A stretch of 43,632 nt of DNA, taken from the IMG/VR virus record IMGVR_UViG_3300017963_000392, positions 1 through 43,632 of that record. One strand, written 5' to 3'. This document shows positions 1 through 43,632 of this stretch, piece after piece. This DNA is from a virus. The first letter of the stretch is position 1. The number at the start of each line of letters is the position of its first letter. The notes under the pieces are model-generated. The model was not told the DNA's origin and made no database searches. It saw only the letters and a program-made list of their open reading frames with translations. The translations under genes were made by a program, and so were the position numbers.

Positions 1-82
1 CATCGGCAGTCTTTGTGCTAAGAGTATGCTCGGTATCGAGGGTTGCAGTCTGCGTTCCGCTGTCAACACTTGCTAAAGCCAT
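1..82 (-). CDS. Small phage structural-type protein, N-terminus only (partial)
   Basis: An ATG at 80-82 on the minus strand is preceded by a very strong ribosome-binding site (AGGAGGAGGAA). The frame stays open to the window edge, giving about 27 residues that begin MALASVDSGTQTATLDTEHT. I recall short phage proteins of unknown function starting in a similar way near tail-fibre genes, but this is memory of a pattern and not a search. It is the last visible gene of the late leftward operon and starts 10 bases after the stop of the preceding gene. The C-terminus lies outside the window, so whether it carries a threonine tail like its neighbours cannot be seen. Confidence 0.6.
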   Translation of the reverse strand, partial: MALASVDSGTQTATLDTEHTLSTKTAD

Positions 83-91
83 TTCCTCCTC

Positions 92-922
92 CTATCCAAA
101 TAAATAAGCTATCACATTGGCGTCTTTCTCTGTTGTCGTACTCGATGACTTTCCCCTAATCGACAGAACGGAATTAGTGGGAATTTCTACAGGCAAAAAC
201 AAATTGTTGTTAGGGCTGTATCCTGTATCACAATACGACAACCAGGTTGGCATATTAGAGCAAATTGGATATTCAGAACCAGGATCACCTATCCCTATCT
301 GAAACGCTCCTCCTATGGGGGATGATTCTCCTACTTCAGAATCAAGGGATAAAATCATGGAGCGTGTGTTGAACGGAACCGCGGCACAAAATAACTGCCA
401 TGAACCCCATGTATTTGCACCTAACGTAAACTGCAACCCGGTGGTCGTGTACACATTTTCCCCATAAGTCACACAACGGTGAAGGGGAAAAGGTGCTGAG
501 GCAAAGGAAGGGTGAGGAAACAAGGAAATATTGCAGTTGATGTCCACATTATCGTATTGATCGTAAGAGCTATTTTGTGCTCTAACCGCAATTCTTGTAC
601 CTGAGGGAATAGATAAGGGGAGATAGTACGTAGATCCAGATGCAACCAACCATGTATTCGTGTAGAAACGGAGATTTTCTACGATTACTACCTCACTACC
701 ATCTGCACCTATTCCTATATCAACAAAGGCTGTTGCAGTCTTGTTGAAATCAAATCTACCTGTAAAAGAAAAACCCGAAACGTTGAAGGGTGTACCAGAG
801 CAGATTTCTACCCAATCCCCTTTCGTGTCCTCCGAAGTCCACGTGACCTCAACAAAATACCCCGTATCACTGGTGGGGTAGGATACACAACGACTGTTTC
901 TGCCTACGAGACTCCAATCCAT
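92..922 (-). CDS. Putative tail fibre/receptor-binding protein, two-repeat beta protein (paralogue of next gene)
   Basis: This 276-residue protein is made of two similar halves of about 135 residues. Each half has a motif of the kind DIGIG-x-x-GSE-x-x-x-x-NL followed about 25 residues later by LP-x-x-IP-x-x-(R/S)-x-x-x-RA-x-(N/S)SS. The same layout appears twice in the gene immediately upstream, so four copies of one domain lie side by side. The composition (many S, T, G, V, aromatic residues, no charged helices) suggests beta-sandwich domains. Its place at the distal end of the tail operon suggests a fibre or receptor-binding role; that is inference. The start ATG overlaps the previous stop as TAATG, indicating translational coupling. 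Confidence 0.6.
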   Translation of the reverse strand: MDWSLVGRNSRCVSYPTSDTGYFVEVTWTSEDTKGDWVEICSGTPFNVSGFSFTGRFDFNKTATAFVDIGIGADGSEVVIVENLRFYTNTWLVASGSTYYLPLSIPSGTRIAVRAQNSSYDQYDNVDINCNISLFPHPSFASAPFPLHRCVTYGENVYTTTGLQFTLGANTWGSWQLFCAAVPFNTRSMILSLDSEVGESSPIGGAFQIGIGDPGSEYPICSNMPTWLSYCDTGYSPNNNLFLPVEIPTNSVLSIRGKSSSTTTEKDANVIAYLFG

Positions 923-1740
923 TATCGTACCCCGTATAATATAACATCCATTGTGTCGTCTGAACTTCCCTTTGCTCTTACCGACACCCGTTCACCTTCC
1001 GCAATTTGTATACCGAAGAATGGTGTGTAGTTAGGCCAAAATCTGCCGCCTCTATACGAATAATACCCTCCAGCGAAGGACCAATCATCTACAACGACGA
1101 CCTCATTTCCCGAGGACCCAACACCTATCTCAAGTTGTGCCGATAAAGATGTTTTGGCAGAGTCAGAATCGTCCGGTGACAATGCTAAATAGAAACCTTT
1201 AACGGAATTAGTCAAACTGGAAGTTATTTGTGTCCAACTACTAAATGCACCATCACCGATTGCAACTTCAACCCCGCCCGAATCTGACGTATTCGCACCA
1301 TACGTATCTACACAGGAGAGGGGGGAGTTTGAACGAAAACCGCCGTTAAGAATAGGAACGATGTTGACTTGGATAGTGGAGACAAGAGCGTAGGAGCACT
1401 GACCCCGTACACTAATCCTGGAACCCTGTGGAAGTTGAACAGGGAAAACTAACGCTGTGCCGTACTCTTTAGCCGCGTCCTGTGAAGCCGCAAACGAGAG
1501 ATTCTCTACAATAACTGTTTCACTACCAGATGCACCTATCGCAATATCCACTAAACCCCTAACAGACCGCGACAAAACATTGCAGCAAAACATAAACCCT
1601 ACCGCATTGCACTCTAAACTTGGCACAACCTCTGTGTAGCTGATTTTTGTATGCTCCCCTCCAAGATACACCGTACTATAATATGCATCGTCGGGGTATT
1701 TGTAGGGCAAGTGGGAGATACGTTCAAAGAGTTCGTACAT
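922..1740 (-). CDS. Putative tail fibre/receptor-binding protein, two-repeat beta protein
   Basis: The ATG at 1738-1740 (protein start MYELFERISHLP) is chosen because GGCGGG stands just upstream. The open frame extends further, but only as the shadow of the threonine-tail coding repeat of the previous gene. The 272-residue product has two copies of the domain described for its downstream paralogue: DIAIGASGSETVIVENL then LPQGSRISVRG in the first half, and EIGVGSSGNEVVVVDDW then EGERVSVRAKGSS in the second. Predicted all-beta, soluble, with no signal peptide. Likely a virion surface or receptor-binding component by position; family not certain. Confidence 0.6.
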   Translation of the reverse strand: MYELFERISHLPYKYPDDAYYSTVYLGGEHTKISYTEVVPSLECNAVGFMFCCNVLSRSVRGLVDIAIGASGSETVIVENLSFAASQDAAKEYGTALVFPVQLPQGSRISVRGQCSYALVSTIQVNIVPILNGGFRSNSPLSCVDTYGANTSDSGGVEVAIGDGAFSSWTQITSSLTNSVKGFYLALSPDDSDSAKTSLSAQLEIGVGSSGNEVVVVDDWSFAGGYYSYRGGRFWPNYTPFFGIQIAEGERVSVRAKGSSDDTMDVILYGVR

Positions 1741-1750
1741 AATACCCGCC

Positions 1751-2404
1751 TTATGGGCTTGTCGTCGTAGTGGTTGAAGTTGTCGTTGTTGTCGTGGTGG
1801 TCGTCGTAGTAGTGGTTGTAGTGGAAGTCGCGGCAGGCGAAGTGACACCGCGCGAGGCAACCAATATCCACCCTAAATCACCCAAAGTTGCATCGGCAGG
1901 GTTAGGACAAACAACAGTTAAAACATCATCCACGGCGAAACTTGTCTCTGATCCAGAGAACGTAGCGGAAGTGCCAGACGCCGCAAAGGTAGCCGTAGCA
2001 AACTCTACGTTATTTTTCTTTATACTAACCACCGATTCTGCCGTCGCCGCCACAGCCGCAATCATCTTCGAACCTGACATATTGGCAGGAAACGTTATGG
2101 CACGAGCCATAGGCAAACGAAGAATGGTTTCGTTTGCCGAGGGAGTGCTGGTGAACGACCCTGCTATATCGTACGGGACAGTGGCGAGGAGTTCTGTAAG
2201 GAAATTTTCTCTCGTCATTGCTCGATGTTCTGTGCCTGTCCAAACAAGAATCTTGAACGTGTTATCAGGGGTCGATGTCTCAGGCGCAAGAGCAGGATCT
2301 CTGGCAGCAAGAGCCGCATCAAGATCGGACAGAGGAGGGTTCATGTCTGCTGCTTTGTATTGCGTAACGCTGTCCTGCCAGGCTGTGTGGTAATTTGTAG
2401 TCAT
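1751..2404 (-). CDS. Tail-associated protein with C-terminal poly-threonine tail
   Basis: The ATG at 2402-2404 (MTTNYHTAW) follows the previous stop by one base and sits 7 bases after an AGGAA ribosome-binding site. A longer in-frame ATG at 2419 would have GAGG too close. The product is about 217 residues. The N-terminal third is helical and polar, the middle (around residues 95-185) is an Ala/Thr/Ser-rich beta region. The protein ends in a tail of about 27 residues that is almost entirely Thr with a few Ser, finishing TTTTTSP. The tail codons mix ACA, ACG, ACC and ACT. The gene lies between tail and fibre genes; function unknown, possibly a minor tail or adaptor protein. It is one of five virion-module genes with such a tail. 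Confidence 0.7.
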   Translation of the reverse strand: MTTNYHTAWQDSVTQYKAADMNPPLSDLDAALAARDPALAPETSTPDNTFKILVWTGTEHRAMTRENFLTELLATVPYDIAGSFTSTPSANETILRLPMARAITFPANMSGSKMIAAVAATAESVVSIKKNNVEFATATFAASGTSATFSGSETSFAVDDVLTVVCPNPADATLGDLGWILVASRGVTSPAATSTTTTTTTTTTTTTTTSTTTTTSP

Positions 2405-2405
2405 A

Positions 2406-2687
2406 TCAATGTTCCTCATCCTCTTTTGGCATCATCGATTTCAAAATAGGGGTGAAGGCGTCGAAGGTAGAATTCAACTGCTCCTTCACACTTGCATCCA
2501 ACCCCTTCTTCTGCATAATGCTCTGCTTGACCTGTTCGATGGCGTTATTCACTAGTTTAACTGGCGGTCCGCCGCTTGGTAAACTACTTGTTTTGTTAAC
2601 CAGGTGCTCCAACAGTTTGGACATATAGTCCACCCGTTCTGTCAACTGGATCAGAATTTCCCGATCTGTCAACTGATTGTCAACCAT
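2406..2687 (-). CDS. Small helical hypothetical protein
   Basis: This 93-residue gene has a good ribosome-binding site (GGAGGTG) before its ATG. The sequence is charged and helical: residues 1-35 (TDREILIQLTERVDYMSKLL) look like an amphipathic or coiled-coil helix, followed by a Gly/Pro-containing hinge (SLPSGGPP) and a second helix. No Cys, no membrane segment. It lies within the tail operon between the large tail proteins and the threonine-tailed protein. Such helix-hinge-helix proteins often serve as adaptors or chaperones, but nothing here identifies the role. Confidence 0.65.
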   Translation of the reverse strand: MVDNQLTDREILIQLTERVDYMSKLLEHLVNKTSSLPSGGPPVKLVNNAIEQVKQSIMQKKGLDASVKEQLNSTFDAFTPILKSMMPKEDEEH

Positions 2688-2703
2688 CTCTACACCTCCA
2701 TAT

Positions 2704-3801
2704 TTACGATTCTGCTACCAATGCACTCCAATAGTACACAACGTTCCAGTCTGGCAATGTCACCTTAATGATCGGGGGCGCTGAAAAAGCCCCATGATCA
2801 TGGTAATAAGTAATCCAAGCGAAACCTTCTATAGTTCTACCTGAAAAATTAGCGTTGGACACTATATAAGAATTGCCGTTTTCAAGAGGCAATTCCAACA
2901 AGAATCTGACATAATCCCTGGTATACAGCTTATCGTATTGATCCCAAACGTATAAGGTGCCGCTGTACCCTACTAAACCACCTCCAGGTACGTAGGGTAT
3001 TACCACCTGATCATCATTCATAAAATCATCGTTCCAATCGATGGTCACATATGTAGGCTTAGACAAGTTGTAGTAGGCATTAATCTGCCACTGCTCTATG
3101 CCATCGGAACTCTCACTACCGGGTCTGAAAATGTGGCCTATCTTCACATGATCTAAACTCGTGGCTGGCATCGTAGGCTCGGTGGGAATGGCAGCAGCCG
3201 TTCCCTCTACAACGTCAATAACCCCGTCCGCCGCTATCTGCAAAATATCGTACCTGGTATAACCTGCCGCTGGAGGGGAACCTAAACAAACAACAGTGGC
3301 GGGGTTGTCTCCCATGTACACATTTGCAGTTCCCATCGTCATGGGGGAATCACCGCCCATTAAAATGTCGTCTATCCCATACATATAATAATAAGTGACA
3401 CCATCTATCCTATACGTTCCAGATGACACCGTAACACACAAAGACACAGGGCTGGTTGCGTTGATTTCCATACCACTTAAAATGTCGTCAGGGGAATAGG
3501 GAATATTTGGAGCGCCCACGCCAGTCGGAAGTGCTCTACCATTTCCGATAACTTCTATGTACCCCCTATTCCCCTGACGATGACGAACCCTGACTGCATT
3601 TCCAGGTTTCATCCAATACGGCAACTTGAACCAGTTTCTTGGGTAATGTGCAGTTATTTGGGTTGTTGATCCTTGTATTTTGATGATGCAAGTTTTGGCA
3701 TCTTCATCGACACTGTAGAGAAGAGCATCGCGGTCGGGCACTTTAAAGTCTGCCCTTCTATCAATCAACCTACGCCCAAATTTGTTGTTGTAGAACTTCA
3801 T
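2704..3801 (-). CDS. Minor tail / baseplate-associated protein
   Basis: The 365-residue product overlaps the end of the giant tail gene by 4 bases (ATGA), so the two are translationally coupled. The N-terminal 100 residues contain an OB-like or SH3-like stretch (AVRVRHRQGNRGYIEVIGNG). Residues 100-250 resemble phage proteins that follow the tail hub, with a pattern of SGTYRIDGVTYYY and later DILQIAADGVIDVVEGT; I recall similar sentences from phage minor tail proteins. The C-terminal third is aromatic-rich and beta-like. It probably sits at the tail tip, possibly holding the downstream fibre proteins. No catalytic motif is seen. Confidence 0.6.
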   Translation of the reverse strand: MKFYNNKFGRRLIDRRADFKVPDRDALLYSVDEDAKTCIIKIQGSTTQITAHYPRNWFKLPYWMKPGNAVRVRHRQGNRGYIEVIGNGRALPTGVGAPNIPYSPDDILSGMEINATSPVSLCVTVSSGTYRIDGVTYYYMYGIDDILMGGDSPMTMGTANVYMGDNPATVVCLGSPPAAGYTRYDILQIAADGVIDVVEGTAAAIPTEPTMPATSLDHVKIGHIFRPGSESSDGIEQWQINAYYNLSKPTYVTIDWNDDFMNDDQVVIPYVPGGGLVGYSGTLYVWDQYDKLYTRDYVRFLLELPLENGNSYIVSNANFSGRTIEGFAWITYYHDHGAFSAPPIIKVTLPDWNVVYYWSALVAES

Positions 3802-6800
3802 ATTCTCCAGCCTTCTATTGTGTCGAATATTCCAGCTTCGGTACTAATGTTCTCGTTTCCTGGGAAAACCAACTCGCGCCTAAGTTTAGTAATCAACAGT
3901 TGCATCTGGTGTTCACTGTATGGGTGGGGAAGGGCGATCATATCAAGGAGTTCATCTTGCAGGTGTGCTATCTTCTTTAACTGAACCCTCGACCTCTGTG
4001 CTTTAATAATTGCCAGTTCACCTTCCGCAACTCTCTCGCACTCACCCGCATTTGTGCAGAAGGGGTCGTCAATCACTTCCGCAACAATTTGACCTCCCAA
4101 CTTCGCTTGAAGTTCAAGATCCTCCGCCGTTCCACTAACGGACATTTTTTCGTGTCCTACAGGTCTCGCGTACACTTCATAGCTGTAATTAGCGACGGTG
4201 GCGAGGAGCCCACTAATAATGCTCATCCAAATAGAAATAAGAAAGACAAACAAACCGCAGGGGCTCCATTGAGCAAAAGCACCAACAGAAAATTGACAAC
4301 CCCATAAAGCAAGAGCACCTGCCGCAAGCAAATTCGTAATCGCCCCTACAAGAACCCAAACCATATCGGGGCAGTCCAACGTTATTATGCAATAGAGTTC
4401 GTTGGGGTCTTCGTAGGAGATGTACTCATTTCCACCCCCTCCATCTACAAAATACTTGAACTCCGCCACTGACGTTTGAATGTAAAGGCGTGGCTGGCGG
4501 CATTGACGGGACAAATCCTTACTATAGTAAACGTAGAGATCAGTAGAACCTCCCCACCATCCCACTGTCCCTGTCAAAGTTTCAATCAGTTCCTCTTGGT
4601 AAACAACCAATGTAAATGTATCCGTCTCTCCCACAACCGTAATCTTGTTTATCATGTTGGAGAAGGAATCATCTGGGGAGTATTCTACGGTCTGCTTAGA
4701 ATCAGAGTAGGTATGATCTACGGACTTCTCTAAATCTACTTTGAGCATCGTGGCCTTCCCGTCCGTATCGAAGTGCATAACGTAGAAGAAGTGATCACCT
4801 ATCTGCCGTATCGCATCAATCAGGTACATATCAACAAACTGATGGGTGATATTGTGGGTATCGTCAAAGGTAGGAATATCATACTCTCCCGAATCCATCC
4901 AAGTATGTGAATTAAGCAACCCTTCTATTATCGCCTTCGGTGTTTGATTGGAATAGTAGATGGAAGTAATCATCCGATGATCTTCCCAAATATATCTACC
5001 ATCCTCGGCCGTCACCGTAATAGTGGGGTATTGGCCTTTCACGTAATTCACCCTGGTATCGGTAACGTAAAAAATTCCTTGTTGTTGATAATAATTTATA
5101 CCGTTTATCTTCTCCCCCATCTTGACGGTAATCTTCCTCCCTTTCTCCACATAAACACAAAGGGAGGAGGTTTGACTTTGAGGATCGTACAGATGCCCCT
5201 TACTCAAAGTGAAGGATACGGTGGATGTGTTTTCCACGTCCCATTCAATAGCGACAGGATCGGTGGTGAGATCATTGGTTAGATTCTTATCTGCCTCTAA
5301 CTTATCCCAGTACAAATGATACACACCGCCTGTACTGTTATAATGTGACCAAACAGCCCACAACACGTTAGAAGAATCATAGGCAGTTACAGTTTCGAGG
5401 TTTGTAGTGCCATATATCAACTCATCGAAGCCTGTATAATTCCAAATTCCAGCCCCACCTGATCCTGTCGCATACAATGTTTCCCGAAGGTACCCGTTCT
5501 CGTTAAACATATAAACGCCATCACGTTCACTCCAATGACCTGTAAATATGCTCCCTGATACAGAATCATAATCGACCGAATTACAACCAGCGTCAGACGG
5601 CAATCCGATAATGTCATCGCTATCATAAAGTTTCCAAGTATCGGCGGGGAGATCATAGACTACGGCTCCATCTGTAGTCGCTAACCACACCCTATCGTCA
5701 GACTTAACCTTAGCGTCCCTAAAGTAAAAGTGACTACCAGCAGCCCAAGGCGGGACAATATAATTAAATTCGTCGGTGTCTGGGTTCATCCGCAGCATTC
5801 CTTTTTTGTCCACCTCCGCTGCCAATCCGCTGTAATAGGTGAACGCCGCATAAATGTACCCATTGTGATAAAACTGATTCCAACACCCGCCAAAGGGAAA
5901 ACCAGAATACAGAGAATAATGATATTTCTTAACTACCGCCCCCGTCGTAATGCTGTAAACATGAAATTCACCCTCGAAGTACGGACTAGGGTTTTCTTGG
6001 TAAATACCTATCGTCACCCATCCTTTTTCAGGGATGGCTTTTATCGTTTTATATCCGGTCAGAATAGCCTCGGCGTGTAAAGTGCCATAGCTCGCACCCG
6101 CCACAGTGTACTGACCATCAGAAAGAGGGGTGAAGGTGTAGTTGCCATCAATATCTGGGGCCTGGTCTATGCTAATCCACCCAACAATCATACCGCCCCT
6201 ATACACATATGTTTCTGTTAGAACACACCAAATCTTCCTCTCTACAGAATCATAGTAAATAGCTGAGAGATGATGGGTAGACCCAACGGGAGTGTTTTCA
6301 AACCCGCTCATATTTGCCGTAACACCGTACGTTGCATTGTCATAGAAGTGATAGGTCGCGATGGTTCCCACCTGATCATCGATAAATGCTATATGATCAC
6401 CGGCCATCAAAAATGTATAGTAGTCCTCACTACCATGATAACTAGACCAAGATGTGGCTGCGGCGAACAAGGCGCTCAAATCAGGGACACTGTTTGAATC
6501 GTAGGTGCGTTCTATAGTCCAGGTAGCAGGATCAACAATTACAACGGCACAGTAACCCTTGGCCCCTGAACCCGTGTTACCCACCGCAAGATACAACCTC
6601 TGATTGTTCGGGTTGTAATGCACGTACCGAACATCATCTACAGACCCGCAAGCTGTAGGCCAGCCGCTTTGGCCGCCGTTCATAAATTCATAGGTCGTGT
6701 AGCGTACATAGGTGAGGGTTACGGTGCCGTCTGTTTTCTGTGATATGATGGGGTGTTTCCCGACAACTCTCAACGAATCGTAGGAAGTCTGAGCGGTGTA

Positions 6801-7568
6801 GTTACTCCACGTCAAACCGTTCGTAGTGGAGGTCATGGTGTAAATATTATATACGTACTCCCCATCATACTCTGCATCACCATGGGCAAACGCCAATATC
6901 ATACTACCATCTGTCATATTGCATATATTTACCTGATCGATGGGATAGTCGGTATTGAGAGTGGGAGGGGTGATGTCAATAGCACCTGTAAAAGTAGAAA
7001 AGTCAGTCGTAGTACTGTACCAAATAGAAGAAGTTGATCCATTCCACATAGACCAAACAATTATAGCCGTTCCGGCATCGTTTACAGCAGCCGACGCCGA
7101 AATGACATAACCTCCCATATAAGCTACAGTAGTCCAATCGGTCGGTCCAAGTGGCAAAGAAGAACCCGTAATGTCAAACGATGCACCAACAACATTTGCA
7201 CCCCCTGAGGGGAACCACATAACTAAACCAACAGATTCATCTGGCATCTCCACCATATGACAGTGGTAAGCATTAAGGTCCCCAATACTATAGAGAAGCT
7301 TCTCAGTCCACTGCTCTCGATTTATATCTGTGTACCAATAGTATCCATAGCAATCACTGGTTTCACGGGTTTCGGAAAACGTCATCCCTAATCTACCACT
7401 ACTGTGACTAAGTAGAGATGGGTGTAACTTGGAATCATACGTTACACCAAAATCGTTACCGACAAGGGGGAGAAGATCGGCAAATTTCTGTGATCGAACT
7501 TGCACGATAGGATGACGGTTTATTTGATTTTGTGCGGCTGCAAGAGTTGGATTTAAAGATACGGCCAT
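3798..7568 (-). CDS. Large tail-tip protein: propeller-like N-terminal half, tail-hub-like C-terminal part, hydrophobic segment
   Basis: At 1256 residues this is the largest gene in the window. Residues about 30-780 are aromatic-rich beta repeats with exo-sialidase or propeller-like phrasing (for example SQKTDGTVTLTYVRY). Residues about 790-1060 look like a tail hub domain: TFTLSKGHLYDPQ, then a block with VTAEDGRYIWEDHRMITS and a segment with DAIRQIGDHFFYVMHF. Residues about 1064-1125 form a strongly hydrophobic region with two or more potential membrane-spanning stretches (VWVLVGAITNLLAAGALALW). The last 130 residues are helical and charged. The order after the tape measure and a Dit-like gene fits a Tal or hub role. 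The combination of a host-glycan-reading front and a membrane-active rear is inference. Confidence 0.6.
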   Translation of the reverse strand: MAVSLNPTLAAAQNQINRHPIVQVRSQKFADLLPLVGNDFGVTYDSKLHPSLLSHSSGRLGMTFSETRETSDCYGYYWYTDINREQWTEKLLYSIGDLNAYHCHMVEMPDESVGLVMWFPSGGANVVGASFDITGSSLPLGPTDWTTVAYMGGYVISASAAVNDAGTAIIVWSMWNGSTSSIWYSTTTDFSTFTGAIDITPPTLNTDYPIDQVNICNMTDGSMILAFAHGDAEYDGEYVYNIYTMTSTTNGLTWSNYTAQTSYDSLRVVGKHPIISQKTDGTVTLTYVRYTTYEFMNGGQSGWPTACGSVDDVRYVHYNPNNQRLYLAVGNTGSGAKGYCAVVIVDPATWTIERTYDSNSVPDLSALFAAATSWSSYHGSEDYYTFLMAGDHIAFIDDQVGTIATYHFYDNATYGVTANMSGFENTPVGSTHHLSAIYYDSVERKIWCVLTETYVYRGGMIVGWISIDQAPDIDGNYTFTPLSDGQYTVAGASYGTLHAEAILTGYKTIKAIPEKGWVTIGIYQENPSPYFEGEFHVYSITTGAVVKKYHYSLYSGFPFGGCWNQFYHNGYIYAAFTYYSGLAAEVDKKGMLRMNPDTDEFNYIVPPWAAGSHFYFRDAKVKSDDRVWLATTDGAVVYDLPADTWKLYDSDDIIGLPSDAGCNSVDYDSVSGSIFTGHWSERDGVYMFNENGYLRETLYATGSGGAGIWNYTGFDELIYGTTNLETVTAYDSSNVLWAVWSHYNSTGGVYHLYWDKLEADKNLTNDLTTDPVAIEWDVENTSTVSFTLSKGHLYDPQSQTSSLCVYVEKGRKITVKMGEKINGINYYQQQGIFYVTDTRVNYVKGQYPTITVTAEDGRYIWEDHRMITSIYYSNQTPKAIIEGLLNSHTWMDSGEYDIPTFDDTHNITHQFVDMYLIDAIRQIGDHFFYVMHFDTDGKATMLKVDLEKSVDHTYSDSKQTVEYSPDDSFSNMINKITVVGETDTFTLVVYQEELIETLTGTVGWWGGSTDLYVYYSKDLSRQCRQPRLYIQTSVAEFKYFVDGGGGNEYISYEDPNELYCIITLDCPDMVWVLVGAITNLLAAGALALWGCQFSVGAFAQWSPCGLFVFLISIWMSIISGLLATVANYSYEVYARPVGHEKMSVSGTAEDLELQAKLGGQIVAEVIDDPFCTNAGECERVAEGELAIIKAQRSRVQLKKIAHLQDELLDMIALPHPYSEHQMQLLITKLRRELVFPGNENISTEAGIFDTIEGWRI

Positions 7569-7577
7569 TTCATTCCC

Positions 7578-8009
7578 TTAAGGTGAAGTGGTTGTCGTCG
7601 TTGATGTCGTCGTCGTTGTACTCGTTGTTGTGGTTGTGCCAGATGCTACTGACCTTATACTTAACGTCATTGTAACATCTTTCCTAACGGCGTGTTCCCA
7701 CAATCCAATCTCTACATACTCTCCCTCTAACTCTAAAATCACGGTGTTGTAGGTAGTCTCGCCATTGGACTGAGGATCCCAAACGTAGGTATCGTCAGTT
7801 ATGTACATGGCACGGAGTTCATCAAACATAGCTTCTGGCATGCCGTACCACTTTAGTTCGATCTGTAACCCTACCAATGTAGCATCCCACTGAAAGATCG
7901 CATTACCTCCCCATGTATCAACCGTAGATACAGGTTTACGAGATTCAACAGGGGTCATTTCTTGTGGGTTGTGCTGAAACGTATAGCTTCCAAGCGTCTG
8001 TTTATCCAT
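7578..8009 (-). CDS. Small tail protein (Dit/LysM-adaptor position) with threonine tail
   Basis: This 143-residue protein follows the tape measure by 3 bases and precedes the hub, the usual place of a distal-tail or tail-tip adaptor. Its N-terminus (SYTFQHNPQEMTPVESRKP) resembles phage tail proteins that begin by describing beta strands around a NPxxM motif. The core is about 118 residues. The end is a tail of about 22 residues, T(5)S-T(5)S-T(5)SP after SG, so here the threonine runs form three near-regular units. The upstream ribosome-binding site is weak (GGTG), which may mean coupling to the tape-measure stop. Confidence 0.65.
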   Translation of the reverse strand: MDKQTLGSYTFQHNPQEMTPVESRKPVSTVDTWGGNAIFQWDATLVGLQIELKWYGMPEAMFDELRAMYITDDTYVWDPQSNGETTYNTVILELEGEYVEIGLWEHAVRKDVTMTLSIRSVASGTTTTTSTTTTTSTTTTTSP

Positions 8010-8012
8010 ATT

Positions 8013-11000
8013 TTACACCATTTGCTGTCTCATCACTCGTAATACTGTAGACTCGATTGCCTGTGGTAGTTTCTTTTTCAATCTGTCTGCGGAGGATTCA
8101 TCAGATATTGAGATGGGCACACTAATGGAAAGTCCTCCCTGCCTACTATTCACCACATCACGCATCTGCTGAGGGGTCAAAACGTACTCGTTCTTTTTTA
8201 TGATCGCAGCCATCTCGTCCGCCCTTAACCCTGTGTGTAGTTTCGGGGCGAAGCGAAAGACTTCAGGGTTGATATCCCGAACTCGCTGTTGTGACTGCTT
8301 ACCTGGCCATCTGCCAGAATGACCCCACTCCACACCACCCCCCACCGCTCCAGAACCAGACGTAGCGCCAGCACTTCCTCCTCCAAGCACAAATTTCAAT
8401 GCCTTAAGAATTAAAAGTTTTAGAATAACCTGAGATATGTACTCAAGCATACTCTTTGCCCACTTCTTAATGGCTTCAGTCGCATCTTCACTACCATCAA
8501 TGATCGAAGACCAAAGAGACACGGACTTATCTGCAAGTACATCAATTACACTGCTTCCTAATTTCTCAAACTCCTGTTTCCATGTTTTTATGTTACGAAG
8601 CGATTTTTGCATGCCAAGCACAAAAGCATTAAACATGCTGCCTGTGTGTAGATTTACAGCATCTAAGTACTCTTGTAGGGGCACCAATCCTTCGTTCTTC
8701 AACTGTTCCATTATTTCTAAATACTTTTCAACGGTAATTCTACCTGTTGCCAACCACTCATCCATCCGGGATTTTAAATATTCGAGTTCAGTTGTCTTCA
8801 AATCTCGGAGCATTTTTGCAATAGCGGCGTTGAACTCAGCTTGATTCTTTAGCAGACGCGCTTTAAGGGCATTGTCTAACCTAATATAAGCCAAATTTCG
8901 TTCGACTCTACTCGTTTTGGTTTTAGCAATCGCTCGTTTTTCTGCCTCGGCCTCTTCCCTGAGACTTTCCTCCTTTAACAGCAAAAGGTCATGCATCAAT
9001 TCACGACGGCGATTAAAATCAGTTCTGCGGATGCTAAATAGTTCATCCATTAATTCTTTTTCAGAACCAGCATCTGTCCTTGCTTGCTTTTCTCTTAAAG
9101 CGGTGTGTTCTTCTAACTGGTCAAGTTCCCAATTGAGATATTCAATCAGAGATTTTTTCGAATCCTTTATGGTCTCCCTTTTGGCCTTGAAAAATTCATT
9201 TTCTACCTTTGTCATAAGCTCTGCGTTTAGGCCTGCTAAAATCTCGTTGGTCTCAACTGCATCCAGCCCCATTTCTTCGGCAAATTTTCGTGTTGCTTTT
9301 TTTCTCTTCTCCAAGCGTTGAATCTCACGAAGCAGCCATGCTTTCCCTATCGCATCCAATTTATCGTAATACGATTTGAAATCGCCCAACTCTGGTGGGC
9401 CTTCACCTGCACCCTCACCTTTTGGCACGACTCTTCCCACCTCTCTGGCACTCTTTTTCAATCGGTCTAGCATTGTTGCTTTTTCAACGACCAAGGAAAC
9501 AAAGTTCTCAAGCGAAAGGCGCTCCTCCTCTGTTTTAGCCTTTGCTACAACAGCTTGATTAAGATATTCATACATCGCATCTTTTGATGCAAAACCAAGT
9601 GCGGACATCTGGGAAGCAGTTTCAACGACAATCTCTCTCAGCTTGCCCGTCGCCTCCACATACTTATTCGTGGCGGATTCGGCGTCTTTCTTATAACCCT
9701 CCTCCCCTTCTATCAAATCTTTAAGGGCATATTTAGCCGCCGTTATAATATTTTTTTGCTCGATAAAATAATTACCGCCTGCTTTGCCTGCTCTCCAAGC
9801 AACCCTATACTGGTATTCTTCCAGTTGTCTGCTCGCTTCCTGCATCTCTAAAGCAACTTCACCTAAAATATCTACCTGCTCAATATAGGCTTCGGTCACC
9901 CTATTCAGCATTTCAGCGGTCTTCAACATTTCAAATTCCCTGAAGACTTCATTCAACTGCTCCTGGCTTGCTCTAGACACATCTATTTTATCAGCAAGTT
10001 CTGGGTGCGCCTGAATCAGACGTTTCAAAATTCGATTGTATTCTTCACCGCCCTCCTTCGTTTCCGCCAACATTTTCTTAAATTTTCTAAGAGAATCAAG
10101 TTCGCCTTTAAGGGCTGCAGCCAACTTAATAGCCTGATCCCGATTGATTTTTTTCTGTGCGGACAAACTGCTAAAAACACCAATTAAAACAGAAGCAGCA
10201 ACAGACAAGGTAGCTATGATTGGATTGATTTTGAGGAGGGCAAGCCCAAAGGATTTAAACAAACCAAGTAAAACCGTTACGGCTTTCACTAAGGTAAATG
10301 CAGCAGCAGTCAATAGTGTAATGTTAATAACTATTCGACCTCCTAGGGTATTCGTAAGACGAACGGCAACGTCAGTTAAATCCCGCAATGTGTCAACTAA
10401 ACCTTTAAAAAGGTCAAGCAAGCCGCCAGAAGCGAGAACTTGTGCTAAAACAATTAACCTGTCACTTAAATTCTTGATCTTGAAGGCAGCACCCTCCGCC
10501 TGTATTGCCATCATGCGTTCGGCGGAACCCATCTCTTCCAACTTGGCCTTCATTGCATCCCAATCACCCGAAACAAAAGCCTTTGTGATAATAGCAGCAG
10601 CCTGAGCACCACGGAGACCAAACAACTCGTAAGCCTTTTGCATGTTTACTACTTGTTTATCATGGTCCCATATCACTTTTGCCATATTCATAATGGCTTT
10701 TTCAAACCCCACCAGACGAGGATTGACAGACTTCAAACTGATGCCGAAGTTATCAAAAGTTTCACGCAATTTACGACTTGGCGCCATCAAACGCGACAGC
10801 ACCTGCCTCATACCTGTACCAATAGTACTCGCTCTAAGACCATTATTTGCAAGAACCATCATCGAGGCGCCTGTTTGCTCGAGGGACAGGCCTACTTGTG
10901 CAGAAGCAGCACCCACGTAATTAAATGCTGTCCGCAATTTATCTATAGTCAACTTGGAACCATTGATTGCCGATGCCATAACATCCGCAATTCTTGCTGA

Positions 11001-11633
11001 TTCAACAGCCTCAAGATTAAATGCACGAATGGTAGTTGTAATTAGGTCGGAAGTGAGAGCGAGACTACTTAGAGTGCCTGCAGCAAGTGTGGCAACAGAT
11101 CGGATTGCTTGCAAAGACTCCGAGGCATCCAAACCTGATTGCGATAGATAGACCATACCCTGTGCAATTTCAGTCGTGGAGAACTTTGTCTCTACGGCAA
11201 GGTCCATCATAACTTTTTCCATGCCAGCTAACTCATTAGCTGTTGCACCTGATATTGCCTGTATATTCTTCAGTGCCTGATCGAAGTCTACGATTTCACG
11301 AGAAGCAGTTTGGAGAGCGCCGACAAACCTATAAATGCCACCTGCGGCGATGCCATATGCTGTTGTAACCTTCATCGCATTGAGCAAACGACGAACACCT
11401 GCACCAGATTTACCTATCTGTTTGTTCATCTGTGCTGAGGCATCTTCAATCTTTTTCAAGCCCTTGGCTAGCTTCCTGCCCGTTCTTTCCATCTTCTCAG
11501 AGGTTTTATCTAAACCCTTAACGCTTTTGTCGAGCTTGCCAAAAGCCCTATCGAGTCTGACAAGAATTTTATCGAAAGAGGAATCGAGTTGTGCGGCAAA
11601 TTCTGTTGCGAGGGTTACTTTTTCTTCGGCCAT
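8013..11633 (-). CDS. Tail tape measure protein (TP901 type)
   Basis: The 1206-residue protein has the recognisable phage tape-measure core of the TP901 family around residues 110-340, with FDQALKNIQAISGAT and TEIAQGMVYLSQSGLDA. Residues about 430-490 are hydrophobic with two potential membrane segments (IVINITLLTAAAFTLVKAV, IIATLSVAASVLIGV). The middle 500-1000 is highly charged helix and coiled coil. The C-terminal part carries another hydrophobic helix (YISQVILKLLILKALKFVL) followed by a Gly/Ser-rich linker. It sets tail length, fills the tail tube and may form a channel into the host membrane. Length implies a long flexible tail. AAGGTAGGCG precedes the ATG. Confidence 0.93.
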   Translation of the reverse strand: MAEEKVTLATEFAAQLDSSFDKILVRLDRAFGKLDKSVKGLDKTSEKMERTGRKLAKGLKKIEDASAQMNKQIGKSGAGVRRLLNAMKVTTAYGIAAGGIYRFVGALQTASREIVDFDQALKNIQAISGATANELAGMEKVMMDLAVETKFSTTEIAQGMVYLSQSGLDASESLQAIRSVATLAAGTLSSLALTSDLITTTIRAFNLEAVESARIADVMASAINGSKLTIDKLRTAFNYVGAASAQVGLSLEQTGASMMVLANNGLRASTIGTGMRQVLSRLMAPSRKLRETFDNFGISLKSVNPRLVGFEKAIMNMAKVIWDHDKQVVNMQKAYELFGLRGAQAAAIITKAFVSGDWDAMKAKLEEMGSAERMMAIQAEGAAFKIKNLSDRLIVLAQVLASGGLLDLFKGLVDTLRDLTDVAVRLTNTLGGRIVINITLLTAAAFTLVKAVTVLLGLFKSFGLALLKINPIIATLSVAASVLIGVFSSLSAQKKINRDQAIKLAAALKGELDSLRKFKKMLAETKEGGEEYNRILKRLIQAHPELADKIDVSRASQEQLNEVFREFEMLKTAEMLNRVTEAYIEQVDILGEVALEMQEASRQLEEYQYRVAWRAGKAGGNYFIEQKNIITAAKYALKDLIEGEEGYKKDAESATNKYVEATGKLREIVVETASQMSALGFASKDAMYEYLNQAVVAKAKTEEERLSLENFVSLVVEKATMLDRLKKSAREVGRVVPKGEGAGEGPPELGDFKSYYDKLDAIGKAWLLREIQRLEKRKKATRKFAEEMGLDAVETNEILAGLNAELMTKVENEFFKAKRETIKDSKKSLIEYLNWELDQLEEHTALREKQARTDAGSEKELMDELFSIRRTDFNRRRELMHDLLLLKEESLREEAEAEKRAIAKTKTSRVERNLAYIRLDNALKARLLKNQAEFNAAIAKMLRDLKTTELEYLKSRMDEWLATGRITVEKYLEIMEQLKNEGLVPLQEYLDAVNLHTGSMFNAFVLGMQKSLRNIKTWKQEFEKLGSSVIDVLADKSVSLWSSIIDGSEDATEAIKKWAKSMLEYISQVILKLLILKALKFVLGGGSAGATSGSGAVGGGVEWGHSGRWPGKQSQQRVRDINPEVFRFAPKLHTGLRADEMAAIIKKNEYVLTPQQMRDVVNSRQGGLSISVPISISDESSADRLKKKLPQAIESTVLRVMRQQMV

Positions 11634-11639
11634 TTTCGC

Positions 11640-12442
11640 CTACCTTTTCTTTCCTTTAAGCGATGGTCCCATTAAAGATGCTACTCTCTTTTTCATTTTT
11701 TCAGTCAATTCCTTCCTTTCTTCCTCCGACATGTTTTTGTAACTCTCAGGGTCACCAAACAATTCTTCGGAAGATTGATCTTTGCCTTTCAACACTTTAT
11801 CGATGTCGATCCCTTGCAATGCAGCCTGAAACTTCCAGTCACTCATCTGCATCTTTTGGGATTGCTCAAACAAGTAAAAGAACTGCGGAAACGTTACTCC
11901 GCCTTCCCAATATCGTCTACTGAAGATGTGCTCGAATCTGTAGCCTGGGAACGTTCTACAGACGATTGCGGCTGCCTCTTCGATTTCAAGTTGGTTATTT
12001 CTTCTTCCACTTGATCCAGAATCTCCGTTTTGTCTTCCGATCCCATCTTCTCGAAGAGGCTCTTCACGTTTTTTATTAGCCCTTTAAAATTACGGTCATA
12101 AACAACCTTAGCGATTTCCGTAATCTGAATATTGTCCACATCCATTAAGAGAGCATCTATGTTGTCATACCCGCACTTAACCAAATCATCTTGATTTACA
12201 ACATAAGAAAGAAGTGTCGAAATATTATTTTCCACAAACGACAGAACAAAATTCGTAAGCTGTTCTGGTGTGGTGTTCTCACTAAGCCCAGTCATCCCTT
12301 CGAGCATACCGGCAACTGTTTCTTTCATTTGCAACTGGTGCCCTACAGACAACGGATAGATTTTGACCTTCCGAAGATCACGGATGCCAATCTCAACAAC
12401 CGTGATCCTCGGATTTATTTTGTTGTGTGTTGTGTCCGGCAT
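11640..12442 (-). CDS. Tail assembly chaperone GT fusion made by -1 ribosomal frameshift
   Basis: Reading the G frame from 12442 to the slippery heptamer A AAA AAC (12074-12068) and then shifting back one base gives an open frame of about 267 residues that ends at 11640. The -1 frame has a TAA just upstream of the heptamer and no stop from there to 11640, which fixes the shift window. The T part includes a conserved-looking stretch (EEAAAIVCRTFPGYRFEHIF, then WEGGVTFPQFFYLFEQSQ) that lies upstream of any start codon and so can be made only by frameshifting. This is the classical G/GT arrangement between tail-tube and tape-measure genes. Naive calling would give a truncated 77-residue gene from a TTG. 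Confidence 0.85.
11894..12442 (-). CDS. Tail assembly chaperone G protein (zero frame)
   Basis: The ATG at 12440-12442 follows AGGAGTGAAT and gives 182 residues starting MPDTTHNKINPRITVVEIG. The open frame extends upstream but that part is only a shadow of the tail-tube gene. The protein is acidic and helical, with phrases such as VGHQLQMKETVAGML and YDNIDALLMDVDNIQITEIAKVVYDRNFKGLIKNV typical of gpG-type tail chaperones. The last 57 residues, after the slippery site, are Ser/Gln-rich and look less constrained. It should bind the tape measure during tail assembly in the cytoplasm. Confidence 0.8.
   Translation of the reverse strand: MPDTTHNKINPRITVVEIGIRDLRKVKIYPLSVGHQLQMKETVAGMLEGMTGLSENTTPEQLTNFVLSFVENNISTLLSYVVNQDDLVKCGYDNIDALLMDVDNIQITEIAKVVYDRNFKGLIKNVKSLFEKMGSEDKTEILDQVEEEITNLKSKRQPQSSVERSQATDSSTSSVDDIGKAE
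12068..12074 (-). promoter_or_regulatory. Programmed -1 frameshift slippery heptamer
   Basis: On the minus strand the zero-frame codons read CTA ATA AAA AAC GTG, so A AAA AAC is in the exact phase required for tandem slippage (X XXY YYZ). After slipping, reading continues CGT GAA GAG CCT and stays open for 142 codons. The heptamer is about 125 codons into the G gene, a usual location for lambda-like G/GT signals. No downstream pseudoknot was worked out. Confidence 0.85.
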
Positions 12443-12479
12443 ATTCACTCCTAATTTAATAGGTTGACATAACGAACTA

Positions 12480-13124
12480 CTACGGAGAAGTAGTAGTTGT
12501 GGTTGACGTGGTAGTACTCGTCGTGGTTTGAGTAGCATCATCCCACACGATCTTACCAATCGGGGAGTTGTCCCAAATAACATGACCGCCCGAAACGTCT
12601 GAGTCAGCACGTTTGGCTTCCAAAGAAATAGGAACTGCAACCACATCTTCAGTTTGAAAGTCCGCTTCCTGGGAAGAGACAGCCTGGCATCTCGGGAAGA
12701 TGATGGTCATAGTGTTGGTGCCATCAGGAAATGTATAAACAGCTTCCATTCTGAGGTACACAGGGGTAGCCATATTACCAAGTCCGATTTCACCTTGATG
12801 GTCATCGGTGTATCCCGTAGGATCAAGACCACGAGCAACCGCCCAATTCTTCGGGGTCTGCTCTTTGAACGCAATCTCCATCATAGCAGATTCACGCAAT
12901 GGAAACGTGGCGTCTTCCATCAGCGGGAATCCAGATTCGAGTTTGAAAAAATCAACGTTGCCAGTAAACTTCGTAGTTGCCAACGCACCAATGCTATCTG
13001 AAGACGTTAAAATAGCACGAGTCTGTCCAATGTAGGTACTTGCCAAACCAATTCTGATTTGTGCAAGACCCAATGCGACAGTGGTAGTGTTTTTCGTAAC
13101 AGGCCCTGTAACTGTGATCGTCAT
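12480..13124 (-). CDS. Major tail tube protein with threonine tail
   Basis: The 214-residue product starts MTITVTGPVTKNTTTV after a perfect ribosome-binding site (AAGGAGGTGATTTT). Its length, its position immediately before the G/GT chaperones and the phrase GFPLMEDATFPLRES, followed by RMEAVYTFPDGTNTMTIIFPRC, fit a siphovirus tail tube subunit. The C-terminus after WDDATQ is a Thr/Ser tail of about 16 residues ending TTTTTSP. As the tube subunit is present in many copies, this tail would decorate the entire tail surface if exposed. Function by context; good confidence. Confidence 0.75.
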   Translation of the reverse strand: MTITVTGPVTKNTTTVALGLAQIRIGLASTYIGQTRAILTSSDSIGALATTKFTGNVDFFKLESGFPLMEDATFPLRESAMMEIAFKEQTPKNWAVARGLDPTGYTDDHQGEIGLGNMATPVYLRMEAVYTFPDGTNTMTIIFPRCQAVSSQEADFQTEDVVAVPISLEAKRADSDVSGGHVIWDNSPIGKIVWDDATQTTTSTTTSTTTTTSP

Positions 13125-13160
13125 AAAATCACCTCCTTCTTAGTAATGATAAAAACAGTT

Positions 13161-13430
13161 TTACTCACCGGACTCACTTGAGTCATCCTCATTGTCATTC
13201 GACTTTTGGCCGATTGTTTTCACAGATTTTGGAAAGAGTGTAAATTCGTTCCAATGGTCAGGGTTCTCTTTTCTGCACCTTCTTCGTATGCACCTCATTT
13301 TAATGTGTCCAAATATCAACATCTCAACAGGAGTAAAATCCCCCCCTCTACCAAAACGAAAAACCCAAAGTCCGTTGTGCTTTCTGCGTATCAACTTCTT
13401 GCCGCAAATTGAACATGTATAAAAACCCAT
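13161..13430 (-). CDS. Small zinc-finger protein, Com-like
   Basis: The ATG at 13428-13430 is chosen with AGGGGTG upstream; a GTG two codons earlier is possible. The 89-residue protein has an N-terminal CSICGKKLIRRKHNG and a second pair in KMRCIRRRCRKEN, a four-cysteine zinc-ribbon arrangement resembling phage Com-like proteins that activate translation of a neighbouring gene. The C-terminus is acidic and Ser-rich. It sits between a tail-terminator-like gene and the tail tube gene. The Com comparison is by pattern only; a structural or nucleic-acid-binding role is equally possible. Confidence 0.55.
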   Translation of the reverse strand: MGFYTCSICGKKLIRRKHNGLWVFRFGRGGDFTPVEMLIFGHIKMRCIRRRCRKENPDHWNEFTLFPKSVKTIGQKSNDNEDDSSESGE

Positions 13431-13439
13431 ACTCACCCC

Positions 13440-13910
13440 TTAAACAACACTAGCGAAACGTGTCCTAACAGTAAACAGTTTCACTTTAGTTTCGTCTTCG
13501 GTCTCATACTCATCCGATTCAATAATGCTCTGTATAACAATGCCGCCCAATAGTGTCCAAGCCTGCGTGGGGTGGCTTTGGTAAAACGGGATGTATGCTG
13601 GAACGTCTGTGTTGGTACTGTTTGTTAGGTACCCCATTACTTTATCGCCCAATTGAGCGAGTTTAAAACCTTCGTTGTCTTGTCTGGTGCAACAATAAAG
13701 TTCAAAGACAGAATCCGACATAGTGCCGCGCGCCATTGAACCAAACCCTACAGTTATCCATCGCTTTACAACACGTCCGCGTATGTTGGGAGTAGCAAGT
13801 GTTTTGTCGAAGGTGAGATAAATACCCTCAACGGTCTTCAAATTGTCCACCAAAAACTTCTTGATGCTATCTCGATAATTCGCTTCTCTGGCTGTTGCAT
13901 TTAATGCCAT
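13440..13910 (-). CDS. Tail completion/terminator-like protein
   Basis: The 156-residue protein is mixed alpha/beta: an N-terminal helix (TAREANYRDSIKKFLVDNL), then strands with RGRVVKRWITVGFG and SVFELYCCTRQDNEG. Length and position, after the gp10-like protein and before the tail tube, match the tail terminator or tail completion protein that caps the tube and joins it to the head. GGGAGTG lies about 10 bases before the ATG. No other domain is visible. Assignment rests mainly on gene order. Confidence 0.6.
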   Translation of the reverse strand: MALNATAREANYRDSIKKFLVDNLKTVEGIYLTFDKTLATPNIRGRVVKRWITVGFGSMARGTMSDSVFELYCCTRQDNEGFKLAQLGDKVMGYLTNSTNTDVPAYIPFYQSHPTQAWTLLGGIVIQSIIESDEYETEDETKVKLFTVRTRFASVV

Positions 13911-14009
13911 AGCGTTTAATCACTCCCAATCTTAAAATGCATACGTATTCTTGTCTTTTCGAAAAAAGTCTAAAATTCGAGGTACCAGACAGGGAAAACG
14001 CGGTATTTG

Positions 14010-14360
14010 TCACACAGTATGCACTACGTTTTCACTCGAAAGCGATCTGAAGGCTTTCCTGATCTCCTTTTCCTTACCCAAGGCAATTTTCGACGCCTTT
14101 CTCCTATCGTGTCTGCTTCTGGTTGGATCCAACGTAATCGATACCTGTTGCCAAAAAATGAAAACATCACTATATGCGGTGTGCAAAATAGGATTCCCTG
14201 CTGCTTCCTGGTTTTGTTTCAGTTCCTTGTTCATACTATTTGAAAACTTTCCCCACGAAATACTCCACCTGTCTAAATTATTCGCCTTGCACTGCTTTGC
14301 CATTCTCTTAATTGCATCTACAAAAGCGATTGGACTTAATGTGTTCACTTTGCTCTCCAT
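14010..14360 (-). CDS. Hypothetical protein in head-tail joining region
   Basis: This 116-residue, basic, helical protein overlaps the end of the upstream virion-morphogenesis gene by 16 bases. It contains IAFVDAIKRMAKQCKANNL and a C-terminal RSRHDRRKASKIALGKEKEIRKA, both strongly positive. It has no Cys motif and no membrane segment. It may be a small neck protein or assembly factor. It is followed by about 100 bases without a gene (13911-14009), where I see no clear terminator or promoter. Confidence 0.55.
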   Translation of the reverse strand: MESKVNTLSPIAFVDAIKRMAKQCKANNLDRWSISWGKFSNSMNKELKQNQEAAGNPILHTAYSDVFIFWQQVSITLDPTRSRHDRRKASKIALGKEKEIRKAFRSLSSENVVHTV

Positions 14361-14824
14361 ATGCTCCGAATTCGATTGGCGACTTTCTTCAAACTCTTCT
14401 TCATTACACCCAACCTAAACTCAGTTCGAGTAGGCCCAAAAACAGGCCGTGCAGGGTGCAGCCTACCCGCGTACACACCACCAAACTCAAGAATGTGTGC
14501 TTTCATGCTGTGTAAGGATCCCCCAAATCGAACGACCCAACCACGATCTGTTTTCACCATTAGAATACTGCCAAGCATGTCCCCTGTTAAGATCCAAAAG
14601 CGCAGGTGCCCTACTTTTCTCAATTTGTTCTTTGCGTATTCTTCGTGATACGGTTTATAACCACCGGCATACTTCTGCATTTCGATGTTTCTGATTACAA
14701 GGTTACGAAATTGTGCGGCTTGTTCAAAAGGCAGGTTTTTCGAGTAGGTATCGAGAGCACGCCCCATCTTCCGATACTTTCTAACAAACTCGAGGTTTCT
14801 TACACGTATGGTAAGTCTAAACAT
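14345..14824 (-). CDS. Head-tail joining protein, HK97 gp10 / virion-morphogenesis type
   Basis: The 159-residue product has the signature ending of HK97 gp10-like and Mu gpG-like proteins: SMKAHILEFGGVYAGR followed by HPARPVFGPT and a final amphipathic helix (MKKSLKKVANRIRSIWRAK). The N-terminal half is helical and basic with LPFEQAAQFRNLVIRNIEM. Its neighbours are connector-like genes above and a tail-terminator-like gene below, consistent with the neck module. It acts in the virion, joining head to tail or completing the tail. Confidence 0.75.
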   Translation of the reverse strand: MFRLTIRVRNLEFVRKYRKMGRALDTYSKNLPFEQAAQFRNLVIRNIEMQKYAGGYKPYHEEYAKNKLRKVGHLRFWILTGDMLGSILMVKTDRGWVVRFGGSLHSMKAHILEFGGVYAGRLHPARPVFGPTRTEFRLGVMKKSLKKVANRIRSIWRAK

Positions 14825-14833
14825 GCTACCACG

Positions 14834-15526
14834 TTACGGGGACGTGGTGGTCGTCGTGGAACTCGTGGAAGTGGATGTAGTCGTCGTGGTTGTTGTAGAC
14901 GTAGGTCGTTGATCTTCACCTAATTCAACGACATCTAAGCCCTCGTACCTTCTAGGCTTAACAGATTCAACGCGGTAGTACTCAGTTGATGATACCCGAA
15001 TTCGATCAAGGACCTGAACCCCTACAGAAGTCGGGATGTACATTTCATGGGTTTCTATACTGAGTAAGGCAATTTCTTCATCGGTAACAAGATCGTGACC
15101 GTACAAAGGCGTTGTTATCAACACAGGCTGGCTTCGGGCAATATATGACCAATGCGTTTCTCGGTGATACGTCTGTGTAGAGTAATCACCTTCAGACGGG
15201 CGCAAAACATCAACAGTTAGATTGCTTTTGTACAGAACAATACTATTTTGAAAGATGGAGTTTAAAAGCATATCCGGTGTAACGTTCGCTACCAGATACT
15301 TCGTACCTGTTTGGTTTATCTGTAAAACATCACCACTCACCAAAACAGAATCGTAAGCAACGACACCTTCCAAAAAGAACTCACGAATAAACGGTTTCGT
15401 TACTTGAGCATTACCCGCAAGCAAGGTGTACTCACCTGTAACGTCCCCGCTATCTCGCAAAATAGTAAAAGCAATCCCGGCTTCTTGTAGGACACAACCT
15501 TTAATGTCCTCGCCCATTGTGGTCAT
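14834..15526 (-). CDS. Neck/connector protein with threonine tail
   Basis: The 230-residue product is beta-rich with alternating short turns (GDVTGEYTLLAGNAQVTKP, GDVLQINQTGTKYLVANVT). This fits phage neck proteins that sit between gp6-like adaptor and gp10-like genes. Near the end (VSSTEYYRVESVKPRRYEGL) it resembles small beta-barrel connector proteins. The C-terminus is a Thr/Ser tail of about 24 residues ending TTTTTSP, with several Ser interspersed. Its stop lies 9 bases before the next ATG. Its first base overlaps the stop of the upstream gene (TAATG). Confidence 0.65.
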   Translation of the reverse strand: MTTMGEDIKGCVLQEAGIAFTILRDSGDVTGEYTLLAGNAQVTKPFIREFFLEGVVAYDSVLVSGDVLQINQTGTKYLVANVTPDMLLNSIFQNSIVLYKSNLTVDVLRPSEGDYSTQTYHRETHWSYIARSQPVLITTPLYGHDLVTDEEIALLSIETHEMYIPTSVGVQVLDRIRVSSTEYYRVESVKPRRYEGLDVVELGEDQRPTSTTTTTTTSTSTSSTTTTTSP

Positions 15527-15978
15527 TAATCATCCTCTTTAGGCTGAAACTCCACCAACTGGTCCGAATCGTAAGTTAGATCCTTACCTACCTCGTCGTA
15601 GGCAAACCCTGCATCAACTTTGGTTCCGAATATCCTGAAGGCTTCGACACCAGCCCACTCATCTGGGTTGCTCTCCATCGCCGCCAGGTATGCCTCGTCC
15701 ATATACTTGACCAATCTCTCATAGTGGTCAAACCGCTGTTGAAGGTTAACCTGTTGGTACTTAAACTTATGGGCACTCTGAGACAGGAGATAAAAGAAAA
15801 GGTGGCGCTTTGCTCGTTGTTTCATCCAATGCGTTCTGAAATCAGAAGAAGTAGGAAACGACCATCCAGTTTCCCTACTCGCGTCATTGCAAGCATTGAC
15901 GTAATCTGAAACATCAAGGTAGTCGGAAAGACCTTTCATTTCCCCCTGTAACAGCACTTCCATGTTACTTTTTTCCAC
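15526..15978 (-). CDS. Head-tail adaptor, gp6-like
   Basis: The product is 150 residues from a GTG at 15976-15978, which has GGGGATAA just upstream; an ATG at 15961-15963 would give 145 residues but lacks a good site. The protein is helical with DYVNACNDASRETGWSFPTS, then the long helix of HWMKQRAKRHLFFYLLSQSA, and ends acidic. Size, helicity and position, directly after the capsid region, match the first head-tail connector protein (gp6-like) that docks onto the portal. No enzymatic motif. Confidence 0.6.
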   Translation of the reverse strand: MEKSNMEVLLQGEMKGLSDYLDVSDYVNACNDASRETGWSFPTSSDFRTHWMKQRAKRHLFFYLLSQSAHKFKYQQVNLQQRFDHYERLVKYMDEAYLAAMESNPDEWAGVEAFRIFGTKVDAGFAYDEVGKDLTYDSDQLVEFQPKEDD

Positions 15979-15981
15979 TTT

Positions 15982-16332
15982 TTATCCCCGTGCCCTTCTC
16001 TTTACAAGTTTAGGTTTACTCGTTTTTTTAGGAGTTGCCAACTTAGATTTAGATACAGGTGTTTTTTTCTTCGGCTGTGTGACCTCCTTGTTTACAATAT
16101 TCTTACTCTTTACAACTGAAGAAGTCGTGGACTTCTTCATTGCCTCGAGAGAAGGGGAATCGATTATTGTGGGCACGGGATCGGGACTTTCTTTCAAAAT
16201 CTCAACGACCCCGGTGCCCATTGCGACTTCCTGTAGGATGTCTTTGGGTATATCAGGGTGAACGTACTCACCTTCTTTATACACATTGCCGCCACAAAGT
16301 AGCGTTTTTTTGAGTAACACTCTTTCGTACAT
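15982..16332 (-). CDS. Small Lys-rich protein after capsid gene
   Basis: The ATG at 16330-16332 has GGGGAGGCAATCGA upstream, so the longer open frame, which merely mirrors the capsid threonine tail, is rejected. The 116-residue product starts MYERVLLKKTLLCGGNVYKEG with VHPDIPKDILQEVAM, reminiscent of small head-region proteins that carry a short SH3-like fold. The last 50 residues are Lys/Thr/Pro/Ser-rich (QPKKKTPVSKSKLATPKKTS), probably disordered and possibly DNA- or membrane-interacting. Function unknown. Confidence 0.6.
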   Translation of the reverse strand: MYERVLLKKTLLCGGNVYKEGEYVHPDIPKDILQEVAMGTGVVEILKESPDPVPTIIDSPSLEAMKKSTTSSVVKSKNIVNKEVTQPKKKTPVSKSKLATPKKTSKPKLVKRRARG

Positions 16333-16363
16333 TCGATTGCCTCCCCAAAATGCTCTTGACCTA

Positions 16364-17689
16364 CTACGCGGTGGTAGTGGTAGTAGAGCTGGACGAAGTT
16401 GTAGTGGTGGTGGTAGTCGAAGTCGCACCTTGTGCAGCCGTCGCCGTAATATCGATGGTATAGATTGCATCCACCTGATACAGAACTGGCAGACCCTTGT
16501 CCTGCACTCTGATGTAGACCCCTTCCGGATCCCACTCTTCCTTCTTGTCCGTGTACAGTCCGTAATGACGACCAATTCCGAACGGTGCCTGGATGTAACG
16601 GGCAATTGGGCGATTGTCCACTGACGTTGCCATCAGGCAGAACTTGTCGTCAGGGATAAAGTACCGCTTCATCGTCACATAGTCCTCGCCAGAAATGTAG
16701 CTCGAGGAGAAGGGGTACTCTATTTGAAGCATGTTGTTGAACTTGTCAACGGCTAAGATGTAACGGGATTCGTAACTACCATCCGAAGCGTCCCAGATCG
16801 TCAGGGTCTGGTCAGCATCGAAGTCGCTGGCATCATCCACAGTAACCCAAGTCGAGCTGTTTGCCGTGACATTTGCGGTCAACCATGCCTTAACCTCATA
16901 CATCTCGTCGTACACCATGATGTCGAGGTCGAGCAAGGCACCCAGAACGTTCTTGTTCACCAAGGCCAGGTTGTGAATACCCGAGGAAGCCATCAAACTC
17001 CCATCTCCGAAGTAGTTCTTCTGGAGGAGCTGACGGAGGGTTGTATCCTTCCCCATGATGTCCAGAACGTTACTGTTGATAATGGCGAGTTTCGGAACAC
17101 TGCCGTTTGCCTCTGCAATCTTCCGCTTCGCCGTTTTGATGTCACCCATGATGTCTTTGCTACCGCCAGTATCCCAGTAGTACGAAGACCCAAGGGTGAC
17201 GCGATGATCCGACGGGATACCGTAGTCGAGGGCAATTTTCTGTCCGCCCTTGACTTGGTACGTGAACCCGTTTTCGAACAGCATACGACAGAACATCCAC
17301 TCTTTCCGTCGATTGGATCTGTTCACGAGATCGGCCATGTTGTCCGCCAGAATGTCCATCGCCGTCCAATGCTGTGCATCGGTGCCAGGCTTCCGGAGAT
17401 TGTTGAGGAACTCTTCATCGAAGTACCTCTTCTCTTTCCAGTAAGCCGCCTCTGCGCTGTGCTGGGCGATACCGTACGGAGCGGAGCGCGGAGCGGGGGC
17501 GCCTGGCGGAACGAACGGAACCATACCTCTGCCGCCCTTCTGGCTTTCCCACTTGATTGTGCTGGACGCCGCGTTACGGGTACTGAACATTGCGGACATG
17601 ATGAGATTCGGAGGGGATTTGAACTGCGTAATAAAATCCTGCAGTACCTCCAATCTCAGTTCAGGAATTTCAGCTTTACCTTTCGGCAT
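16364..17689 (-). CDS. Major capsid protein, lambda gpE-like, with threonine tail
   Basis: The 441-residue protein fits the Phage_cap_E family: N-terminal FSTRNAASSTIKWESQKGG, PFVPPGAPAPR, a central EEFLNNLRKPGT and RKEWMFCRMLFENGF, and YWDTGGSKDIMGDIKTAKRK typical of the gpE-type E-loop and spine region. It follows the decoration gene, as in lambda D-E order. GGAGGTGAGAGAGT precedes the ATG. The extreme C-terminus after TATAAQGA is a Thr/Ser tail of about 20 residues ending TTTTTA rather than TTTTTSP. If the tail is surface exposed, hundreds of copies would coat the head. Confidence 0.9.
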   Translation of the reverse strand: MPKGKAEIPELRLEVLQDFITQFKSPPNLIMSAMFSTRNAASSTIKWESQKGGRGMVPFVPPGAPAPRSAPYGIAQHSAEAAYWKEKRYFDEEFLNNLRKPGTDAQHWTAMDILADNMADLVNRSNRRKEWMFCRMLFENGFTYQVKGGQKIALDYGIPSDHRVTLGSSYYWDTGGSKDIMGDIKTAKRKIAEANGSVPKLAIINSNVLDIMGKDTTLRQLLQKNYFGDGSLMASSGIHNLALVNKNVLGALLDLDIMVYDEMYEVKAWLTANVTANSSTWVTVDDASDFDADQTLTIWDASDGSYESRYILAVDKFNNMLQIEYPFSSSYISGEDYVTMKRYFIPDDKFCLMATSVDNRPIARYIQAPFGIGRHYGLYTDKKEEWDPEGVYIRVQDKGLPVLYQVDAIYTIDITATAAQGATSTTTTTTTSSSSTTTTTA

Positions 17690-17708
17690 ACTCTCTCACC
17701 TCCCCTCT

Positions 17709-18395
17709 CTATCGAATGTAGAGGTACTGTCCAAAGGACGTACCACTGATGTCGGTTTTTGCGGCGGAGTCAAAATTGGTCAACATCCCCTCGTAAACAA
17801 CGCAGTTGCCGAGGATGAGAGTTGCCAATGCGCCTGCCGCGTCTGACCCTTCGCCCGTGTCAACACTCTTTTCCAGAATGCCAACGGCGTCGGAGTAGTT
17901 GTTGGAACTGTCACCAGCCTCTACCGCGATATAGGCGAAGCGGGCAGTGGTGAACGAGGTCCCACCAGTTGCGGTCGTCACGGTAATGACGGCGTAATTG
18001 GTGTAAGTCGTTCTATCGATGGCGGTAACGGCGCCCAAATTCTCAGCCGTTGTCGTGTTGTCATTGATAATGACATCATCACCGACCTTGAATTTATAGC
18101 TATCACTGATCGTCACCTTCAGCGTGGACGCAGTGGTCCCACTGTCAGCCACCAGATAAGCACGACCTGGGTGATCCTCCGTACCCGTGAAAGAAGTCGG
18201 GTTGTAGGGGACCAACTGGTCTTTCCCGCCAGTGGTCAGATTGCTAAGGTTCTTTGCAAGAATCGTACCTGCTTTGAGAACCCCGTAACCTGCCTGCAGA
18301 GTGACGGGAACCCGGAGAGCGGCCAGTTCTTCCGAATAGTACAGATGTTTGTAATCGGTCTGGACGCCTCTGATAATTGTCGGAGTATCAGGCAT
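17709..18395 (-). CDS. Head decoration protein, gpD-like
   Basis: The 228-residue product starts MPDTPTIIRGVQTDYKHLYY with LRVPVTLQAGYGVLKAGTIL, the opening of phage head decoration or stabilising proteins of gpD type. It is longer than lambda D because of an inserted beta region (TLKVTISDSYKFKVGDDVII, AVTAIDRTTYTNYAVITVTT). The conserved ending has DAAGALATLILGNCVVYEGM. It lies directly upstream of the capsid gene. Its ribosome-binding site (GGGAGGTGAGAAAGT) resembles the extended site used in the right-hand operon. Confidence 0.8.
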   Translation of the reverse strand: MPDTPTIIRGVQTDYKHLYYSEELAALRVPVTLQAGYGVLKAGTILAKNLSNLTTGGKDQLVPYNPTSFTGTEDHPGRAYLVADSGTTASTLKVTISDSYKFKVGDDVIINDNTTTAENLGAVTAIDRTTYTNYAVITVTTATGGTSFTTARFAYIAVEAGDSSNNYSDAVGILEKSVDTGEGSDAAGALATLILGNCVVYEGMLTNFDSAAKTDISGTSFGQYLYIR

Positions 18396-18417
18396 ACTTT
18401 CTCACCTCCCTTCGAAT

Positions 18418-18945
18418 CTATTCTACCTTCTGACCCGCTCTCTTCAGCAGATCATTGGTGATGTTTTTGTTTTCCTCGGAGAGACGGGTGCGCCTTTCCG
18501 CTTCTTTGCCATTTTCATCGTGAGCCTTGGTGGACATCCCAAGAACGTTAGAAGTCGCGCCGCGGTCTTCCCAGTCCTTGATTTCCGCATCCACCGCTTC
18601 CGTAAAGGCATCCACGTTGAAAATGTTGTCCTCCACGAACTTGTCATGCGTAACCTGCTGCACGATCTTGTCGTACAGACGCTCGGAAACGTTGCTCTCC
18701 GACAGTTTCGCAGCCCAAATCGTGTCGGCTTCGGCCCGGAACGCCTTCTCTCTCGCCAGCACGTTGTCCTTCTCCAAAGCTAGAACACGGGCCTTGTTGT
18801 CGTCCAGTGACTGGGTGAGAATGGTGATCTTCCCCTCCAGATTCTCCCTCTCTTCGGAGAAAGTCTGATTCAGGTTTTCGGTCACTTCATCCACCACGGC
18901 TTTGTAGACTTCCGGGTACTCTTTCTTGAATTGCTCCTTATCCAC
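18418..18945 (-). CDS. Possible nested scaffold protein from internal GTG
   Basis: Within the protease gene, in frame, a GTG at 18943-18945 is preceded by GAGGAGGTGATAATC, a near-complete anti-SD complement at ideal spacing. It would give a 175-residue protein starting VDKEQFKKEYPEVYKAVVDE, exactly the coiled-coil scaffold part. This parallels lambda C/Nu3, in which the scaffold is made from an internal start. A second GGAGGTGATCC about 70 bases upstream has no start codon at proper spacing. Protein data would be needed to prove use of the start. Confidence 0.6.
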   Translation of the reverse strand: MDKEQFKKEYPEVYKAVVDEVTENLNQTFSEERENLEGKITILTQSLDDNKARVLALEKDNVLAREKAFRAEADTIWAAKLSESNVSERLYDKIVQQVTHDKFVEDNIFNVDAFTEAVDAEIKDWEDRGATSNVLGMSTKAHDENGKEAERRTRLSEENKNITNDLLKRAGQKVE

Positions 18946-19776
18946 GATTATCACCTCCTCTTCGGTTTCAGTTACTTCTTCTGCCAGCTGATCAGATGTG
19001 TCTGGATCACCTCCTTCCTCTTTTATCTCTGTGAGTTCGACTTCTTCGGTCTCCTCTCTTGAAAAGGCTGAGGCGGAAGTCTTGCTGTCCCAACCAAATA
19101 CGCAGACGCTGGCTTCTTTCAGTTCCCACTGCCTCCACACGGCGCCAGGACCCTTAAGACTGAAACCATTAACGTCAACGCTGGAACCCTTTTCTACCCA
19201 TTCAACGACCGAAGGCTTCCCCGCAACACTACACTGATACGGAAATCCCTCTGCCGACAACTTTTGGAACTCCTTACTACACTCCGTATCGACAAAGGAA
19301 GTTTTTTCAGGATCAATGACTACAGCAAAGTCCTCCACAGAAACTCCGGTGGTGAAGGCAATCTTTTTCGATGTCATGTGATCTTCGAGAATCGGGGTTT
19401 TATTGCTCGCAAGTTTCATTCCCTTCGTATCCAATGCGAGGTTGCCCCAATACCAATGATCTGAAATCTGTTTGCCCGAATACGCCTTCATTCTCAACTT
19501 CGGCTTCTTTCCTTCTTCCGCAAAAGCGTAAGCAGAGCAATCGTGTCCTGTGTCAACAAAACGCAGAGCACCTTTCGGGAGTTCTTTGATAGTCATTTCT
19601 CCTTCCTCGCTGAATTTGGAGTTCGCTACGCGAATAGCCCTTGCGGCGCACGTTTTATCCGATCCTGTTTTCATACACTCCTTGTAAACACCATTCGCAA
19701 CGCTTACCCACTTTTTCTTCTGCGCCGACGTTAAGCCCTTCTTGTGCTTATCTACATCTTTAACAGACCAAGGCAT
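18418..19776 (-). CDS. Prohead protease-scaffold fusion with N-terminal ChaB-like domain
   Basis: The 452-residue protein has three parts. Residues 1-52 are a ChaB-like helical domain (DVDKHKKGLTSAQKKKWV, then CAARAIRVANSKF). Residues about 60-235 look like a Mu gpI-type prohead protease, with LEDHMTSKK around residue 132 (candidate His) and FPYQCSVAGKPSVVEWVEKG around 182 (candidate Ser in QCS). Residues about 265-452 are acidic, coiled-coil and scaffold-like (EERENLEGKITILTQSLDD). The enzyme should mature the capsid and its C-terminus should scaffold prohead assembly. The gene lies between portal and decoration genes as expected. Confidence 0.82.
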   Translation of the reverse strand: MPWSVKDVDKHKKGLTSAQKKKWVSVANGVYKECMKTGSDKTCAARAIRVANSKFSEEGEMTIKELPKGALRFVDTGHDCSAYAFAEEGKKPKLRMKAYSGKQISDHWYWGNLALDTKGMKLASNKTPILEDHMTSKKIAFTTGVSVEDFAVVIDPEKTSFVDTECSKEFQKLSAEGFPYQCSVAGKPSVVEWVEKGSSVDVNGFSLKGPGAVWRQWELKEASVCVFGWDSKTSASAFSREETEEVELTEIKEEGGDPDTSDQLAEEVTETEEEVIIVDKEQFKKEYPEVYKAVVDEVTENLNQTFSEERENLEGKITILTQSLDDNKARVLALEKDNVLAREKAFRAEADTIWAAKLSESNVSERLYDKIVQQVTHDKFVEDNIFNVDAFTEAVDAEIKDWEDRGATSNVLGMSTKAHDENGKEAERRTRLSEENKNITNDLLKRAGQKVE

Positions 19777-19790
19777 GATAAATTAATACC

Positions 19791-20054
19791 TTACTGTTTA
19801 TCGTTCAGCTTTGCAACACTGTACCCAGTTACCGTTCCTAGCATACCAGATATGCACATTCCGATTATCGTGTCAACCCCTTTCATGCTCTGACCATAGG
19901 TAACCAGGAGGTAAACGGCAATACCCAATAACAGAATCAATTGGGTTTTGTCGTCTAACCAATCGAAGAAAGACTTCCAAATCTCCGCTCGTTTGTCTGC
20001 TTTGTACTTCAACCACTCGATCTGCTCTGATGTCAATGCCTTCACGTCTGCCAT
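19791..20054 (-). CDS. Small membrane protein, holin-like
   Basis: The ATG at 20052-20054 follows GAGGAGAAGTAAACGAA. The 87-residue protein has a charged N-terminal half (EQIEWLKYKADKRAEIWKSF) and two hydrophobic segments, LILLLGIAVYLLVTYG and TIIGMCISGMLGTVTGYSVA. It ends with a polar tail. Size and topology fit a holin or other small phage inner-membrane protein. No endolysin is recognised next to it, so the lysis role is inference. Confidence 0.55.
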   Translation of the reverse strand: MADVKALTSEQIEWLKYKADKRAEIWKSFFDWLDDKTQLILLLGIAVYLLVTYGQSMKGVDTIIGMCISGMLGTVTGYSVAKLNDKQ

Positions 20055-20083
20055 TTCGTTTACTTCTCCTCTATGAGTAAACT

Positions 20084-20365
20084 TTATGATCCACTCAACT
20101 TCTCTCTGATAAGCCAAGACAGCAAGCCGAGTGCGAAAGCAACCCCATACCCAACAACTTTCCAAAAATTATTTTTCAAACCTTCCGAAGTATTTTTGTT
20201 TACATTCGCCCTTTCCTGTAAAACGGCCAGAGCTGTTTCAAGTTTATGGATACGTTCATCAACGTCTTTCTGACAATTAGAGTGGGCGTCTAACGTTGAT
20301 ATAACCCCTCGTCTCCATTCCCTGGTCAACTCTAACATTTCACGTATACCATCCTTATCCCCCAT
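20084..20365 (-). CDS. Small coiled-coil protein with one C-terminal membrane segment
   Basis: Translation is placed at the ATG at 20363-20365 (MGDKDGIREMLELT) after GGAGTTGAAGCC. The 93-residue product has a heptad-like region (DVDERIHKLETALAVLQERA) and one membrane helix near the end (WKVVGYGVAFALGLLSWLI). This architecture resembles haemolysin-XhlA-like or spanin-like phage proteins that accompany a holin. With the adjacent two-helix protein it may form the lysis cassette. The start overlaps the region just after the cupin gene stop. Confidence 0.55.
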   Translation of the reverse strand: MGDKDGIREMLELTREWRRGVISTLDAHSNCQKDVDERIHKLETALAVLQERANVNKNTSEGLKNNFWKVVGYGVAFALGLLSWLIREKLSGS

Positions 20366-20369
20366 GGCT

Positions 20370-20840
20370 TCAACTCCGTGGTATCGGGAACTCCTCAGAA
20401 TGTGGAATCGTAATAACAATTACTTTCGTGTCTTCAGTGGCAGTGACTTCGTGCTTTTGTCCCGGCATCACGTAATAAATCCTTCTCCCTTTTTTGTCTA
20501 CCCGCTTTCCTTCCACCGTTACTTCTAAATAGCCTTTGTAGATAACAAAGACTTCGCACTGATCGTGGGTATGGTTAGGGAAATGTGATCCTTTTGTAAA
20601 AGTGGTTCGGGCAACGGATATTTCACCTTCTGATCTGTATAAGCCATAGGAAACGATATGACCCACTTCAGAATCAAGTAGAATGATAGATGGGTCATCG
20701 GTCGGGGTAACAAACTCCGCAAAGTCAAGCCTCCTGTCTACCACTTTTAGATTGTTCAATTCGACTTCGGCGAGAGTGCAGGTTTCTGCTGGGGCCGACT
20801 TTACCTCGATTACTTTCCTTTTCAAAAATGCTGGTAACAC
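20370..20840 (-). CDS. Cupin-domain protein
   Basis: The C-terminal 90 residues carry both cupin motifs: FPNHTHDQCEVFVIYKGYLE (His-x-His, Glu and the Gly spaced as in cupin motif 1) and YVMPGQKHEVTAT (motif 2 with Pro-Gly and His). A metal site is therefore likely. The N-terminus is uncertain: the open frame runs upstream into the preceding gene, and the GTG at 20838-20840, with AGAAGGGA about 8 bases ahead, is my choice (156 residues). A cupin between portal and lysis-like genes is unusual for a late module. It may be a metabolic or sugar-binding accessory gene. Confidence 0.6.
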   Translation of the reverse strand: MLPAFLKRKVIEVKSAPAETCTLAEVELNNLKVVDRRLDFAEFVTPTDDPSIILLDSEVGHIVSYGLYRSEGEISVARTTFTKGSHFPNHTHDQCEVFVIYKGYLEVTVEGKRVDKKGRRIYYVMPGQKHEVTATEDTKVIVITIPHSEEFPIPRS

Positions 20841-20881
20841 TTTTGTTTCCCTTCTCCGCTGAGCGGGGTTCTCGATTATTC

Positions 20882-21079
20882 TCAGTCGTCGTCGGGAACG
20901 TTGAAAGTTTCCCTGATTCGCTCGCACAACGGGAGGATTAGGGCATCATCCACCTTATTTTCCGTTTTTACGGTGGCGTCCTCCACAATATCCAGCATCG
21001 TGTCCACACACTTTTTCAGGACGTCTTTGGACAGCATCATTAGCAACAATTCGATCATCGAGGCGGCTATTTTACTCAT
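20882..21079 (-). CDS. Small helical hypothetical protein downstream of portal
   Basis: The ATG at 21077-21079 has AAGGAGACAAAAA upstream and overlaps the portal stop by 8 bases. The 65-residue protein begins MSKIAASMIELLLMMLSKDV, then KKCVDTMLDIVEDATVKTEN, and ends acidic. It is amphipathic and helical without a clear membrane segment. Its coupling to the portal suggests a role in head assembly, but nothing identifies it. Confidence 0.55.
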   Translation of the reverse strand: MSKIAASMIELLLMMLSKDVLKKCVDTMLDIVEDATVKTENKVDDALILPLCERIRETFNVPDDD

Positions 21080-22712
21080 TTTTTGTCTCCTTGTTACCCT
21101 CTTTTTTAGGTTCGCCTTCCATCCTCTCTTGTAATGACTCCGCATCTACACTATAAGCAAGTTTCGGAAAGTTCCTATCTTCCGTTTCCTTTTTCAAACG
21201 AGCACGCTTATAGCCACCAAATCCCATTCTCTTTGAAACGTCCTCGACAGGAACGCCTAAAGTCTCGCTAATGGGCCCATGCTTGACACCAAGCATACCG
21301 CGAGCACGACCTTCATAATCAAGGGTTTCTGAAATGGGAAACGAGATATCGATAAGTTGTTCGGGAATGTAACGGCGCGTACCCCAATTTGGTGTGTGTT
21401 CGTAGGTTCCGTCTTTTTTGCGCTTGCTGTCGTACCCAATGCACTCCTCAATATTGAAATAACTTGGCAGTTTACCCATTACAGTCTTCAAAAAGAAGAT
21501 AGAACCCCAAAAATCATATTGCAGGAAACGACCAAACCAAGCAATTTCATCAGAAACACGATCACTCATAGGACCCCGACTGGCTTTAGCCGAGGCGTAT
21601 GTACTACGAGATTTCCCCATCATGGCAGATTCTTCTTCATTCAAACCACTGCCTACCATATCAAGAATATCCGTATCCTGTTCTTTGATAGAGGATAAGG
21701 AAGGATTTTTGACTTCTACTTCCATGCCCGGCGGAAGCACAAGGGAACCACCTGGGGTTTTCTTGGCAAGGATTCCTGTTTTTCTTCGTTCTTCATCGGT
21801 CAATCCCAACCATAACTTGAAGGCTCTGGCATCCGTAATTGTGAAAATCCAAAGGTAGGCCCCACTCGATTTCTTGTGATCGATTTCGTACTTCTTCAAT
21901 TGTTCGTAGTAATTACACCATTCAATAACAGTTTTTAAATGGGACACCGCACGGTGGGTAATCAAACCACGATCCCAAGAAACAACAAACCGGAAGTAAC
22001 CATTCAACTTTCGATATGCCTTCTTTCTACTAATGGACGCTTTCTGCGCCTTTTTCAAGTAGTCTTTATGTTTCCTGGCGTCTTCAACTAAAGAAGGATC
22101 TCTTGCGATGTAGATACTGGGCACCTGTTCGTCAAATGTCGTACCCATCCCCATTCTATCATTTACATCCCTAACAATATTATAGAACAGAGGCATCGTG
22201 GTTTTCGAGGAGTGAAATATAATGCCGGTATCGTCGTCCCCGCCGCCTTGTACGGTAGACGGATCAATAAAATCAACTTCAATGAATCCATTTGTATGCA
22301 AAGTTAAAAGAAGGAACAACTCACCTTCTACTTCTGCCCTACCCACATACTTAGGCCAAAAAGTGTACAATCTATTTCGATAGTCAAGCTCGATTTCATC
22401 GATCACCTTCTGAAGTTCGAGTATGCCTGATGTCGTCTCGAACCCCAAACCCGTAAGTCTGCCCTGCAAACCACGGACTGCGGTATTAACTTGCGGGTTA
22501 TAACTAAACTTGTCCCAACAGATTTGTTGAAGATCAGTTCTCGTCCGATGTGTCTCTGTTTTACCAGAAGGGGAAAGGTGAGAATCAAACCCATCAGGGT
22601 CTTCATACGTGCCTTCATATGGGTTATATTGCCACGGGACAGAAAAGGACAAGGCCTGTAATGCGTCGTCAGGCACGCTCTCCAAGGCCTTGAGTCGTGT
22701 TTCGATATCCAT
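21072..22712 (-). CDS. Portal protein
   Basis: The 546-residue protein lies directly after the terminase large subunit and before the protease-scaffold, the standard portal location. Its N-terminal region has RTRTDLQQICWDKFSYNPQV and VNTAVRGLQGRLTGLGFETT, and the middle has AEVEGELFLLLTLHTNGFIE and DFIDPSTVQGGG. These are typical portal phrases for the wing/clip region that reads DNA. ESAMMGKSRSTYASAKASRG resembles the portal crown segment. AGAAGGT lies upstream of the ATG. It forms the ring through which DNA is packaged. Confidence 0.85.
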   Translation of the reverse strand: MDIETRLKALESVPDDALQALSFSVPWQYNPYEGTYEDPDGFDSHLSPSGKTETHRTRTDLQQICWDKFSYNPQVNTAVRGLQGRLTGLGFETTSGILELQKVIDEIELDYRNRLYTFWPKYVGRAEVEGELFLLLTLHTNGFIEVDFIDPSTVQGGGDDDTGIIFHSSKTTMPLFYNIVRDVNDRMGMGTTFDEQVPSIYIARDPSLVEDARKHKDYLKKAQKASISRKKAYRKLNGYFRFVVSWDRGLITHRAVSHLKTVIEWCNYYEQLKKYEIDHKKSSGAYLWIFTITDARAFKLWLGLTDEERRKTGILAKKTPGGSLVLPPGMEVEVKNPSLSSIKEQDTDILDMVGSGLNEEESAMMGKSRSTYASAKASRGPMSDRVSDEIAWFGRFLQYDFWGSIFFLKTVMGKLPSYFNIEECIGYDSKRKKDGTYEHTPNWGTRRYIPEQLIDISFPISETLDYEGRARGMLGVKHGPISETLGVPVEDVSKRMGFGGYKRARLKKETEDRNFPKLAYSVDAESLQERMEGEPKKEGNKETKNE

Positions 22713-22783
22713 TTGCAGTGTACCTTCTTTACTTCATTTCAATTTTTGACCCTCTCAAACGTAAAGTAAAACATGTCGGATTC

Positions 22784-22813
22784 ATCATAAACGGTTGGTA
22801 AACTAAATGTCAA
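22784..22813 (-). promoter_or_regulatory. Sigma70-type promoter in front of the portal gene
   Basis: The 120-base gap between terminase and portal contains on the minus strand TTGACA (22813-22808), an 18-base spacer and TATGAT (22789-22784). Only the spacer is one base off the ideal. It would drive the portal and the downstream head genes. Confidence 0.6.
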
Positions 22814-22832
22814 GGAAAAAATGTCCAACTAC

Positions 22833-24737
22833 TCAATACACCCCATGGAGTGCTTTATTTTCTATAAAATAACCGAAACTCGTATTAGAAGACCTCGGTC
22901 TAAAATCGTCTATAGAAAGGTTTCTGCCACCAAACATGCACCAACCTAAAGAGTAAACAAAATCATCTTGCACTCCATACTTCTCTTTTTTCTCAGGGCT
23001 GCCGAACCACCTCTTATCTTGGTCGTGCATGAAAACGCCTAACTCCTCATCGAGGATGTCCTCTTTCTTAACACCGTGTATGGGAACAGGGGGGCGTTTT
23101 AGCCTGCTCTCTTTCACAACTGAATATAATTCCTTAAAAGCATCCCGTTGTCGATCATACGTGGGAAATATGGGCTCAAAACGAATGGCGTGTTCTTCGC
23201 ACCATGCTGACATATCCCAAGTACCATAACGTTCAGCACAAAGCACGTCTATCCCACTGTACTCGTCTACACCCTCCTCAAGCAAGTCTTTAATTTTGTC
23301 TACTGAATCCCCTTCAATGTGCGCGGCATAAAGTAAGAAGTAAATGTACTTTGGTGCGGCTTCTAAAGACAGCAAACGGCGCAGGTCTCTACTCCCGACT
23401 AAACCTTTCGCCAAAAGTGTCATAATCGTACGGGCCCTACCTGAAACAGCCATTGGGTCAGCCATATCAAGGCCTGACAACACTGCCCAATCAGTTTCGA
23501 ACATGTCCCCCAAATTGTTTAGCATCTCAACAGGCATAAATTGTGTTCCTGTTAATGTTCCTAAACTATAATAATTAGAAACAGGAACTATCTTTTCGTC
23601 AATCTCAACAATTCTGGAATAACAGTTTTCAGCAGCAGCTGGGTTACTTCGATTCATAAAATCAGCAGCCGCACCTTTTAATTGATACTTCTTTTCGATT
23701 AAAGGCTTTAGTGTATTGTAGTCCAACAGTGTTTCACCTTTAACTCCCATGCACTTCGTGGCCTCAATCATCACGTCACTGAACACCTGAACCTTACCCG
23801 CTTCCCACAAATTTAGGAAGTATCGCTCAAATTCGCCAAACGGGAACTTGGCGCGATAATCGTCAAGTTGGGCCTGATCCATATTTGGGTTCCAATAATC
23901 CTCCATATCTCCTGTTCTGCTGCATCGATAACTGAAATAAATGGTACTAGTTGTTTTTCTCAACCAATTCTGGTACTGTTTGTAAAGAACGTGGTTTTTA
24001 TCCGACACAGTACTATCGATGACACCTAAAGCATTTGGAATATTTCGAATAGATCCATCAAGCTGAACAAAAAACCTGGGATTTTTCATATCAAAGATTT
24101 CGGAGAAAGTGTACCCTGTAATATTCGACACGATACCAGAAAAAGAACTAATAGAACGAATAATACTGCGAATGTTACCATCACTATCCTTCATCCTAAT
24201 TTCTTTTTCCCGAACATTCACTTTTCCGCCTATAGCATAAAGCAATTTAGGCGAGTTCACTATAATATCCCGCATAATATCGTAATGGACAAACTTGACC
24301 TGGTCTTTCGAGTTGGCACCCAACATGATTTGCTGGCGTGGCCAACAGAAGTATTTCCACAACTGAATAAAACAAGCAACGAGTGATTTGCCTTCACCGC
24401 GTTGCCAACAAAAAATGATAAGCCTGTGGATGAATCTACCATTCTCATCCATTTTCAATGCTTCTCGAAGTATTTCTTTTTGCGCTTCCCAAATCCCTTT
24501 ATACGATTTCCCCGTTGTTGGATTTGGTTCACTGGGCAACTCACCCAATAAAGTCCAAACAGGAATAACACTACCAGGTGGATAGATGGGAACACACACG
24601 TTGTCCTCACACCACCTAATCATACCCTCACCGCCACTTCTGTACGATACGAGTTTTTCTTTTTTCTTTTTAGGTATTTTCTTCTTATCGACAGGTTTCT
24701 TCTTTTCAGAGAGAGGGCGTTTGAACAACGGAGGCAT
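22833..24737 (-). CDS. terL: Terminase large subunit
   Basis: The 634-residue protein has an N-terminal ATPase with a Walker A loop at about residues 112-121 (CWQRGEGKSLVACF) and a C-terminal nuclease. In the nuclease region LSGLDMADPMA (about 420) supplies the first acidic residue and GIDVLCAERYGTWDM (about 497) a second conserved segment. The N-terminal 35 residues are Lys-rich. It cuts and pumps DNA into the prohead via the portal. It is preceded by AAAGGATTAAAAC. The gene overlaps nothing and starts 4 bases after the upstream gene's stop. Confidence 0.9.
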   Translation of the reverse strand: MPPLFKRPLSEKKKPVDKKKIPKKKKEKLVSYRSGGEGMIRWCEDNVCVPIYPPGSVIPVWTLLGELPSEPNPTTGKSYKGIWEAQKEILREALKMDENGRFIHRLIIFCWQRGEGKSLVACFIQLWKYFCWPRQQIMLGANSKDQVKFVHYDIMRDIIVNSPKLLYAIGGKVNVREKEIRMKDSDGNIRSIIRSISSFSGIVSNITGYTFSEIFDMKNPRFFVQLDGSIRNIPNALGVIDSTVSDKNHVLYKQYQNWLRKTTSTIYFSYRCSRTGDMEDYWNPNMDQAQLDDYRAKFPFGEFERYFLNLWEAGKVQVFSDVMIEATKCMGVKGETLLDYNTLKPLIEKKYQLKGAAADFMNRSNPAAAENCYSRIVEIDEKIVPVSNYYSLGTLTGTQFMPVEMLNNLGDMFETDWAVLSGLDMADPMAVSGRARTIMTLLAKGLVGSRDLRRLLSLEAAPKYIYFLLYAAHIEGDSVDKIKDLLEEGVDEYSGIDVLCAERYGTWDMSAWCEEHAIRFEPIFPTYDRQRDAFKELYSVVKESRLKRPPVPIHGVKKEDILDEELGVFMHDQDKRWFGSPEKKEKYGVQDDFVYSLGWCMFGGRNLSIDDFRPRSSNTSFGYFIENKALHGVY

Positions 24738-24740
24738 GTT

Positions 24741-25337
24741 TTAATCCTTTCCCCACTCTTCCTGTTCCATCTTGCTGTAGTAATCACTACTGGAAGACTT
24801 CAAAGGAAAGTTAGGGTTGTTGACCTTCTTTATTCCAAGTTTCGCATACGTTCTGTCAATTGTGGAGATGGTCTCCCTAATCTCTTTGAATACAGGGTGA
24901 ACTCGAGGCCCTACTTTCAACCCGTCGATTACAGGATCGAGAACGGTCAGTTCCGCCATTTTCAGTTTCACGAGCATCTTGTAAAGCGGGAACAACTCCG
25001 ATCCAATTCTAAAACTCAACGTTTGGTCTTCAATCATCTGGTCGATATAACTTTCACCGATAGCTAACGCAACTCCTCTCAGGTATTTCTTCTGCACGAT
25101 GCACAAATCGGTATTATCAGGTGGATCACAAATATGGATCAGAGGACAATCATGGTGCCGGCATGGGTCACAGGCGTCCCAAGCGAACATGACGAAAGCC
25201 ATGGGTTGATCGTCCCCACTGTTGTCGTTTTTGCGCCTTCTGACGATCCCTTTTCTGATGTTCAGCGTTCTGGAGAGGTTGCTCGCCACCCTCTGTCCTA
25301 ATGAAGCACGCAGATTCGGATAATCTTTTAGAGCCAC
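24741..25337 (-). CDS. First late gene; possible terminase small subunit with Cys cluster
   Basis: Translation starts at GTG 25335-25337 after GTGAGGTGAAAAC. The 198-residue protein starts MALKDYPNLRASLGQRVA and has a Cys/His-rich segment near residues 55-80 (CDPCRHHDCPLIHICDP) followed by a helical C-terminal half. The position immediately upstream of TerL suggests a small terminase or DNA-recognition role. The Cys-rich box could bind zinc or an iron-sulphur cluster. No helix-turn-helix was positively identified, so the terminase label is inference. Confidence 0.55.
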   Translation of the reverse strand: MALKDYPNLRASLGQRVASNLSRTLNIRKGIVRRRKNDNSGDDQPMAFVMFAWDACDPCRHHDCPLIHICDPPDNTDLCIVQKKYLRGVALAIGESYIDQMIEDQTLSFRIGSELFPLYKMLVKLKMAELTVLDPVIDGLKVGPRVHPVFKEIRETISTIDRTYAKLGIKKVNNPNFPLKSSSSDYYSKMEQEEWGKD

Positions 25338-25393
25338 GTTTTCACCTCACTTTTCTCTTGATTTCCGTAATATTTTATAGTACTTATTATGCA

Positions 25394-25422
25394 AGCGTAA
25401 CACAAAATGGTTAACAAGTCAA
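25394..25422 (-). promoter_or_regulatory. Candidate leftward promoter of the late module
   Basis: In the divergent gap 25338-25443 the minus strand has TTGACT (25422-25417), a 17-base spacer and TACGCT (25399-25394). The -35 is good, the -10 is weak, suggesting that an activator may be required. A clear rightward promoter for the 25444 operon was not seen in the same gap. Confidence 0.4.
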
Positions 25423-25443
25423 CAAAGAAAGGAAACAGATCAC

Positions 25444-25728
25444 ATGGATTACAGACCGATTAACATTGCCTGGAACAAATTCCGTTCGGAACACAACGAT
25501 CTTCTTGATGGTGACATCAAGGCGGTCAATATCAAAGAACTCACCCTGTCAATGGAGTATTCGTTTTACTGGGGCGTACACACAATGATGGATTTAATCG
25601 ATTCCATGATCCAAAAAGTGAAAAAGGGTGAGTGCAGTGAAGAAACCCTGTCAAAACTCATAGAACTCATGGCAAAGGATATGAAAATCTCCCTGGAAAG
25701 TGTCCGTACACGCTTAATGGAGGACTAA
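25444..25728 (+). CDS. Early hypothetical protein
   Basis: The first gene of the rightward small-gene operon encodes 94 residues (start MDYRPINIAWNKFRSEHNDL) after AAAGGAAACAGATCAC. It is acidic and helical, with YSFYWGVHTMMDLIDSMIQ and SEETLSKLIELMAKDMKISL. It has no Cys motif and no DNA-binding signature. The stop is directly followed by the next ATG, so translation is coupled. Function not recognised. Confidence 0.65.
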   Translation: MDYRPINIAWNKFRSEHNDLLDGDIKAVNIKELTLSMEYSFYWGVHTMMDLIDSMIQKVKKGECSEETLSKLIELMAKDMKISLESVRTRLMED

Positions 25729-26055
25729 ATGGCACTATTCAAGCGGTGCGAAGACCTTGAACTTGCTCGAAACCCCACCAAAACAGAGAAAAACTGCATC
25801 AAAACATGGTATAACACCTCTCCAAGCAAGCGCAAATGCCCTTTCATGGTCTTAGAATTCCTTGGTGAAGATTGCAACTGTTTGACCTTAATAAAGGGTG
25901 AAGGGCACAAAATGATGTGCCCTTGCGTGGTATACCCTACTATTCAAATCGAAAAACTCGTCAAACTGATCTTGAACATCGATGAAACACCTAAATCTCG
26001 CGTTCTAATACCGCGCTCACGCTCACAAAAGCGCAAGTTGATACGTAGACACTGA
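25729..26055 (+). CDS. Early Cys-rich hypothetical protein
   Basis: The ATG abuts the preceding TAA. The 108-residue, basic protein has seven Cys, including NCIKTWY, RKCPFMVLEF, EDCNCLTL and HKMMCPCVVYP, so zinc binding is plausible. The C-terminal RSRSQKRKLIRRH is strongly basic, which suggests nucleic-acid contact. The family is not recognised. Confidence 0.65.
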   Translation: MALFKRCEDLELARNPTKTEKNCIKTWYNTSPSKRKCPFMVLEFLGEDCNCLTLIKGEGHKMMCPCVVYPTIQIEKLVKLILNIDETPKSRVLIPRSRSQKRKLIRRH

Positions 26056-26077
26056 TTTTATGAAAGGACACACTCAA

Positions 26078-26428
26078 ATGAGACAAAGAGTGCTTGACAA
26101 AGTAGAGGAGGCACGGGTCACAGTAGGCCCGATGAGATCGGACAGCACATATGGAAATAACGGGCTGTTTATATTTGGCGAACGTGGTTTGCGGGTCATT
26201 GCATCTGATGGTGGCAAATGGGACCATGTTTCCGTATCTAAAGATGAAGGCCAAATGCCCACCTGGGAAGACATGTGTTGGGTTAAAGGCTTGTTCTTTA
26301 GAGAGGATGAGTGTGTCATGCAATTACATCCACCCAAGAACAGGCACATCAACCACTGCCCTAATTGTCTCCACATGTGGAGACCGCAAAAGAAGAAAAT
26401 CCCACAGCCACCGCTCAACTTCGTATAA
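26078..26428 (+). CDS. DUF7694-like phage protein
   Basis: The ATG at 26078 is preferred because AAAGGA stands 9 bases before it; an ATG at 26060 has no site. The 116-residue product contains NNGLFIFGERGLRVIASDGG, WDHVSVSKDEGQMPTWEDM, a VKGLFFREDECVMQLHPP block and CLHMWRP. I recall these phrases as those of a widespread small phage family of unknown function (DUF7694). Three Trp and conserved His suggest a compact fold. The nearly identical leader (AAAGGA-C/T-ACACTCAA) occurs again before the next gene. Confidence 0.7.
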   Translation: MRQRVLDKVEEARVTVGPMRSDSTYGNNGLFIFGERGLRVIASDGGKWDHVSVSKDEGQMPTWEDMCWVKGLFFREDECVMQLHPPKNRHINHCPNCLHMWRPQKKKIPQPPLNFV

Positions 26429-26444
26429 AGAAAGGATACACTCA

Positions 26445-26657
26445 ATGAACAAGCTGAAAGTCTGGGTAACACGAATGGAAAAGGATTATATCAACAATCT
26501 CGGATCACTGGGAGGGTTGCCAAAAGAACGCTCCATCCTCCTGCAGAAGTATTACAAATCGATGAAGAACAGGGCGGATTGGGGTGAAGTCGATCCGAAA
26601 GTCATCAAAAACCACATCACGAAGGTCATGAAGGAGGAAGGAATTCCATGCGATTGA
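26445..26657 (+). CDS. Small helical early protein
   Basis: The ATG at 26445 follows AAAGGATACACTCA. The product has 70 residues, MNKLKVWVTRMEKDYINNLG and then KERSILLQKYYKSMKNRADW. It is basic and helical. Its last 10 bases overlap the next gene. No family recognised. The longer open frame reaching further upstream is out of context and was discarded. Confidence 0.65.
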   Translation: MNKLKVWVTRMEKDYINNLGSLGGLPKERSILLQKYYKSMKNRADWGEVDPKVIKNHITKVMKEEGIPCD

Positions 26658-26899
26658 GAAAAGCGAATCTAATCAGGCGAGAATCAGATGATGGTTTAGT
26701 GGAGATGAGAGAACACGCCCCGATCGGCAAAGAATACATCGTGGATATTGATCAGGTGCAGGAGATAACCTGCTTCAACACAGAGAGGGGACTTCATCAC
26801 AACAAGGTCGTGATCCTCACTTACGAAAACGGAAAACCGTCGGGATTGATGTTCGCCTGCCTGCTCGACATCGACTTCGATTCAAGACCGGAGGGATAG
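26648..26899 (+). CDS. Small beta-rich early protein
   Basis: The ATG lies inside the end of the preceding gene with GGAGGAATTCC upstream. The 83-residue product has an alternating hydrophobic pattern (GKEYIVDIDQVQEITCFNTE, NKVVILTYENGKPSGLMFAC). This suggests a small beta-barrel or SH3-like fold. No motif reveals function. Confidence 0.65.
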   Translation: MRLRKANLIRRESDDGLVEMREHAPIGKEYIVDIDQVQEITCFNTERGLHHNKVVILTYENGKPSGLMFACLLDIDFDSRPEG

Positions 26900-27211
26900 A
26901 TGATAGCAGGGATGCTTTATGTCACTGATGGAACAGCAATGACAGAGTATGACCCTAATGACACCTCAAGTGATGCTCAACTCCGCTACTTCAGGGATAC
27001 GTATAGGGAAGAAGCGAAGGCGCTCTCTGATGAGGTGTGGAACGCTATCCTGGAAAACCAACGCAAGGCCCAGATGATTCTCAGGGAAGGGTTGTTCCTC
27101 GACATGAAACCAAGAGTTCCTGCCCCGTCCTATCCACCATTCTCTGTTATGAAAGTTCTCAGGTGCAACAGGAAGGGCATAGGTCTCAGGATTAATTCTA
27201 AACTGAAGTGA
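26900..27211 (+). CDS. Early hypothetical protein
   Basis: The ATG directly abuts the preceding stop (TAG-ATG) with GGAGGGATAG overlapping the stop. The 103-residue product is acidic and helical in the first half (DAQLRYFRDTYREEAKALSD) and Pro-containing and basic at the end. No family recognised. Coupled translation within the operon is likely. Confidence 0.6.
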   Translation: MIAGMLYVTDGTAMTEYDPNDTSSDAQLRYFRDTYREEAKALSDEVWNAILENQRKAQMILREGLFLDMKPRVPAPSYPPFSVMKVLRCNRKGIGLRINSKLK

Positions 27212-27223
27212 AGGAGGAGTAGT

Positions 27224-27441
27224 ATGTGCTTGGATGTGATTAATTCATGGTGTGATCAGGATAAGCCAGGTGTGCAGCAAGAGGGGTGGAAAGTATTCAA
27301 TAACAGTGCCATGGGGTTATTCGGGTATTTTTACGATATTGATGGAGTGTGAACGATAATGGTGATCTTATTTTGTACGGAGAGGGTTCGGCGGTGAAGG
27401 GGTTCACGGCAGGCAGATGGTTGGAGTTTGAAGTAGCTTAG
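27224..27441 (+). pseudogene. Frameshifted MCLD-type small phage protein
   Basis: After AAGGAGGAGTAGT an ATG (27224) encodes MCLDVINSWC and continues to QQEGWKVFNNS and FGYFYDIDGV before TGA at 27352. Another frame then reads NDNGDLILYGEGSAVKGFTA and GRWLEFEVA to TAG at 27441. I recall a common phage family that starts MCLD, contains G-W/Y-KVF and ends with a Gly-rich Trp motif, so both halves together look like one protein broken by an indel near 27345. The gene at 31369 shares DGWKVF and EFYDI, perhaps an intact relative. A sequencing error cannot be excluded. Confidence 0.55.
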
Positions 27442-27467
27442 ATAGAAAAAAGAAAGGAGGAGCGGAA

Positions 27468-27710
27468 ATGAAAGTAGAGGTTGAAATAAAGACCATTTAT
27501 GATCCTAATGGAGAAGAAAAGTTCTTGCAAATGACCATGGGAGAGGCAAATTTTACTGACAAAGAAACTGGTGAAAAGAGAGGCTGTATTCACAATGTTC
27601 TACCTATAGGTCTTCAGATTCTAAGTGAAAGGAGCGGAAAACAGTACTCTGTAGATTTGAAGAGCTTATTTGGTGCTGTTATGGAGGCAGAAGAAGAAGG
27701 GATGAAATAA
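27468..27710 (+). CDS. Small early protein
   Basis: A strong AAAGGAGGAGCGGAA precedes the ATG. The 80-residue acidic protein reads MKVEVEIKTIYDPNGEEKFL and EANFTDKETGEKRGCIHNVL. The fold is probably beta then helix. There is no DNA-binding signature. The coding region is clean between a broken gene and a tiny gene. Function unknown. Confidence 0.65.
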   Translation: MKVEVEIKTIYDPNGEEKFLQMTMGEANFTDKETGEKRGCIHNVLPIGLQILSERSGKQYSVDLKSLFGAVMEAEEEGMK

Positions 27711-27712
27711 GA

Positions 27713-27841
27713 ATGGGATTGCAAGGGTTCTTCACTGTTAAGAGTACGAAGAAGACGGTGTTACGGGATAGGGTGTGCATTGGAACTCAATACCATAGAT
27801 GCGTGATCGTGGCTAAGGAGATGATGATCCTACCTAAATAG
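27713..27841 (+). CDS. Tiny basic protein at operon end
   Basis: A 42-residue frame starts 2 bases after the preceding TAA (27713 ATG) and encodes MGLQGFFTVKSTKKTVLRDR with VCIGTQYHRCVIVAKEMMIL. It is basic with one CxxxxxxxxC pair. The upstream site (GGGATGAAATAAG) is mediocre. It is the last open frame before the terminator at 27866. Confidence 0.45.
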   Translation: MGLQGFFTVKSTKKTVLRDRVCIGTQYHRCVIVAKEMMILPK

Positions 27842-27865
27842 GTGTATTAGTAGAGGGGTATTGGG

Positions 27866-27890
27866 AAAGGGGCTGAGGAAGGCCCTTTTT
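27866..27890 (+). terminator. Intrinsic terminator of the first rightward operon
   Basis: AAAGGG (27866-27871) pairs with CCCTTT (27883-27888), extended inside by CT/AG past one mismatch, with a run of five T ending at 27890. It ends the 25444-27841 operon. Confidence 0.65.
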
Positions 27891-28090
27891 CTGTGGGTTA
27901 TTGGGTATGGAATACATTTAATTAATTGAAAATATACTGGATGAAAACTTACGTGTGCAAAGGTTCTCTGGGAGCAAAACTGGTGAAAATTGGGTGAAAA
28001 TTTTATGGTCGGTAGCCCACATGCGCTATGAGATTCGTTGCATTTGTTTCATCGAGGGGGCGTTTGCAACATTTGATGTCAAAGTGTCTC

Positions 28091-28110
28091 GTGTCTCATG
28101 CATGAGACAC
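28091..28110. repeat. 20-base perfect palindrome with GTCTC/GAGAC arms
   Basis: GTGTCTCATGCATGAGACAC is a perfect palindrome without a loop. Another GTGTCTC stands at 28084-28090. Related GTCTC/GAGAC sites cluster again at 29212-29327, on the other side of the leftward regulator gene, so this is a candidate operator. Confidence 0.6.
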
Positions 28111-28151
28111 CATGCATGTGATACATGTTGCAGTGCAGCATAAACAGCGCA

Positions 28152-28186
28152 ATAAAAAAGCGCACATGCTTTTGACATGTGCGCTT
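28152..28186 (-). terminator. Leftward intrinsic terminator
   Basis: AAGCGCACATG (28158-28168) and CATGTGCGCTT (28176-28186) form an 11-bp perfect stem with a 7-base loop. On the minus strand it is followed by six T, so it should end the transcript of the leftward gene at 28244-28693. Confidence 0.75.
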
Positions 28187-28243
28187 AGTGCTACTTGTTG
28201 CAGTCAAGCGATACTTTCTGTTTTCAATCAATCAGCGCTTTGT

Positions 28244-28693
28244 CTAAGCGCTTTTTTGTTCTTTGCTCTGCGCTTTTTTGTTCTGCGCTTTTTTGTTCTG
28301 CGCGATGTTATCGAACACTTTCTTGACTTCGTTTTGAATGCGCTTTGTCAACGCTTTGCTCTGCTTAGCTGTTAACTTATGCTTTGCTCTATATGCGCTT
28401 CGCGTTTTGTTGCGTGCTTCGTGCTCTTCAAGCGCACATTCGAGCGTAATGCTGCTATCGCTTAACATGACAAGCGCGTTTCGTTTGATCATGTGACGCA
28501 CATGTGATTTAACGCGCGTTTCTGACACTTCGCACAAGTCAACAATTTGTTGTATCGTGCAAATATCAGCGAGACAGTTGTCAATCATATCTGCTTGACA
28601 TGCAATGCGATGTTTTTGCGCATTGACACTGCTTCGAAAGCTATGCTCGCGTGATTGCTGTGTTAGTTCTCTAATGCTTGTAAGTTTTTTCAT
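28244..28693 (-). CDS. Leftward winged-helix DNA-binding regulator
   Basis: The 149-residue product starts at the ATG at 28691-28693 (MKKLTSIREL). Residues about 40-95 contain DICTIQQIVDLCEVSETRV followed by SHVRHMIKR. This aligns with residues 125-165 of the protein at 32847 (SIAEIMSNLELSKARV, SHYRHLIRE), so both carry the same winged helix. The C-terminus is Lys-rich with a short duplicated AQNKK repeat mirrored by tandem TGCGCTTTTTTGTTC in the DNA. The gene is isolated, opposite to its neighbours and flanked by operators, which fits an autoregulated repressor. Its base use (GCGC, AAGCG) differs from the rest of the window. Confidence 0.7.
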   Translation of the reverse strand: MKKLTSIRELTQQSREHSFRSSVNAQKHRIACQADMIDNCLADICTIQQIVDLCEVSETRVKSHVRHMIKRNALVMLSDSSITLECALEEHEARNKTRSAYRAKHKLTAKQSKALTKRIQNEVKKVFDNIAQNKKAQNKKAQSKEQKSA

Positions 28694-28754
28694 GATACTT
28701 TCACTTTCTCGCGCATAATTGCGCGTAATTGAAGTCAATACAAGTGAAAGTATC
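28694..28754. promoter_or_regulatory. 13-base inverted repeat upstream of the regulator gene
   Basis: GATACTTTCACTT (28694-28706) is inverted perfectly at 28742-28754 and abuts the start codon. A minus-strand TTGACT (28738-28733) lies between the arms. It is a candidate operator for autoregulation or a large hairpin leader. Confidence 0.6.
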
Positions 28755-28859
28755 GCTTGACTTGTCTGATTTGATTTTCAAAGAGCAAATTGCGCGATTT
28801 ATCGCTTTGCGCGTGATTGCGCGTTTCGATGATAGTCGAGTATGTACACGCGAAACACT

Positions 28860-29002
28860 GCAAAAAGTATGCACAAAAAAACGCACTTTTTTACAAGTAC
28901 TTGTTTTCATTACATAACCCTATATAAAAATAAATTAAAAACATATCAAAAACACGTTTTTGTGAAACAAAATAAACGTTTAAAGAGTAAGCAACAATAC
29001 AG
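28860..29002. other. AT-rich gene-free stretch
   Basis: Very AT-rich sequence follows the GCGC-rich block. A 69-residue open frame here (28842-29051, plus strand) lacks a ribosome-binding site and has low-complexity Lys/Phe content. A DNA-unwinding element next to the palindrome arrays is possible. Confidence 0.35.
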
Positions 29003-29111
29003 TAGTGACAATTTTTGTCACTATTTTGCTGTTTTCGTAGCAAAAAGCTGACTTTTTCTAATCATTTCAACTACTTGACAAAAATTGTCAGTATTGACAA
29101 AAATTGTCAAT
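29003..29111. repeat. Three TTGACAA-N3-TTGTCAA palindromes
   Basis: Site 1 at 29003-29023 has 9-base arms TAGTGACAA and TTGTCACTA around TTT. Site 2 (29075-29091) and site 3 (29093-29111) have TGACAA-AAA-TTGTCA cores, and their centres are 19 bases apart. They look like binding sites for a dimeric regulator. Confidence 0.65.
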
Positions 29112-29211
29112 CGTTTTTTCTACGTACTTTCTCGACTATTTTTGACTTTCTCAAATTGTACGCATAAAGACTTATATCGCTTTTCTGCATTGCACAAAAT
29201 AGACAGTCAAG

Positions 29212-29327
29212 TGAGACACTTGTCTCATAATGAGACATGAGACACTTTTTTGTTGCAACCGTTGCCTGAGTAAAAAGTACTCAAGTGTCTCAGCGTATCG
29301 AGACATGTATCGGTCGGGGTGAGACAC
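29212..29327. repeat. Cluster of GTCTC/GAGAC sites
   Basis: GTCTC or GAGAC occurs at 29213, 29222, 29232, 29239, 29287, 29300 and 29321, mostly within TGTCTCA or TGAGACA. With three more at 28086-28108 there are ten copies within 1.3 kb. Confidence 0.6.
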
Positions 29328-29348
29328 TGGTTGGCTATCCGGCATATG

Positions 29349-29934
29349 CCCGTACCACGGGGCCGGAGGGCCGACCGGTTATTAACCGGATTGACTACCC
29401 TACATAGAACCGGTTTTAAACCGGATGTGTCAACCGGTTTCTATCCGGGCGCCCGTACCACTGGTAGGGTTCTCACCCATGGCTAATGCCCTACATAGAA
29501 CCGGTTCTAAACCGGTTCTTAACTCCCTACATAGAACCGGTTTTAAACCGGAGTGTGTATATTCGGGTGGGTGTGGCGAACCGGTTATTAACCGGAGATA
29601 TTTCCAATGCTCATCCCAATGGATAACCGATTGCATTCCGCAGACCCTAATACAATCCGGTTACTTTATCGGTTTAACCCGACATTTGCCCGTACCACGG
29701 GCCTAACTAATACACAGACATGCCCTACACGTTTCCGATCGATTCTCCGCGGTATTAGCGCGTGTCCTTGAGGTATCCTAATAGTAACAGAGATCGTATT
29801 TTCCCCTCCTACAAGAGACAGAGTGCTCCGTGCCTCGTTTTAACGTCCGGTCTGTACACGGGACTGCCCTGGATAAAACCGGTTATTAACCGGGGTGCCT
29901 TCCTTCAAGTGGGCCGGTGAACCGGTTATTAATG
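29349..29934. repeat. Array of CCGGTT-N3-AACCGG palindromes and CCCGT-N3-ACGGG hairpins
   Basis: Perfect 15-base palindromes lie at 29375-29389, 29410-29424, 29501-29515, 29537-29551, 29581-29595 and 29879-29893. The centres are T-flanked ATT, TTT-type or CTA. Degenerate copies lie near 29434, 29657 and 29922. Three copies share the leader CCCTACATAGAA. CCCGTACCACGGG stands at 29349-29361 and 29689-29701, with a decayed copy at 29452. No gene is credible here. Confidence 0.75.
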
Positions 29935-29940
29935 TGTCTG

Positions 29941-30456
29941 TGAACCGAAAGCGCGGAAAATTTCCCTCCGGAAAGGAAAACCTCCTTAATTAAACCACCG
30001 GCAGACCCGACATGCCGACCACGGCATTCCGATGCCAACCTCGTGAAAATTTTTTGCCACGAGAAAAACCAGTGATGTCCGGCCAGTCGTCAATACCACA
30101 CGAACACCGTTGAACACTGTTGAATACCATTACCAATCTGCACAACACCACACGTCACCAAAAACCCCACCAGTTTTCCCCGAACACCTGTCCGACACTA
30201 TCCGAGAAAAACCAACAGCACCTCCGCAGCATTCCGATTCCCGATATCCGCCCCTATACACCACCATGCCCTCCAACGTAAACCCTTGATCCTCCTACCA
30301 GAAATCCGAGAAAACCTTGCCAGAAACCTCGGTCATCCAACACAAATTCCAGGAAACAGACGGTTGCCCCCTACCACTTTCCCGGTCAAGAAACCCTACA
30401 TAAAGGTCATCCTCCACATACAGACCTCTTATTTTTTCTGCACCTTGCGATTCCGC
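29941..30456. other. Gene-free stretch, C-rich and G-poor on the plus strand
   Basis: About 500 bases with no supported gene. From about 30060 the plus strand is visibly rich in A and C with few G. CGAGAAAAACC or CGAGAAAACC recurs about three times (near 30059, 30202 and 30308). The open frame at 30286-30480 lacks a ribosome-binding site and was not accepted. Confidence 0.45.
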
Positions 30457-30489
30457 TTGACTCGTCCTAATCATACGTAGTATGATTAG
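30457..30489 (+). promoter_or_regulatory. Rightward promoter with overlapping palindromic operator
   Basis: TTGACT (30457-30462), an 18-base spacer and TATGAT (30481-30486) form a good sigma70 promoter. CTAATCATAC (30467-30476) and GTATGATTAG (30480-30489) are a perfect 10-base inverted repeat around GTA that covers the -10. A regulator would block the promoter by binding here. Confidence 0.6.
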
Positions 30490-30492
30490 TTC

Positions 30493-30518
30493 GTTAAACT
30501 CGATTGATTGAGTTTAAC
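30493..30518. repeat. 9-bp hairpin
   Basis: GTTAAACTC (30493-30501) pairs perfectly with GAGTTTAAC (30510-30518) around an 8-base loop, 3 bases after the operator palindrome. There is no T run, so it is not an obvious terminator. Confidence 0.55.
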
Positions 30519-30544
30519 ACCGTGAGTGAGCGCACATGAACCGC

Positions 30545-30730
30545 TCATGCTGTATTACATAGCCGTTGTGAGACAATCAAGTCTACCATCTCACTCTCCG
30601 TAGTGCAACAGACAGCACCGCGAGATCGTGTTTTTTGAAGCAGAGTAGAAACGCACGATCCGATACCCCGTCCGATCAGTTGTCGCTCTTGTTCCTGTTG
30701 ATCGCTGTGAGCACGTAAATCGAGCACCAT
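30545..30730 (-). CDS. Probable tiny leftward protein
   Basis: The 61-residue frame (MVLDLRAHSDQQEQERQLIG, then RGAVCCTTESEMVDLIVSQR) has AAAGGGGTA before the ATG; the GTG of codon 2 has better spacing. It is helical with a Cys pair. It would be the second gene of a leftward mini-operon starting at the promoter near 31095. Coding is plausible but not certain, because the same DNA also contains several perfect hairpins. Confidence 0.42.
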   Translation of the reverse strand: MVLDLRAHSDQQEQERQLIGRGIGSCVSTLLQKTRSRGAVCCTTESEMVDLIVSQRLCNTA

Positions 30731-30763
30731 TACCCCTTTACTTGTAGACTTGACCCCCTGAAT

Positions 30764-30839
30764 ATAGAATCGTCTGACCCGCTATCAGACAGAAGACTTA
30801 GGTTCTTTACGGTTCACTAAGTCTGAAACCGGATTCTAT
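30764..30839. ncRNA. Three-way-junction-like folded element
   Basis: ATAGAATC (30764-30771) pairs with GATTCTAT (30832-30839) as a closing 8-bp stem. Inside are GTCTGA (30772-30777) with TCAGAC (30785-30790), loop 7, and AGACTTAG (30794-30801) with CTAAGTCT (30817-30824), loop 15. A competing pairing, CGGTTCA (30810-30816) with TGAAACCG (30824-30831, one bulge), would break the third stem. It lies between two probable leftward mini-genes, touching the stop of the first. It is not a tRNA: no T-loop or CCA-side match. Confidence 0.5.
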
Positions 30840-30985
30840 GCTGTTTTAAGGTTCAGCAGATCAAAAACATCTTGGCGGGGATCCCGGATAAGTCGAAGTG
30901 CAGACCGATAACATAAGATATGAGCCTGCATTAGTAGAAACTGTCCGGTGTAGTATGCAGATCCGCAAAACAACGAAACGTGCAT
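30836..30985 (-). CDS. Probable tiny leftward protein with phage-type ribosome-binding site
   Basis: A minus-strand ATG at 30983-30985 is preceded by GAGGTAAGAACCGT, close to the extended site used by the rightward genes. The 49-residue product reads MHVSLFCGSAYYTGQFLLMQ, then LRLIRDPRQDVFDLLNLKTA. The second half looks like one amphipathic helix. A good leftward promoter lies about 80 bases upstream. This is the simplest reading of the region, though a rightward RNA through here would be antisense to ribosome-binding sites. Confidence 0.5.
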   Translation of the reverse strand: MHVSLFCGSAYYTGQFLLMQAHILCYRSALRLIRDPRQDVFDLLNLKTA

Positions 30986-30989
30986 ACGG

Positions 30990-31007
30990 TTCTTACCTCT
31001 TACCTCC
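30990..31007 (+). promoter_or_regulatory. Sequence complementary to the phage's extended ribosome-binding site
   Basis: TTCTTACCTCTTACCTCC contains CTTACCTCC and TTCTTACCTC, the complements of GGAGGTAAG and GAGGTAAGAA. It lies unpaired between a 7-bp hairpin (30953-30959 with 30981-30987) and the terminator stem at 31010. On the other strand it is simply the ribosome-binding site of the 49-residue gene. Confidence 0.45.
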
Positions 31008-31009
31008 GG

Positions 31010-31045
31010 CAGAGAACGAGACTTTAGGGTTTCGTTCTCTGTTTT
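31010..31045 (+). terminator. Rightward terminator-like hairpin
   Basis: CAGAGAACGA (31010-31019) pairs perfectly with TCGTTCTCTG (31032-31041), followed by TTTT. The 12-base loop and short T run make it a moderate terminator or attenuator for transcription from the 30457 promoter. Confidence 0.5.
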
Positions 31046-31067
31046 ATGAGCTTAAACCGGATTTGAG

Positions 31068-31095
31068 CTTATAGATCAGGGAACGAAATTGACAA
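31068..31095 (-). promoter_or_regulatory. Leftward promoter
   Basis: Minus strand TTGTCA (31095-31090), a 16-base spacer and TATAAG (31073-31068). Both hexamers are one base from consensus. It would drive the tiny genes at 30985 and 30730. Confidence 0.5.
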
Positions 31096-31111
31096 GAAAG
31101 GAGGTGATACT

Positions 31112-31318
31112 ATGAAAGCGGCTTCGGATGTTATTCGTAGACGTTGTGTTGACGGTCGGATTGAAAGAACCCGGATCAAACGCAAGCATCGGGTTAGGGT
31201 CGGTGACGCACTGCACGAGGTTCACTGGATGTCTTATAAAGACAGTGAGGGAAACAATCGGCGGTGTTTGAAGTTAACGGCTGACATTCTGAAAGAGATG
31301 GTCCGACGGGTTCCTTAA
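31112..31318 (+). CDS. First protein of the second rightward operon, small and basic
   Basis: AAAGGAGGTGATACT precedes the ATG. The 68-residue product is very basic: RRRCVDGRIERTRIKRKHRV, a beta stretch VHWMSYKDSEGNNRRCLKL and a final helix ADILKEMVRRVP. A nucleic-acid-binding role is plausible. Nothing ties it to a named family. The gene is followed by another with the GGAGGTGAGAAATG type of site. Confidence 0.7.
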   Translation: MKAASDVIRRRCVDGRIERTRIKRKHRVRVGDALHEVHWMSYKDSEGNNRRCLKLTADILKEMVRRVP

Positions 31319-31368
31319 GGAGGAACAATGATCTACGGAGAGTAAAATCAAACGAACGGAGGTGAGAA

Positions 31369-31851
31369 ATGACTATGGAAGCGATCTTTCGGAAATGGGA
31401 TTTGCTCTCGGACATTGAGAGCGACGGTTGGAAGGTCTTCGACTGGGTGGACGGAAAACTCGTCGGTGAGTTCTACGACATCACTGGCGAAGCAGATTAT
31501 CCGTCGGAGTTCTGGCACGCTTACGAGGTCGGCAATGCGTGGTACGATTCGACGGACGAGGAGCTTTGCTTGGACAATTATCACCCTGAGGAGGCTGAAA
31601 CGTACCGATCGGGCTTTCACTACTACATGCGAAGGCAGGATGCTCTCGAAGCGGCGGATGCGCTGTGTCAAGCGGTAGTTAAGATTCGGGTGCGGAAACG
31701 CACGGCAATCGGATCTCAATTCGGTCGTATGACAGGCGTGGCGCAGGAAATGCGTCTGGTTAAAATCGTAGCAGGCGAAAGTCTGTCGTCGGAGGCTCGA
31801 CAGCGGGCGATTGAAGAGGACCCCGATACGGTCTTCGGCAGGACAGAATAG
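31369..31851 (+). CDS. Early protein with GWKVF motif
   Basis: The ATG at 31369 follows GGAGGTGAGAA. The 160-residue, acidic product has a front part SDGWKVFDWVDGKLVGEFYD, then EADYPSEFWHAYEVGN and SGFHYYMRRQDALEAADALC, and a final helical RVRKRTAIGSQFG. The G-W-KVF, YP-x-x-x-W and GFH motifs resemble a short phage family also represented, broken, at 27224. The function is unknown. Confidence 0.65.
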   Translation: MTMEAIFRKWDLLSDIESDGWKVFDWVDGKLVGEFYDITGEADYPSEFWHAYEVGNAWYDSTDEELCLDNYHPEEAETYRSGFHYYMRRQDALEAADALCQAVVKIRVRKRTAIGSQFGRMTGVAQEMRLVKIVAGESLSSEARQRAIEEDPDTVFGRTE

Positions 31852-31868
31852 AACAGAGGAGGTGAGAA

Positions 31869-31997
31869 ATGGACGTTCTGACAAGCTGGTTGGCCATCAT
31901 GGTAGCATTTTTGATGGCTGGCTTCACGTTCACGGTTTTGGCGATGATCGGAGCGGCACTCGTCGGTCTGGTCAGCTTCGGGAACAAGAAATATTAG
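31869..31997 (+). CDS. Tiny membrane protein
   Basis: GGAGGTGAGAA precedes the ATG at 31869. The 42-residue product MDVLTSWLAIMVAFLMAGFT, then LAMIGAALVGLVSFGNKKY, is almost entirely one long or two short membrane helices with a basic end. It may be a small inner-membrane effector such as a superinfection-exclusion or lysis-timing peptide; that is inference. Confidence 0.6.
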   Translation: MDVLTSWLAIMVAFLMAGFTFTVLAMIGAALVGLVSFGNKKY

Positions 31998-32079
31998 GAT
32001 TTAATGTCATTTAGGCGGCATCAGCAGAGGTGTTGGTGTCGCCTTGGAGGCATTAAGTCTCAGAAAGGAGGTGAGAAAT

Positions 32080-32190
32080 ATGGCCAAGCGGAAAAGGGAG
32101 TGGAAGACACGCGGCGAAAAAGTCCGGTTCACACGTCGGAAACTCCGGATCAAGGAAAAGGAAACGAAGCGGCAGCTGGAGGCTGCGTAG
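32080..32190 (+). CDS. Tiny very basic protein
   Basis: After AAAGGAGGTGAGAAAT the ATG at 32080 encodes 36 residues, MAKRKREWKTRGEKVRFTRR and then LRIKEKETKRQLEAA. Half the residues are Lys, Arg or Glu. It is probably a helix that binds nucleic acid or a host protein. Its ribosome-binding site is the same as that of larger neighbours, which supports expression. Confidence 0.6.
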   Translation: MAKRKREWKTRGEKVRFTRRKLRIKEKETKRQLEAA

Positions 32191-32225
32191 CGGTTAACGG
32201 TTGGTCATAGGAAAGGAAAAGAACA

Positions 32226-32756
32226 ATGGAACTGGAATTTTACATGGCTCAGGACGAACGGTTAGGATTCCCGTCTGGCTATCACATCGGATTTGCGAGT
32301 TCAATACCGGTTCGCCCGTCGGATCGGACGATTTTAGATCTGGTGCGAAGCGTCGATGAATCGGATATATCCCGATGGCTCAAGATGACGGGACGTAACT
32401 ACGATCCGCGTGAAGTGATCATTCACAGGGCGGACATCGGTGATGTTCTCGTGCTGGACGGCGTGGCACACAAGATCGTCAAAGGGCCGGCGCTAGAACC
32501 GATCGAGGTGAAAATCGACTTCACGGCACCTTGCGTGGCGTGGGATCTCAACATCTGCAAGAGGTTCTGCGTGAAACAGGGTTTCATGACGATGAAGGAT
32601 TCTATGCGGGTCCTGGACGGTGAGCAGTTCAATCTGCTGCTCTATCACATGATGGATGATTTCGAAGTGGACGTGTTGAACGAAATCGGACCCGACTTGG
32701 AGGCACACGAGTATCCGGTTCACAATCTCTACGTGATTCGGAAAAGTAAGCGGTAG
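32226..32756 (+). CDS. Early hypothetical protein
   Basis: The 176-residue product follows GGAAAGGAAAAGAAC. It is mixed alpha/beta: MELEFYMAQDERLGFPSGYH, VIIHRADIGDVLVLDGVAHK, then IDFTAPCVAWDLNICKRFCV and a final acidic part. The VLVLDGVAHKIV stretch suggests a small beta-barrel. No known domain is clear. It is the last gene before the first paired-hairpin leader. Confidence 0.65.
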   Translation: MELEFYMAQDERLGFPSGYHIGFASSIPVRPSDRTILDLVRSVDESDISRWLKMTGRNYDPREVIIHRADIGDVLVLDGVAHKIVKGPALEPIEVKIDFTAPCVAWDLNICKRFCVKQGFMTMKDSMRVLDGEQFNLLLYHMMDDFEVDVLNEIGPDLEAHEYPVHNLYVIRKSKR

Positions 32757-32846
32757 GACATGCTGCTCAGAAGGCATCGGCGAGGGTCGGTGCCTTCGAA
32801 GGAGGATGTCCCTCCAAACAACCCTATTTACCTAAGGAGGTAAGAA
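32757..32846 (+). promoter_or_regulatory. Paired-hairpin intercistronic leader 1
   Basis: GAAGGCA (32770-32776) pairs with TGCCTTC (32791-32797), and GGAGG (32801-32805) with CCTCC (32811-32815). They lead into AAGGAGGTAAGAAATG. Such leaders recur six more times, each with different but self-complementary stems. Confidence 0.65.
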
Positions 32847-33419
32847 ATGGCGAAGAAAGGCAAAAACACCGGCAAGGGCAAGGGCAAGGTCGAGAAGACC
32901 GAAGCGAAAAAGGCTGTCCCCGAGAAAATTTCCGACGAGAAAAAAGGGGATGCCGACAGCACCCCGAAGTTCGATCCGGCAACGGCAACCTGCGATGTGT
33001 TCGGAACCTTTGATCCGACGAGCAAATTCTGCACGGAATGCTCGTCGGAGGAAGCCGAGATGCACGCCGCGTGCAAGGCTGCGACGGCCGCTGCGAAGGC
33101 GATTGCCCCGAAACCGAAGGGCAAGAAAGGCCCCGCGAAGGGAACCGGCGGGAAAAATCTGAGTGTCTACGGTCACAGGCCCAACACTCAGGCGGCTGCG
33201 CTGGATGATGCGTTTCGGGCTGGCATGAGCATCGCAGAAATCATGTCGAATCTGGAACTGTCGAAGGCTCGGGTCACTTCTCACTACAGGCACTTGATCC
33301 GGGAACAGGGTTTGATCGAGCACCGCGGCCCGAACGGCAGGATTCAAATCTTGCGTGAGGGTGAAGAACCGACGGTCAGCAAGCCCGAGGACGACAAGAA
33401 AGACAAGAAGGCGGCGTAG
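32847..33419 (+). CDS. DNA-binding protein: Lys/Ala linker, Cys-rich box, winged helix
   Basis: The 190-residue protein has a Lys-rich N-terminus, a possible zinc box around residues 50-80 (ATCDVFGTF, FCTECSSEEAEMHAAC) and a winged helix around residues 120-165 (AFRAGMSIAEIMSNLELSKA, SHYRHLIREQGLIE). It ends acidic and Lys-rich. The winged helix matches the leftward regulator at 28244, so one may be an activator or antagonist of the other. It is strongly translated by signature site AAGGAGGTAAGAAATG. Role in gene control is inference. Confidence 0.7.
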   Translation: MAKKGKNTGKGKGKVEKTEAKKAVPEKISDEKKGDADSTPKFDPATATCDVFGTFDPTSKFCTECSSEEAEMHAACKAATAAAKAIAPKPKGKKGPAKGTGGKNLSVYGHRPNTQAAALDDAFRAGMSIAEIMSNLELSKARVTSHYRHLIREQGLIEHRGPNGRIQILREGEEPTVSKPEDDKKDKKAA

Positions 33420-33511
33420 TGTAATCTGCCTAGGTGGCACTGGCTCAGGTCGGTGCCACCGTGGGAGTTTGCACTCCACTGGGTAAACACTTTAACTTAA
33501 GGAGGTAAGAA
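33420..33511 (+). promoter_or_regulatory. Paired-hairpin intercistronic leader 2
   Basis: CCTA then GGTGGCAC (33433-33440) pairs with GTGCCACC (33453-33460) followed by GTGGG. GGAGT (33464-33468) pairs with ACTCC (33473-33477). CC and GG outside the main stem can pair around a small UA/GU internal loop. Confidence 0.65.
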
Positions 33512-34228
33512 ATGGGCAAGGAAAAATTGATCGACAAGATCAAGAAACTGATGGCTCTCGGTGAAAGTCCCAATCCCCACGAGGCGGAGCTTGCGATGGA
33601 AAAGGCAGCGAAACTGATGGCGGCGCACAACATCTCAGTAATCGATGTCGAGGCGTCGGACGGGACGATTGAGGAGCACATTCACGAAGTCAACGTGGAC
33701 GGTGCCGGTGGATCCGTAGATCGGTGGGAAGGAACAATGGCCCTGATGCTGTGCGAAATATTCGACTGCGAAGCGGTCGGGCACAAATATCCCAAGTGGC
33801 AGAAGGACGAATTCGGCAAAAAGGATGCGATCTCGTTCATCGGGCATGATGACGATTTGGCCTTAGTGGTTCACTTCTTCATCTACTTGCGGCGCTGGAT
33901 TGGCCGCAAGGCGGAAGTCAACTACCGGCTGAAACGTGACCAGGAAGCGTATGCTCTCGGCTGCATCGACACGATCAAAAACAGGATGAAGGCGGTGTAC
34001 GTCAAGATGCAGGAATACATTCCGGCAGACACGATGGCGCTGATGGTAGTCAAGAAAGGTGCTGTCAGTACTAAAGCCAAGGAGCTGTACCCAAATGCTC
34101 GGGTCAGCAAGTATCGCTCAAAAGGTTCTTACCAGGCCCGCGCGCACGGCGAGCACGACGGCAACAAGGCCCGGATCAGCAGGCCCGTCGCAGGTGGAAA
34201 CGGCGACGCGATCAGACAGATTGCGTAG
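33512..34228 (+). CDS. DUF2786-domain protein
   Basis: The 238-residue product begins with a DUF2786 domain: LIDKIKKLMALGESPNPHEA, AMEKAAKLMAAHNISVID. It continues with a second domain that has WEGTMALMLCEIFDCEA, the phrase ISFIGHDDDLALVVHFFIYL and RDQEAYALGCIDTIKNRM, as in phage DUF2786/DUF7168 proteins. The C-terminal part is basic and Gly-rich. Members are common among phages and mobile elements; the function is unknown to me. Confidence 0.82.
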   Translation: MGKEKLIDKIKKLMALGESPNPHEAELAMEKAAKLMAAHNISVIDVEASDGTIEEHIHEVNVDGAGGSVDRWEGTMALMLCEIFDCEAVGHKYPKWQKDEFGKKDAISFIGHDDDLALVVHFFIYLRRWIGRKAEVNYRLKRDQEAYALGCIDTIKNRMKAVYVKMQEYIPADTMALMVVKKGAVSTKAKELYPNARVSKYRSKGSYQARAHGEHDGNKARISRPVAGGNGDAIRQIA

Positions 34229-34322
34229 GTAACATCTCCTAGGTGGCAGGACCTTTTCTCGGGGTCCTGCCACACGGTGGGTGTTGCGTACTGGACGTGA
34301 CACAAAACAAAGGAGGTAAGAA
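34229..34322 (+). promoter_or_regulatory. Paired-hairpin intercistronic leader 3
   Basis: GTGGCAGGACC (34243-34253) pairs with GGTCCTGCCAC (34263-34273), 11 perfect base pairs, preceded by CCTAG. The second hairpin is weak or missing in this copy. The leader ends AAAGGAGGTAAGAAATG. Confidence 0.6.
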
Positions 34323-34508
34323 ATGGCAGAAAAAGGGTTGGTCTGGGTGGCGAAGTGCCAGACGTGCGGGAAAGAACTGGAACGATGCCCGAACGGCATA
34401 TTCGCGGAAGGTGCGGCGAAACTGCACGTTCGGGAAAACACAGATCACACCGTTCTGGTTGGCTTCGTAATCGACATCGAGGACATCGAAAGGAGGAATG
34501 ATGGCTAA
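34323..34508 (+). CDS. Small zinc-finger-like protein
   Basis: The 61-residue product MAEKGLVWVAKCQTCGKELE continues to CPNGIFAEGAAKLHVRENTD and HTVLV. A CxxC pair near residue 12 and His-x6-His near 36-43 could make a zinc finger. Such compact fingers are common in phage host-takeover proteins. It overlaps the next start by 8 bases. Confidence 0.65.
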   Translation: MAEKGLVWVAKCQTCGKELERCPNGIFAEGAAKLHVRENTDHTVLVGFVIDIEDIERRNDG

Positions 34509-34776
34509 GGAATGGGCAATTATGTTCATAGTGACCGGCCGGACGCATTTTCCTGTGGATATGCTTCGGTACGATTCATGCTGGCCGCGATCATCTGAAG
34601 CGGCCACGGAGATTTCGTTTTCCCTATCGGATGACGGGTGCAGGACGTTCCACAAGATAGAACTCACGCACATCGGACATGGAATTGAGGGCAAGATGTG
34701 GCGCCCGACCTACAAGAGGTGGGAGTCTTTCGGCTGGAAAGTCGAGAAGGTCGGAAGCAGCTTTGAAGTAGGGTAG
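34501..34776 (+). CDS. Early hypothetical protein
   Basis: Two ATG codons stand in tandem; the second (34501) has better spacing from AAAGGAGGA. The 91-residue product starts MAKEWAIMFIVTGRTHFPVD and has LSDDGCRTFHKIELTHIGHG and WESFGWKVEKVGSSFE. It is beta-rich and aromatic. The end GWKVEKV is weakly like the G-W-KVF family. No further assignment. Confidence 0.6.
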   Translation: MAKEWAIMFIVTGRTHFPVDMLRYDSCWPRSSEAATEISFSLSDDGCRTFHKIELTHIGHGIEGKMWRPTYKRWESFGWKVEKVGSSFEVG

Positions 34777-34858
34777 GTCTACTGAGAGGGCATGAGCTTC
34801 GGTTTGTGCCCTCGTGGGAGGGTTACCCTCCGCAACGCTATACCAAAGGAGGTAAGAA
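34777..34858 (+). promoter_or_regulatory. Paired-hairpin intercistronic leader 4
   Basis: GAGGGCA (34786-34792) pairs with TGCCCTC (34807-34813), and GGAGGG (34817-34822) with CCCTCC (34826-34831) around TTA. Bases 34813-34861 are identical to 37040-37088. Confidence 0.7.
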
Positions 34859-35773
34859 ATGGTGGAGAATGAAGTTTTCATGGACTGGGAGAAGCAGCAG
34901 GACGTGATCGCAGCGGTTCGTGAGAAATTCCCGGAAATACCGTTTCCGAATGTATCTCTGGAGCCGGTATTCTTCGGCCGCGGGCCGCGCAAGGTATTAT
35001 GGGAGGACACGAGTATCGTTACCATGGCGCATCACGAAGAGGACGGTGACGTTCTCACTCCGGTGGCTCACGTATCGAGTCAGTACCTGCTGGTGCCGCA
35101 CGAGGTGGTTATTCAACACATCATGGACACGATAGAGTCGATGGACAATCGGTTCGGTGACCCGCTGTATACCATCTCACTGCCGGCGAACGGTGCGAAG
35201 CTGAACTTTCGGGTGAGATTCCCAGAATCTGGATTCAAGGTCAAAGGCACGAAAACTGGCATCGAAAAAGACGTGCAGCCGGAAGTACGTGCCCGCAGTT
35301 CCTATGACAAGGGCTGGGAGTACGGCTCGGAGTTCGGTGCCCACGAACTGGTCTGCTCGAACGGACTGATCGCTTTCAAGATCATGGAGGGAAGGTCGAA
35401 AAAACATCGGCTGAACCTCTCGGTCGAAGAAGAGGCCGCTTACATCACACAGGGCATGGAGTCCTACGTGGAGCAGAACGCTCAATGGAACAAGTGGGCG
35501 GATGCAATGCTCCCCGGACAGGTGGTTCACGACATGCTCGAGGACGAGAAAATGCCCTTCGGCCCGAAACATCTGTCGGAAATTCTCGCGTTGCCGGAAG
35601 CCGGCACGAGCGAAACCCTGGAGCAGTGGATAAACGAGGGTCAAGTGAATGGCTGGAGGCTGTACGGGGTCTTCACCCAATTTATGACACACGAATTGGA
35701 GTCCGAGTTGGTCCGCGCAAAGAAGGAACCGGCGGTGACGAGGTTCCTGTCGAAGTATCTGGATGCCGCTTAG
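34859..35773 (+). CDS. DUF932 (phage/plasmid-like) protein
   Basis: The 304-residue protein fits the DUF932 family: VAHVSSQYLLVPHEVVIQHI, GAKLNFRVRFPES, RSSYDKGWEYGSEFGAHELV followed by CSNGLIAFK, and a helical second half. Such proteins occur widely in phages and plasmids and are thought to act in DNA-related processes; the mechanism is not known to me. A longer linker than usual lies at the N-terminus (EKQQDVIAAVREKF). The ATG follows the signature site. Confidence 0.75.
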   Translation: MVENEVFMDWEKQQDVIAAVREKFPEIPFPNVSLEPVFFGRGPRKVLWEDTSIVTMAHHEEDGDVLTPVAHVSSQYLLVPHEVVIQHIMDTIESMDNRFGDPLYTISLPANGAKLNFRVRFPESGFKVKGTKTGIEKDVQPEVRARSSYDKGWEYGSEFGAHELVCSNGLIAFKIMEGRSKKHRLNLSVEEEAAYITQGMESYVEQNAQWNKWADAMLPGQVVHDMLEDEKMPFGPKHLSEILALPEAGTSETLEQWINEGQVNGWRLYGVFTQFMTHELESELVRAKKEPAVTRFLSKYLDAA

Positions 35774-35863
35774 GCTGATCCGCTCAGTGGGCATGAGCCG
35801 TTGGGTTTGTGCCCACTCGGAGGCTTAGCCTCAAATAAAAACCCTTAGCAAAGGAGGTAAGAA
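35774..35863 (+). promoter_or_regulatory. Paired-hairpin intercistronic leader 5
   Basis: AGTGGGCA (35786-35793) pairs with TGCCCACT (35810-35817), and GAGGC (35820-35824) with GCCTC (35828-35832) around TTA. It leads to AAAGGAGGTAAGAAATG. Confidence 0.7.
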
Positions 35864-36259
35864 ATGGGAGAAAACGAGAAAATCGGAAAGTGTGGCCTCA
35901 CAGAGGTGTTCCTCGACACATCGACACCGGAGCACTTCGTCAAAATCGAAACAGTCTCCTCCATGTGTAAATTAAATGCCAACCAAGGTCTGCTAACGCT
36001 GAGAATACCAATAACCAATGCCGCTGACATCGGCCAATTGGTTATCCTGGCAGAAAAGAAGTACCGGGAAAAACAGAAAGCAACCCGTTTCGTAAGCAAC
36101 ATAACCCAACTCCGCTACAATATATACAAAGCCATGGATGCCTTTCAAAAATCCAACATTTCCTATGAGGAATTCATTAGAGAGATCGAGGACATTTCCA
36201 TTGACCTTAATCTGGAATTAGCAGCGGTAACGACAGGGGGAGGTGGTTCCATTGAATGA
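35864..36259 (+). CDS. Early hypothetical protein
   Basis: The 131-residue product has a beta half (GLTEVFLDTSTPEHFVKIET, GLLTLRIPITNAADIGQLVI) and a helical half (TQLRYNIYKAMDAFQKSNIS) with a Gly-rich C-terminal end that overlaps the next start. Its base composition is more AT-rich than the preceding genes. The function is unknown. Confidence 0.65.
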   Translation: MGENEKIGKCGLTEVFLDTSTPEHFVKIETVSSMCKLNANQGLLTLRIPITNAADIGQLVILAEKKYREKQKATRFVSNITQLRYNIYKAMDAFQKSNISYEEFIREIEDISIDLNLELAAVTTGGGGSIE

Positions 36260-36530
36260 GAACATGAAGAGACGGTTGGCAATTCTGCTAAACCGGGTCT
36301 GGGACAGCATTGGCGATGACGTTCTTCGGTGCAAAGAAGACGCGGGTGAGGGAAGCACATGCACCCGAGATGAGGTCATGGAAATATGTACCGATGCGCC
36401 GTTCGACATTTATGGCAAAGAACTCGACCCCGGTGCCTTCAAGTTCTTTCGGGATAACATCCGGTATGATTCGCCCGAATACAAAGAACTGATGTTGGAG
36501 GCATTTCCGCAGAAACACCATGGTTGGTAA
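36252..36530 (+). CDS. Early hypothetical protein, probable TTG start
   Basis: GGGGGAGGTGG lies just before codon TTG at 36252 at ideal spacing, overlapping the stop of the previous gene. An ATG at 36264 would be 20 bases from the site. The 92-residue product contains NENMKRRLAILLNRVWDSIG, CTRDEVMEICTDAP and FKFFRDNIRYDSPEYKELML. It is helical and acidic. Function not recognised. Confidence 0.6.
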   Translation: MNENMKRRLAILLNRVWDSIGDDVLRCKEDAGEGSTCTRDEVMEICTDAPFDIYGKELDPGAFKFFRDNIRYDSPEYKELMLEAFPQKHHGW

Positions 36531-36539
36531 GGAGGAAAC

Positions 36540-37007
36540 ATGAACACGTACATCTGCCAATTCTGTGGCGAGAAAATTCAAGCCAAGGCAAAACCGAGTG
36601 GGAATTATGTGGGTTACGGTGATAATCGTGACCACTGGCACACTTGGCGAGAGTACATCCCTAAACGGGATGATATCAGGAGTAGTTATGCCAATCCGAT
36701 ACTATCGGAAACCCGCAGAAAGAACCTCGTAAGGGCCTTCCCTGACATCATTTGGGATTTCGAAGAAGCAACCGTAGAAAACATTGGTTGGGGTGACAGA
36801 CCTGCGTTCGATATACCAGGCACATTCTTCGGCGAAAACCGATACGTTTATGTATGGTACAAACAAGGCAACCCAAGTGGCGGAAACCCCTCACTTACTG
36901 TATTCGACCCGCAAACAGGAGAGGTTTTACTTCGAATAAGCAAAGCACCCTTAAGAGATTCCGTTCTCTGGACACGAGAAATTCGGAGGGTGTGTAACAA
37001 AGGGTAA
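36540..37007 (+). CDS. Zinc-ribbon-containing hypothetical protein
   Basis: The ATG follows AAGGAGGAAAC. The 155-residue product has an N-terminal CQFCGEKIQAKAKPSGNYVG and DHWHTWREYIP that could bind zinc, then a beta-rich middle (GENRYVYVWYKQGNPSGGNP) and a basic C-terminus. It is not recognised. The Trp-, Arg- and Gly-rich composition suggests a compact fold. Confidence 0.6.
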   Translation: MNTYICQFCGEKIQAKAKPSGNYVGYGDNRDHWHTWREYIPKRDDIRSSYANPILSETRRKNLVRAFPDIIWDFEEATVENIGWGDRPAFDIPGTFFGENRYVYVWYKQGNPSGGNPSLTVFDPQTGEVLLRISKAPLRDSVLWTREIRRVCNKG

Positions 37008-37085
37008 CATTGCCTAGGTAGCACGAGAGATCGTGCTACCGTGGGAGGGTTACCCTCCGCAACGCTATACCAAAGGAGGTAAGAA
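37008..37085 (+). promoter_or_regulatory. Paired-hairpin intercistronic leader 6
   Basis: CCTA then GGTAGCACGA (37017-37026) pairs with TCGTGCTACC (37031-37040) around GAGA, a tetraloop of GNRA type. GGAGGG (37044-37049) pairs with CCCTCC (37053-37058). The second half is identical to leader 4. Confidence 0.7.
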
Positions 37086-37670
37086 ATGTTGAACAACCTG
37101 TCGATGAAAAGTTCATTGGAAGATGTCCTCGGACTTATGTCGGAGAACGGACACCACTGTCGAGAAGAAGGCATCGCCGCCTTCATCGCATCCATTGTGG
37201 GACTCACCGCAGCCGGTATCGACCGGAGCAATGCGATCAATGCCATACTCAAGAGAGTTCCCACGGACTTTCGGATTCAATGCATACCGGCAAATATTTC
37301 CCACGCCGATATCAAGGATCTGAATTGGCACAGCAGGATCGCGGCCAGTCTTCCCTCTTTCAAAACCATTTGGGAAGGCATCAAGGAAGAAGACCGTCCC
37401 GAGAAAGAGGATCTGATCGACAAGTACCTCTGGATTGCAGGTCAATTCCACCAAGCGTTCAAAACGGCTGATGAAACAGGCTCAAGATATGAGTGCTGGT
37501 TGCCCGACACGTGGCGTATTGCGGGATCGCAATACATTCTGGAATTCTCAATCGTTGACAAAGGCAAGGAATACAAGGACACAGTGAACTGGCACGGGCA
37601 GAACACGAGTCAATGGGTGTTCGCGGGCTGTATCCTGGTACAGGACAAACGTGTGTCAATCCACACATAG
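37086..37670 (+). CDS. Early hypothetical protein
   Basis: The 194-residue product starts MLNNLSMKSSLEDVLGLMSE, then GHHCREEGIAAFIASIVGLT. It has a helical middle with TDFRIQCIPANISHADIKDL and a beta C-terminal part with CWLPDTWRIAGSQYILEFSI and VFAGCILVQDKRVSIHT. This is a soluble, two-part protein without known motifs. It is expressed from the signature site AAGGAGGTAAGAAATG. Confidence 0.65.
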   Translation: MLNNLSMKSSLEDVLGLMSENGHHCREEGIAAFIASIVGLTAAGIDRSNAINAILKRVPTDFRIQCIPANISHADIKDLNWHSRIAASLPSFKTIWEGIKEEDRPEKEDLIDKYLWIAGQFHQAFKTADETGSRYECWLPDTWRIAGSQYILEFSIVDKGKEYKDTVNWHGQNTSQWVFAGCILVQDKRVSIHT

Positions 37671-37680
37671 GAGGTGCAAT

Positions 37681-37836
37681 ATGTCCGAAGAAAAAGAAAC
37701 TTTGATCTGGATATGTCGGTGCGGCCATGAAGTGGTATCAGAAGAGAGGCCCCGTCCAATCAAATGGACAGACGGCCACACTTGTGTATTCCCCGCAGTG
37801 GGGATAAAATACGAGGATTGGGAACGAAAGGATTAA
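37681..37836 (+). CDS. Small Cys/His protein
   Basis: GGAGGTGCAAT precedes the ATG. The 51-residue product has ICRCGHEVVSE and WTDGHTCVFPAV, a C-x-C-x-H plus H-x-C pattern that may hold zinc. Acidic ends. It closes this mini-module before leader 7. Function unknown. Confidence 0.6.
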   Translation: MSEEKETLIWICRCGHEVVSEERPRPIKWTDGHTCVFPAVGIKYEDWERKD

Positions 37837-37918
37837 TCCCTAGGTGGCAGGACGAGAAAATGTCCTGCCACACGGGGAGGGATTCTCTCTCCACAATACA
37901 ACACAAAGGAGGTAAGAA
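37837..37918 (+). promoter_or_regulatory. Paired-hairpin intercistronic leader 7
   Basis: CCCTAG then GTGGCAGGAC (37844-37853) pairs with GTCCTGCCAC (37862-37871). A weak second hairpin uses GGAG and CTCC. It ends AAAGGAGGTAAGAAATG. The first stem is like leader 3. Confidence 0.6.
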
Positions 37919-38641
37919 ATGGCGAAGATCAAGGCAATGGGAGTAGAATGGTACACAGGGTTTGCCAATTCACCTGACATCGTGGTTCTAGTGGACGAGA
38001 TGGTAGAGGACGACAAATTCCGGTACGACTGGAAAGACGGAATCTACTACGCCGAGGCAGAAGGATTCGTGCGCTTCTTGTTCTATCGATCACCTGGTGA
38101 AGGGTTTGACGGGCATACATTCACGCTGAAAATGAAGGATGGCAGCACTCACATGCTCAAAGGACCGTGGTCCTCAAACAGCGGAGCAGTGAACAAACGC
38201 GGCTTTGGTCCGTGCAAAGAGGTGTTCCTTATGGATGATGAAGAAAACTTCCACGACTGGAAAAAGGGTGGCAACTTGGCGGCTATATTTACGAATATGA
38301 CAATCTCTGCCCTGGAAGAAGGAATGAAACTGTTCCTTCCAGGACTCGAACTTGTCAAACAACGTGTTGGCAGTGAGGCGCTTTACACCGATGTCTACAT
38401 GATTGCGTACAAAGGGTTCACACCTGAGCAAAGCAAGAAAACCCACGAAAAGGACAACTCTATTCAGTCGATAAAGGATACGATGTCCAAAGATTTGTTC
38501 GGCATAACCGTAACGTCGGCCAGAGAGGGTGGAATCTGCGTGAACTGCCGAAAGGGTGAAAACCTGTCGAAAGAATGGCTCATCTCTGGTTTGTGCGACA
38601 AGTGCTTTGACCAAATAACTAAGAAGAAAACAACGGTGTAA
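37919..38641 (+). CDS. Phage protein with C-terminal zinc ribbon
   Basis: The 240-residue product contains FTLKMKDGSTHMLKGPWSSN and SGAVNKRGFGPCKEVFLMDD, which I recall as a phrase of a common phage hypothetical family. The C-terminal end, CVNCRKGENLSKEWLISGLC then DKCFDQ, is a classical four-Cys zinc ribbon. The middle is helical. It may bind nucleic acid. It is one of several zinc-ribbon proteins in this operon. Confidence 0.65.
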   Translation: MAKIKAMGVEWYTGFANSPDIVVLVDEMVEDDKFRYDWKDGIYYAEAEGFVRFLFYRSPGEGFDGHTFTLKMKDGSTHMLKGPWSSNSGAVNKRGFGPCKEVFLMDDEENFHDWKKGGNLAAIFTNMTISALEEGMKLFLPGLELVKQRVGSEALYTDVYMIAYKGFTPEQSKKTHEKDNSIQSIKDTMSKDLFGITVTSAREGGICVNCRKGENLSKEWLISGLCDKCFDQITKKKTTV

Positions 38642-38654
38642 GGAAGGAGTTACC

Positions 38655-38891
38655 ATGCGAGCAGAGGACACATACAACCACCCATCCGTTATCACAACGT
38701 GGCTAACGGACATGATAGAGCGGTCACCTGCACCGAAGAAACTCAAAACAGCTATCCTAAATGTGGGAATACGAGAGATCAGAGCAGGCGGCCGGAGAGG
38801 AAACGTTTCCGAAAAACTGGTTGAGTTCCTTACAAACAAGGGATACGACCGCTATAAAATCCACAACATGCTGGACGACTTGCACCTGTAA
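38655..38891 (+). CDS. Small helical early protein
   Basis: AAGGAAGGAGTTACC precedes the ATG. The 78-residue product, ITTWLTDMIERSPAPKKLKT, AILNVGIREIRAGGRRGNVS and KGYDRYKIHNMLDDLHL, is helical and basic. The last part (TNKGYDRYKIHNML) looks like a helix-turn-helix or a three-helix bundle. No definite family. Confidence 0.6.
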   Translation: MRAEDTYNHPSVITTWLTDMIERSPAPKKLKTAILNVGIREIRAGGRRGNVSEKLVEFLTNKGYDRYKIHNMLDDLHL

Positions 38892-38901
38892 GAGGTGAGA
38901 A

Positions 38902-39000
38902 GGGAGGGATGAAAGTCCCTCCCTGGCCTACTATTGGAACCTGCCCACCCCTACCCTTACCTCCTACCTATCTGCCCGGATAGGTCTTGGGGGTGGGCAG
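38902..39000 (+). promoter_or_regulatory. Hairpin-rich gap with exposed anti-ribosome-binding-site sequence
   Basis: GGGAGGG (38902-38908) pairs with CCCTCCC (38917-38923). Then CTGCCCACCCC (38941-38951) pairs with GGGGTGGGCAG (38990-39000), and inside it ACCTATC (38966-38972) with GATAGGT (38979-38985). CTTACCTCCT (38956-38965), the complement of AGGAGGTAAG, is left unpaired. No T run follows. No gene fits on either strand here. Confidence 0.6.
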
Positions 39001-39039
39001 ATTCGAGTGGTAGGGCATTCCTTTAACCTGGCCGCTCGA

Positions 39040-39087
39040 CCGGTTATTAACAGGAGGCGGGTCGGTTTGTACCGCCTCCAACCAATC
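39040..39087. repeat. Stray CCGGTTATTAACagG copy and GAGGCGG hairpin
   Basis: CCGGTTATTAACAGG (39040-39054) is a one-base variant of the 15-base palindrome arrayed at 29.3-29.9 kb. Overlapping sequence GGAGGCGG pairs with CCGCCTCC about 12 bases later. It lies just before the arginase-like gene. Confidence 0.55.
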
Positions 39088-39107
39088 ACCTACGAAAGGG
39101 GGTAAGA

Positions 39108-39896
39108 ATGAAGGAATTGCTAGGCAGAAAGGGAGCTATCCCGGTATTATCAGTGGACTGGGATTACTTCTTCCCAAATTCGGAGGACTTTGACTGGGGA
39201 CACCGAGAGGAAACGCATGTAATGTTATTCCTCGAAGTGCTTTGGTCCATGAGATGGTCCAATCACACCCTAGACGGCAAACATCTCGCACACGAATACT
39301 ACAAACCTCGAGAAAAGTGGAGATCCTTTTGGGACAATATCATCACGAAAGATGATGGTCTAATGCAACTCGGCATCACTGAATCCCATAAAGACATCAT
39401 CGATTTCATCGCTCCTGTATTAGAGCAGCAAATGAAGTTGGACATCTACAACTTCGATGCACACCACGATGCAGGATACGGTGAAGAAACAACGCCATTA
39501 GACTGTGGCAACTGGGCAGAACATGCCAAACTGATGAACCCTAACGCGCAGTACACACTGATTTACCCTAAGTGGCGCATCGAAACACCTGAAAAAGGCA
39601 TGAGTAACGGTAATAGACCTGCTGCTGTGGATCAGGTATTCTATTGTGTGCCTAAAATACCGCCCCCATTGTTCATATTCATTTGCAGAAGCGGGGCATG
39701 GACGCCACCGTGGTCAGACCCTCAGTGGTTAGACTTCATTGAATGGTGGGAAAGGCACCGCAACTTTACCTGGAATGTGAAATCCCACAACGAATATTCT
39801 TTGAAACAAAGGCCCTTCGACATTGAAACGGCGAGAAAATTTTATCGAGAAAAGATGGAAGTACTCGCCAGACACCACAAAGGAGGTAAAAAATGA
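39108..39896 (+). CDS. Arginase/UPF0489-like metal-binding protein
   Basis: The 262-residue product has PVLSVDWDYFFPNSEDFDWG at residues 12-31 and YNFDAHHDAGYGEETTPLDC near residues 112-131, followed by GNWAEHA. The V-D-x-D-Y-F and F-D-A-H-H-D patterns are like those of the arginase-deacetylase fold and UPF0489 proteins, with Asp and His as metal ligands. The C-terminal half has WTPPWSDPQWLDFIEWWERH. It might hydrolyse a guanidino, amide or acyl bond in a host or phage metabolite. AAAGGGGGTAAG precedes the ATG, a variant of the signature site. Confidence 0.6.
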   Translation: MKELLGRKGAIPVLSVDWDYFFPNSEDFDWGHREETHVMLFLEVLWSMRWSNHTLDGKHLAHEYYKPREKWRSFWDNIITKDDGLMQLGITESHKDIIDFIAPVLEQQMKLDIYNFDAHHDAGYGEETTPLDCGNWAEHAKLMNPNAQYTLIYPKWRIETPEKGMSNGNRPAAVDQVFYCVPKIPPPLFIFICRSGAWTPPWSDPQWLDFIEWWERHRNFTWNVKSHNEYSLKQRPFDIETARKFYREKMEVLARHHKGGKK

Positions 39897-40111
39897 AGAC
39901 AACAGGCAAATACAGCATTAAACCGTATCAGTGCATCCGGTGTGGGAAAGAGGAAGAACATGGCACGAATCACTGGGGCGAAATATACCCCTTCTGCTCT
40001 GTTTGCAGAGAGTACACAGTTTGGACATGCCTCGAAGAAATGCCTGAAGGGTACGAGAAACCCAAAACATGGAATAAGGTAAGACTCGGTGACATCGCAA
40101 ACATCACATAA
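39893..40111 (+). CDS. Small zinc-ribbon protein
   Basis: The ATG overlaps the previous stop by 4 bases and follows AAAGGAGGTAAAAA. The 72-residue product has CIRCGKEEEHGTNHWGEIYP and FCSVCREYTVWTC, two CxxC pairs as in a zinc ribbon. The C-terminal part (PKTWNKVRLGDIANIT) is not zinc-related. Unknown function; coupled to the arginase-like gene. Confidence 0.65.
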   Translation: MKTTGKYSIKPYQCIRCGKEEEHGTNHWGEIYPFCSVCREYTVWTCLEEMPEGYEKPKTWNKVRLGDIANIT

Positions 40112-40130
40112 CTAGATAAGGAGGTAAGAA

Positions 40131-40448
40131 ATGAAGACATACTACGCATGCGGAGCAGAGTACCTCACTATTGGCAACAAATCTGAGTTTAAATTCGTCA
40201 AGCCTTCGGGTAAGGATGCACTACCATACATTTGTGACAGTCTACAATTAGGACAAAAACTATACTGGCATTGCAAACACCATTCCCATTTGTATCAAAT
40301 AATTATGGACCCAGAGGGTATTAGGGTGATTCTACTCCGGGAAAGTTGGGAGTGCAATGCCGGGGCACCAAATTACCCGAACATCACACAGGGGGAACTC
40401 GAACTATTACAAAGGGTTATAAGAGAAAAGAAATTCTGGAAGATTTAA
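40131..40448 (+). CDS. Early hypothetical protein
   Basis: The 105-residue product after ATAAGGAGGTAAGAA reads MKTYYACGAEYLTIGNKSEF, GQKLYWHCKHHSHLYQIIMD, and ends with LELLQRVIREKKFWKI. Cys and His are scattered and could bind metal (WHCKHHSH). It is the last gene before the internal promoter. No family recognised. Confidence 0.62.
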   Translation: MKTYYACGAEYLTIGNKSEFKFVKPSGKDALPYICDSLQLGQKLYWHCKHHSHLYQIIMDPEGIRVILLRESWECNAGAPNYPNITQGELELLQRVIREKKFWKI

Positions 40449-40464
40449 CCGTTTCTTTTTCGTG

Positions 40465-40504
40465 TTGACATCTAAAATATGATATGTTATGATTTTATCA
40501 TAAC
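40465..40504 (+). promoter_or_regulatory. Consensus promoter with palindromic operator over the -10
   Basis: TTGACA (40465-40470), a 17-base spacer and TATGAT (40488-40493) are near-perfect sigma70 elements. GTTATGAT (40486-40493) is inverted at 40497-40504 as ATCATAAC around TTT. It stands just before a ribbon-helix-helix gene, indicating autoregulation. Confidence 0.8.
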
Positions 40505-40536
40505 AATGCCCGAGCAACAAACCACAGGAGGTGTAG

Positions 40537-40725
40537 ATGTCATTCAGTCCGCCGAAGAAACGAATAGGGATTACTCTCGACACGGAGATCCTCAAGAAGG
40601 TAGACGAGGAAAAGGATGCTGTGGGCAGAAGCCGCAGCAACTATATAAACCATATTTTACGTTGTGTGCTAATAGGGAACACCGACAACGCAGGTGAAGA
40701 GATAAGGAGTACAGATGAGATGTGA
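40537..40725 (+). CDS. Ribbon-helix-helix transcriptional regulator
   Basis: The 62-residue product reads PKKRIGITLDTEILKKVDEE and KDAVGRSRSNYINHILRCVL, an Arc/CopG ribbon (RIGITLD) followed by two helices and a GRSRS turn. Such dimers bind short palindromes, and one overlaps the promoter just upstream. CACAGGAGGTGTAG precedes the ATG. It probably represses its own promoter, which also feeds the helicase genes, and may control the similar palindrome at 30467. Confidence 0.82.
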   Translation: MSFSPPKKRIGITLDTEILKKVDEEKDAVGRSRSNYINHILRCVLIGNTDNAGEEIRSTDEM

Positions 40726-41023
40726 ATACTGCCGTACTTTCCAAACAACGAGAACACGCAACTTAACGAGAGTAGGGAACACAACCATAAGTGAACGGCT
40801 GTGCCCTACTACCAACAAAAACGTGACAAGTTCAGACGAAAGCTGTACAGGTTTTGTTCTTTCTACCTTCTTTTGGTGCGAAGTTGACGATAACTGGATA
40901 GCCGTTCTGGCCTGCAAAAACAGGCAACAAAAACAACAATGCCACTGCAAACGTGGCAAAGAAGTCCTCGATGTCCTAAGAGGAAAAAGAAAAACAACAC
41001 CCGTAAAACGGAAAAAGGCGTAA
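40715..41023 (+). CDS. Small Cys-rich basic protein
   Basis: The ATG overlaps the regulator gene by 11 bases with AAGGAGTACAG upstream. The 102-residue product starts MRCEYCRTFQTTRTRNLTRV and contains CTGFVLSTFFWCEVDDNWIA, CKNRQQKQQCHC and a basic end. An N-terminal CxxC and later Cys clusters suggest zinc binding. It may be a nucleic-acid-binding partner of the downstream helicase; that is inference. Confidence 0.6.
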   Translation: MRCEYCRTFQTTRTRNLTRVGNTTISERLCPTTNKNVTSSDESCTGFVLSTFFWCEVDDNWIAVLACKNRQQKQQCHCKRGKEVLDVLRGKRKTTPVKRKKA

Positions 41024-41052
41024 CCCCTACGCCTGGATGCTAAAGGAAAAAC

Positions 41053-42423
41053 ATGAAGACTGTAAAACTGGAGGTAAAGGACCCTGTCCTTACACAGGTG
41101 AACTCTAAACTGGCCGCCAGACTAATCAAGCCTGCACTCGAATTCCCTGCGGTTTTTTGGAGAGAGGGCCCTTTCGGAAAGAAAGAACGCAAGGATTACA
41201 AAAGGCACGTTCTGTTCGATCTCGAAGAAGGTATATTCTTTTGGACAGGTCTACTTCCCCGGGTATTGTCCTTTTGTTCTAAGAACAAAATCCCGGTAGA
41301 AGTCCAAGACATCACGTATGATATCCAAATGGCCCCTCCAAAAATACCAGGGATAAAGCTACGGCCCGATCAAATCCAAATAGTGGAAGCGGCAATCAAT
41401 GCCGGTCGGGGTCTTATCCTGGCACCAACAGGAACAGGAAAAACAGTACTTCAAATGGCACTAATCTCCGCATTGAAAGACTTCAATGTTTTACTGTTGG
41501 CACACAACTTGGACATAATACAAAATACCCACGAATCATTGCTTAAACACAAATTCAAAAATGTACAGAGAATAAAAAACGGGAAGGACAAAATAGACAA
41601 AGATTCAAGAATTATCGTGTCCACCATTCAATCTTTCTCCAAATTGCCCGCTGATCACACATCAGAACTAATCGATGCAATCATTATAGACGAAGGGCAC
41701 CACCTCACTAAAATGAAAAGCAGGTATACCCGAACACTATCAGGCCTATCTGCTCCTTTGAGATGGGCGTTCACTGCCACACAACACCACGATCCCGAAG
41801 CACGAATTGTCTGTGAAGGTCTAACTGGACCTGTCGTTAAGTCTCTATCTATCAACGAAGCGGTAGATCTTGGGATACTAGCAAAACCTAAAGTTATCTT
41901 GAAAAAAGCACCCTTCAAACCTTCTGTAGCACAGATCAGAAAATACCCTGATGTTTATGATGCGGGTGTGGTATTCAACCAAGAGAAAAACAAGATGATT
42001 ATGGACATAGCACGAGAAAATATTGCCTCGAGAAATTCCGTTCTGATTCTGACAAAGAGGCTAGACCACGGCAACGAACTGTTAAAGTTTGCCAAAGGAA
42101 TGAACGTTTACTACGTGCGTGGTGAAACTGATGAAGAAACGAGAAAAAAAATAAAGGAGAGTCTTATTGCAAAAGACATCATGTGTGTCATCGCCACTAT
42201 CGTGTGGCAGGAAGGTCTCGATATCCCGACACTCGACTGCCTGATAAATGCAGCTGGTGGGAAGTCAGAGATAGCGACAATGCAATCTGTCGGTAGGGCT
42301 TTGCGGTCTACCGACGAGAAAAAGAGGGCCCTGATATACGATTTCTTTGATCCAAGTCACTATTACTTGATCAAACATTTCGGGGAAAGGGTCACTCTTT
42401 ATTTCAATGAAGGGTGGATATAG
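41053..42423 (+). CDS. SF2 DNA/RNA helicase, UvsW-like
   Basis: The 456-residue protein has helicase motif I APTGTGKT at about residue 123, II DEGHH at about 213, III FTATQHH at about 239, and VI QSVGRALRST near 410. An N-terminal 110-residue domain (FWREGPFGKKERKDYKRHVL) precedes motif Q (LRPDQIQIVEAAINAGRG). This layout resembles T4 UvsW and related phage helicases that remodel forks or R-loops. It probably acts in replication or recombination. It follows the regulator promoter with no own promoter seen. Confidence 0.88.
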   Translation: MKTVKLEVKDPVLTQVNSKLAARLIKPALEFPAVFWREGPFGKKERKDYKRHVLFDLEEGIFFWTGLLPRVLSFCSKNKIPVEVQDITYDIQMAPPKIPGIKLRPDQIQIVEAAINAGRGLILAPTGTGKTVLQMALISALKDFNVLLLAHNLDIIQNTHESLLKHKFKNVQRIKNGKDKIDKDSRIIVSTIQSFSKLPADHTSELIDAIIIDEGHHLTKMKSRYTRTLSGLSAPLRWAFTATQHHDPEARIVCEGLTGPVVKSLSINEAVDLGILAKPKVILKKAPFKPSVAQIRKYPDVYDAGVVFNQEKNKMIMDIARENIASRNSVLILTKRLDHGNELLKFAKGMNVYYVRGETDEETRKKIKESLIAKDIMCVIATIVWQEGLDIPTLDCLINAAGGKSEIATMQSVGRALRSTDEKKRALIYDFFDPSHYYLIKHFGERVTLYFNEGWI

Positions 42424-42432
42424 GAGGTAAAC

Positions 42433-43245
42433 ATGGTTGAAATTCCAATTCCAACACCAGAAAAGGCGAAGCCCAAGCCAAAACGTTATGAATCAAAAGA
42501 AGGATTCATAGTAGGCAAAATGCTAAGAGGGCGCACACAAATCGAACCGATACTCGAACTGTGCCAAGTGGCGGAGTGGCCGAAAAACTCACCGCCAAAA
42601 TACGTGTACACATTATGCGGCGGCTACATGAGATGGGCCTGCAGCCCGCTTCGCCACCCCACCCCGGCTGCTGACATCGACATATACAGCTGGGACGAAG
42701 GAAGTTTCGAGTACATGAAAAGGACGTTTGCGAACAAGAACAACCGATTCAGCCTTGAGTTGAAACATGAGAACGGCATGGCACTCACATACAGACTGCC
42801 GAAAGATCGTGCTCACCCCTTATATCATTGCCCAAAGGTGCAACTGATCAAACCCGTCATTCAAGGAAAGATCGTTGCGATGGGTGGAACGAGAGAAATT
42901 CTGGAGAACTTCGACTTCACGGTTGTACGTGTCGGTGCTACCTCTGCTTCTGTAGCAAACAATCAAATCCTTATGGATGCAGACTTCATGCACGATGAGG
43001 AACACCGAATTCTCCGTCTGAAAAACATTCACTGTCCGATATCTTCGACACTTCGTTGTATGAAATACGCGAAAAAAGGTTACTGGCTGTCTCCCTTTCA
43101 AACCCTACGCCTGTTCATGGATTGGGACAACAGAGGCGATGACTACCGATCGAAACTGATGAAGTTCCTCGAGGAAGCAGAAGGAAAAGACGGCTTGACA
43201 CAAGAAGAAGTGGACGAGATGGAAGCGATGATGCGAATTGACTAA
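42433..43245 (+). CDS. Nucleotidyltransferase-like protein
   Basis: AGGAGGTAAAC precedes the ATG. The 270-residue product has YVYTLCGGYMRWACSPLRHP at about residues 56-75 and AADIDIYSWDEGSFEYMKRT, matching the G-G ... D-x-D signature of the nucleotidyltransferase fold. The later ILENFDFTVVRVG could supply the third acidic residue, and ISSTLRCMKYAKKGYWLSPF is a helical follow-on typical of such phage proteins. The substrate is unknown: RNA ends, tRNA or a small molecule are all possible. Confidence 0.65.
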   Translation: MVEIPIPTPEKAKPKPKRYESKEGFIVGKMLRGRTQIEPILELCQVAEWPKNSPPKYVYTLCGGYMRWACSPLRHPTPAADIDIYSWDEGSFEYMKRTFANKNNRFSLELKHENGMALTYRLPKDRAHPLYHCPKVQLIKPVIQGKIVAMGGTREILENFDFTVVRVGATSASVANNQILMDADFMHDEEHRILRLKNIHCPISSTLRCMKYAKKGYWLSPFQTLRLFMDWDNRGDDYRSKLMKFLEEAEGKDGLTQEEVDEMEAMMRID

Positions 43246-43435
43246 ACCTATAACAGACATACGAATAACACTAAAGGGAATAGACGAAAATGCCCACTCA
43301 CTTATCAAAAGAGGGTGCTGGGCACTAAAATGGGCTGGGTATACCAGCTTATCTAAGGCATTCTTCAAAGAAACACTACATTGTTCCTTTTCTGAGGCGC
43401 TGGAAATCACAAAAAAGTACATGGGGGTAGAATAA
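43238..43435 (+). CDS. Small helical protein, TTG start
   Basis: No ATG exists early in the frame. The TTG at 43238 overlaps the previous stop (TTGACTAA). The 65-residue product TKPITDIRITLKGIDENAHS, then LIKRGCWALKWAGYTSLSKA and FSEALEITKKYMGVE has ordinary protein composition. Stop and next start overlap as TAATG, supporting real translation. Function unknown. Confidence 0.6.
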   Translation: MTKPITDIRITLKGIDENAHSLIKRGCWALKWAGYTSLSKAFFKETLHCSFSEALEITKKYMGVE

Positions 43436-43632
43436 TGCCAAGACTGCACTATGTAAAGAAAGCCCGAAAGGACAACCCTGTCGTAAAGAGAGGGGAACCC
43501 TACTACTGGTGGCAATTTGCCTTCGGCAAAAAACAATACTCGAAGGAGAAGCCGAGGCGCTCGCAACTCACACAATCCTCTTTCCTGTCCCAACTGTACG
43601 ATCTGCAAGACACAGTGGGAAAACGCTTTACG
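43435..43632 (+). CDS. Phage hypothetical protein, N-terminus only (partial)
   Basis: The frame starts MPRLHYVKKARKDNPVVKRG and continues EPYYWWQFAFGKKQYSKEKP and RRSQLTQSSFLSQLYDLQDT to the window edge (66 residues). I recall similar N-termini in widespread phage proteins of unknown function that accompany replication genes. It is basic and aromatic at the start, then helical. The end lies outside the window. Confidence 0.65.
   Translation, partial: MPRLHYVKKARKDNPVVKRGEPYYWWQFAFGKKQYSKEKPRRSQLTQSSFLSQLYDLQDTVGKRFT

Follow-up and report, generated by a model that had tools for sequence, protein, structure and literature searches.

Which function unites the gaps in a block of phage genes that share one layout and differ in their letters? 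This question was raised by an uncultured phage record, analysed here over a window of 43,632 nt (the whole stretch of DNA studied). A sequence-only reading had described seven such gaps (leaders L1-L7), each with two hairpins ahead of one extended ribosome-binding site. The parts were all found in place in 7/7 of these gaps and the common layout was borne out, but seven proved too low a number, as an eighth copy (LA, 32000-32057) precedes a 36-codon ORF at 32080. Eight of the phage's genes are thus preceded by a long, regularly interrupted RNA hairpin of the same shape, and all eight leaders are located between co-directional genes, from the stop codon to the linker.

When folded without the ribosome-binding site, each copy formed one interrupted hairpin of 22-31 pairs (8/8). 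Its 5' end lies at the upstream stop codon and its 3' end about 6-24 nt ahead of the AAAGGAGGT site. The layout consists of a lower stem of 6 pairs, a 1x1 loop, 2 pairs, a further 1x1 loop, 2 pairs, a 2x2 loop, an upper stem of 10-13 pairs and the apical loop, with a fixed mismatch register and a conserved A then G atop the internal loop. The supposed hairpin 1 is the upper stem of this long hairpin, and the motif CCTAG, which does precede it in four copies (L2, L3, L6, L7), is a piece of the 5' arm. The long hairpins are listed below.

32000-32057, + strand: LA, eighth copy, lower stem TTTAAT/ATTAAG (fold and register)
32756-32811, + strand: L1, lower stem GGACAT/ATGTCC, upper stem GAAGGCATCGGC/GTCGGTGCCTTC (fold, covariation)
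33419-33474, + strand: L2, lower stem GTGTAA/TTGCAC, precedes the DUF2786 gene (fold, covariation)
34229-34287, + strand: L3, lower stem GTAACA/TGTTGC (fold; matched by a model built without L3)
34772-34827, + strand: L4, lower stem GGTAG/TTACC containing the upstream stop codon, precedes the DUF932-like gene (fold, covariation)
35773-35830, + strand: L5, lower stem GGCTGA/TTAGCC (fold, covariation)
37003-37054, + strand: L6, lower stem GGTAAC/GTTACC (fold, covariation)
37830-37885, + strand: L7, most divergent copy, lower stem GGATT/GATTC (fold)

Hairpin 2 is built from the lower stem's 3' arm, and for this reason hairpin 2 and the long hairpin are mutually exclusive. Instead of two independent hairpins, each leader therefore holds a single long hairpin and an alternative fold of part of it, as follows.

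32047-32061, + strand: alternative hairpin 2 of LA (weak), GAGGC-ATTAA-GTCTC
32801-32815, + strand: alternative hairpin 2 of L1, GGAGG-ATGTC-CCTCC, incompatible with the lower stem
33464-33477, + strand: alternative hairpin 2 of L2, GGAGT-TTGC-ACTCC
34281-34303, + strand: alternative hairpin 2 of L3, GTGTTGCGT-ACTGG-ACGTGACAC
34817-34831, + strand: alternative hairpin 2 of L4, GGAGGG-TTA-CCCTCC
35820-35832, + strand: alternative hairpin 2 of L5, GAGGC-TTA-GCCTC
37044-37058, + strand: alternative hairpin 2 of L6, GGAGGG-TTA-CCCTCC
37874-37892, + strand: alternative hairpin 2 of L7

Between the beginning of hairpin 2 and the gene start, linker included, L6 equals L4 letter for letter, and these 3' halves appear to be of recent shared origin. 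The linkers between hairpin and Shine-Dalgarno sequence were mostly unstructured. The exact sequence AAAGGAGGTAAGAAATG occurs 5 times in the whole record, every time in these leaders, and the remaining two of the seven carry TAAGGAGGTAAGAAATG.

32833-32849, + strand: extended Shine-Dalgarno and start, TAAGGAGGTAAGAAATG, with one of the same kind at 33498-33514 (sequence)
34309-34325, + strand: extended Shine-Dalgarno and start, AAAGGAGGTAAGAAATG, with exact copies at 34845, 35850, 37072 and 37905 (sequence)

Relatives were found by pattern scans and two-sequence alignment scans. Such leaders, with different stem sequences that still pair, are also present in two uncultured relatives, about 11 of them in G001 (terminase 53% and portal 57% identical) and at least 7 in G004. 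Apart from the A/G at the internal loop, no stem or loop motif was common to all three phages. With the E limit set to 1, none of the 4227 Rfam covariance models matched the window. Among annotated phages, DNA and protein searches yielded distant DUF2786 proteins as the only relatives, and neither single-protein scans of viral contigs nor a scan of genome contigs with the DUF932-like pair gave a match. The portal pair scan of genome contigs returned three short contigs in metagenome bins. The helicase scan matches L056-L058 were rejected as relatives, being too distant and devoid of such leaders.

Compensatory changes among the copies had been taken to indicate selection on RNA structure, and the quantitative data agree. 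In dinucleotide shuffles of the eight gaps the observed pair number was reached 0, 1, 7, 0, 4, 1, 1 and 1 times of 300, and at least 22 pairs were present in 13/800 random 80-nt windows versus 8/8 leaders; the mean folding z-score was -5.1 (19 leaders, two phages). Pair counting over six window copies gave a covariation of 0.748; shuffles gave 0.307, with 0/500 reaching the observed value, and slid versions stayed at or below 0.18. In these copies 98.5% of cells were paired and 11 pairs had double-sided changes. MAFFT alignments (full leaders; window plus G004) were out of structural register and were left out of the covariation, and the pair counts of two G001 leaders came out at 4-5 because a branched apical loop halted the counter's outward walk, separate folds being available for them. 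Lower stems paired at 46/48 positions within their own copy versus about 2.9 of 6 across copies; with G004 added (row h3080 pairs at 5/6), the observed value was reached in 0/20,000 permutations. Asymmetric internal loops numbered 0/29 in the window and 2/28 and 1/23 in the other two phages, versus 49% in shuffles. Stem positions comprised 142 Watson-Crick pairs, 27 G-U and 0 A-C, and the sense strand folded better than the antisense strand in 17/19 leaders; since G-U is present without A-C and the sense strand folds better, the constraint lies on the RNA. A covariance model, a kind of check that the sequence-only reading had proposed, was built from six window copies; it recovered the held-out L3 (E 0.015) and, in G001, precisely the leader ahead of the DUF932-like orthologue (E 0.027). 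Altogether, the data support selection on RNA structure in the sense strand, both among the copies of this genome and in the two relatives.

Of the three functions suggested earlier, RNA processing is best supported by anatomy and position, and cleavage is what we infer from these. Folded with the same code, T7 R0.3 and R1 gave a 9-pair stem, a tetraloop, a 2x3 loop and short pairs interrupted by a 1x1 loop; R1 begins 1 nt past the stop codon and finishes 22 nt ahead of the next start. The T7 RNase III sites (R0.3, R1, R1.1 and others; R1.1 is a standard RNase III substrate, PMC6121014) are likewise irregular hairpins between early genes, with a 9-13-pair upper stem, a small apical loop, an internal loop and short pairs. 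The pair number in 8/8 window copies corresponds to the roughly two helical turns of intramolecular duplex in an RNase III site, and the leaders have the intercistronic position of such sites, in a polycistronic region that is probably of early type. In contrast to the T7 sites, the hairpins studied here are longer and more regular and bear no sequence relation to them, their cleavage is conjectural, and an extended Shine-Dalgarno sequence after every copy and the alternative hairpin 2 are added; where R1.1 has an asymmetric 4/5 loop, the loops here are symmetric. A second likeness, by description rather than base by base, is to Bacillus phage SP82, which has RNase III sites and a polypurine 5' stabilizer and infects a Gram-positive host. 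Its early mRNA is cut by B. subtilis RNase III (as cited in PMC12502629) and its mRNA half-life is shortened by RBS mutations (as cited in PMC7509114); as far as these citations go, the downstream piece is stabilised by a strong RBS. The B. subtilis enzyme has substrate preferences similar to those of the E. coli enzyme (PMC11780869).

The SAS/ESAS of cluster K mycobacteriophages, an imperfect inverted repeat before a conserved start-associated sequence ahead of many non-structural genes (PMC3203893), were also compared. In TM4, 2/7 of these sites folded as a 17-22-pair hairpin. The SAS motif GGGATAGGAGCCC with up to 2 mismatches before a start had 0 matches in the window, G001 and G004, and whereas the 17-bp ESAS repeats have a within-genome consensus sequence, the stems here differ between copies and just pairing is kept. 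The leaders are thus not mycobacteriophage SAS/ESAS, nor do they match an Rfam family.

As anatomy and position match T7 R0.3 and R1, involvement of host RNase III is favoured, and with slightly better than even confidence we regard the gaps as elements at which this enzyme cuts the RNA of an early-type operon between cistrons, into single-gene pieces. The RNase III is assumed to be that of the host; the RNase III family tested had no match in either phage record. Each gap would fold during synthesis of the polycistronic RNA into a hairpin of about 26 layers starting from the upstream stop codon, and the double-strand-specific enzyme would cut in or close to the internal loop, in the manner known from T7. 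The GC-rich upper stem would stay on the upstream message as a protective 3' hairpin, and the 3' arm released by the cut may adopt the hairpin 2 fold, now at the 5' terminus of the message downstream. There, an unstructured linker and then the near-perfect anti-16S site would follow, and the latter would hold ribosomes and shield the message from 5' exonuclease.

A bistable switch tied to upstream translation, in which the terminating ribosome melts the lower stem, hairpin 2 forms and downstream initiation or stability alters, is unlikely in our estimation. It would fit the 5' arm, which starts at most a few bases from the stop codon in leaders of the window and of G001, the two exclusive folds of similar energy seen by constrained folding in L6, h3080, h4267, h4738 and h5556, and the formation of hairpin 2, with differing sequences, in 10/10 compared window and G004 copies. 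Support for hairpin 2 was only moderate (own versus swapped linkers, 30/2000 for the window copies and 209/20,000 once G004 was included; shuffled-linker fractions 0.07-0.30 per copy), and it is missing from most G001 leaders. Moreover, constrained folding showed the Shine-Dalgarno sequence about equally open in both folds (mean about 0.46 in fold I and 0.40 in fold II) without systematic change, which speaks against the translational switch via the CCTCC arm that had been proposed earlier. Passive protection or insulation, with stable hairpins blocking 3' exonucleases and isolating ribosome-binding sites without cleavage, has similarly low probability: high stability, the stop-to-linker position and the mostly unstructured linkers agree with it, but a perfect short stem would do as well, and neither the regular symmetric interruptions in their fixed register nor the two-turn length would be needed. 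It is rather improbable that the leaders sense the ribosome, such that its presence at the upstream stop opens the lower stem, lets hairpin 2 form and decides whether the RNA is cut or left whole; if so, processing of each message would depend on translation of the preceding gene. A binding site for a shape-reading phage or host RNA-binding protein, acting in repression, activation or antitermination, is quite improbable; in its favour are the shared A and G with the fixed mismatch register, against which stand the lack of a further motif common to the three phages and of an identified candidate protein. Finally, two very improbable readings were dropped: operator sites or recombination points in the form of DNA-level inverted repeats, a role proposed for certain phage repeats, which would suit the repeated intergenic position and the identical 3' halves of L4 and L6 and conflict with the G-U and A-C counts, the strand folding and the stem sequences not kept between phages; and intrinsic terminators or attenuators, whose GC-rich hairpins between genes lack a T run at the foot, as noted before, and would cut off downstream genes, with 8 T-tailed matches in all versus 10.2 expected from shuffles, none coinciding with a full hairpin on the + strand and one weak match inside L5.

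Elements of this kind escape sequence-based and Rfam searches. If RNase III processing is correct, the T7-style mechanism would be shared by an unrelated phage lineage and be joined there by a bistable feature, and RNA biologists would gain about 26 natural variants of a single processing hairpin from which to learn what an RNase III site requires. A group of uncultured phages would then have built a whole gene block from one reusable RNA module, whose shape is fixed and whose letters are largely free.

Each of the leader gaps, folded with its start at the upstream stop codon and its end just short of the Shine-Dalgarno, formed a single long interrupted hairpin. The sequence-only reading had described two hairpins in succession; its parts are present in all seven named gaps, but not as independent hairpins. 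Hairpin 1 is the upper stem of the long hairpin, CCTAG belongs to its 5' arm, and hairpin 2 (GGAGGG-TTA-CCCTCC type) is its 3' arm used in another pairing. The common register is a lower stem of 6 pairs, 1x1, 2 pairs, 1x1, 2 pairs, 2x2, an upper stem of 10-13 pairs and an apical loop; the third and seventh leaders (L3, L7) depart slightly by a 3x2 inner loop, with one base absent at a mismatch in L3 and a shorter lower part in L7. Folding also gave one further copy:

32000-32057, LA, eighth copy of the leader

LA is followed by a 36-codon, very Arg/Lys-rich ORF (32080-32190; MAKRKREWKTRGEKVRFTRRKLRIKEKETKRQLEAA) that could be an RNA-binding peptide. A larger composite leader at 38920-39107, ahead of gene 39108, comprises a long branched hairpin, then GGAGGCGG...CCGCCTCC and AAAGGGGGTAAGAATG, and may be related to the repeated element.

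Per gap, 0 to 7 of 300 dinucleotide shuffles reached the observed pair number, and at least 22 pairs were found in all eight leaders versus 13 of 800 random 80-nt windows. Across six window copies 98.5% of cells pair, double-sided changes occur at 11 pairs and covariation is 0.748 versus 0.307 when shuffled (0/500) and at most 0.18 when slid, figures that, with copies few and probably paralogous, count sequences rather than independent events. The agreement of two further phages weighs more.

In the window, an uncultured virus record of 43,632 bases, the minus strand encodes tail, capsid, portal and terminase proteins, and the plus strand holds small genes. A DNA search of annotated phages and a search of Rfam both gave no match to the window. 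A pattern scan led to IMGVR_UViG_3300009320_000008 (G001, 80 kb; identity to the window 57% for both portal and capsid, 53% for terminase, 34% for helicase and 33% for the DUF932-like protein), where one gene block holds about 11 leaders built in the same way: the stop codon is followed by an interrupted hairpin, a short linker rich in A and C, and AGGAGGTAAGANATG; two less regular ones precede L035-reversed genes 6055 and 8566 (L035 being the G001 sequence). A second scan led to IMGVR_UViG_3300013099_000029 (G004, 47.7 kb), with at least seven such leaders, two of which (h4738, h5556) nearly keep the window register (6-1x1-2-1x1-2-1x1-12). Both phages hold relatives of window genes 33512, 34859 and 37086; with gene starts called here and relatives few and all uncultured, hairpin leaders precede all three in G004 and the first two in G001, where the gap before the 37086 relative is too short for the test. 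Asymmetric internal loops are rare (0/29, 2/28 and 1/23 in the window, G001 and G004) versus 49% in shuffled hairpins. With E-values from a shortened calibration, a covariance model of six window copies matched L3, absent from the model (E 0.015), and the leader of the G001 DUF932-like orthologue (L035:11478-11555, E 0.027, rough calibration); it missed L7 and the G004 leaders.

Portal and terminase of the same types occur on three contigs from bins labelled Desantisbacteria, Flavobacteriaceae and Mollicutes (L051, L052, L053; portal identity 46-57%); these are probably phage contigs binned by chance, so the bins do not indicate a host. In viral contigs L060, L077, L078 and L087 the same interrupted hairpin of 20 pairs lies 32 nt ahead of a start with CAAAGGAGGTAAGANATG; their proteins showed no relation to those of the three phages.

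The constraint acts on RNA, not DNA. G-T and A-C are equivalent at the DNA level; stem positions comprise 142 Watson-Crick pairs, 27 G-U and no A-C, and internal-loop positions contribute just one C-A. For 17 of 19 leaders the sense strand gave the more stable fold (mean -33.6 vs -27.0 kcal/mol), and the copies from which the covariance model was built scored 59-70 bits as sense strand and at most 35 as antisense. Elsewhere in the window, AACCGGTTNTWAACCGG-like palindromes (17 matches at up to 3 mismatches vs 0.7 expected) cluster in a mostly gene-poor stretch at 29373-29936, with one more at 39038, possibly as operators or a replication origin. The 164-codon ORF at 28244-28738 on the opposite (minus) strand, which lies in a region that differs visibly in composition (about 27.9-29.3 kb), is possibly a late arrival.

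Each of the eight window copies forms hairpin 2, and so does G004; its arms vary in sequence (GGAGG/CCTCC, GGAGT/ACTCC, GGAGGG/CCCTCC, GAGGC/GCCTC, GGAGCA/TGCTCC), and it is absent from most G001 leaders. Its statistical support is modest: 30/2000 (window) and 209/20,000 (window plus G004) with swapped linkers, and 0.07-0.30 per copy with shuffled linkers. In constrained folding the two folds had similar energies in several copies and Shine-Dalgarno openness did not change systematically between them; thus a two-state picture is plausible, whereas the proposed translational switch that hides the ribosome site is not supported.

The T7 RNase III sites R0.3, R0.5, R0.7, R1 and R1.1, unmarked in the T7 record, were folded with the same code at what we take to be their positions. 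R0.3 and R1 resemble the leaders, with a 9-pair upper stem, a tetraloop, a 2x3 internal loop and then, ahead of the foot, short pairs that include a 1x1 loop; R1 starts 1 nt past the gene 0.7 stop and ends 22 nt short of gene 1. The likeness holds for some sites only, because R0.7 showed no such hairpin in the window chosen for folding, and R0.5 and R1.1, the latter a standard RNase III substrate (PMC6121014), fold chiefly as upper stem. The start-associated sequences (SAS/ESAS) of mycobacteriophage TM4 share the layout but, unlike the leaders, have a consensus sequence, and SAS was absent from the window, G001 and G004.

We give about even chances to the leaders being sites of processing by host RNase III; neither phage record matched the RNase III family tested. 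Beyond the folding itself, we infer the cut, the ends left and the 5' protection: by analogy with T7, cleavage is predicted on the 3' side of the internal loop, which would account for both folds. The upper stem would remain as the 3' end of the upstream message, and a GGAGGG-CCCTCC type hairpin would be placed at the new 5' end of the downstream message. The strong Shine-Dalgarno would then protect this end, as PMC7509114 and PMC3997798 report for SP82 and other Bacillus messages.
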